31,445 bases of DNA from a virus. Every line of letters starts with the position of its first letter. Within the stretch, counting starts at the first letter, position 1. The stretch is taken from the IMG/VR virus record IMGVR_UViG_3300035034_000409, positions 1 through 31,445 of that record. The stretch is one strand, 5' to 3'. Made by a program: the position numbers and the translations under genes. The notes under the pieces were generated by a model. It had not been told where the DNA came from. It saw only the letters and a program-made list of their open reading frames with translations, and did not search any database. Positions 1 through 31,445 of the stretch are shown here, piece by piece.

Positions 1-480
1 ATGAAAACTTTTAAAGACTTTATTGCACACCAACGGACCATATTAGAAAAAAAAGACGATCCTTGCTGGGATGGTTATGAAATGGTTGGTACAAAGAAAA
101 AGTCTGGTAAAGATGTGCCTAACTGTGTCAAAGAAGACGATTCAGAAGTTGATGTATTCTTAGATGAGTCTACACAAGAATCATACATACTTGAACTTAA
201 TGAAGAGACACTTGAAGAGCGCAAAATCGTAATTCGCGTTACTTCAAGGGGTGAAAGAATTAAAAGAATCAAATGCCCGTCGGGGCGAATTGTCAAGAAT
301 GTAAATGGTCGTAAAGTCTGTGTTACTCCTACAGGAAAACAAAGACTTACAAAGAAACTTGCAGTACGTAGAACCACCAGAACTAAGAACGCCAAAGGTC
401 AAGGCTATAAAAAAAGAATTAATTTTAAAAGACAAAAAGCTATGCGTAAGCGTAAGGGAATGTTTGGGGCTAAGAAATAA
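1..480 (+). CDS. Basic protein with capsid-targeting-like N terminus, probable internal head/core protein
   Basis: 159 residues; the ATG is the first base of the window, so its promoter is not visible. The N terminus MKTFKDFIAHQRTILE closely resembles the capsid-targeting sequence of T4 internal proteins (MKTYQEFIAEA type). It includes an I-L-E that fits the gp21 cleavage rule (L/I-x-E) at residues 14-16. The middle is acidic and the last 75 residues are very rich in Lys and Arg (KRINFKRQKAMRKRKG), as expected for a DNA-contacting core protein. It lies directly before gp21-gp22-gp23, where T4 has gp67/gp68 prohead core genes. The stop overlaps the next ATG by one base (TAATG). Function is inferred from position and N-terminal motif; no enzymatic domain is visible. 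Confidence 0.6.
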   Translation: MKTFKDFIAHQRTILEKKDDPCWDGYEMVGTKKKSGKDVPNCVKEDDSEVDVFLDESTQESYILELNEETLEERKIVIRVTSRGERIKRIKCPSGRIVKNVNGRKVCVTPTGKQRLTKKLAVRRTTRTKNAKGQGYKKRINFKRQKAMRKRKGMFGAKK

Positions 481-1010
481 TGCTATCATTTAAAGAATTT
501 ATCACAGAGTCTATAGACCCCGATCTAATTGCTGATATTAAATACGAATTATCACGACATGCCATTGGCAAACGAGTGATAACAGACAAGAACGTATCAG
601 ACGTTTTAGAAGCCTTGAAGATTAAGAATGCCCCAGACTTTCGTAAAGTCTTAGGTAAAAAACCTTACGACTCCTTTCGTAAAGCTTTTGTGACATACAT
701 CGCAAGCGGTAAAATGTCAAACGCTTTGAAGAGTCTTGAAGAGTCTACTGTAAAGATGCCTACAGCCTCACTCTTAAAGAAGATTGATGATTTTACATAT
801 GAGAATAGTCATACTCTAGCTCAAATGGAAATTGCCAAGTTTATAGGTGAAACGAAACTACAAAAAGAATTACTAGACATTGAAAAAAGACACGCCGCTT
901 CAAATGATGGTATATCAGACAAAGACTATAAAAGACGTAATGAAATTGCAAAAGAACTTAGTGGTAAAATGTCACCCGAAGTCAAGAAGAAATTCCATGC
1001 GGTAACATAA
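480..1010 (+). CDS. Putative prohead core or internal head protein
   Basis: 176 residues, translationally coupled to the preceding gene through TAATG. The start MLSFKEFITESIDPDLI again carries the F-x-E-F-I pattern of T4 capsid-targeting sequences. The rest is helical and charged, with no catalytic motif I recognise. Its place between the basic core-like gene and the gp21 protease suggests a structural or scaffold role in the prohead. It could equally be a late protein of unrelated function that sits in the head operon. Confidence 0.55.
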   Translation: MLSFKEFITESIDPDLIADIKYELSRHAIGKRVITDKNVSDVLEALKIKNAPDFRKVLGKKPYDSFRKAFVTYIASGKMSNALKSLEESTVKMPTASLLKKIDDFTYENSHTLAQMEIAKFIGETKLQKELLDIEKRHAASNDGISDKDYKRRNEIAKELSGKMSPEVKKKFHAVT

Positions 1011-1023
1011 GGACACTAAGATA

Positions 1024-1665
1024 ATGATTATTAAACCATTGACAGAAGACGTTTTCTCAGAATTGACAATTCTACAAGAAAATAAAACAAAGAATCTTTA
1101 TATCGAAGGAATCTTTCTACAGGCTGATGTAAAAAACAGAAACGGTAGAATGTATCCACTTTCTGTCACTGAGAGGGCTGTCGGCCGATATAACCAAGAC
1201 TATATCCAGACTGGTAGAAGTCTCGGAGAATTAGGACACCCACCTGAAGGCGCAATTAATCTTCACCTAGCCTCACATAAAATCGAATCATTGAAACAAG
1301 ATGGTAAAAATTTCATAGGCAAAGCAAAGCTTCTCGATACACCAATGGGTAAAATTGCCAAAGAGTTAATCAAAGAAGGCGTAAGACTTGGCGTATCCTT
1401 GCGCGGATATGGTTCACTATCTGAAATTGATGGCGCAAATGTTGTAGGCAATGATTTTGTATTGACTACAGTTGATATTGTTGCCGATCCTTCTGCACCT
1501 GAAGCTTTTGTTACAGGGGTTATGGAAAACACACAAAAGTATCTCGATCAGGGATTATTACTCGAAAGCGATTACAGCTACATTCAAACAATACTTAAAA
1601 ACAATAAAATGAACGAAGATAAGATGATTAGACTATTTGAATCTATGCTTAACAAGATCAAGTAG
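1024..1665 (+). CDS. 21: Prohead core protease gp21
   Basis: 213 residues, the size of T4 gp21 (212). The family matures the T4 prohead by cutting scaffold and capsid proteins after L/I-x-E. Expected catalytic residues are visible: His72 in ELGHPPE, Ser125 in GVSLRGYG and Asp155 in DIVADPSAP. The N-terminal part has the typical NRNGRMYP stretch (residues 38-45). The gene lies just upstream of gp22 and gp23 as in T4. A purine-rich AAGGA lies about ten bases before the ATG. Confidence 0.93.
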   Translation: MIIKPLTEDVFSELTILQENKTKNLYIEGIFLQADVKNRNGRMYPLSVTERAVGRYNQDYIQTGRSLGELGHPPEGAINLHLASHKIESLKQDGKNFIGKAKLLDTPMGKIAKELIKEGVRLGVSLRGYGSLSEIDGANVVGNDFVLTTVDIVADPSAPEAFVTGVMENTQKYLDQGLLLESDYSYIQTILKNNKMNEDKMIRLFESMLNKIK

Positions 1666-1677
1666 ATATATCTTTTT

Positions 1678-1685
1678 TATAAATA
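1678..1685 (+). promoter_or_regulatory. T4-type late promoter before gene 22
   Basis: TATAAATA matches the T4 late -10 consensus recognised by gp55-bearing RNA polymerase. It sits 38 bases before the gp22 ATG, and AAGGGG precedes that start codon. The same octamer occurs before gp23, which supports the call. Confidence 0.75.
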
Positions 1686-1723
1686 ATTAAAGAAATACAC
1701 ACATTTATACTAAGGGGTAAGAA

Positions 1724-2674
1724 ATGACCAAAGACAAATTGAAAGACGAAGAAGTTCTTGATAAGAAAAAAGTCAAAGAAGCCGAAGACGAAGTCGATAC
1801 AAAAGACGAAGACGAAGTTCTTGACAAAGACGAAGACGATAAGGATTCTGTAAAGGAGTCTAAAAAAGTCAAAGAAGGCGATGACGAAGACTGTGATGAC
1901 GATAAAGACGAAGATGACGATAAAGACGAAGATGTCAAAGAGTCTTATTCAGTGATTGCAAAACAGTCTATTGACCAAATCTTTAAAGGACAAAACGACC
2001 TATCTGAAGATTTTATGTCTAAGACTGAAATTCTATTAGAAGCAGTCTTTGCCGAGAAGCTTACAGAAGAAAAAGCCAAGCTTAAAGCAAAGTTTGAAAC
2101 AGACTTGCAGGAAGCTACAGTTCAAGTTCAAGAAACTATTACCGAACAGGCTGATAGATATTTGACGTTCGTAGTCGAAGAGTGGGTTAAAGATAACCAA
2201 ATTGCACTCGAAGCTGGTATTAAAACACAAATGGCAGAATCATTCTTTAACGATCTTAAAGCTTTGGTAGAGTCACATAATGTTGATTTGCCTTCTGATA
2301 AAGTAGATATGCTTGAAGACGCTAATAAGAGTGTAGCAGAACTTGAAGAGTCTGTCAATAAGCTTTCTAAGCAAGTTATGGAAAAGAATACAGAAATTCT
2401 TAACCTACAGAAAGCCGAAGTCGTAAAAACACTTTCTGAAGACTTGACAGATACTCAGGCAGAGAAGCTTGAAGCCTTACTTGAAGACATCGAAGCAAAG
2501 AGTGTTGAAGTATTCACAGACAAAGCCCAAACTATTAAAGAAAACTATTTCTCTAATGGTGTAAGTAAAGAATTGACAGAGTCTGTAAAAACTGAAGTAA
2601 AAACAGAGAAAACAGAGTCTAGCATGGATAAGTATATTAAGAATGCTAAACAATATAACAGTAAAACTTACTAA
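1724..2674 (+). CDS. 22: Prohead scaffold core protein gp22
   Basis: 316 residues. The first 75 are an almost unbroken run of Asp, Glu and Lys (low complexity). The rest is predicted to be long coiled-coil helix (EKLTEEKAKLKAKFETDL and similar), as in T4 gp22, the major scaffold protein that gp21 degrades during maturation. The end SSMDKYIKNAKQYNSKTY resembles the conserved scaffold C terminus. Order 21-22-23 is as in T4. A strong AAGGGG ribosome site and a late promoter precede it. The long acidic N-terminal extension is larger than I expect for gp22 and may reflect expansion of GAAGAC-type repeats. Confidence 0.88.
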   Translation: MTKDKLKDEEVLDKKKVKEAEDEVDTKDEDEVLDKDEDDKDSVKESKKVKEGDDEDCDDDKDEDDDKDEDVKESYSVIAKQSIDQIFKGQNDLSEDFMSKTEILLEAVFAEKLTEEKAKLKAKFETDLQEATVQVQETITEQADRYLTFVVEEWVKDNQIALEAGIKTQMAESFFNDLKALVESHNVDLPSDKVDMLEDANKSVAELEESVNKLSKQVMEKNTEILNLQKAEVVKTLSEDLTDTQAEKLEALLEDIEAKSVEVFTDKAQTIKENYFSNGVSKELTESVKTEVKTEKTESSMDKYIKNAKQYNSKTY

Positions 2675-2676
2675 TT

Positions 2677-2684
2677 TATAAATA
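2677..2684 (+). promoter_or_regulatory. T4-type late promoter before gene 23
   Basis: TATAAATA lies three bases after the gp22 stop and 39 bases before the gp23 ATG, with AAAGGAG as ribosome site in between. The major capsid protein therefore has its own late promoter, as in T4. Confidence 0.78.
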
Positions 2685-2723
2685 ATTTACAGAAAAACTA
2701 TACCACGTTAAAGGAGAATACAA

Positions 2724-4148
2724 ATGACTGGTGACAAAAATAAAGAAATTTTGTCCGAAGATGTTCAAAAGGCAGAAACCATTAAAGCAAAATGGAAGCC
2801 GCTTATTGAGTCTAAAGATGATACAGGCGAAGACTTAGGTTTTCAAGAAATTAAATCCTATGATCGTAAAAGAATCACAGCGATTCTTTTGGAGAATACT
2901 GAAAAGGATTATCTTAAAGAGAATACCACAACTGGTGTAGACAATGTCGATCCCGTTTTGATTAATCTCGTAAGACGTACTGCTCCTAATCTGATGGCAT
3001 TTGATATTGTTGGCGTACAGCCAATGACTATGCCAACTGGTTTGATCTTTGCAATGCGGGCCCATAAAGGTGCGCAACCACAAGGACCATTCGGCAAGCC
3101 GGGCGATGCACGTAACGGATTTCAATCTGGTGCGGCTGAAGACTCACAAGGCGATACACCAGCCGAGCAGTGGGGAATTGACGGAGTAGCAACAAACGAA
3201 ATTTTGTTCAACGAAGCCGATACTAAACTGACTGGTAAAGGTACACAAACTTCAAACGCAACTGCGCCTGATTATAATGCGTATAGTGTTGGTAGAGGTA
3301 TGTCTACAAGTGAAGGCGAAACGCTTGGTGGTTCAGGCGGCGGCGATCTTGCATGGTCTGAAGCGTCTATGACGATTGAAAAATCTTCTGTAGAAGCTAA
3401 GACACGCGGCATGAAAGCTGACTACACCACAGAATTAGCCCAAGACTTGAAGTCTGTTCATGGTTTGGATGCTGAAGCTGAGTTGTCTAACATTCTTTCT
3501 ACAGAAATGATTGCTGAAGAGAATCGTGAAATGATTAACACTGTTCGTCAAATTGCAGTAATTGCCCCAGCCGAAGCGACATACCTTAACGGTAGTGTTG
3601 TACTCGACTCCGCTGGTGCGCCTGTACTCGGTACGGCTGGTTTGTTTGATCTTGACGCTAACTCAGACGGTAGATGGCAAGCAGAGAAATTCAAAGCTTT
3701 GTTGATGAAAATCAATAAAGAAGCAAATGCCATTGCTAAAGCTACAAGACGTGGTCGCGGTAACTTCTTGATCGTTTCAAGTGATGTTGCTTCTGCACTT
3801 GACCTTGCTGGTAAACTTGATTATGCCCCAGCTTTGGACAATAACTTGAATGTTGATGACACTGGTAATACCTTTGTCGGCACACTTCAAGGACGCTTTA
3901 AAGTGTATGTTGATCCTTACTTGGGCTACGATGAAGTTATTGTAGGCTATAAAGGCGCAAATCAAATGGACGCTGGTGTTTTCTACTGCCCGTACGTTCC
4001 TTTGCAAATGCACAAAACAGTTGACCCGAACACTTTCCAACCGAAAATTGCCTTTAAGAAAAGATATGGTATCGTTGCCAATCCTTTCACTACTTTGCAA
4101 GCTAACAAGAATTTGTACTACCGCAAATTTAAAGTTGGCAATCTCTAA
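2724..4148 (+). CDS. 23: Major capsid protein gp23
   Basis: 474 residues (T4 gp23 is 521), the HK97-fold major head protein of T4-like phages. Recognisable segments are LVRRTAPNLMAFDIVGVQPM (about residues 83-102) and PTGLIFAMRAHKG just after it. Others are VEAKTRGMKADYTTELAQDL, RGRGNFLIVSSDVASAL and the C-terminal KKRYGIVANPF. The N-terminal 60 or so residues are charged and contain L-x-E sites for gp21 (for example near ITAILLE), consistent with a cleaved delta domain; the exact site is not assigned. It has its own late promoter and AAAGGAG site. A strong terminator follows at once, and no gp24 vertex gene follows. Confidence 0.96.
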   Translation: MTGDKNKEILSEDVQKAETIKAKWKPLIESKDDTGEDLGFQEIKSYDRKRITAILLENTEKDYLKENTTTGVDNVDPVLINLVRRTAPNLMAFDIVGVQPMTMPTGLIFAMRAHKGAQPQGPFGKPGDARNGFQSGAAEDSQGDTPAEQWGIDGVATNEILFNEADTKLTGKGTQTSNATAPDYNAYSVGRGMSTSEGETLGGSGGGDLAWSEASMTIEKSSVEAKTRGMKADYTTELAQDLKSVHGLDAEAELSNILSTEMIAEENREMINTVRQIAVIAPAEATYLNGSVVLDSAGAPVLGTAGLFDLDANSDGRWQAEKFKALLMKINKEANAIAKATRRGRGNFLIVSSDVASALDLAGKLDYAPALDNNLNVDDTGNTFVGTLQGRFKVYVDPYLGYDEVIVGYKGANQMDAGVFYCPYVPLQMHKTVDPNTFQPKIAFKKRYGIVANPFTTLQANKNLYYRKFKVGNL

Positions 4149-4172
4149 GAGGCTGACTAACAACTAATTACT

Positions 4173-4202
4173 AAAAAGAGGGGTAAAACCCCTCTTTTTT
4201 TT
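4173..4202. terminator. Bidirectional intrinsic terminator after gene 23
   Basis: GAGGGG and CCCCTC pair around a five-base loop, flanked by A5 on one side and T8 on the other, so it works in both directions. It separates the rightward head block from the leftward genes that follow; the stop of the leftward gene at 4201 touches it. Confidence 0.9.
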
Positions 4203-4389
4203 ATTCAGTCTCCACAATATTATCAAATTCTTCGTGCGTAATCTGCATAGTCCCACAGGCTTTAAGATCATCTAAAAGAATCGTAGGCACTGGCATATCA
4301 CAATCTTCAAACTTTATGTAAACGTCTACAACCAGTGTTCTATCATAGAAAGACTCTTTATCATAATTTCTTAATACTTTAATTTCCAT
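4201..4389 (-). CDS. Small acidic protein of unknown function
   Basis: 62 residues (MEIKVLRNYDKESF...). No known domain is recognised. It starts inside the 3' end of the homing endonuclease gene (11-base overlap) and ends in the shared terminator. It is therefore the last gene of that leftward transcript, probably translated by coupling. Confidence 0.5.
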   Translation of the reverse strand: MEIKVLRNYDKESFYDRTLVVDVYIKFEDCDMPVPTILLDDLKACGTMQITHEEFDNIVETE

Positions 4390-5914
4390 CTAACACCCAT
4401 ACATCATTACCACAATCGTATATTCTGTAATAACCATTATTACACATATTCTCATACTCTGTCAAGGCTCTGTCATATGTATCTAATATAGACTCTAGTT
4501 TATGTTTTTGAAAGCCTACGCGATTATATAATACAGTCTCCGATCCTTTGCGAAAATACCAATAACTAGGATTACTTGTATGAGAATATTTAAACCCTAT
4601 CTTTTCATACACGTTACCTACGCTATGTCTTCTATCACTATACGATATAAGACTCGGATTGTCAAACACTCTTTGAAAGGCTTTTAAGAGTCTGGATGCA
4701 GAGCCTATTACAGAATACTCCACTCTATTTGCATATCGAAGTAATTCATATTCATATTTCTTATTATATCTACTTTTACCAAAAGACATACATGATACCA
4801 ATACGCCTTCGCAATAGAGTCCAAAGGCTATCTTCGACCTTACCTTACCCTGCAAATGATTCTCATTGAAGAATGCTTCAGAGTCTTTAGCTGAGACTTC
4901 AGATACGGTACATTTACGCGCGTATATTCTTTTCTCTTTATCAATCAAGCCTAGCTTATTCTTTATCATACTCTTACAGATATCTTGCTTTGTAAGCCAC
5001 GAATCTTCAAATATATGTAATAATTTTATACCATTTTTTAAGCATGTATCAGTCTTCATTAAATGGTAATTACTATCTTTAAATTTGCTACTATGCCAGT
5101 ACACACCATTATACTCAATGGCAATCATATGTTTAGGTATTAATATATCAAGCTCAATGCCTAGTGTACGATCATTTGTAATAATTTCAAGCTCTGAGTC
5201 TAAAGACTGTATATAGTCTCTTATAGATAGTTCGCCACTCGAAACAATATGACTACATGATGGACAACCATTCCCTAATGATGTATGGTGTTGTGGTCTA
5301 ACAAAAAATGAACCATGAGTGCGACATATGACTTCAATCTTATCTGAACACCCCGCGCGAGTGTATCTAACATTTGAATAATCGTACAAGTCTCCGTGTA
5401 CTGCCACGCATAATAAAAGAAAGTCTTCTTTAGACATAGGATTATTATTATGAATGAGATGATTCTCAGAGTGAGTCCGTTTCTTAATATCATAAGTCTT
5501 TAACCACTTACTTACGGTAGGCACGCTTACGCCATACTTTTCTGCAATCTGAGTTTGACTATTAAGCGAGTCTTGATACAGTGTCTCTAACTCTTCCTTC
5601 ATAGGAACGGGGTGTTTATTAGGTACTCTCTTATATTCTATACCATAGTCATTCAGAGTCTTAGACACTTGAATTTGCGGAGCATTGATAATCTCGGATA
5701 TATCTTTAATAGTCTTACCAGAGTCTATATAGGCTTGGGCATCGTCTCTCGATAAGGTGAAATTCTTTTTTTGTGGTTTAGACTCAATTACAATATTATT
5801 TTTATTAAGAATATTTCTTATTGTTTGGCGACTAAGCATAAAGAATCTTGAACACTTTGATATGGTCCAAGACTCTTTTACGTATTTGTCTATGATATTC
5901 TGTTCGTTATTCAT
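4379..5914 (-). CDS. Free-standing homing-type endonuclease with HTH and Vsr-like nuclease regions
   Basis: 511 residues from the ATG that has AAGG seven bases upstream; an upstream in-frame ATG lacks such a site. The first 150 residues hold several helix-turn-helix-like units (SRQTIRNILNKNNI, SVPTVSKWLKTYDI). A Cys/His segment follows (ICRTHGSFF...GCPSCS). Next comes a region like Vsr/EDxHD-type nucleases (GIELDILIPKHMIAIEYNG, then VYWHS) with candidate Glu and Asp metal ligands and a WH motif. The C-terminal third (SYSDRRHSVGNVYEKIGF) is a module common in phage homing endonucleases. It sits between gp23 and unrelated small genes, a usual place for a mobile nuclease. The target site is unknown. 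Confidence 0.75.
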   Translation of the reverse strand: MNNEQNIIDKYVKESWTISKCSRFFMLSRQTIRNILNKNNIVIESKPQKKNFTLSRDDAQAYIDSGKTIKDISEIINAPQIQVSKTLNDYGIEYKRVPNKHPVPMKEELETLYQDSLNSQTQIAEKYGVSVPTVSKWLKTYDIKKRTHSENHLIHNNNPMSKEDFLLLCVAVHGDLYDYSNVRYTRAGCSDKIEVICRTHGSFFVRPQHHTSLGNGCPSCSHIVSSGELSIRDYIQSLDSELEIITNDRTLGIELDILIPKHMIAIEYNGVYWHSSKFKDSNYHLMKTDTCLKNGIKLLHIFEDSWLTKQDICKSMIKNKLGLIDKEKRIYARKCTVSEVSAKDSEAFFNENHLQGKVRSKIAFGLYCEGVLVSCMSFGKSRYNKKYEYELLRYANRVEYSVIGSASRLLKAFQRVFDNPSLISYSDRRHSVGNVYEKIGFKYSHTSNPSYWYFRKGSETVLYNRVGFQKHKLESILDTYDRALTEYENMCNNGYYRIYDCGNDVWVLDGN

Positions 5915-5922
5915 CAATCGCC

Positions 5923-5994
5923 TTAGAAATACCCCCAAGCATAACCATACACAATAACTAATAGCGTAATCAATAATAATGTAAGTCTAATCAT
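5923..5994 (-). CDS. Putative 23-residue single-span membrane microprotein
   Basis: An ATG frame of 23 codons reads MIRLTLLLITLLVIVYGYAW and three more residues, one hydrophobic helix with a positive first turn. It ends eight bases before the homing endonuclease ATG, so the two could be translationally linked. The ribosome site is weak (GAAAGA). It could be a chance AT-rich frame; hydrophobicity plus tight spacing are the only support. Confidence 0.35.
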   Translation of the reverse strand: MIRLTLLLITLLVIVYGYAWGYF

Positions 5995-6051
5995 AATATA
6001 ATCTTTCTTTTGTCATTCAAAGTATAATACGCTTTTATATGCTACACAACC

Positions 6052-6127
6052 ATAAAATTCGTGTTTTTTTATCGTTTAATATCAGATAGTTACAGAGACA
6101 AAAAGCGTTTAAATTTCACTTATGGTA
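6052..6127 (-). repeat. 76-base repeat, copy 1 (terminator tail plus upstream promoter region)
   Basis: Matches 30177-30252 with only two differing bases by my alignment. In the direction of transcription it begins in the 3' arm of a terminator-like hairpin, continues through CGCTTTTTGTCTCTGTAACT and an AT-rich stretch, and ends just upstream of the next leftward gene. The core GCTTTTTGTCTCTGTAACTA recurs a third time at about 11879-11898 on the + strand. Confidence 0.85.
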
Positions 6128-6156
6128 TCTACCTACCTAAGACACGTTTTTAAACG
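6100..6156 (-). terminator. Terminator after the KTSC-domain gene
   Basis: On the minus strand CGTTTAAA (inside the last codons of the KTSC gene) can pair with TTTAAACG about 35 bases later, followed by CTTTTTG. The long loop makes it weaker than the gp23 terminator. The same 3' arm and T-run occur at the third copy of the shared core, where a better hairpin forms. Confidence 0.5.
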
Positions 6157-6364
6157 TATATTTGCCTAAAATCTCTGCTCTAAAATACTTACCCTTTGAC
6201 TCAGACTCTTTAAAGGCTTTCCAAGTCTCAGATGAAACGTCTGAATATTTGTAGACTGCCTCAGACTGAAATTCTACATACAATACACACTCCAGCTTAT
6301 CATATGCCATGCGCTTAATGTTTGTGGAGTCTTTTACATCAAATTCTTCATTGGTATTATTCAT
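6137..6364 (-). CDS. KTSC-domain protein
   Basis: 75 residues from the ATG that has AAAGGA at the right distance (six bases); two in-frame ATGs further upstream are less likely. STNIKRMAYDKLECVLYVEF followed by YKYSDVSSETWKAF and GKYFRAEILGKY is the pattern of the KTSC domain (Lys-Thr-Ser-Cys named family). These are small proteins common in phages and plasmids, also found fused to Lys-tRNA synthetase; the biochemical role is not established. A host-type promoter lies just upstream. Confidence 0.8.
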   Translation of the reverse strand: MNNTNEEFDVKDSTNIKRMAYDKLECVLYVEFQSEAVYKYSDVSSETWKAFKESESKGKYFRAEILGKYTFKNVS

Positions 6365-6390
6365 AGTCATTCCTTTGTTATTATTTGAAT

Positions 6391-6419
6391 ACTCTAACAC
6401 AATTTAAAACCTTTGTCAA
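6391..6419 (-). promoter_or_regulatory. Host-type promoter for the KTSC gene
   Basis: Minus strand TTGACA, 17 bases, TAGAGT, with TGTGT just before the -10. The -10 is weak, but the perfect -35 and the extended TG match other promoters in the window. It overlaps the end of the 33-residue gene. Confidence 0.6.
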
Positions 6420-6495
6420 GCATTAGGATAATCTTTTCTAATTCTTGTGGTGAAACCATTCGTTCAAGGCTTGCTAGATACTGTGTAATCATCAT
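6394..6495 (-). CDS. Putative 33-residue protein
   Basis: A short frame (MMITQYLASLERMVSPQELE and 13 more) with an AAAGAGAG leader like that of other genes here, a promoter upstream and the next promoter inside its end. It is helical and amphipathic, with no known domain. Its neat fit between two promoters is the main support. Either of two adjacent ATGs could start it. Confidence 0.5.
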   Translation of the reverse strand: MMITQYLASLERMVSPQELEKIILMLDKGFKLC

Positions 6496-6517
6496 TAACT
6501 CTCTTTCTTACAAGACT

Positions 6518-6545
6518 ATGATAACACACTTAATATGAATTGCAA
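6518..6545 (-). promoter_or_regulatory. Host-type promoter for the 33-residue gene
   Basis: Minus strand TTGCAA, 16 bases, TATCAT, with GTGT before the -10. The start region ATAGTCTTGTAA is identical to that after the promoter at 30630-30657, which suggests a shared initial transcribed sequence. Confidence 0.55.
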
Positions 6546-6592
6546 TTAAAAATATCAGTAATTGAACATTTTTTTAATGCACACAGAAGAAT

Positions 6593-6626
6593 AAACCGAG
6601 TCTATATTATAGGAAAGACTCGGTTT
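6593..6626 (-). terminator. Hairpin after the small membrane gene, probable terminator
   Basis: AAACCGAGTCT and AGACTCGGTTT form a perfect 11-bp stem around a 12-base loop. The minus-strand continuation ATTCTTC is only moderately T-rich. It lies 32 bases after the last gene of the gp46-to-6658 leftward set. Confidence 0.7.
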
Positions 6627-6657
6627 ACACAGCTTATAACAGATTTTAGCCTTACAG

Positions 6658-6834
6658 CTATTCATTATTCTTATAGATATTGAGTGTCATTAAGGCTAAG
6701 ACAAAAAATACCACATCAAGTAAAATGTACGGCGAGAATACCACACCCAATAAGAATACAGGAATCAGTAAGTGTGGGTAATAATTCTCTAAAAGTGTAA
6801 CGAATAGTAAGTAATAGTTTTTAATCTTCTTCAT
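6658..6834 (-). CDS. Small two-span membrane protein
   Basis: 58 residues from the ATG that follows GGAGACTTTT; a longer frame starting 12 bases earlier has no such site. Two hydrophobic helices (YPHLLIPVFLLGVVFSPYIL and LLDVVFFVLALMTLNIY) with a basic N terminus (MKKIKNYY) suggest an inner-membrane protein. It overlaps the end of the upstream gene by 14 bases. Function unknown. Confidence 0.6.
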   Translation of the reverse strand: MKKIKNYYLLFVTLLENYYPHLLIPVFLLGVVFSPYILLDVVFFVLALMTLNIYKNNE

Positions 6835-7099
6835 AAAAGTCTCCAAATGTTAGCGGTTGTGTGTCAATATCCCATACTTTAATAAAGGGAACATATTTAC
6901 AAACTTTGACCTTACGTGCAAAATAATACTTATCAGTATCCCAACTATAGAAAACAGCATGAACTATAGTGTCTTTCAGCATACGATCAGACTTCATTGG
7001 AATTGTCTCCAAATGAAGCTTATTGACCTTAATTTTATTATTCATAACAGGAATTTCGTTATTTCTAGGTAAAATGAAATTACCTTTTCGTTTTGTCAT
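6821..7099 (-). CDS. Hypothetical protein, 92 residues
   Basis: Starts MTKRKGNFILPRNNEI and is mostly beta-type sequence with an acidic end (GDFYEED). No family recognised. It overlaps its neighbours on both sides (20 bases upstream, 14 downstream), typical of a tight phage operon behind gp46. An internal ATG (MNNKIKV) is a possible shorter start. Confidence 0.6.
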   Translation of the reverse strand: MTKRKGNFILPRNNEIPVMNNKIKVNKLHLETIPMKSDRMLKDTIVHAVFYSWDTDKYYFARKVKVCKYVPFIKVWDIDTQPLTFGDFYEED

Positions 7100-7316
7100 T
7101 GCGAATCTCCCTCAGCATTGCACCAGTGTATTTACTATTCTTATTCCAGTTTACAAATCTCCACATAGGCACTAAGCCTTCGGGGTTTGACATAGTCTTT
7201 TTAGGCTTGTTGCTGTTTGTCGTTGTATAAAAACCTGTAAGCATCCAGTCTGGTCTTCTGTCAAACTCTGGATACTTTTCTTCAAGTGTCGTAAAGACAT
7301 TATTAGCCTTTTCCAT
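7080..7316 (-). CDS. Hypothetical protein, 78 residues, downstream of gene 46
   Basis: The chosen start MEKANNVFTT is preceded by AAGGAATAAC and begins one base after the gp46 stop. A longer frame would overlap gp46 without a ribosome site. It contains Trp-rich segments (RRPDWMLTGFYTTT, PMWRFVNWNKN) and a basic end. Not recognised; its coupling to gp46 suggests co-expression with the recombination genes. Confidence 0.6.
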   Translation of the reverse strand: MEKANNVFTTLEEKYPEFDRRPDWMLTGFYTTTNSNKPKKTMSNPEGLVPMWRFVNWNKNSKYTGAMLREIRNDKTKR

Positions 7317-7317
7317 G

Positions 7318-9480
7318 TTATTCCTTATTTGTTTTAATTGATGAAAAGTTGCCGATTTTCTCAAACTCTATATGTGAGCGGAGCTTGTCTGTCAAATCTG
7401 ATTTATGTGATATGATAAAGATATTAGTCTTTTTATCCATTTCCAAAATCAAATTCAGTAATTCTTCGGTAGCATCGGAGTCTAACGAAGAATCCATAGT
7501 TTCGTCAAGAATTAATAAGTTTGTGTTTGTGGTATTTTTACTACGCGCAAGTTGTCGCCATGCAAGTAAGACTGAGATATCCACACGAGACTTTTCACCC
7601 TCTGAGAAACTATTATACTGAAACGTATCTCTATAACGACTCTTAATAACTTCATTGAAAGACTCATCAAGTGTAAATTCAATAGGTAGTCCGAAGCGTA
7701 CAAGATAATCATTAATAAACTTATTCATAACGGGAATATATTGTCTAATAATTTTAGTCTTTATTCCACCGTCTTTAAGCATATCTACAGTGGCAAAGTA
7801 ATAATCTTGCTCGTGCAGAAGTTTTTTTCTATCCTCTACCAGACTCTTTAAAGTCTCTCTAAGAGTACGCAACTCTTTTGAGTCTACGCCTGATTTTGAA
7901 TCATTTTTGAGATTGAGTATATCCTGATTAAGACTTTTAATAAAGCGAATAATACCATTCTTATCGGTTGTAAGCTTATAGATATCATTTGACAGATTAT
8001 TTATAGTCTCTGATACGGTATCATAGTCTTTCAAGACTCGACTCTTTTTCTCTAAGTCTAGCTTAACTCTTTGAAGCCCTTTGCTAACTTCGGCTATTTT
8101 ATGCGTACATTCACTGACAAGCTTTTGCTTATGCTCTTCCTGAATATCCTGCCTACAAGTGGGGCAACGGTCATTATTATGAAAAAAGGATTGTTGCTTA
8201 TTATTACTATTCATAACACCGTTTAAGTCTGTGTGAAGCTTTTCAAGACTCTTAACACTATTTTGAACCAGTTCTTTACCAATTAATTTCTTTTTAATTG
8301 AGGCGCACTCATACTCTTTAAGTGTGATTTCACCCTTCAGGGCTTCGGCATTGGCAATCTCTTCGACAAGCTTTGCTTTCAATTCTGCAATTTTCTCAGT
8401 ATTCTTCTGAAGACTGGCTTCCTGATTCTGTTCGTAGAGTTTAATTTTCTCTTCAGTTAGCGTTACACTATAGTCAAAATCTTTAAGCTTATCTCGAATA
8501 ATTACAAGCTTCTCTTTTGCAAGCGCGAGCATGTATGAGAATATCTTAATATCTAACAACTCTTCAATAACCTCACGGCGATCTGAAGTCTTCAATGCCA
8601 TGAACGGTGTATAATCGGCACTACCAATAACCACAACCTGTTTAAAGACTTTTTCATTTAGACCACTAAGAATACTTTCTTCAAGGTATTTCTGATAATC
8701 TTTAACGGCTGAAGTCTGGTCAATTAACTTGCCATTCTCGTAGACTTCGAAAACATTAGGTTTAATGCCGCGTACAATCTTATACTTATTTTTACCTACA
8801 GACAAATACAATTCGACTAAAAGATTACTGTTATTAATGCTATTGACTAACAAAGGCTTATTGACATTACGAAAAGGCTTGCCAAACAATCCAAATGTTA
8901 TAACGTCCAAGAGGGTTGAATTATGCGAAACTATATCATTTGCAAAAAACTCTTTGACTTCTTCTACTTGCAGGTCGTACAAGTCTTCTGTATAGTCTTC
9001 TTTTATAACAGTAGCAATTCTATCCATACCGTTTTTGGTTAAGATGTTAGAATTTTTTAAAAATTTATAAGCTTTCTGCCACTTTTCACCAGTATGAAAT
9101 AAATGTTCAGGTGACGATTTTATAGATAAACCGCCATGCGTAGTTACGGTTACAACCTCTGAGTCGCGAGCTGTAACGTCTGCATATTCGATTTTACGAT
9201 AACCGAAACGAGTATTGACACTTATATTCCCTATCTCTTCTGGGTAATTGTCATAAAAGTCTACAATATCTTTAATCGTTGTTTTCGCACTTTGACCGAA
9301 TTTCTGAAGAGTGTCCTCGTCTGAAATATCAATGTCTATAACGGTACTACCATCCAGACATTTTCCACACCCATTTTTTCCAGTAATGCACGTTGTCGGA
9401 GACTTGTTCAAGTGTATTTCAATAGGTGTATTGCCAGTTGAAAGGAAATTCTTATATATTACCCGTTCAAATATAATCAA
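7318..9480 (-). CDS. 46: Recombination endonuclease subunit gp46 (SbcC/Rad50-like), intein-containing
   Basis: 720 residues as encoded; removing the 147-residue intein leaves 573, close to T4 gp46 (560). With gp47 it forms the Mre11-Rad50-type nuclease used in T4 recombination-dependent replication and host DNA breakdown. Visible parts are Walker A GKNGCGK / STLLDVITFGLFGKPFR, split by the intein at residue 41; central coiled coil; zinc hook CPTC at residues 439-442; ABC signature SEGEKSRVDISVLLAWR; and Walker B LLILDETMDSSLD near the C terminus. The first codon is TTG, directly after the gp47 stop, with GGAG nine bases upstream; the family start (short strand, then YKNFLSTG) supports it. Splicing must occur for the ATPase site to form. 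Confidence 0.95.
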   Translation of the reverse strand: MIIFERVIYKNFLSTGNTPIEIHLNKSPTTCITGKNGCGKCLDGSTVIDIDISDEDTLQKFGQSAKTTIKDIVDFYDNYPEEIGNISVNTRFGYRKIEYADVTARDSEVVTVTTHGGLSIKSSPEHLFHTGEKWQKAYKFLKNSNILTKNGMDRIATVIKEDYTEDLYDLQVEEVKEFFANDIVSHNSTLLDVITFGLFGKPFRNVNKPLLVNSINNSNLLVELYLSVGKNKYKIVRGIKPNVFEVYENGKLIDQTSAVKDYQKYLEESILSGLNEKVFKQVVVIGSADYTPFMALKTSDRREVIEELLDIKIFSYMLALAKEKLVIIRDKLKDFDYSVTLTEEKIKLYEQNQEASLQKNTEKIAELKAKLVEEIANAEALKGEITLKEYECASIKKKLIGKELVQNSVKSLEKLHTDLNGVMNSNNKQQSFFHNNDRCPTCRQDIQEEHKQKLVSECTHKIAEVSKGLQRVKLDLEKKSRVLKDYDTVSETINNLSNDIYKLTTDKNGIIRFIKSLNQDILNLKNDSKSGVDSKELRTLRETLKSLVEDRKKLLHEQDYYFATVDMLKDGGIKTKIIRQYIPVMNKFINDYLVRFGLPIEFTLDESFNEVIKSRYRDTFQYNSFSEGEKSRVDISVLLAWRQLARSKNTTNTNLLILDETMDSSLDSDATEELLNLILEMDKKTNIFIISHKSDLTDKLRSHIEFEKIGNFSSIKTNKE
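8920..9360 (-). other. Mini-intein in the gp46 Walker A motif
   Basis: 147 residues, from Cys41 to Asn187 of the precursor, with Ser188 as the +1 residue. Block A is CLDGSTVIDI. Block B-like is THGGLSIKSSPEHLF, with Thr and His in the expected places. Block F/G is YDLQVEEVKEFFANDIVSHN with the penultimate His and terminal Asn. No LAGLIDADG or HNH endonuclease fits in the remaining space, so it is a splicing-only intein. Excision rejoins GKNGCGK to STLLDV, the exact sequence expected from T4 gp46 (GRNGGGKSTMLEA). Confidence 0.93.
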
Positions 9481-10563
9481 TTAGGCTACTCCTCTATTCT
9501 CAATACTATGCAAGGCTTCGATGTATAATTTATTCATTATGGTCTTTAATTCTTTTTTATTCTTTTCAGTCTCTACAGCCTCGATATAACTATCAATCAA
9601 CTCTTTAGTAGACTTGTCTTTAATCTCTTCGATATCAACATACTCTCCATGAAAAGCACTATAGTCTTCAAGAATCGTAAGTTTGATATTAGGCTGTTTA
9701 TATAGATTGTCTACCAGATAATCAAACAAGGCTGGTTTAGTCTTCGAAACACAATACAATTTTACTATTTTATCAGAATATACAGATAAGTCAAGCTTTC
9801 TATAGTGTTTCTGCATCTTTTCATCTTCATCATTATAAAATATCTTTTCATGAAGCGTATGCGGATTTCTAATAAACTCCAAAGAGTCTGAAGCACAGTC
9901 GTATATATGAAAACCACGCGGATCATTGTAGTCTGAATACGTAAATTCCATTGGCGCTCCAGTATAGAGGATATTACCTTTCTGAGACATATGGTGAAAG
10001 TGTCCAGACCAGACTCTTTTATACTTTTTGAATAGCTTAGGAGACATTCCATGCTCATTAGGAATGCCGACAAGCATATCAAATCCTGCCAACTCTAAGT
10101 GACCATATAGAATCTCGCTTTTGCTATTCTGAATCCATTTCAGAGTATCTTTATAATTCTCGCTATTAATCCAAGGAATCATATCAATTGACTTATCAAG
10201 AAACGTAAGAGTCTTAGGCTTGTCAATATATTCAATATTATCGTAGTCTGATAGTAAGAGTTCGATAGAGTTTACATCATTTGTATTCTTATCAAGACAG
10301 TCATGATTGCCCGGAATGATATGGACATTAATCTTTTCTTTATGTAAAGTATCAAAAAGCATCTGTTTTGCGCGTTTAAGCGTGCGAAAATTAATATACT
10401 TGCGGCGATCAAAAACATCCCCACCAATCAATACAGTCTTTACATTCTGGGCTTTCAGTGCAGGAAAAAAGACTTCATTAAAGAATTTTTCCTGATAGTC
10501 GAGCATATATAGTGCATCGGCTTTTACACCATAATGAATATCGTTAATAAGAGCTATCTTCAT
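9481..10563 (-). CDS. 47: Recombination endonuclease subunit gp47 (SbcD/Mre11-like)
   Basis: 360 residues from the ATG giving MKIALINDIHYG, the conserved family start; nine further in-frame codons upstream are unlikely. The five metallophosphoesterase motifs are visible: NDIHYG, GGDVFDRR, PGNHDC, YGHLE and WSGHFHH. It is the nuclease partner of gp46 and is adjacent to it in the T4 order. It overlaps the end of gene 55 by 20 bases. Confidence 0.94.
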   Translation of the reverse strand: MKIALINDIHYGVKADALYMLDYQEKFFNEVFFPALKAQNVKTVLIGGDVFDRRKYINFRTLKRAKQMLFDTLHKEKINVHIIPGNHDCLDKNTNDVNSIELLLSDYDNIEYIDKPKTLTFLDKSIDMIPWINSENYKDTLKWIQNSKSEILYGHLELAGFDMLVGIPNEHGMSPKLFKKYKRVWSGHFHHMSQKGNILYTGAPMEFTYSDYNDPRGFHIYDCASDSLEFIRNPHTLHEKIFYNDEDEKMQKHYRKLDLSVYSDKIVKLYCVSKTKPALFDYLVDNLYKQPNIKLTILEDYSAFHGEYVDIEEIKDKSTKELIDSYIEAVETEKNKKELKTIMNKLYIEALHSIENRGVA

Positions 10564-11278
10564 CTTCAATAGTATCCACTTCTTCTTCAATCATTTTACT
10601 ATAAATGCGTTCTTTTTCTTCAAGATCACGCATTCTTTGTTGGTGCGCTTTTGTAGTCTTTTTAATGGTCTTTTTACGTTGCGGTTCATTATCTTCCTCA
10701 GCCTTTGATTTCTCTCCAGCGGCATCTTGAAGAAAATCAAGAAACGTATTATTATACACTGTGTTATCTGAGTCTTGCGTTACGCTTGACATTTCGGTGA
10801 GAATACCAGAATTATGAACCATACTGGCTTTTATGACTTGCTGACGTTGTTCTTTTTTAATACGCCTTACAGATGCATAATAACACGCCTGAGTGAAATA
10901 TGCAAATGGATTATTCGTTTTTTCTGGATTAAACGAGCGAATACGTAGAATACAGTCTTCATAACCATCTGCAATCATTTCTTCACGATATGAGTAGTTT
11001 CTAAAGTTTGGTGAGTTGTTAATCTTATCTGCAATGAGATACATACATTTTCCTATATACTCATTCACTCTCGGCCAAGGGATATCTGGCAATTCCAATA
11101 AGGCTTTCTTCTCATTTAGACCACTATCAATAAGATTTTGCTTATCCTTGCCGTGAATCTTCAGCCAGTCTTTCTCGACTATCTCACACTGAGCTTTATA
11201 TTCACACATTTCTGCATAAAACTTATCATTATCTATATAATGCTTGGCGTTTTTGTTCTTTTTCTTAATGGTGGACAT
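10544..11278 (-). CDS. 55: Late-transcription sigma factor gp55
   Basis: 244 residues, longer than T4 gp55 (185). The conserved core reads EEMIADGYEDCILRIRSFNP, then NPFAYFTQACYYASVRRIKKE (about residues 100-142). This is the divergent sigma-2-like region that recognises the TATAAATA late promoter. The charged C-terminal 100 residues (RKKTIKKTTKAHQQRMRDLEE) are longer than in T4; the extreme C terminus binds the sliding clamp in T4, but no obvious clamp motif stands out here. AGGAAAACC precedes the ATG. A candidate host-type promoter with a long leader lies at 11431-11459. Confidence 0.9.
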   Translation of the reverse strand: MSTIKKKNKNAKHYIDNDKFYAEMCEYKAQCEIVEKDWLKIHGKDKQNLIDSGLNEKKALLELPDIPWPRVNEYIGKCMYLIADKINNSPNFRNYSYREEMIADGYEDCILRIRSFNPEKTNNPFAYFTQACYYASVRRIKKEQRQQVIKASMVHNSGILTEMSSVTQDSDNTVYNNTFLDFLQDAAGEKSKAEEDNEPQRKKTIKKTTKAHQQRMRDLEEKERIYSKMIEEEVDTIEDEDSSY

Positions 11279-11347
11279 GGTTTTCCTGACTGTGTTGCAT
11301 ATATATCACACATAATAAAAATAATTTGATAAAAGTGCATTTTTTAC

Positions 11348-11376
11348 TTGACAAGGTTTTGAAAAATGTGTATAAT
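11348..11376 (+). promoter_or_regulatory. Consensus sigma70 promoter pointing into a gene-free region
   Basis: TTGACA, 17 bases, TATAAT with TGTG before the -10: a perfect consensus hexamer pair and spacing on the + strand. All protein genes nearby run the other way. The next 500 bases downstream have no convincing reading frame and end in a terminator, so the product is most likely an RNA. Confidence 0.75.
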
Positions 11377-11430
11377 AGAATTATATGTTATTCTTAATCC
11401 AATAAGACTTTAACCCTTTATATAACAAGA

Positions 11431-11459
11431 AGACTAACACAATATTTACAGTCTGTCAA
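11431..11459 (-). promoter_or_regulatory. Candidate promoter for gene 55
   Basis: Minus strand TTGACA, 17 bases, TAGTCT, with ATTGTGT before the -10, much like the promoter at 6391-6419. It would give a leader of about 150 bases before gp55 and an antisense overlap with the rightward transcript. Confidence 0.45.
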
Positions 11460-11500
11460 GAACTTTTCATAATACTGTAACTTATTAAAAAATAACTTAT

Positions 11501-11737
11501 ACAACAAATGATACTACGTAGATATTGCGAAGCAATTAGAGTCTCAAAGATTCTTAATATGTTTAGTCTTTACAATATTACACAAATTAAGTTTCTGAAC
11601 ATTGAATTTGTTCTATTCTCTACAGACTTACAATAATGAATACCTATGTCTATTTCATAGACCAATATATCGAGACTGTATTTCTTATTGAGAAGACTCT
11701 ACTCGCTTCGCAAGACCTACGGAACACCATTTGTTAT
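11501..11737. repeat. Diverged 45-base inverted repeat in the gene-free region
   Basis: Arms 11501-11545 and 11693-11737 are about three-quarters identical as inverted copies. The blocks AACAAATG, CGTAG, TTGCGAAGC and TAGAGTCT are conserved and run in the same order. Each arm also holds a small hairpin around the GAA loop. It may be a long-range stem or two copies of one element inserted in opposite directions. Confidence 0.7.
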
Positions 11738-11789
11738 ATAACTATTTTATAAAGATAAGATTTGATATTTAAGAGACTTCTTATACTAC

Positions 11790-11797
11790 TATTTATA
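11790..11797 (-). promoter_or_regulatory. Possible late promoter in the gene-free region
   Basis: Minus strand TATAAATA. No gene follows for 500 bases, so it would drive an RNA or a long gp55 leader. Chance occurrence is possible in such AT-rich DNA. Confidence 0.3.
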
Positions 11798-11828
11798 TAT
11801 GTAATTTGTGCCGTAAAATACGAAAAAA

Positions 11829-11885
11829 GCATTTAAAATCCATTTTGTGTGTCATAGTACACAAGTTAGATTTTAAATGCTTTTT
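11829..11885. terminator. Strong bidirectional terminator carrying the shared GTCTCTGTAACTA tail
   Basis: GCATTTAAAATC pairs with GATTTTAAATGC (12 bp), with an inner TTGTGT/ACACAA stem. T5 follows on the + strand and T6 on the minus strand. It ends the uvsW-side leftward genes and could end the rightward RNA. The + strand tail TTTTTGTCTCTGTAACTA is the same as in the two 76-base repeats, where it faces left. Confidence 0.85.
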
Positions 11886-11918
11886 GTCTCTGTAACTACT
11901 TGATATAGTTATATATTT

Positions 11919-12389
11919 TTATGCGTTTTTATTGTTATAATACTTAAAAAAGTCTACAACATTATCTTCGTCTTCAGTCTCTTTAATCATTGTAATATTA
12001 ACAGCCTGTGTCATGCTTGACACATCGTCTGGAGTGAATACAATATCATTTGGATAATATACATCATTCAAATAATATAGATAATTATACACAACATCGG
12101 CAATAGGCGTAGAGGCTTTAATAACATGCGCATCTTTTAAGACCATATCTGGAGACTCATCACCGCATGGATTCCAGTCTACCATATAGTGTTGTGTAGA
12201 CATATCATGTTCGGTAATATATGTATCGCGTAAAATCTTAACGGGATTGACAATGACAAAGTCTGAACAGTCTTCTGTACTGATTACCTCGCCTATTAAC
12301 TCTTCGCCGCCTACTAGCTTAAAGTGTTTGATATTCTCTACTTTAATACCTAAGTCTTCGATGATATCTGCAATGATTGAGTCGTCCAT
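11919..12389 (-). CDS. Hypothetical protein with Sm-like beta segment
   Basis: 156 residues. The segment FKLVGGEELIGEVIS, then FVIVNPVKI (residues 23-52), resembles a small Sm/LSM-like beta barrel seen in many phage hypotheticals. The C-terminal part is acidic and aromatic (ETEDEDNVVDFFKYYNN). Function is unknown. It has its own TATAAATA late promoter inside the end of uvsW and is followed by the strong terminator, so it is probably made late. Confidence 0.65.
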   Translation of the reverse strand: MDDSIIADIIEDLGIKVENIKHFKLVGGEELIGEVISTEDCSDFVIVNPVKILRDTYITEHDMSTQHYMVDWNPCGDESPDMVLKDAHVIKASTPIADVVYNYLYYLNDVYYPNDIVFTPDDVSSMTQAVNITMIKETEDEDNVVDFFKYYNNKNA

Positions 12390-12396
12390 GTCATAC

Positions 12397-13893
12397 CTAT
12401 GTTTGTTCTTTTACATTTATATTTATATTGTGAAGAGTGTACGTAAACTCTTCCTGATTATATATTCTAACACGCATGAAAAAATGTTTCAATGTGTAAT
12501 TTTTAGTTTTCTTATGCTGTAGATAATCGACAATATCAAAGACTGTAACAGCATCGTCTTTACCGTCTTTTCTTAATCCGCGTCCTATAGACTGTAGGAG
12601 TCTGATAATAGACTTTGTTCCACTGCCAAATATGAGATATTGCAGATTCTTAATACTAATGCCTGTAGAATACACCCCATAAGTCGCAACGATTACCACA
12701 CCATCGGTACTCTGTGTAAGTCTTCTGACTTCGCTTCTTTGTTCCTTTTTTGTACCGCCGTAAACAAGATACACAGTCTTCTTGCTGGTCTTTAAAAGTT
12801 TTTCGTATATGGTCTTTGCATGGTCAATACCATTAACCAATAGTAAGGTATTCTTATTATCGGGAAGACCATTAACCATTTTCATCAGAAAGTCGTTTCT
12901 TTCTTCCAATTCTGATAAAGCCTTAACTTCTTCATGATATGTACTACCAGACATAAGTTTGCGGTAGAGTTCATCATACTTTAAAACAATACATTTAATT
13001 TTTAAGTCTGAGACAATTTTTCTATCCATCAACTCTTTTGTTTTTGCAGTTCTCAATACTGGTCCGCATAAACCCTCGATAATCAGTTTATTATAATGAA
13101 TGTCATCAAGTGTGCCAGTCATACCTATACGATATATACAACTATCAGCCGATTCTAATATACCTTTCAAAGAATTGGCCCGAGCCTCGTGCGCTTCATC
13201 TACGATTATCATGCCAAACTGTCTGAAGTATTTTTTAGGATTCTGGTAGACACTTTGCCAAGTTGTAATTACAACTCTTTTTTTAGTGGTCTTTTCCACT
13301 CCAGCATGTTGTGTATGACAATGTTTTTCTATATCAAAGCTTGGGTCATACTCTTTAAACTCTTCAATAAGCTGTTCAACCAAATCGACTCTAGGTACAG
13401 TGATAAGAATCTTATCATCAGAATCTGCATATCTATGTAAAAAGTATCTAACTAAGACATATGACAGAAGACTTTTACCGCTTGAAGTCGGAGAAAGAAG
13501 CGTAACTCTTTTGTTTTCTATACAATGCTGTATGGCAGTCTTTTGAAAATCATGCTCTTTGAATGGTAACTTAATACCAGCAAAAAACGTATCAAAATCA
13601 AACGTAGACTTTTCAAGCTTCAAAGACTCTTCAATATTTAAAGAGTATCCCCGATCATTACAAAATTTGATTACATAAGGTAGTAAGCCTTTATAGAGTC
13701 TTTGTGTATTCAAATTAAAGATTCTAATTCTACCGTCCCACATTTTAGCCTTTACTTTAGGATTAAAACGGGCATTCTTAATTTCAAATGAAAAATAGTC
13801 GTGAATCTCTGAAAGAATCCCACGACTATTGCTATCTATTGCGATATAGACTTCATTCTGTTCAAAGACTTGAACATCGTATATTTTATCCAC
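12397..13893 (-). CDS. uvsW: DNA/RNA helicase UvsW
   Basis: 498 residues (T4 UvsW 503), superfamily 2 helicase that removes R-loops at origins and drives branch migration in T4. The N-terminal domain has the family stretch ARFNPKVKAKMWDGRIRIFN (residues 41-60). Walker A is SPTSSGKS (134-141), the DEAH box is IIVDEAHEAR (230-239), and motif VI is SIGRGLRKDGKDD. The first codon is GTG, overlapping the end of uvsY (GGTGGATAA). Neighbour uvsY and late-gene context agree with T4 biology. Confidence 0.95.
   Translation of the reverse strand: MDKIYDVQVFEQNEVYIAIDSNSRGILSEIHDYFSFEIKNARFNPKVKAKMWDGRIRIFNLNTQRLYKGLLPYVIKFCNDRGYSLNIEESLKLEKSTFDFDTFFAGIKLPFKEHDFQKTAIQHCIENKRVTLLSPTSSGKSLLSYVLVRYFLHRYADSDDKILITVPRVDLVEQLIEEFKEYDPSFDIEKHCHTQHAGVEKTTKKRVVITTWQSVYQNPKKYFRQFGMIIVDEAHEARANSLKGILESADSCIYRIGMTGTLDDIHYNKLIIEGLCGPVLRTAKTKELMDRKIVSDLKIKCIVLKYDELYRKLMSGSTYHEEVKALSELEERNDFLMKMVNGLPDNKNTLLLVNGIDHAKTIYEKLLKTSKKTVYLVYGGTKKEQRSEVRRLTQSTDGVVIVATYGVYSTGISIKNLQYLIFGSGTKSIIRLLQSIGRGLRKDGKDDAVTVFDIVDYLQHKKTKNYTLKHFFMRVRIYNQEEFTYTLHNININVKEQT
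12420..12427 (-). promoter_or_regulatory. Late promoter for the gene at 11919-12389
   Basis: Minus strand TATAAATA, about 30 bases before the ATG, within the last codons of uvsW; AGGT precedes the start. Confidence 0.6.
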
Positions 13894-14317
13894 CGCCTAT
13901 GAACCTTTCGTAGTCTACAATCTTATTTATGGCAAAAGACCTTCTTTTCACTTCATCTAGCGTTGCAGATAATAATTCCATTTTTTGATCTTGTATGTCT
14001 ATCTTTTCTTGGAGAATTATGATATCATCATCACCCTCTATATATTTCTGTAGACCAGTATCCGTTTTAATTTTTAAACTAAAAGGCTTTGCTTTATACT
14101 CTTCAGGCGTACCGTTTCCTGCATAATAGTCTCTTTTCTTATAATAAAGCTTCTTCATCTTTGCTTTAAGCTGATTAGAGACTGCCTTCTCTCTCTGATA
14201 CAATATGATATACTTTGTCCAGAGTTTAGAATTGTTTGTAAGCTCGTGTGTAAGATCACTTGGGTCAATTTCAGAAAAATCATCCGCAACCCCATCTAAA
14301 AGATCGGTTAGTTTCAT
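13886..14317 (-). CDS. uvsY: Recombination mediator UvsY
   Basis: 143 residues (T4 UvsY 137). It loads the UvsX recombinase on gp32-coated single strands. The family features NSKLWTKYIILYQREKAV, KKLYYKKRDYYAGNG (matching T4 KARLDYYSGRG) and the C-terminal DEVKRRSFAINKIVDYERF (matching T4 DAIKSRGFAIKHIQDMRAF) are clear. It overlaps the uvsW start. Confidence 0.93.
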   Translation of the reverse strand: MKLTDLLDGVADDFSEIDPSDLTHELTNNSKLWTKYIILYQREKAVSNQLKAKMKKLYYKKRDYYAGNGTPEEYKAKPFSLKIKTDTGLQKYIEGDDDIIILQEKIDIQDQKMELLSATLDEVKRRSFAINKIVDYERFIGGG

Positions 14318-14333
14318 AATATTGTCTCTTATG

Positions 14334-14789
14334 TTAAGTTATTGTATAATGAGAATATTTAAAGATTGCATCAATGCTCGGAGGATTGTCTTCAGTCTCC
14401 GACACATCAAATAGAATATTACTCATTGTTTGTGGAAAACAATTATAGAATGTAATTTTTCTATTGGCATTACTATTATTCGTCAAAGTCTGTATAGATA
14501 TCTGTGAAAGCATGTCCATATGATTATCAGACGTTGCGGCACTCTGTATCCATTTAAGAATCTCTATAATACCATTTAAGTCTTTATCAACCAGCAAAGA
14601 TATGATAAGGTCTTCGTATTCAATCTTATCACCCGGTAGTTTGATATCCGTATCCTGATTCGTGTAATACATACTCGAACCGAGTGTGACAGAGGGTAAA
14701 GGAACTCTTTGAGTAAACATATCAACTGTAGGGAATCTTTCGATTACCACTTTATACTTATTCGGACTTAATAGATTATGCTGAACCAT
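14334..14789 (-). CDS. Probable tail-tube-fold virion protein
   Basis: 151 residues. The arrangement KYKVVIERFPTVDMFTQRV, LPSVTLG, LPGDKIEYEDLIISLLVD and IIEILKWI is the pattern of small T4-like structural proteins related to the tail tube/baseplate tube fold (gp19/gp54 type). I infer a structural role from that pattern. Its place between uvsY and a kinase gives no direct help. The exact T4 counterpart is not assigned. Confidence 0.6.
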   Translation of the reverse strand: MVQHNLLSPNKYKVVIERFPTVDMFTQRVPLPSVTLGSSMYYTNQDTDIKLPGDKIEYEDLIISLLVDKDLNGIIEILKWIQSAATSDNHMDMLSQISIQTLTNNSNANRKITFYNCFPQTMSNILFDVSETEDNPPSIDAIFKYSHYTIT

Positions 14790-14793
14790 ACTC

Positions 14794-15396
14794 TTATTTA
14801 TGCGCTTGTTTAATCTTCTGAACCAGTCTTACACCATCGCGTAAAAAGTCTTGCATAGAGCCTTTATTTGCCAGTTTATGAGTCTTAATCCCTAAGTCTT
14901 TACAGTCTACATAGTCTCTGGAGTCTTTTTTGAAGTCTGTACCCACGCGCGACAACTGGATAAGGTGAACAGACTCTTTACCAAATTCTTTGATTAGTGG
15001 TTCAATTTCTTCTTTGAACCCACAATCTGATACTACAAGGCGAATACCATTTTTAGGTTTAGTCTTAAAGGCAGATTTCAGTCTACCAATTAAAAGCATT
15101 CCAAAGGCATCCTTCCTATAATTCTTTTTAATAAGCTCTTCAGCCATAAGAATATTCACTTCGCGCCATGTTTTACCTAGAAGAATACTCTGTTTAGTCT
15201 CTTTTGCATCTCTATCGGTCTCCAAAACTTTAACCTGTTCGTCTGTAAGATTGAAGAAGGCTTTATTAGCCTGTTTGATAGGGTAGGCAAGCGTTCCTTT
15301 AATAAAATCTGAGTCTACGGAGATTAGCGCATCGGCAAGCGAGTCTTTACCTGAAGCTGGTGGACCATTTAGGAGAATAATTAAATCTTTTGGCAT
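14794..15396 (-). CDS. P-loop nucleotide kinase, possibly dNMP kinase (T4 gp1-like)
   Basis: 200 residues. The N-terminal Walker A LLNGPPASGKDSLADAL (residues 8-24) and a later basic Arg segment (GRLKSAFKTKPKNGIRLVV) fit phage nucleoside monophosphate kinases such as T4 gp1, which phosphorylates modified dCMP as well as dTMP and dGMP. With a probable glycosyltransferase at the window end, a kinase for hydroxymethyl-dCMP would make sense, but substrate cannot be read from the sequence. Related phage P-loop kinases of unknown substrate are the alternative. Confidence 0.65.
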   Translation of the reverse strand: MPKDLIILLNGPPASGKDSLADALISVDSDFIKGTLAYPIKQANKAFFNLTDEQVKVLETDRDAKETKQSILLGKTWREVNILMAEELIKKNYRKDAFGMLLIGRLKSAFKTKPKNGIRLVVSDCGFKEEIEPLIKEFGKESVHLIQLSRVGTDFKKDSRDYVDCKDLGIKTHKLANKGSMQDFLRDGVRLVQKIKQAHK

Positions 15397-15418
15397 TGTG
15401 TCTCTATCCTGTATTATA

Positions 15419-16066
15419 TTAAATGAAGTCTTTTAAGTCTGCAAAAGGAAAACAGCGAATTGCTGAGTCTCTATTTAGATTGAAAATACCTTTGCGAATT
15501 TTTGAAATATTATTGAAGCCCGGAATCATCACAGTGTCGTATATATCAGTGCGTGTTTCTCTTCGGTGGTCTTTATGCCACTGGGCTTGTTTCGTTTTTG
15601 AGTTTAAGTCGTAGCCTATAAGGATCAACTGTTTATAGCCTACCTGATGGGCAATATTTATAAGCTGATGACCAGCGTTTGATCCTTCGATTGTGCCTAC
15701 AGTCTCTGAAAGACTGGCAGATTCTTTACCTTTAGTTTTACAAACAAAAGGCGTGACTCTAGGATATTTATTCCAGTATTGTATATTAGCCTTACACCCC
15801 ATGCTTATATAGCCATCAAAAGAGTTTTCTACATCGTGTTCTTTATCTGTATGCCATTCCCACCAAATTTGATCTGTAAAATGTAAAAGAATCGCATTAG
15901 GGAATAGTTTATATGCATTGTTTGTTACATATACGTCATGTTGTGTAAGGATAGAAGAGTCTGGGATAAGCTTAGTGACACTGGGCCCGCCGCCTATGAG
16001 AAAGCAAGAGTCTGAACCCTTGCTTTCTTTTAGATTATTAATAAGTTTAAGCTTTGAGTCTGTCAT
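15419..16066 (-). CDS. DUF115/MptE-like protein, possibly sugar or lipid related
   Basis: 215 residues from the ATG (MTDSKLKLINNLK). A GTG five codons upstream directly follows AGAAG and could be the real start, so the N terminus is uncertain. It has the Rossmann-type opening CFLIGGGPSVTKL (about residues 22-34) and later YKQLILIGYDLN, the pattern of DUF115 / 6-hydroxymethylpterin pyrophosphokinase MptE-like proteins, some of which act in surface glycan synthesis. It overlaps the dsbA-like gene. The role in the phage is unknown. Confidence 0.6.
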   Translation of the reverse strand: MTDSKLKLINNLKESKGSDSCFLIGGGPSVTKLIPDSSILTQHDVYVTNNAYKLFPNAILLHFTDQIWWEWHTDKEHDVENSFDGYISMGCKANIQYWNKYPRVTPFVCKTKGKESASLSETVGTIEGSNAGHQLINIAHQVGYKQLILIGYDLNSKTKQAQWHKDHRRETRTDIYDTVMIPGFNNISKIRKGIFNLNRDSAIRCFPFADLKDFI

Positions 16067-16349
16067 AGAGTAGTTCGACACCTTCTTGTTGCACTTGCAT
16101 CTCCGCGAGTTTTTCAGGCGATTTCATAATCTTTGCGACTGCGCGTGAGACTTTTGGATCAACGCCGTGAGACTCTTTTAATTCTTTAAGCACATCTTTG
16201 ATAAGCTCGCGCTCTGTGTCAATAGACTCTAGGCTTGCAACGATATTATTCAAGCGGTCTTTAATAGCCTGAATTTCATTGTTCTTAGAGTTTTTAACTG
16301 TTTTAGTTGGGGCTGTGTCGTTTAGAAAGTTTTCTACTGCGTTACTCAT
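16047..16349 (-). CDS. dsbA: DsbA/GapR-like double-strand DNA-binding protein
   Basis: 100 residues (T4 DsbA 89). The pattern IKDRLNNIVASLESIDTERE, IKDVLKELKESHGVDPKVSRA and EGVELLYDRL is that of T4 DsbA, which binds late promoter regions. It also resembles the GapR (DUF2312) family, which binds overtwisted DNA. Own promoter TTGACA/TATATT at 16385-16413 and a clear AAAAAGGAA ribosome site. It overlaps the next gene by 20 bases. Confidence 0.75.
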   Translation of the reverse strand: MSNAVENFLNDTAPTKTVKNSKNNEIQAIKDRLNNIVASLESIDTERELIKDVLKELKESHGVDPKVSRAVAKIMKSPEKLAEMQVQQEGVELLYDRLKA

Positions 16350-16384
16350 GATATATTTCCTTTTTCAATATTAGTTATATTATT

Positions 16385-16413
16385 AATATACGTTATATGT
16401 AGGATAGTGTCAA
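16385..16413 (-). promoter_or_regulatory. Promoter for the dsbA-like gene
   Basis: Minus strand TTGACA, exactly 17 bases, TATATT, 36 bases before the ATG. It begins right after the tag-RNA hairpin, so the tag RNA and dsbA are separate transcription units. Confidence 0.75.
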
Positions 16414-16414
16414 G

Positions 16415-16541
16415 TATAAAATGAATGTTTTTTCTGTTGCTAAGGAAAACATTCAAAACTCCGAAAGACTTTTCGCTGTTTGATCCGTTAGGACTACGCG
16501 GCTACTTTGTAATTCATACGTTCATTTGTGTTTGCGTATGC
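16415..16541 (-). ncRNA. Candidate small RNA carrying a tmRNA-like degradation-tag frame
   Basis: Between its own promoter (16545-16575) and a 9-bp hairpin (GAATGTTTT / AAAACATTC, 16423-16454) lies a short transcript. Codons 16535-16494 read GCA AAC ACA AAT GAA CGT, then ATG AAT TAC AAA GTA GCC GCG, then TAG: ANTNERMNYKVAA. It has the form of SsrA tags: AN start, Asn-Tyr, small C-terminal VAA. No start codon opens this frame; TAA lies in frame two codons upstream of the GCA. After the stop comes a second in-frame stop (TAA), and CCG/CGG pair around the stops, as helix P5 does in E. coli tmRNA. Other hairpins: CATACG/CGTATG and CGAAA/TTTCG. The GC-rich codons GCC GCG are unusual here. No tRNA part is attached; see 17492-17561. 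Chance resemblance cannot be excluded. Confidence 0.5.
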
Positions 16542-16544
16542 TTA

Positions 16545-16575
16545 TATTTATACATTAGTTTATACTGAGTGTCAA
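16545..16575 (-). promoter_or_regulatory. Combined host-type and late promoter for the tag RNA
   Basis: Minus strand TTGACA, 17 bases, TATAAA. The -10 is also a perfect TATAAATA late promoter (16545-16552). The predicted start, about 16540, lies a few bases before the tag frame. It overlaps the stop codon of the gene at 16572. Confidence 0.7.
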
Positions 16576-16784
16576 GTGTTATTTGATAAAAAATCTTTAA
16601 AAGTCACGATATTTTCATTTAATTTTTCAACGGTGGCTAAAACCGTATCTTTTTCAGCGTCATTTCTAAAAAAGATACTCCAGTTATCAATCCCATTGCG
16701 ATAAGACCTAGCCCAGTTTATTTTATTATCATCAAGATAATTCTTAATTTTAATTCTGTTTCTAGGCTTTGTGTGTATTAGCAT
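16572..16784 (-). CDS. Hypothetical protein, 70 residues
   Basis: MLIHTKPRNRIKIKNYLDDN and so on, basic N terminus; RSYRNGIDNWSIFFRND is the only distinctive part. No family recognised. The start lies four bases after the previous stop, with AAGAG only one base before the ATG. The leader AAATAAGAGTATG is shared exactly with the gene at 14334-14789. Confidence 0.55.
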   Translation of the reverse strand: MLIHTKPRNRIKIKNYLDDNKINWARSYRNGIDNWSIFFRNDAEKDTVLATVEKLNENIVTFKDFLSNNT

Positions 16785-16788
16785 ACTC

Positions 16789-17154
16789 TTATTTATTCTT
16801 ATCAGACTCTACAAACATTTTAAGAGTTTTTCCAGCGTCTTGTAGTGATGGTGTAATTTTTACACTGTTTGAGACATAACTTCTACCATTATGGTCTATA
16901 ACCTCAAAGCGTGTTACATCCTTATATAGATTATCGCCAACTTTTTCGTATATGCTTTCATTCTCCAGCACCACGTAACAGTCTGTTAGACCATTCCACA
17001 TATTATAACCCATAGTTCTTCCTGCAACGATAATATCAGGATTGTCTATAGAGTGTGTAGCCAACTCTTCGATGATATTTTCGAGTCTTCGGCGGCCATT
17101 GCTATGAATATCCAACTCATTTACTACAGACTCTAATTTTTCAAGTAGGTTCAT
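16789..17154 (-). CDS. Hypothetical protein, 121 residues
   Basis: Helical N terminus (LLEKLESVVNELDI, RRRLENIIEELATHS), then beta-type sequence (DIIVAGRTMGYNMWNG). Not recognised. It overlaps the upstream gene by 14 bases and sits in the set of small genes between the two tmRNA-like elements. Confidence 0.6.
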   Translation of the reverse strand: MNLLEKLESVVNELDIHSNGRRRLENIIEELATHSIDNPDIIVAGRTMGYNMWNGLTDCYVVLENESIYEKVGDNLYKDVTRFEVIDHNGRSYVSNSVKITPSLQDAGKTLKMFVESDKNK

Positions 17155-17392
17155 TTATAATACTCCATGCTGTAATTTCAGCCTCTTCAATCGGTGTGTG
17201 ACTATATCCGTAAGAATATTCATAATATTCGCATTCCCAAAAGCCAAGCCGCGCATCATCGGCATAGCCTTCAGAATCATATCCGTAAAATGCCAGACAT
17301 GCCACACCATCTATATATAATAGAATGGCAGTATCTCTTAACTCTTCGCCGACACGATATAATTCTTTAATATCTGTATTCCAGTCTATCAT
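17141..17392 (-). CDS. Hypothetical acidic, Tyr-rich protein, 83 residues
   Basis: Strongly acidic and aromatic (FWECEYYEYSYGYSHT), possibly a nucleic-acid mimic or binding inhibitor, but this is only composition. GGAGAG precedes the ATG. It is the first protein gene downstream of the tmRNA-like domain. Confidence 0.55.
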   Translation of the reverse strand: MIDWNTDIKELYRVGEELRDTAILLYIDGVACLAFYGYDSEGYADDARLGFWECEYYEYSYGYSHTPIEEAEITAWSIINEPT

Positions 17393-17491
17393 AGTCTATA
17401 CTCTCCAGCATGTTATAACTTTTATAGTATCTCTATCATTCACTCTTTGACTGTATCTAGTAACTACGTGATCAGTGAGTTTAATTTTTGT

Positions 17492-17561
17492 TGGTGGAAT
17501 GGGGGGGATTTGCACCCCCGTCCTGTTCAGCAATGCTGACAGTCGATCCTGAATCCATCCC
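17492..17561 (-). ncRNA. Minimal tmRNA tRNA-like domain without messenger part
   Basis: 70 nt with an encoded CCA end. Acceptor stem GGGATGG/CCATTCC with G3-U70, the alanine identity pair, and discriminator A. Then ATTCAGGATCGAC, nearly identical to the stemless D region of tmRNA (E. coli ATTCTGGATTCGAC). Then an 8-bp hairpin (CTGTCAGC / GCTGAACAG, one bulged A, loop ATT) in place of helix P2 and everything beyond it. Then GGAC, as in E. coli tmRNA, and a T arm GGGGG-TGCAAAT-CCCCC. There is no anticodon loop, tag frame or room for pseudoknots. It begins three bases after the stop of the methyltransferase gene. Known biology: AlaRS charges tmRNA using G3-U70, and SmpB binds its D region. That this RNA is charged and used is inference. 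Confidence 0.82.
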
Positions 17562-17564
17562 GTT

Positions 17565-18785
17565 TTAAATCTTTTTAAGTATGTGGACATCTTCAATTAC
17601 ATTCTCCCTTTTACCGTGATTTTGTTTTCTGATTTTAAACCCACCCCATGAAAGTTTCTTAGACTCTACATGCTCGAATTTATTCATAGCATACTCTAAC
17701 ATATCTTTTGATATTTGTACGTCTCTATACTTTTCAACAATCACAAAGGAAAAACAACCACCAGTCTTCAACGTATCGTAACATAAGTCTACCGTAGCCT
17801 TCCAATAGCCTTCAAGCCACGCTTCGTAAGTCTTATATGTTGTGGTACTCTGATTACCGTCTGGGTCTGGGTACAATTCAAGATTGTAATATGGTGGGCA
17901 AAAGAATACAGTATCAAAAGACTCTTTATACTTTTCTGGAAAATTAGTATTCTTCAGGCTTTCTGTAGGCAAGCATACTGTTTCAAGCGTCTTATCAGGC
18001 GCGAAGATAGTGTTTCTATTGTTAATAAATTCGTGAAGTTTTTCAGACTTAGTCAATACTTCAGATAATACGTCACCCATAACCATATGATTATATGTTG
18101 TAAGATTGTTAAAAGCAAGCACAGGCACGCACCACGAAGAGACTGGACAATAGATACTCTTTCCTTTAGGTAGAATGTTCTGAATAATGTAATAATATGT
18201 ATATGGATTAAAAACACTTGCTTTACTTGTAATACCACGCAAAATGGCAAAAAACGTGCTATAGTCTTTATTCTTAATAATATCAAAAGTCTGTGGTGAT
18301 AATGTTGCTTTTCTATTAGTGGTATATTCTTTCACAAAGCCTAACAAGGCTGTAAGTGTTGCTACACTACCGCTATTAGTCCTCTCAGTGCCGTAGTAAA
18401 TTTCATCATAAAACAGATTCTTAATTACTCGACCGTTCACACTAAATTTTTTACCGTCAATAAACCCATTTACTTCAATATTTTTATTATCAAAAAACAA
18501 TTCGTCCATAATCTCAGACTTATTGGAGATTGCACAATGGTCTTCCCACCATTGCCTAAGAATACGCTCAGGCTCTGAATAAAAAAACTCATATATCATA
18601 TGCATCCAGCTATCATGATTATCTCTATAGTCATTCCAAGTTCGACTTTTAATATAATCAATATACAATACAGGCTCAGTCTTTGTACCACTTTTAGTGA
18701 ATCTTTGATAAAACTCTTCATATGATAATTTTTCAATATTATCAATATCATAAGTCTTTTTAAAGTCTTCGTAAGTATTGAACAC
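17565..18785 (-). CDS. DNA methyltransferase-like protein (PPY motif)
   Basis: 406 residues; GTG start with GAGGA seven bases upstream. The catalytic motif FFCPPYYNLE (about residue 297) and the later GGCFSFVIVEKY are typical of amino-methyltransferases acting on DNA bases (N6-adenine or N4-cytosine); a clear FxGxG SAM motif is hard to place. The long N-terminal region is unique. Phage proteins of this type often lack proven activity. It ends three bases before the tmRNA-like RNA, which would have to be cut out of, or read through from, this transcript. Confidence 0.7.
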   Translation of the reverse strand: MFNTYEDFKKTYDIDNIEKLSYEEFYQRFTKSGTKTEPVLYIDYIKSRTWNDYRDNHDSWMHMIYEFFYSEPERILRQWWEDHCAISNKSEIMDELFFDNKNIEVNGFIDGKKFSVNGRVIKNLFYDEIYYGTERTNSGSVATLTALLGFVKEYTTNRKATLSPQTFDIIKNKDYSTFFAILRGITSKASVFNPYTYYYIIQNILPKGKSIYCPVSSWCVPVLAFNNLTTYNHMVMGDVLSEVLTKSEKLHEFINNRNTIFAPDKTLETVCLPTESLKNTNFPEKYKESFDTVFFCPPYYNLELYPDPDGNQSTTTYKTYEAWLEGYWKATVDLCYDTLKTGGCFSFVIVEKYRDVQISKDMLEYAMNKFEHVESKKLSWGGFKIRKQNHGKRENVIEDVHILKKI

Positions 18786-18992
18786 TTATATTCCTCGCGT
18801 ATTTCTAATTGTTAAACAGCTTGCGTTAATACTCGTATATTCTTCAGTGATCGAAGCGAGCATTTCGCTAGTCGTCACTGCACTATACATGCATTCTGAT
18901 AAAGTGTCAAATACAATTGGGTTACTTTTAATAACAATCTCACCAGTAGGTGTAATCATTACAATTACTGCAATAAACGCATTTAAGTCCAT
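18786..18992 (-). CDS. Hypothetical protein, 68 residues
   Basis: MDLNAFIAVIVMITPTGEIV, then FDTLSECMYSAVTTSEML: a hydrophobic first strand followed by a helix. It could be a short secreted or periplasmic protein, though no cleavage site is convincing. It overlaps the nuclease gene by ten bases and abuts the methyltransferase GTG. Confidence 0.55.
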   Translation of the reverse strand: MDLNAFIAVIVMITPTGEIVIKSNPIVFDTLSECMYSAVTTSEMLASITEEYTSINASCLTIRNTRGI

Positions 18993-19717
18993 TTGTGATA
19001 CTCCCTCACTCTTTGTATAGACTGTTTAAAATAGTTTATCGGAGACTCTATGAAGACTTGAGCATCAGCCATAGCCCCATTATCCTTAGCCATAATAATA
19101 ACAGTCTGTTTAGGCACAATGCCATACATTTCAGAGAACATTAAAGAGTATAAACAAGTCTGGATAAAATAGTCTTCAATCCATTCTTTTCTTTTTTCTT
19201 TGATTGTGGTCTTAAAGTCTATAATAGACAATACGCCTTTATATTCTGCCACACAATCTACGCGCCCTGCAATTTGCATTCTATTGGAAAATAATACACC
19301 CTCTAGGTTGTGTATATTATTAATATTCTTTAACTCTGGATATACCTGTCTGAATAGATGATACTCGTTTGTGTTTACTTTTGGTATGGTGTATTCTTCA
19401 CCTTTTATAAAAGACTCGCACAGATTATGTAAAGTATTACCTCTATCTCCAGCATCGTTTTTAATCTTTTCTGCTTCTTCTACGCCAACTCGCTTTATCC
19501 AGTCTTTAAGAATTGCTTTCTTTTTTTTAGACTGTGTGGCAGATAGTATAGTCGTTACAGAAGCGTACTTACTGCCATCAGGAACGGTGTAATGTCTCCC
19601 GCTTGTAAGTGTGGTACTGTCACACTCCAACTGAGAATCGTATGCATCATTAAAGACATATTCAGGTCTTGTAAAATCATATTCTTTCTTTCTAAAATTA
19701 TCTCGAAATTGACTCAT
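18983..19717 (-). CDS. PD-(D/E)XK exonuclease (RecB/Cas4-like nuclease domain)
   Basis: 244 residues from MSQFRDNFRKK; a longer frame overlaps the upstream gene further. Nuclease core: QIAGRVDCVAEYKG, then LSIIDFKTT, with Asp and Asp-x-Lys metal-site residues, followed by FIQTCLYSLMFSEMYG (the Q-x3-Y motif typical of RecB-type nucleases). The upstream helical part RGNTLHNLCESFIKGEEY matches the family. Similar nucleases occur in T4-like marine phages and probably process DNA ends in recombination. Confidence 0.8.
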   Translation of the reverse strand: MSQFRDNFRKKEYDFTRPEYVFNDAYDSQLECDSTTLTSGRHYTVPDGSKYASVTTILSATQSKKKKAILKDWIKRVGVEEAEKIKNDAGDRGNTLHNLCESFIKGEEYTIPKVNTNEYHLFRQVYPELKNINNIHNLEGVLFSNRMQIAGRVDCVAEYKGVLSIIDFKTTIKEKRKEWIEDYFIQTCLYSLMFSEMYGIVPKQTVIIMAKDNGAMADAQVFIESPINYFKQSIQRVREYHKWT

Positions 19718-19895
19718 TGTATAATAAGGCTTCCTGTTTCGTATTAAAGTAACGACAATCATAACAGTGACAATTATTCGCTAAGACTTCACCAGACTCT
19801 TTATTAGAGTCTTCGTCATATAACAAATAGTATGCCCCACAATCGTAATCGGTATCTACCATTCGTGAACACTTTACGCATGTATCAATAGACAT
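19698..19895 (-). CDS. Small Cys-rich protein, probable zinc finger
   Basis: 65 residues with CVKCSRM near the N terminus and CHCYDCRYF at about residues 42-50: two Cys pairs that could hold a zinc ion. Acidic overall. It is translated just ahead of the nuclease gene (20-base overlap). Function unknown. Confidence 0.6.
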   Translation of the reverse strand: MSIDTCVKCSRMVDTDYDCGAYYLLYDEDSNKESGEVLANNCHCYDCRYFNTKQEALLYNESISR

Positions 19896-19896
19896 A

Positions 19897-20100
19897 TTAT
19901 TCGTCCTTCGTATATGGTGTAGTACACTTAATCATTTCAATGAAATATTCAAGCTCTTCACACGTCCAGTCTTCATGATTATTGGCTATGTATGTAATAC
20001 AATCACAGACTATATCAGACTCCAGCGGAATGTTTGAATATTTGATAGGTTTACGACTTGCGTAAGTCTTAATTAGTGATTTTCTATTATTGGTGAGCAT
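19897..20100 (-). CDS. Hypothetical protein, 67 residues
   Basis: Basic N terminus (MLTNNRKSLIKTYASRKPIK), acidic C terminus with three Cys. No family recognised. It is the first gene of its transcript, with a promoter at 20132-20160, and abuts the next gene. Confidence 0.55.
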   Translation of the reverse strand: MLTNNRKSLIKTYASRKPIKYSNIPLESDIVCDCITYIANNHEDWTCEELEYFIEMIKCTTPYTKDE

Positions 20101-20131
20101 TATATATCCTCTATTCGATTCTTATAATACT

Positions 20132-20160
20132 ATTATACACCACTTCTTATATTTTTGCAA
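20132..20160 (-). promoter_or_regulatory. Host-type promoter for the 20100-to-17392 gene set
   Basis: Minus strand TTGCAA, 17 bases, TATAAT with GGTG before the -10. It lies in the end of the amidase gene. Transcription from here would run through the nuclease and methyltransferase into the tmRNA-like RNA. Confidence 0.65.
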
Positions 20161-20753
20161 ATTGTTTTTAATGATAAAAGACATTCATCAAAGGCTGGAC
20201 CAGTGTCTTGTTTTCTTCTAGGGGATATTTCAGAGTGTGCCATAACGTCAAGACATTTGTATTGTTTACATAATACTGGTGTTATGTCTAAAGCGCGTTT
20301 TATTTGCTGTGTTGTATATTTTTGCCAGTGTTTACCATTTTCATCTGTATATACGTCAAACGGTGATATGACACTACCAAACCATGTTTTATATTCACAC
20401 CCCGAAAAAGAAAGTGGTCCAGCATTGATAAACTCTATACCGATACTCCACGAATTTAATCCACCTGTTTGTTCACCATTTGGTCTTACCCAATTACTGA
20501 TACCAGCGTGCCAAGCTCTTTTACGAAAATCTAAGAGTTGATAAAGCGTCCCATCACGATCTATTGTAATATGCCAAGACACTTTGCCGTTTTTATATGT
20601 GTTATGCGCACTAGACGCTGAAGTGGAGGCTGTATAATGGTATATGATATAATCACATACGTTATTACCGCGCGAATACTTGTCTTCGTTTATAGACACT
20701 TTTTGTAGGGGTGTGTTATTTTCAAATAACCAATTATTTACAACTTTATACAT
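20133..20753 (-). CDS. N-acetylmuramoyl-L-alanine amidase, endolysin
   Basis: 206 residues, Amidase_2 fold. Zinc ligands are expected at His39 (YHYTAS), His173 (AHSEISP) and Asp183 in KQDTGPAFD. The stretch LNSWSIGIEFINAG (residues 99-112) is the conserved central strand. There is no signal peptide or obvious cell-wall-binding domain, so release would depend on a holin; none is recognised nearby. This differs from T4, whose lysozyme is a muramidase, and implies a Gram-negative type target wall without telling the host. Confidence 0.88.
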   Translation of the reverse strand: MYKVVNNWLFENNTPLQKVSINEDKYSRGNNVCDYIIYHYTASTSASSAHNTYKNGKVSWHITIDRDGTLYQLLDFRKRAWHAGISNWVRPNGEQTGGLNSWSIGIEFINAGPLSFSGCEYKTWFGSVISPFDVYTDENGKHWQKYTTQQIKRALDITPVLCKQYKCLDVMAHSEISPRRKQDTGPAFDECLLSLKTICKNIRSGV

Positions 20754-20758
20754 ACAGT

Positions 20759-20770
20759 TATTTATAAATA
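20759..20770. promoter_or_regulatory. Palindromic overlapping late promoters between amidase and repeat protein
   Basis: TATTTATAAATA reads as TATAAATA on both strands. The + strand copy (20763-20770) is well placed for the gene at 20795, which has AAGGAAAG before its ATG. The minus copy (20759-20766) lies only five bases before the amidase ATG and would give an almost leaderless message. Confidence 0.65.
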
Positions 20771-20794
20771 CACTTAGAAAGATAAGGAAAGACT

Positions 20795-22018
20795 ATGACA
20801 GACTGTATTACACTTGAAGACTCAAAAGCAATTAATTTTTACTGGAGAGGTGGAAGAAAACAAGGAACACTTGTCAGCCAGTTATTATGTTCAGCCAGTT
20901 TTTATACTGTGTATGACGCTACGAATAGCATTGGGTTAGCCCCGAGTTTACAGAATGCAGGATTGTGTATGTTAAGTGACAGTGAAGGTTTGTTATATCT
21001 AACAACGCCCGCGCAGAGCGGCAATATGATAGGCTATCCTATTAGTATAACAGGCAATAGTCTTTCTATAGGCTCACAAATTGATTTTGATTCTACGGAA
21101 ATGGGCGGTGGCGGCTGTAATCCCGCTATTAAGAGATTATCAGATACTCGCGCCTTTGGTATAAATTACGAACCTGTAAATGACACTTATGTAGCCTTTT
21201 TAATGTCACGAAGCGGAAGCGCGTACTCTGTTTTAGACTATGAGAATGTTATAGCAAACAGTTCAGCTTCAAGTCACAGAGCATTGGGTTTGGCAATACT
21301 ATCAGAGACTAAAGCCGTTGTGTTATACATGAAACAGGGGCTTGGGTTATTTGCCAAGGTTGTCACCATCTCTGGTGATACATTCACTCTAGGTGCAGAG
21401 TTAGACCTTGGCGAAGCCTCGGTAACTGATATGCCAATTTTTAGTGCGGTGTTGTCAGAGACTGAAATTATTGTTCCGGCCGGAAATCCACACGGTTGCG
21501 CAGTCTTGCTTACCGTTACAGGAACAACCATAGCAAACACTAATAAACTTGTTTTATTTACCAATAAACCTATATCAAGCCCCGACTTATCTATAGAGGC
21601 TGTTAATAACACTCATGCAGTAATGACGTTCACTGCACCAGCTAATGATATAAAATATTGTGTAATTAAAAATACTTCGGGAACACTATCTAAACATAGT
21701 GAAAAGGCTTTAAAACCTTCTGGTGAAGGCGCGGCGCAGATTCATTGGACAATATCCAATACTGCAAACTTATCTCCAACCAGAACAGTAGCCTTTATGC
21801 ATAATAACCTTTCAACTTCAAGAATGACGGAGCTTTTTACATTCTTGGTGAATGGTGATGAAGTCTCTTTAGAGAGTACAGAAGAGTTTGGTATTAGGGG
21901 GGTCCCGTCATTATTTCCTACTATAGCCGTGTTACCCAGCAAGGCAGGATTAGTCACTCATTCTGCTCCTTTGAACGCAAATCCAAGACCATCTGATATG
22001 AAATTACTCAAACTTTAA
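20795..22018 (+). CDS. Repeat protein, probable beta-propeller virion or fibre protein
   Basis: 407 residues. Degenerate units of about 50 residues are visible, each with a LS(D/E)T-(K/R/E)-A-hydrophobic strand: RLSDTRAFGINYE, ILSETKAVVLYMK, VLSETEIIVPAG, AVNNTHAVMTFTA. Between them are threonine-rich strands such as VVTISGDTFTLGAELDLG. This is typical of blade repeats in propeller domains used in phage receptor binding. It stands alone on the + strand behind a late promoter, flanked by leftward genes. Its 3' end overlaps the end of the PhoH gene by 15 bases. An exact tail location is not inferable. Confidence 0.65.
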   Translation: MTDCITLEDSKAINFYWRGGRKQGTLVSQLLCSASFYTVYDATNSIGLAPSLQNAGLCMLSDSEGLLYLTTPAQSGNMIGYPISITGNSLSIGSQIDFDSTEMGGGGCNPAIKRLSDTRAFGINYEPVNDTYVAFLMSRSGSAYSVLDYENVIANSSASSHRALGLAILSETKAVVLYMKQGLGLFAKVVTISGDTFTLGAELDLGEASVTDMPIFSAVLSETEIIVPAGNPHGCAVLLTVTGTTIANTNKLVLFTNKPISSPDLSIEAVNNTHAVMTFTAPANDIKYCVIKNTSGTLSKHSEKALKPSGEGAAQIHWTISNTANLSPTRTVAFMHNNLSTSRMTELFTFLVNGDEVSLESTEEFGIRGVPSLFPTIAVLPSKAGLVTHSAPLNANPRPSDMKLLKL

Positions 22019-22738
22019 AGTTTTTTCCTTGGCAATTAAATAGTTTTTAACCATGCCCGAACGGACGATATCTTCGTTTGTAAATTCAAGTATATTAAAG
22101 TCTCTTTTCATTGTCAATAGAATGTTGTAAAATTGTGTAAATCCAGACTTTTCGTGTCTACGATTAATAAGATCATTCTGTTTAATATCACCACAAAAGA
22201 TAATCTTGCTATGTTTACCCATCCTAGTCATAACTGTATCTAGTTCGTGAAAGGTTGCCGATTGGCACTCATCCATAATAATGATAGAACGATCAAATGT
22301 AAGTCCACGAAGGAATGACGTTGGCGCAAATTTGACTAAGCCTCTTTCTTTCATATTTACATAAGAATTTTTCCAAGGAAAGAGTTGGTCAAAAATCTCA
22401 ATATAAGGCTGTTCGTAGACTTCAATCTTTTCGTGCAATTCGCCCGGCAAGAATCCCAGATCGCGCGTAGGTACTGTAGAACGAATAAAAACTATATTAT
22501 CGTATGGCGTATCTTTAGATAATAAGTCTACCAATCCCATATACGCCGCCAAAAATGTTTTGCCGCTCCCTGCACTACCACATAAAAAATGGGAAGTCTC
22601 AGGCGAGTCTTCCCATATGTCGAATAGATTTTCTTGTGTATCAGTCATTGGACGTACTGCAACCAAATCTTTGAGATGAAATGTTTTCTTAATTTGTCCA
22701 CCATTTGAGTCTGAAGACCGTCTAGTTTTCTTGACCAT
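22004..22738 (-). CDS. phoH: PhoH-like P-loop ATPase
   Basis: 244 residues. Walker A CGSAGSGKT (about 53-61), Walker B SIIIMDECQSA (about 150-160) and FCGDIKQNDL are the PhoH signature; the family is linked to RNA metabolism and is common in marine phages, where its role is unproven. It is preceded by a late promoter and AGAGGAAG, so it is apparently a late gene. Its 3' end overlaps the convergent repeat-protein gene. Confidence 0.9.
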   Translation of the reverse strand: MVKKTRRSSDSNGGQIKKTFHLKDLVAVRPMTDTQENLFDIWEDSPETSHFLCGSAGSGKTFLAAYMGLVDLLSKDTPYDNIVFIRSTVPTRDLGFLPGELHEKIEVYEQPYIEIFDQLFPWKNSYVNMKERGLVKFAPTSFLRGLTFDRSIIIMDECQSATFHELDTVMTRMGKHSKIIFCGDIKQNDLINRRHEKSGFTQFYNILLTMKRDFNILEFTNEDIVRSGMVKNYLIAKEKTLKFE

Positions 22739-22769
22739 TAACTTCCTCTATTGTAAGTGTATCTGATAT

Positions 22770-22777
22770 TATTTATA
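22770..22777 (-). promoter_or_regulatory. Late promoter for the PhoH gene
   Basis: Minus strand TATAAATA, 31 bases before the ATG, overlapping the last codons of the upstream membrane gene. Confidence 0.65.
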
Positions 22778-22988
22778 GTTTCCTATTCACTGTATATTGG
22801 AATAGGAAAAGTAGCATTAAAGCTGGATATAATGCAAAAATAACTAATCGAAGGCTATATTTCTTTTTTTCAATATCATCTATATCTTCTTTAGTCATAA
22901 GTCCCGAAGACTGAGCTACATACAATACAGTCTCTACAAAGACTATACCCACCAATACATATATTAATAGTCCCATTGAAAGTGTCAT
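22773..22988 (-). CDS. Small two-span membrane protein, 71 residues
   Basis: Hydrophobic segments MGLLIYVLVGIVFVETVLYV and LRLVIFALYPALMLLFLFQY are separated by an acidic-basic loop (KEDIDDIEKKK). Start coupled to the AAA+ gene through TAATG. Size and topology would allow a holin or antiholin, but nothing specific supports it; the endolysin is 2 kb away on another transcript. Confidence 0.6.
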   Translation of the reverse strand: MTLSMGLLIYVLVGIVFVETVLYVAQSSGLMTKEDIDDIEKKKYSLRLVIFALYPALMLLFLFQYTVNRKL

Positions 22989-24028
22989 TATACTTGAAAT
23001 CCCATCTTGCGTTCGTGTTTATTATTATTCATATCACAGAAGACTTCTGCAATTGTGTATGTACTCTTATCATGTTCTGGCAATTCTCTATCAAACTTTT
23101 TAGCAAGCTTCTCAGCCTCTGAGTAAGACAATTCATCAAAATGCAACACATCGAAACATCGTCCAGCACGTAACAAAGCGGGATCAATATCGTTTGTATT
23201 CTCCAGATTTGTTGTAAAGATAATCTTTTTATTCTTTACCGATACAAGACCATCTGAAACATTAAGAAATCTATGCATCATGGTATTACCCTCTTTGCGA
23301 CTTTCAAGAAACGTATCACAGTCTTCCATAATCATAAACTTTTCAGAGCCTGTAAGAAAGTTTACAAAAATCTCATCATCGTTAAGAATAGCTGTATTGT
23401 ATGTCAGGATTGCCGAGCTTTTACTATAATCCAGCAAGCCTTTAATGAATGTTGTTTTACCAGTTCCGGGTGGTCCAATAAGAAGTAGAATACTAGAAGA
23501 GCTTGCCGTATATCTATCGTAATACTCCGTGAGTGTTTCATCCCCTAAGAATGGATACATTTCTGTAACAGGCTGTTTATCATGCTGGACTGGCAATGTT
23601 GTATATGCGCCCTTTTCATTATAATACCACTTCATATGAAAATGATACTCTGTCAGATACTCTTTACACTTTGCAATAATCTTATCATTCCACGCATCGT
23701 CTCCTATGACTTTAAACGAAATTGTATTGTCATTTACGTCATACTTAATAATATTAAGTCCAGACTTGTCGATAATCATACCACTGTAGCTATATATAAC
23801 AAAGGGTAAATAGTCTTTGGCAAGATCGTCTAACAATTCTTGCAGTTTAGCCTTATCATTAATAACAGTAAGGGATTTTGTAAGAACAGGAAGCTTCATA
23901 TCTACTCTATTCCTAATAACAGTCTCATATGTATGATCTCGCGCATCATCTACTACCAACGCAATGTTCGTGTTATTATCTTTCATAATAGCCGCCGCCT
24001 CTCTTGTAATTCTTCTGGTTTTATACAT
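22988..24028 (-). CDS. AAA+ ATPase, BCS1-like core
   Basis: 346 residues. Walker A GPPGTGKT (185-192), Walker B MIMEDCD (232-238), sensor TTNL (272-275) and DPALLRAGRCFDV (282-294) form a classic AAA+ module like that of BCS1/proteasome-type ATPases. The 180-residue N-terminal domain is not recognised and probably binds the substrate. Similar genes occur in T4-like marine phages with unknown targets. It overlaps the phosphoesterase gene by eight bases. Confidence 0.8.
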   Translation of the reverse strand: MYKTRRITREAAAIMKDNNTNIALVVDDARDHTYETVIRNRVDMKLPVLTKSLTVINDKAKLQELLDDLAKDYLPFVIYSYSGMIIDKSGLNIIKYDVNDNTISFKVIGDDAWNDKIIAKCKEYLTEYHFHMKWYYNEKGAYTTLPVQHDKQPVTEMYPFLGDETLTEYYDRYTASSSSILLLIGPPGTGKTTFIKGLLDYSKSSAILTYNTAILNDDEIFVNFLTGSEKFMIMEDCDTFLESRKEGNTMMHRFLNVSDGLVSVKNKKIIFTTNLENTNDIDPALLRAGRCFDVLHFDELSYSEAEKLAKKFDRELPEHDKSTYTIAEVFCDMNNNKHERKMGFQV

Positions 24029-24548
24029 TTTCTGCCATAATCCTATCTAATGATACAGGAAAATAGTCTGTATTCTCCAATGAAACATTTACATATCGCG
24101 CATCGTCAAGTGTCTTAGAGTGTACGTGACCGTGGATATTTTTATCAAAACGCTCTTCAAGTTGTGATGAGTGTATGGGAATATGTGAAACAATGACTCG
24201 TTCTTTAAACAACTCTTCATATGCCAAAATTTTATCAAAGTGGTCTTCGAAGCCCAGCCGCTTTGCGTTTGTGTCATGATTGCCTAGAATAAGTCTTTTC
24301 TTTCCTTTAAACCTATCAAGAATGGTGTAATCAAACTTAAATGATGGGTCATCACCGGGTGCTAACCATACGTCACCTAAAAACCATACAATATCATTAT
24401 CCTTCACCAGACTGTTATGATTGTCGATGATCGTTTCGTTATGCTCTTCAATAGTCTCAAATGGACGATGCATAAAGCCTTCTTCAGACTTGTTAATCAG
24501 CTTCTTATGGAAAAGATGGTGATCGCTTGCAAAATATATATTTCTCAT
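24021..24548 (-). CDS. Calcineurin-like metallophosphoesterase
   Basis: 175 residues with all motifs of the superfamily: FASDHHLFH (Asp9, His11), FLGDVW (Asp59), LGNHD (Asn90-His91), VSHIPIH and HGHVHS (His141, His143). Proteins of this short, single-domain type include YfcE-like phosphodiesterases. The substrate is unknown. It is first in a leftward set with the AAA+ ATPase and a membrane protein. Confidence 0.85.
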   Translation of the reverse strand: MRNIYFASDHHLFHKKLINKSEEGFMHRPFETIEEHNETIIDNHNSLVKDNDIVWFLGDVWLAPGDDPSFKFDYTILDRFKGKKRLILGNHDTNAKRLGFEDHFDKILAYEELFKERVIVSHIPIHSSQLEERFDKNIHGHVHSKTLDDARYVNVSLENTDYFPVSLDRIMAENV

Positions 24549-24567
24549 TGTGTATCTTTCTTTATTT

Positions 24568-24575
24568 TATAAATA
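24568..24575 (+). promoter_or_regulatory. Late promoter for the gene at 24617
   Basis: TATAAATA, 42 bases before the ATG, on the + strand, in the same intergenic gap as the divergent leftward promoter. Confidence 0.65.
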
Positions 24576-24583
24576 TATTATAT

Positions 24584-24611
24584 CTTATAATTAATAGTCT
24601 GTGTCTGTCAA
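24584..24611 (-). promoter_or_regulatory. Host-type promoter for the phosphoesterase/AAA+ set
   Basis: Minus strand TTGACA, 16 bases, TATAAG. The divergent early and late promoters in one 70-base gap indicate separate timing for the two directions. Confidence 0.6.
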
Positions 24612-24616
24612 GTAAA

Positions 24617-25030
24617 ATGAAAATAGTATCCTTTAGAGAATTTTTAGTCGGTTGTGATGCCAATAAAGAAGTATCAAAATCAGACTTATCGAAACTTGAA
24701 AAATACCTAGATCAAGTCTGGGGTATGCTGGGTGTTGATGTTGAATTTTCAAGACACTTTCTTGATAGAATTAATGACACTAGAAACAATAGACAAATTA
24801 CGGTATGTGAAGTTCAGAAACTGTTTCTCGACACTTATAAAAAATATGGTCCTGCTATTAAAAAGATGAAAAATCTTGAAGCAGTCTTAACAGACTTGAA
24901 GACTGATGTAAATGTTCCCTTTGCTTTAAAACTTGACCGCAGGGGCGATCTTGAATTAGTAGCCAAGACTGTTATGCGTAAAAAGTCTTTTGTGCCTAAT
25001 AGCAAAGATGAAAAACACTTTAAAGTCTAA
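24617..25030 (+). CDS. Late protein with capsid-targeting-like N terminus
   Basis: 137 residues from MKIVSFREFLVGCDANKE; a longer frame begins upstream but would bypass the late promoter. The F-R-E-F-L segment resembles those at the starts of the two genes at 1-1010 and T4 internal proteins. The body is mixed helical (LEKYLDQVWGMLGVDVEF, then SRHFLDRINDTRNN), with a basic C terminus. HFLDRIND recalls RNA-interfering or nuclease-like small folds, but this is weak. Probably packaged or head-associated, inferred from motif and late promoter only. It converges on the next gene with a four-base overlap. Confidence 0.55.
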   Translation: MKIVSFREFLVGCDANKEVSKSDLSKLEKYLDQVWGMLGVDVEFSRHFLDRINDTRNNRQITVCEVQKLFLDTYKKYGPAIKKMKNLEAVLTDLKTDVNVPFALKLDRRGDLELVAKTVMRKKSFVPNSKDEKHFKV

Positions 25031-25368
25031 TCCAGACTTTCGCATTTGTCTTTAATTTCCTGTCTAATCATTTTAGCCACGTTTTTACGCTGATTAGCCA
25101 ACATATCTCCACGATTTTTAAGACCACTTTTCTTTGATATAAGCTTACATAGCGAATTAAGTTTTTGTGAACCATGCTCAAATATAATTGCCGTGATACC
25201 GAGTATAAAAGCACTTACTGCAAAAACACCTACCAGTAGAATATGAAAGACTGCAATAAGATCGGCTTTCCATTTTAAGCCTAACCATAACCAGAATCTT
25301 TGTCTATTCCCTAATTTTCTTTTTATATAGAAAAAATAGTAAGTACCTACGAATATTCGTTTAAGCAT
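25027..25368 (-). CDS. Membrane protein, 113 residues
   Basis: Basic, aromatic N terminus (KRIFVGTYYFFYIKRKLGN), one strong hydrophobic segment (FHILLVGVFAVSAFILGITA) and a long, highly basic cytoplasmic tail (SKKSGLKNRGDML...RKNVAKMIRQEI). It may anchor something to the inner membrane. Not recognised. Confidence 0.6.
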   Translation of the reverse strand: MLKRIFVGTYYFFYIKRKLGNRQRFWLWLGLKWKADLIAVFHILLVGVFAVSAFILGITAIIFEHGSQKLNSLCKLISKKSGLKNRGDMLANQRKNVAKMIRQEIKDKCESLD

Positions 25369-25371
25369 ATT

Positions 25372-25647
25372 TTATCCTTCAATGACTATGTAATTAGAAT
25401 ACGTACATTCTACGACCCATTTCAGGGCATTGCCATCTTGCGCGTTAATAACAATCAAATCGCCTTTACTAAACATACCAGCGGTGTTTGTAAAATATGC
25501 AGGCTCGCATACCTTAGCGAGTGTATCACATTCTGTTACATAGTGCCAGTGTGTAAAATTATTACTATAAGACAAGACAGTCAAGTTCTCTATCTGAAAA
25601 CCTTTTTTAGCTTCTTCACATTTATCAAACGCCGTTGTTAGCGTCAT
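25372..25647 (-). CDS. Hypothetical protein, 91 residues
   Basis: ATG start MTLTTAFDKCEEAKKG with GAAGGTGG upstream; a GTG two codons earlier is an alternative. Beta-rich (FSKGDLIVINAQDGNALKWV). Overlaps the upstream 56-residue gene by 23 bases. Not recognised. Confidence 0.55.
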   Translation of the reverse strand: MTLTTAFDKCEEAKKGFQIENLTVLSYSNNFTHWHYVTECDTLAKVCEPAYFTNTAGMFSKGDLIVINAQDGNALKWVVECTYSNYIVIEG

Positions 25648-25795
25648 ATCCACCTTCTAATAATGTTTTTGCAAGCCTTTTAAAGCCTGATACACTTGCC
25701 GCCTGTGAATTAAGTTTAAAATAGTTCCCATCGACATATACAGTATGGTACAACTTTGCGGCAAGCTTGTCAATATCTTTTTGTGTTATATTCAT
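25625..25795 (-). CDS. Small hypothetical protein, 56 residues
   Basis: MNITQKDIDKLAAKLYHTVY and 36 more residues. Its ATG overlaps the stop of the CCA-adding enzyme gene (ATGA), and its end overlaps the next start. Coding-like composition and perfect packing between two genes support it; function unknown. Confidence 0.65.
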   Translation of the reverse strand: MNITQKDIDKLAAKLYHTVYVDGNYFKLNSQAASVSGFKRLAKTLLEGGYDANNGV

Positions 25796-26958
25796 TTTAC
25801 ATCAATTCTTTCTAATAATTGTTTTTTGGTGAATGTATATCTACTCGTTTTCCATAGATATTTTAGGTGTTTAAGCGCGTTTCCTAATTCTTGACCCTCT
25901 ACATATCCAATTTCTTTTAAGTCTAAGCCTGAAATCGGAAAAGGCTTCATAGTAGACTGAATATGGTCCATATGTTCGACCAGATGTTTGTTATGAAAAT
26001 ACTCACACGCCGCTTCGATAATATCAACATGCATTCCCTCGTAGACTAAGTCTGTGACAACACTACTATTAAAAGAGTCTTGCGTATAGTCTTGTGTCAG
26101 ATAAAGAAAGTCTAACCCAAACTCTTTCTCATGATTTGACAGTTTATAAGCCTTACAGAATTTTGTATAGTTGCGCGAGTTGCCATACAAGCACGCCATG
26201 ACAATTGACGGATATGCTTCTATAGTATGTGTAGATAGGTTTAAGATACGGCTATTTTTTAAAACTGGTAAACCAAGTGTGTAAGATATATCCAATTCTT
26301 GACATATTGCCAGAAAACATGATGCATTCTCTGGATTATCCTCAAAGACTTTAGTAAATTCTTGCCAGACTCTTTCTACAGATACTTCGGCAATTAATGA
26401 GGCATATTTCTTAACAGCCTTCATAGAGGCTTTATCATACTCTCCACCAGAAAACTTACATAGCATACGCACGTAGCGCAAAAGACGTAAAGAGTCTTCT
26501 CTAATTCTGCGCTCAGGATCGCCAACAAAGACCACTTTTTTATCTCTAAGGTCTTTCAAGCCTTCATAGGGATCAATCAACTCTCCGAGGTGTGACATAT
26601 ACATTGCATTGAAAGTAAAGTCTCTACGCGAAGCGTCTACATATACATTATTGGTATATTTAACTTCAGCGTGACGACCATCGCAATTTTCATCATATCG
26701 AAAAGTTGTAATCTCATAAGACGCTGGAAAATCATAGTGATAAAGAGTAACCGTACCATGCTCTATACCAGTCTCTATGACATTCCACTCAGTATCTTTA
26801 AAGAGTGCAAGTGTCTCTTCAGGTGTAGCATCGGTTGCAAAGTCGTAATCTTTTGGTTTGGTATTATTACACATATCGCGTACTGCGCCACCACACAACA
26901 AAAGTTGGTAATCAGCCTTGTTATAGACTTCATATAGAGTCGTAAAAGCTTTGTTCAT
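25792..26958 (-). CDS. cca: CCA-adding tRNA nucleotidyltransferase
   Basis: 388 residues, class II nucleotidyltransferase that builds or repairs the CCA end of tRNAs. LLCGGAVRDMC (20-30), KDYDFATDAT with the two catalytic Asp (37, 39), DASRRDFTFNAMYMS (about 107-121), and DPYEGLKDLRDKKVVFVGD followed by RIREDSLRLLRYVRM are all present. Rare in phages. Two RNAs in this window already carry CCA in their genes, so the likely role is repair of ends under attack, or CCA addition to tRNAs outside the window. Confidence 0.93.
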   Translation of the reverse strand: MNKAFTTLYEVYNKADYQLLLCGGAVRDMCNNTKPKDYDFATDATPEETLALFKDTEWNVIETGIEHGTVTLYHYDFPASYEITTFRYDENCDGRHAEVKYTNNVYVDASRRDFTFNAMYMSHLGELIDPYEGLKDLRDKKVVFVGDPERRIREDSLRLLRYVRMLCKFSGGEYDKASMKAVKKYASLIAEVSVERVWQEFTKVFEDNPENASCFLAICQELDISYTLGLPVLKNSRILNLSTHTIEAYPSIVMACLYGNSRNYTKFCKAYKLSNHEKEFGLDFLYLTQDYTQDSFNSSVVTDLVYEGMHVDIIEAACEYFHNKHLVEHMDHIQSTMKPFPISGLDLKEIGYVEGQELGNALKHLKYLWKTSRYTFTKKQLLERIDVK

Positions 26959-26973
26959 AATGTAATCTCTTTC

Positions 26974-27423
26974 TTATGGATATAGATTAAAACTATCTAG
27001 TGCTGAAGTGAAAATAGTATCGTTTCTATCTTCGGCAAAAACCCACATACAGGTTATTAAGGGAATTAAATGTGTTACTTGACCATCGCGGACTGGATAA
27101 GTATCGTCTACGATAATACCACTATTTTTTTGAAAGAACAAGAACCTTTCGTTTAAATTTAAAATAGTTTTTTCATCTATACCATCGAGAATAATCGTTG
27201 TTCCGAAAGTTCTTGCTTCAGACTCATTTAACCATTCATTATACTGATATAGTGTATCTACGTGTTCGACACTGTCATTAATTTCCTGAATAGAATTAAG
27301 TCTATCCATAGTCGCCGTAAAATCATTAGCCGCGTGACAGCACTGCGCCGCAAGCTTTCCAGCATTCATAGAAGCTAAATCACTTCGCGCAAGGATATAT
27401 AAGACTGGTTGTGTATCCATCAT
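26974..27423 (-). CDS. Peptidyl-tRNA hydrolase 2 (Pth2)-like protein
   Basis: 149 residues. LYILARSDLASMNAGKLAAQ followed by CCHAANDF matches the Pth2 (PTH2 superfamily) N-terminal motif (RxDL..GK.AAQC.HA), and TTIILDGIDEKTILNLNERF fits the second strand-helix. Pth2 removes peptides from dropped-off peptidyl-tRNA, mainly in archaea and eukaryotes; bacteria normally use Pth1. The later part is looser than in standard Pth2, so activity is likely but not certain. The ATG overlaps the GroES stop (ATGA). Confidence 0.78.
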   Translation of the reverse strand: MMDTQPVLYILARSDLASMNAGKLAAQCCHAANDFTATMDRLNSIQEINDSVEHVDTLYQYNEWLNESEARTFGTTIILDGIDEKTILNLNERFLFFQKNSGIIVDDTYPVRDGQVTHLIPLITCMWVFAEDRNDTIFTSALDSFNLYP

Positions 27424-27704
27424 TCAAAAACTCCTATAACGCAAGTCTCTTTTGTAATGGCATATTCTTCTTCTGAATTGAAGTCTTCGTGTTTAAGTGG
27501 CTTAAACTCTCCATTTTCAACTAGAATATAGTCGCCTACCTTACAATGTTCTACAAGACTGCCTACAGCCAGCACAAGCATCTTTTGGCTTCGTGTCTTT
27601 TTTTGATTTGGCAGTAGAATACCGCCTTTGCTAGTCTCTGTAACAGGCGCAAGTTTAACTAAAATATGGTTCGTCACAGGCTTGAAATAGTCTTCAGCTT
27701 TCAT
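27420..27704 (-). CDS. GroES-like co-chaperonin
   Basis: 94 residues. FKPVTNHILVKLAPVTETSK, GGILLP, VLAVGSLV and the end ETCVIGVFE are the cpn10 pattern. In T4, gp31 replaces GroES so that GroEL can fold the large gp23; this protein is closer in sequence to true GroES and probably does the same job. The mobile-loop segment is present (TSKGGILLPNQKKTRS). Confidence 0.88.
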   Translation of the reverse strand: MKAEDYFKPVTNHILVKLAPVTETSKGGILLPNQKKTRSQKMLVLAVGSLVEHCKVGDYILVENGEFKPLKHEDFNSEEEYAITKETCVIGVFE

Positions 27705-27725
27705 TTCTTATCTTTCTCGTATAGG

Positions 27726-27791
27726 TGGAGCGTCATAAGAGATTCGAACTCTTACTTATTGAGTGGAAGTCAAACAAAACACTTATAACGC
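27726..27791 (-). tRNA. tRNA-Gly(UCC)-like RNA lacking a D arm
   Basis: 66 nt with encoded CCA. Acceptor GCGTTAT/ATGACGC (one T-G wobble), discriminator T as usual for tRNA-Gly, anticodon loop CTTCCAC (anticodon TCC, T33 and A37 present) on a 4-bp stem, 5-base variable region, T arm AAGAG-TTCGAAT-CTCTT. Between acceptor and anticodon stem there are only 11 bases (AAGTGTTTTGT), with no D stem and no GG. It is either a decaying tRNA or a deliberately D-armless one. It starts six bases after the stop at 27798. Confidence 0.75.
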
Positions 27792-27797
27792 ATTAAT

Positions 27798-27962
27798 TTA
27801 TGAGGGTGTAAAGTCTTTTTTGATAGAGGATACAAAAACATCTGCAAAGGTGCTAGATGGTTTAGGTGTAGGTTGTGTATGATACGTAAGTTCACCAGTC
27901 TTTAAATCCTGTGAAACAATCGGTTGTCCGATCATAAAGTCTAATTCTTTTCCTGTAAACAT
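27798..27962 (-). CDS. Small hypothetical protein, 54 residues
   Basis: MFTGKELDFMIGQPIVSQDL and 34 more residues, ending DFTPS. AGGAG eight bases before the ATG and a TATAAATA further up make this a convincing late gene despite its size. Function unknown. It probably shares a transcript with the tRNA and GroES. Confidence 0.65.
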   Translation of the reverse strand: MFTGKELDFMIGQPIVSQDLKTGELTYHTQPTPKPSSTFADVFVSSIKKDFTPS

Positions 27963-27980
27963 ATCATATCTCCTATCATA

Positions 27981-28514
27981 CTATTTATACCATTCAGGCA
28001 CGCACCCAGACTTCCATTTTGAAATATCACGCTTATAGACCATATAATAATTTCTATAGGCTGTAACAGTATCTGAGTCTTTAACATCATCAGGCATGGC
28101 TTGTGGTGGAAACTTAAATTGAGTTTTTGGTATATTAGTAGGCACAATCTCCAATAAAGATACCATTTTAGTACATGCGTGAATTTTACCGTATCGTTTA
28201 GTGTATTCTGCCATTAAGCATAAGAAATGCCGATACAACCATACGTAATGTGTCTCAGACTCTCTAACCCATACTGCCGATGGATGATTAATGTGTGTAG
28301 CCTTGTATAGATTATTTTCAAAGTCTACGTTTGGGTGTTTCCAGCGTTTGATACGTCTATTAGATTCTGTCAATTCTGTATATTGTTCACCATCTAAGAC
28401 TCTATGTGCAGTGCTTAGTAGTTGCGCCGCTTCAAGAATCATCTTTACACAGTGTTTATCACAGTGATACTCAGCCGCAAGTTTTGGTGAGTGTGAAAGA
28501 TAGAATATATTCAT
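27981..28514 (-). CDS. Pyr_excise-family protein (DenV-like fold)
   Basis: 177 residues. MNIFYLSHSPKLAAEYHCDK followed by HCVKMILEAAQLLSTAHR and the central ATHINHPSAVWVRES match a widespread phage family related to pyrimidine dimer DNA glycosylases such as T4 endonuclease V. The family has different catalytic residues from DenV in many phages, so a repair role is only suggested. It has GGGGAATAG before the ATG. Confidence 0.7.
   Translation of the reverse strand: MNIFYLSHSPKLAAEYHCDKHCVKMILEAAQLLSTAHRVLDGEQYTELTESNRRIKRWKHPNVDFENNLYKATHINHPSAVWVRESETHYVWLYRHFLCLMAEYTKRYGKIHACTKMVSLLEIVPTNIPKTQFKFPPQAMPDDVKDSDTVTAYRNYYMVYKRDISKWKSGCVPEWYK
27982..27989 (-). promoter_or_regulatory. Late promoter before the 54-residue gene
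   Basis: Minus strand TATAAATA, inside the final codons of the upstream gene (Tyr-Lys-stop), 20 bases before the next ATG. Confidence 0.5.
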
Positions 28515-28517
28515 TTT

Positions 28518-28775
28518 CTATTCCCCAACCTTTTCGATACAGAAGCGAATTAAATCGTTTGACTCATTCTCCCAATGTTGAACACAGTCAATATGCTCTT
28601 TAAACTCATTCTTAGCATAATACTTATCAATCATGGTCCAAACTTCACCAACGGTTGCCAACTCTCTGATAGTCTTTGTAATGCTTTGATGGGCTTTGTT
28701 CCACGCATAGTTTGTGGCTTCAAAGATTAATTTGTCATTCTTATATACTGTAGTCTTAAATTCTTTACGTTTCAT
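28518..28775 (-). CDS. Hypothetical protein, 85 residues
   Basis: Helical, with Trp and His residues (KAHQSITKTIRELATVGEVW). AAGAGAGAGAC leader, promoter at 28809-28836. No family recognised. First of the leftward set that ends at the Pth2-like gene. Confidence 0.6.
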   Translation of the reverse strand: MKRKEFKTTVYKNDKLIFEATNYAWNKAHQSITKTIRELATVGEVWTMIDKYYAKNEFKEHIDCVQHWENESNDLIRFCIEKVGE

Positions 28776-28808
28776 AATATATGTCTCTCTCTTTGTGTCT
28801 ACTCATAC

Positions 28809-28836
28809 ATAATAGCACATCTACAGACTCTGTCAA
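28809..28836 (-). promoter_or_regulatory. Host-type promoter for the 28775-to-25027 gene set
   Basis: Minus strand TTGACA, 16 bases, TATTAT with GTGC before the -10. It lies at the stop of the methyltransferase gene. Likely drives the Pyr_excise-like protein, tRNA, GroES, Pth2-like and CCA genes. Confidence 0.7.
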
Positions 28837-30110
28837 TGACTTTTTTTATAGGTAAAGACACTAATTGCAATATTTGTACCAGACTCACGAAAACTTCCAC
28901 ACGGTAAGTCTGTCCAAGTATTATAGCCTTTGTCTAAGTCTGATAATAGATTATGATCGTATCGCGCGGTACTCGGTAAGACCGCCACGAGTGTTCCCTC
29001 ATCTTTAAGAAACTTCAAAGCATGGCGAATATGTTTTTCATAGTGTTTACCATAAAAAGGAGGGTTCATAATAATTTTATCGTATGCTTCTTTAGGCGGG
29101 ATATCAAGAAAGTTGTCTATAATGACTGTATGCCCCTTTGCGCGAGCCTCAGACACACGCCCTGCGTCATACTCAATTCCCAAAACATTAAGAGACTTAT
29201 TAAGTCTTTTCATACCATCAAGAAATCTACCACACCCACACGAAGGTTCTAATACATGATCGCCATCCTGAAAATATACATTCTCTAAAATCTTATCAAC
29301 AATCTTTACAGGTGTTGCATAATACTGCAAGTCTTTAGCCACCGCTGAGCTTGTTTGCTTATGTTCAGTCTCTGTGTGACAATCTGCCAAAACATCGCCG
29401 TAATATTGGTGTAAGGCTTTATTAATATCCCTCAGCGTTTCGGTATCAAAATACATATGCGCATTGCCATTCTTATATCTCTTTAGCCAAATGCCACGCG
29501 AGTCTTTGAGATATTCACTATCCTTCAGTAATTCTGATACATCCTGATATGAAGCCATAGGCTTCCCTTGATAGGCAGCAAGAGCATTCAAAATATCCAT
29601 AACAGACTCTCTACCCCAGCCATAACTATTGACACTAGATAGAATAACTCTTTTTGGTAGTCCTTTTACGCCAATCTTAACCTTTTCATGAGACTTATAC
29701 GCTGGGTCAAGTTTTGTAAAGACTTCAGCCAAGCCACGAAGAATATTTTCAAATGGATTCTGCCAATAGTCTTCAAAGGTTGCTGTAATATTCTCATATG
29801 TAAACTCTGGCGGGTTTTCCAATGCGCGGCGAAACATTGCTTTGTCTGTAGCGGGAGCAATAGTCTCAATATTTAATTTCTGATACATATATTGCCACGA
29901 AGACTTTAGCAAAGAGTCTTTCAAGTCTTTGATATAGACTCTACCGAAGTCTAAGTGTGTATTACCAAACGTGCCGTATAATGTAGCCTTGCTTTGTAAA
30001 TTGGTGCAATGGTTTTCAAATTCCTGTAAAGACTTTTCAAGACTATTATACTGTGTTGTGTAGTCTTCAAGAATTTTGTCAATTTTTACTGATATTGTAA
30101 GTTCGTTCAT
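28833..30110 (-). CDS. DUF4942-type DNA methyltransferase
   Basis: 425 residues. The N-terminal 240 residues match the DUF4942 pattern (KGLPKRVILSSVNSYGWGRE, GIWLKRYKNGNAHMYF). The C-terminal methyltransferase has VLEPSCGCGRFLDGM (SAM binding) and IIMNPPFYGKHYEKHI (N/D-PP-F catalytic motif), typical of adenine N6-methyltransferases. The fusion is common in phages and mobile elements. Own promoter at 30145-30175, just after the second copy of the 76-base repeat. Confidence 0.85.
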   Translation of the reverse strand: MNELTISVKIDKILEDYTTQYNSLEKSLQEFENHCTNLQSKATLYGTFGNTHLDFGRVYIKDLKDSLLKSSWQYMYQKLNIETIAPATDKAMFRRALENPPEFTYENITATFEDYWQNPFENILRGLAEVFTKLDPAYKSHEKVKIGVKGLPKRVILSSVNSYGWGRESVMDILNALAAYQGKPMASYQDVSELLKDSEYLKDSRGIWLKRYKNGNAHMYFDTETLRDINKALHQYYGDVLADCHTETEHKQTSSAVAKDLQYYATPVKIVDKILENVYFQDGDHVLEPSCGCGRFLDGMKRLNKSLNVLGIEYDAGRVSEARAKGHTVIIDNFLDIPPKEAYDKIIMNPPFYGKHYEKHIRHALKFLKDEGTLVAVLPSTARYDHNLLSDLDKGYNTWTDLPCGSFRESGTNIAISVFTYKKSH

Positions 30111-30144
30111 GGTGTGATATCTTTCGCTAGATTAAAAGTCTTAC

Positions 30145-30175
30145 ATTATACTATCATATTATATAAGTTTGTCAA
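30145..30175 (-). promoter_or_regulatory. Promoter for the DUF4942 methyltransferase
   Basis: Minus strand TTGACA and TATAAT, both perfect, but 19 bases apart, which would need help or a shifted -10. The 76-base repeat ends just before the -35, so it may supply an upstream element. Confidence 0.55.
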
Positions 30176-30176
30176 G

Positions 30177-30252
30177 ATAAAATTCGTCTTTTTTTATCGT
30201 TTAATATCAGATAGTTACAGAGACAAAAAGCGTTTAAAATTCACTTATGGTA
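30177..30252 (-). repeat. 76-base repeat, copy 2
   Basis: Same orientation as copy 1 at 6052-6127, two differences. A TATGGTA/TACCATA hairpin precedes it in the direction of transcription. It lies between the terminator of the 30342 gene and the promoter of the methyltransferase. Confidence 0.85.
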
Positions 30253-30270
30253 GGGTAGTACCATAGATAT

Positions 30271-30297
30271 AAAAAAAAGAAGCTTTAAAGCTTCTTT
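30271..30297 (-). terminator. Intrinsic terminator after the 81-residue gene
   Basis: A perfect 22-base palindrome (AAAGAAGCTTT and its mirror) followed by T8 on the minus strand. It ends transcription from the 30587 gene. Confidence 0.88.
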
Positions 30298-30341
30298 AAA
30301 GTATTTTATTATTGTATATCAAAGACTTAGGCGTTTAAATT

Positions 30342-30587
30342 TTATTTATCCGCATTTGAGTAAATAGTGTCGATCTCTTCTTTAGTGAAAATAAAGTCAC
30401 GCGCTCTTTCACAATCTAGTGAGTCTCCAACAAACTCTCCATGAGTCTCGAAAATGTGACATACAGCATTGATAGTCTCTGTATATGTAATCTCTCTACC
30501 TGAAGGGTATAAAGCATCGGGCACACAACCGTAAAAGTCGTTCAAATATTCTTTAAAGTCAATCAGTGTTTTCATATGTTCTTTCAT
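30342..30587 (-). CDS. Hypothetical acidic protein, 81 residues
   Basis: MKEHMKTLIDFKEYLNDFYG, then an acidic mixed region. Promoter 30630-30657, AAGAGAGAATATC leader and a strong terminator make it a single-gene unit. No family recognised. M5 is a possible alternative start. Confidence 0.65.
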   Translation of the reverse strand: MKEHMKTLIDFKEYLNDFYGCVPDALYPSGREITYTETINAVCHIFETHGEFVGDSLDCERARDFIFTKEEIDTIYSNADK

Positions 30588-30629
30588 GATATTCTCTCTT
30601 TCTTTTGGTTAAATCTCAGTTACAAGACT

Positions 30630-30657
30630 ATAATAACACTTTGGACCAACATGTCAA
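30630..30657 (-). promoter_or_regulatory. Host-type promoter for the 81-residue gene
   Basis: Minus strand TTGACA, 16 bases, TATTAT with AGTGT before the -10, followed by ATAGTCTTGTAA as at the 6518-6545 promoter. Confidence 0.75.
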
Positions 30658-30658
30658 G

Positions 30659-31445
30659 TTAAACTGGATACTTTTCTGAAGAATAATCATCAATAAGGAC
30701 CATATTGGCATATTTTTTATCTTCATCTTTAAAGTCTTTGGCAGATTTACCATCTTTGTATATAAGCTTATTCACTTTAAATGAACTGAAGTTACATAGG
30801 TGATGCCATCTGTCATACTTCCATACAAGTTCACATACGTCTGGGTGCATATCCACAAGCATTTGAGACTTGTTAAGAGTGCCTAACTCATGATACTTTT
30901 TACTTTTAAGCAAGGCTTTTTCATCTTCTGTGATATTCTCCGAATGATAAAACTCTTCGGTGTTGCCGCCCTTGACAGTCTGTGTCGCACACTTCCCTTG
31001 AAGATAGAAATTGAACTCTATGGTACAGTCTCCATCTTTAAGAACTCTCAATGATAAGTCTGTATCTTCATTATATCGCCCGCGCCATCTATGCTTACAG
31101 TCGTTTCTAATCAAAAGAGTAGAATAGACTCTGGTGTTAAGGATAATTGGTGGTTTAACAACTCTACCTGTCAAAAAGAATCTGTACTGTAATCCAGAAA
31201 CGGGAACATTCTCAAATCTGTCTACAAACTCTTCACAGGCTTTGAATAATATACCAGACTCGACTCGCACTCTTTGATTATTATGCATTCTATAGAAGTC
31301 TTGAATATTATCGTCAAGAATCCAATGACTGCCTGTATCCTTATTGGCAAGACACCAATCCCAAAAATAGTTTCTTGCCCTTCCGGGCCCATCACCGTGA
31401 TTAGAGAATGGCGCAATGATAAGTGTCGCGTAGTCTTTAAGATCA
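30659..31445 (-). CDS. TET-associated glycosyltransferase-like protein, 5' end outside window
   Basis: Partial: about 261 codons are visible from the right edge of the window (frame GAT CTT AAA GAC). Motifs are APFSNHGDGPGRARNYFWDW, then HWILDDNIQDFYRM (DD nucleotide-sugar site) and RWRGRYNEDTDLSLRVLKDG (about 100 residues on), then ATQTVKGGNTEEFY. This is the pattern I associate with TAGT proteins, phage enzymes proposed to glycosylate oxidised or hydroxymethylated cytosine in DNA. It suggests that this phage carries modified bases and that a TET or hydroxymethylase gene lies outside the window. The start codon is not visible; an internal ATG at 31288 is not the true start. Confidence 0.8.
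   Translation of the reverse strand, partial: DLKDYATLIIAPFSNHGDGPGRARNYFWDWCLANKDTGSHWILDDNIQDFYRMHNNQRVRVESGILFKACEEFVDRFENVPVSGLQYRFFLTGRVVKPPIILNTRVYSTLLIRNDCKHRWRGRYNEDTDLSLRVLKDGDCTIEFNFYLQGKCATQTVKGGNTEEFYHSENITEDEKALLKSKKYHELGTLNKSQMLVDMHPDVCELVWKYDRWHHLCNFSSFKVNKLIYKDGKSAKDFKDEDKKYANMVLIDDYSSEKYPV

Follow-up and report, generated by a model that had tools for sequence, protein, structure and literature searches.

A repeated intergenic element resembling terminator/promoter cassettes in the genome of an uncultured T4-like phage

Gene content of the contig

The window analysed here is a metagenomic contig of 31.4 kb, the IMG/VR virus record IMGVR_UViG_3300035034_000409 (positions 1-31,445). 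It is part of the genome of an uncultured T4-like myovirus and carries T4-type genes for a prohead protease, a protein of the T4 scaffold family, Gp23, UvsY, a UvsW-like helicase, gp46/gp47-like proteins and a late sigma factor, with T4-type recombination functions encoded by UvsY, the helicase and the gp46/gp47-like proteins. Consensus T4 late promoters (TATAAATA) stand upstream of the scaffold and Gp23 genes. The coordinates of the features discussed below are summarised in Table 1.

We found no DNA relative of the first 24 kb of the window in the phage collection, and Gp23 was at most 49 % identical to anything found. The Gp23 searches did not recover any close relative of the phage: the query with the single protein gave no relatives, and the query with the alignment gave 80 loci of 43-49 % identity, all of which lack the element described here.

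Several other features of the contig were recorded. The region 30659-31288 (minus strand) matches the TET-associated glycosyltransferase family (E 5e-19), which suggests that the phage DNA may contain modified bases. The gp46/SbcC-like gene (7318-9480, minus strand) appears to carry an intein, as an intein-like insertion was seen by inspection at the Walker A motif, with putative junctions GKNGCGK then CLDGSTV ... VVSHN-ST-like; similar insertions are found in NrdA, UvsX and gp41 on contig G002 (see below). A stretch of 70 nt (17492-17561, minus strand) matches both ends of the tmRNA model, GGGATGGATTCAGGATCGAC ... GGACGGGGGTGCAAATCCCCCCCATTCCACCA, with the CCA encoded and with 14 bases where the model has 318 (E 3.7e-12; 38 bits, under the Rfam gathering score of 47). 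It looks like the tRNA-like part of a tmRNA without the tag-coding part. A short tRNA-like match with a reduced D-arm at 27729-27791 (minus strand) reached 37.8 bits at a cut-off of 29 and was missed by ARAGORN.

Table 1. Coordinates of the repeat copies and neighbouring features (window positions unless a contig is given)
Feature	Position	Strand	Remarks
Full copy 1 (family 1)	6052..6127	-	Between 75-aa gene upstream and 23-aa frame and homing endonuclease gene downstream
Terminator-like hairpin of copy 1	6106..6156	-	Left arm in end of upstream gene; fold of 6092-6165
75-aa gene, no assigned function	6137..6364	-	Upstream of copy 1
23-aa hydrophobic reading frame	5923..5994	-	Just downstream of copy 1; read from sequence
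Homing endonuclease gene	4379..5914	-	Downstream of copy 1; phrog_3339, E 9.6e-113
Full copy 2 (family 1)	30177..30252	-	
Separate intrinsic terminator	30276..30297	-	Between upstream gene and copy 2
Early-type promoter TTGACA-16-TAGTAT	30148..30175	-	Starts two bases after copy 2
Gene with DNA methyltransferase-like C-terminal half	28833..30110	-	Downstream of copy 2; PHROG matches
81-aa gene, no assigned function	30342..30587	-	Bracketed by family 2 and family 1
Partial copy 3	11823..11906	+	Homology 11872-11906; own complete strong hairpin; without promoter-side half
Full copy	G002:3797		
Full copy	G002:14370		
Full copy	G002:41066		
Family 2 repeat	30571..30657	-	Early promoter TTGACA-16-TATTAT, conserved leader, ribosome-binding site; before the gene that copy 2 ends
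Noncoding unit (family 3)	11348..11885	+	Ends in copy 3 hairpin; about 400 of its bases also occur at two G002 sites
Family 3 copies	11318-11742; L020:16998-17381; L022:11945-12326		Each with 12/12 sigma-70 promoter

Copies of the repeat

The repeat, hereafter family 1, was noticed in the initial annotation as two copies differing at two bases, with the core recurring near position 11881. Both statements were borne out. The two full copies of the window differ at 2 of 76 positions (97 % identical) and read TACCATAAGTGAAwTTTAAACGCTTTTT-GTCTCTGTAACTATCTGATATTAAACGATAAAAAAAsACGAATTTTAT on the minus strand, which is their sense strand and that of the flanking genes. The partial copy matches 35 bp of the query (bases 28-62, 91 % identity) on the opposite strand and is thus inverted relative to both. 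Only 8-10 % of the sequence is noncoding, yet every full copy of the repeat is intergenic, which speaks for an expression signal at gene joints.

The same annotation proposed a search for more copies and counted a lack of them, together with absence from relatives, against its reading; three further full copies were found, all on contig G002. An exact scan with TTTTTGTCTCTGTAACTA recovered four stretches on three contigs (G001, G002 and G003). G001 stems from the phage seen in the window (99.9 % along 19.9 kb) and extends 2.6 kb further; G002 and G003 overlap each other. Differences among the full copies range from 2 to 12 in 76. Two loci from the motif scans, L026 and L030, were dropped as chance hits, as the short motif alone matches and none of the flanking element is present.

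We infer that G002/G003 and the window very probably belong to one genome, because the contigs share a sample, have complementary and non-overlapping gene sets, and end in repeats. Both G001 and G003 come from sample 3300012147. Proteins of the window and of G002/G003 gave no match to each other (blastp, E 1e-3), and G002 supplies a DNA polymerase, UvsX, gp41, gp32, nrdA/B and baseplate-type proteins, names which were assigned by inspecting translations and checked by a search for the polymerase only. An exact repeat of 87 bp, also present on G002, covers the start of G001, which lies about three bases within it, and the end of G003 falls inside a copy of the element; repeats are where assemblies tend to break.

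As these are metagenome contigs with ends falling in repeats, assembly artefact or chance similarity had to be considered. Chance is excluded: exact direct repeats of the window reach 50 bp, against a maximum of 17 (mean 14.9) in 60 first-order Markov shuffles. An artefact is already refuted for most copies, since copy 2, G002:3797 and G002:14370 recur with the same flanks in separate contigs from other assemblies; copy 1 is known solely from the contig of the window. We regard this explanation as extremely improbable.

The phage collection gave just weak matches of 29-40 bp, Rfam had no match at the repeat, and an origin from the host was rejected because the genome collection contained no exact 20-base match. 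The two strains differ between L020:1-520 and L019:2585-2760, where a stretch of about 340 bases is replaced; the region is coding, has many glycine codons and may belong to a tail gene, and it is away from any repeat copy.

Hairpin and promoter

The five full copies all occupy gaps between co-directed genes and share the strand of those genes, and each has the same order of parts: the right arm of a hairpin with its T-run, an invariant block of 24 bp and an A/T-rich stretch. The edges of the homology are ragged and vary between the copies. The stem-loop has terminator character and is strong in two places, both with a T-run: G002:41066, where a lower stem extends CACTTATGGTA/TACCATAAGTG (-21.8 kcal/mol, z -5.2), and copy 3 (11823-11885; -26.2 kcal/mol, z -8.7). 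Elsewhere it is weaker or degenerate, with -13.9 kcal/mol and z -1.7 at copy 1, z -0.6 at G002:14370 and z near 0 at G002:3797. Copy 2, in which the hairpin loop is inverted, gave z -3.5 when folded together with the neighbouring intrinsic terminator. The left arm contains the upstream stop codon in three copies, namely copy 1 (stop at 6137-6139), G002:3797 (nrdA) and G002:14370.

At copy 2 and G002:3797 the homology runs 35 bp on into a promoter, TTGACA-16-TA(G/C)TAT, located 62-65 bp from the start codon (65 bp from the -35 box in the window, with the same arrangement at G002:3795). These are the two of five full copies directly joined to an early sigma-70-type promoter; copy 1 shows weak matches only, and at G002:41066 and G002:14370 the start codon is too close for a promoter to fit in front of it. 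The initial claim that each copy lies between a terminator and a promoter holds only in part: the right arm and T-run of the terminator are inside the repeat itself, copy 2 alone in the window has a good promoter directly after it, and what comes after copy 3 is a convergent gene and no promoter. By inspection, no convincing -35/-10 pair was seen inside the invariant block, and a late promoter in the repeat was rejected as GATAAAAA is two bases off TATAAATA. A terminator-antiterminator cassette had been suggested as well; the terminator fits the hairpin anatomy, but no antitermination element was found.

Dispersed near-identical copies could also stem from a MITE-like transposable element, small and non-autonomous, or from mobilisation of a site by the neighbouring homing endonuclease, whose gene (first ATG at 5914, longest frame to 5938) lies just downstream of copy 1. 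However, this gene adjoins that copy only, the edges differ among the copies and the alignments show no terminal inverted repeats, which leaves this origin improbable.

The invariant block

The 24-base block TTTTGTCTCTGTAACTATCTGATA is identical in all five full copies (p 0.039 for a run that long), and its part GTCTCTGTAACTA is also found in the partial copy, while the flanking bases vary. Such a pattern could mark a binding site of a phage or host protein (a regulator, an antiterminator or a termination factor), with the copies kept alike by selection. However, the statistical support is weak, and the copies have diverged so recently that their identity may simply go back to a shared origin. 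The block is not covered by a palindrome such as a dimeric regulator would typically bind; the best candidate, TATC-T-GATA, is absent from the partial copy. The motif scans found no isolated sites with the block outside the known copies. We consider a protein-binding site unlikely.

Genes at the joints and partner repeats

The copy at G002:14370 is flanked by a gene whose product has a membrane anchor and by a small lipoprotein gene (MRILIITILFLPFLAGCANTS...), a spanin-like pair, putatively the inner and outer spanin, as read from the layout. Where copy 1 ends in ACACGAATTTTAT, this copy has ATGCGAATTTTAA, and with it the lipoprotein gene opens (start codon and first codons). It offers a tangible example of a joint turned into coding sequence.

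In T4, replication origins pair a promoter with an unwinding element, and an A/T-rich sequence in several copies, partly linked to promoters, might likewise mark replication origins or recombination start sites. The full copies are nevertheless placed precisely between stop and start codons in the direction of the genes and one is now coding, which fits an expression signal better; we find the origin reading very doubtful.

A second repeat, family 2, consists of an early promoter and leader (TTGACA-16-TATTATAGTCTTGTAA ... AAAGAG ... ATG) and occurs at window position 30571, at 7912, 41517 and 48324 of G002, and at 3429 and 11233 of G003. The order family 2 promoter, gene(s), family 1 is seen at three places with unrelated genes (window 30.2-30.6 kb, G002 41.0-41.6 kb and G002 3.8-8.0 kb), and the promoters after the two family 1 copies belong to the same spacing class as those of family 2. 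The block also resembles the family 2 leader (GTCT-TGTAAC; p 0.003-0.14), a suggestive similarity but not a firm one. The family 2 copies of the window and G001 differ at three bases, two of which match paralogous copies; this hints at gene conversion, though so few differences carry no weight.

The third family comprises three copies of about 400 noncoding bases with identical stretches of up to 87 bases. In the window its promoter, TTGACA-17-TATAAT, matches at 12 of 12 positions (11348-11376). No Rfam match was found, and family 3 is possibly a new phage small RNA. Since the unit of the window ends in copy 3, the cassette's terminator half is put to use there as well.

Comparison with known elements

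Promoter-early stem-loops (PeSLs) of T4-like phages are intergenic composites of a stem-loop terminator and an early host-type promoter (Arbiol et al. 2010 and Comeau et al. 2014, as cited in PMC4503421, PMC3950731 and PMC5931544). Family 1 is similar in being a composite intergenic element beside small variable genes, present in several near-identical copies in one T4-like genome, as judged by the T4-type genes and late promoters: two full and one partial in the window, and three more on the contigs assigned to the same genome. It differs in its unrelated sequence, from a deep uncultured lineage, and in having a conserved block of 24 bp plus an A/T-rich spacer that separate the hairpin from the promoter. 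Moreover, some copies have no promoter, one supplies a start codon and the partial one ends a noncoding unit.

In the haloarchaeal myovirus HGTV-1 a conserved promoter/inverted-repeat motif precedes many genes and is compared with PeSLs (PMC3950731). It shares with family 1 the repetition, a promoter-like part and an inverted repeat, but it has an archaeal promoter type and belongs to another virus group, and the likeness noted here is one of description. Start-associated sequences of cluster K mycobacteriophages are repeated intergenic motifs of about 13 bp just upstream of genes, tied to translation starts, whereas family 1 is centred on a terminator.

Proposed role of the element

We think it likely that the repeat represents the conserved half of a terminator/promoter cassette of the PeSL type, and that homologous recombination has spread it. 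As far as can be read from the DNA, the RNA hairpin and T-run would end the upstream transcript in the direction of the genes. The invariant block follows, and then the A/T-rich stretch, which in two copies is placed like an UP element and runs straight into the putative early-type promoter of the next gene. The cassettes would offer the T4-type recombination machinery about 50-110 bp of near-identity between genes, and small early genes could be gained, lost or exchanged at these joints, each keeping its own start and stop signals.

Recombination is favoured over transposition with fixed ends because of the ragged edges, the loop inversion in copy 2 and the way the arrangement of the flanks recurs. 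A recombination substrate that shuffles small early genes was among the initial suggestions, and it agrees with the hairpin, the early promoter in two copies, the stop codons in the hairpin, the ragged edges and the additional copies. As no close relative exists for a comparison of gene order, the shuffling itself we can only infer; among the contigs compared, no exchange between genomes was seen. Against the cassette we count the missing room for a promoter in two full copies, the weak matches at copy 1, the degenerate hairpins, the partial copy, which serves a noncoding unit and not a joint between genes, the failure to see exchange between genomes, and the fact that the contigs are one genome only in all probability.

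What is unusual is the invariance of the block and the fact that one copy has been put to coding use. A more speculative idea, to which we give little weight, is that the block is recognised by a phage factor linking upstream termination to downstream early transcription, and that the cassette also seeds new coding starts, the spanin-like pair being an example. If true, regulatory joints would become coding sequence as genes shuffle.

The repeat is real and looks functional, and it is best understood as one more example, from a new T4-like lineage, of a type of element already described. It would extend portable terminator/promoter joints to a deep uncultured lineage with an unrelated sequence of its own, and suggests that this strategy arises or persists across T4-like phages.
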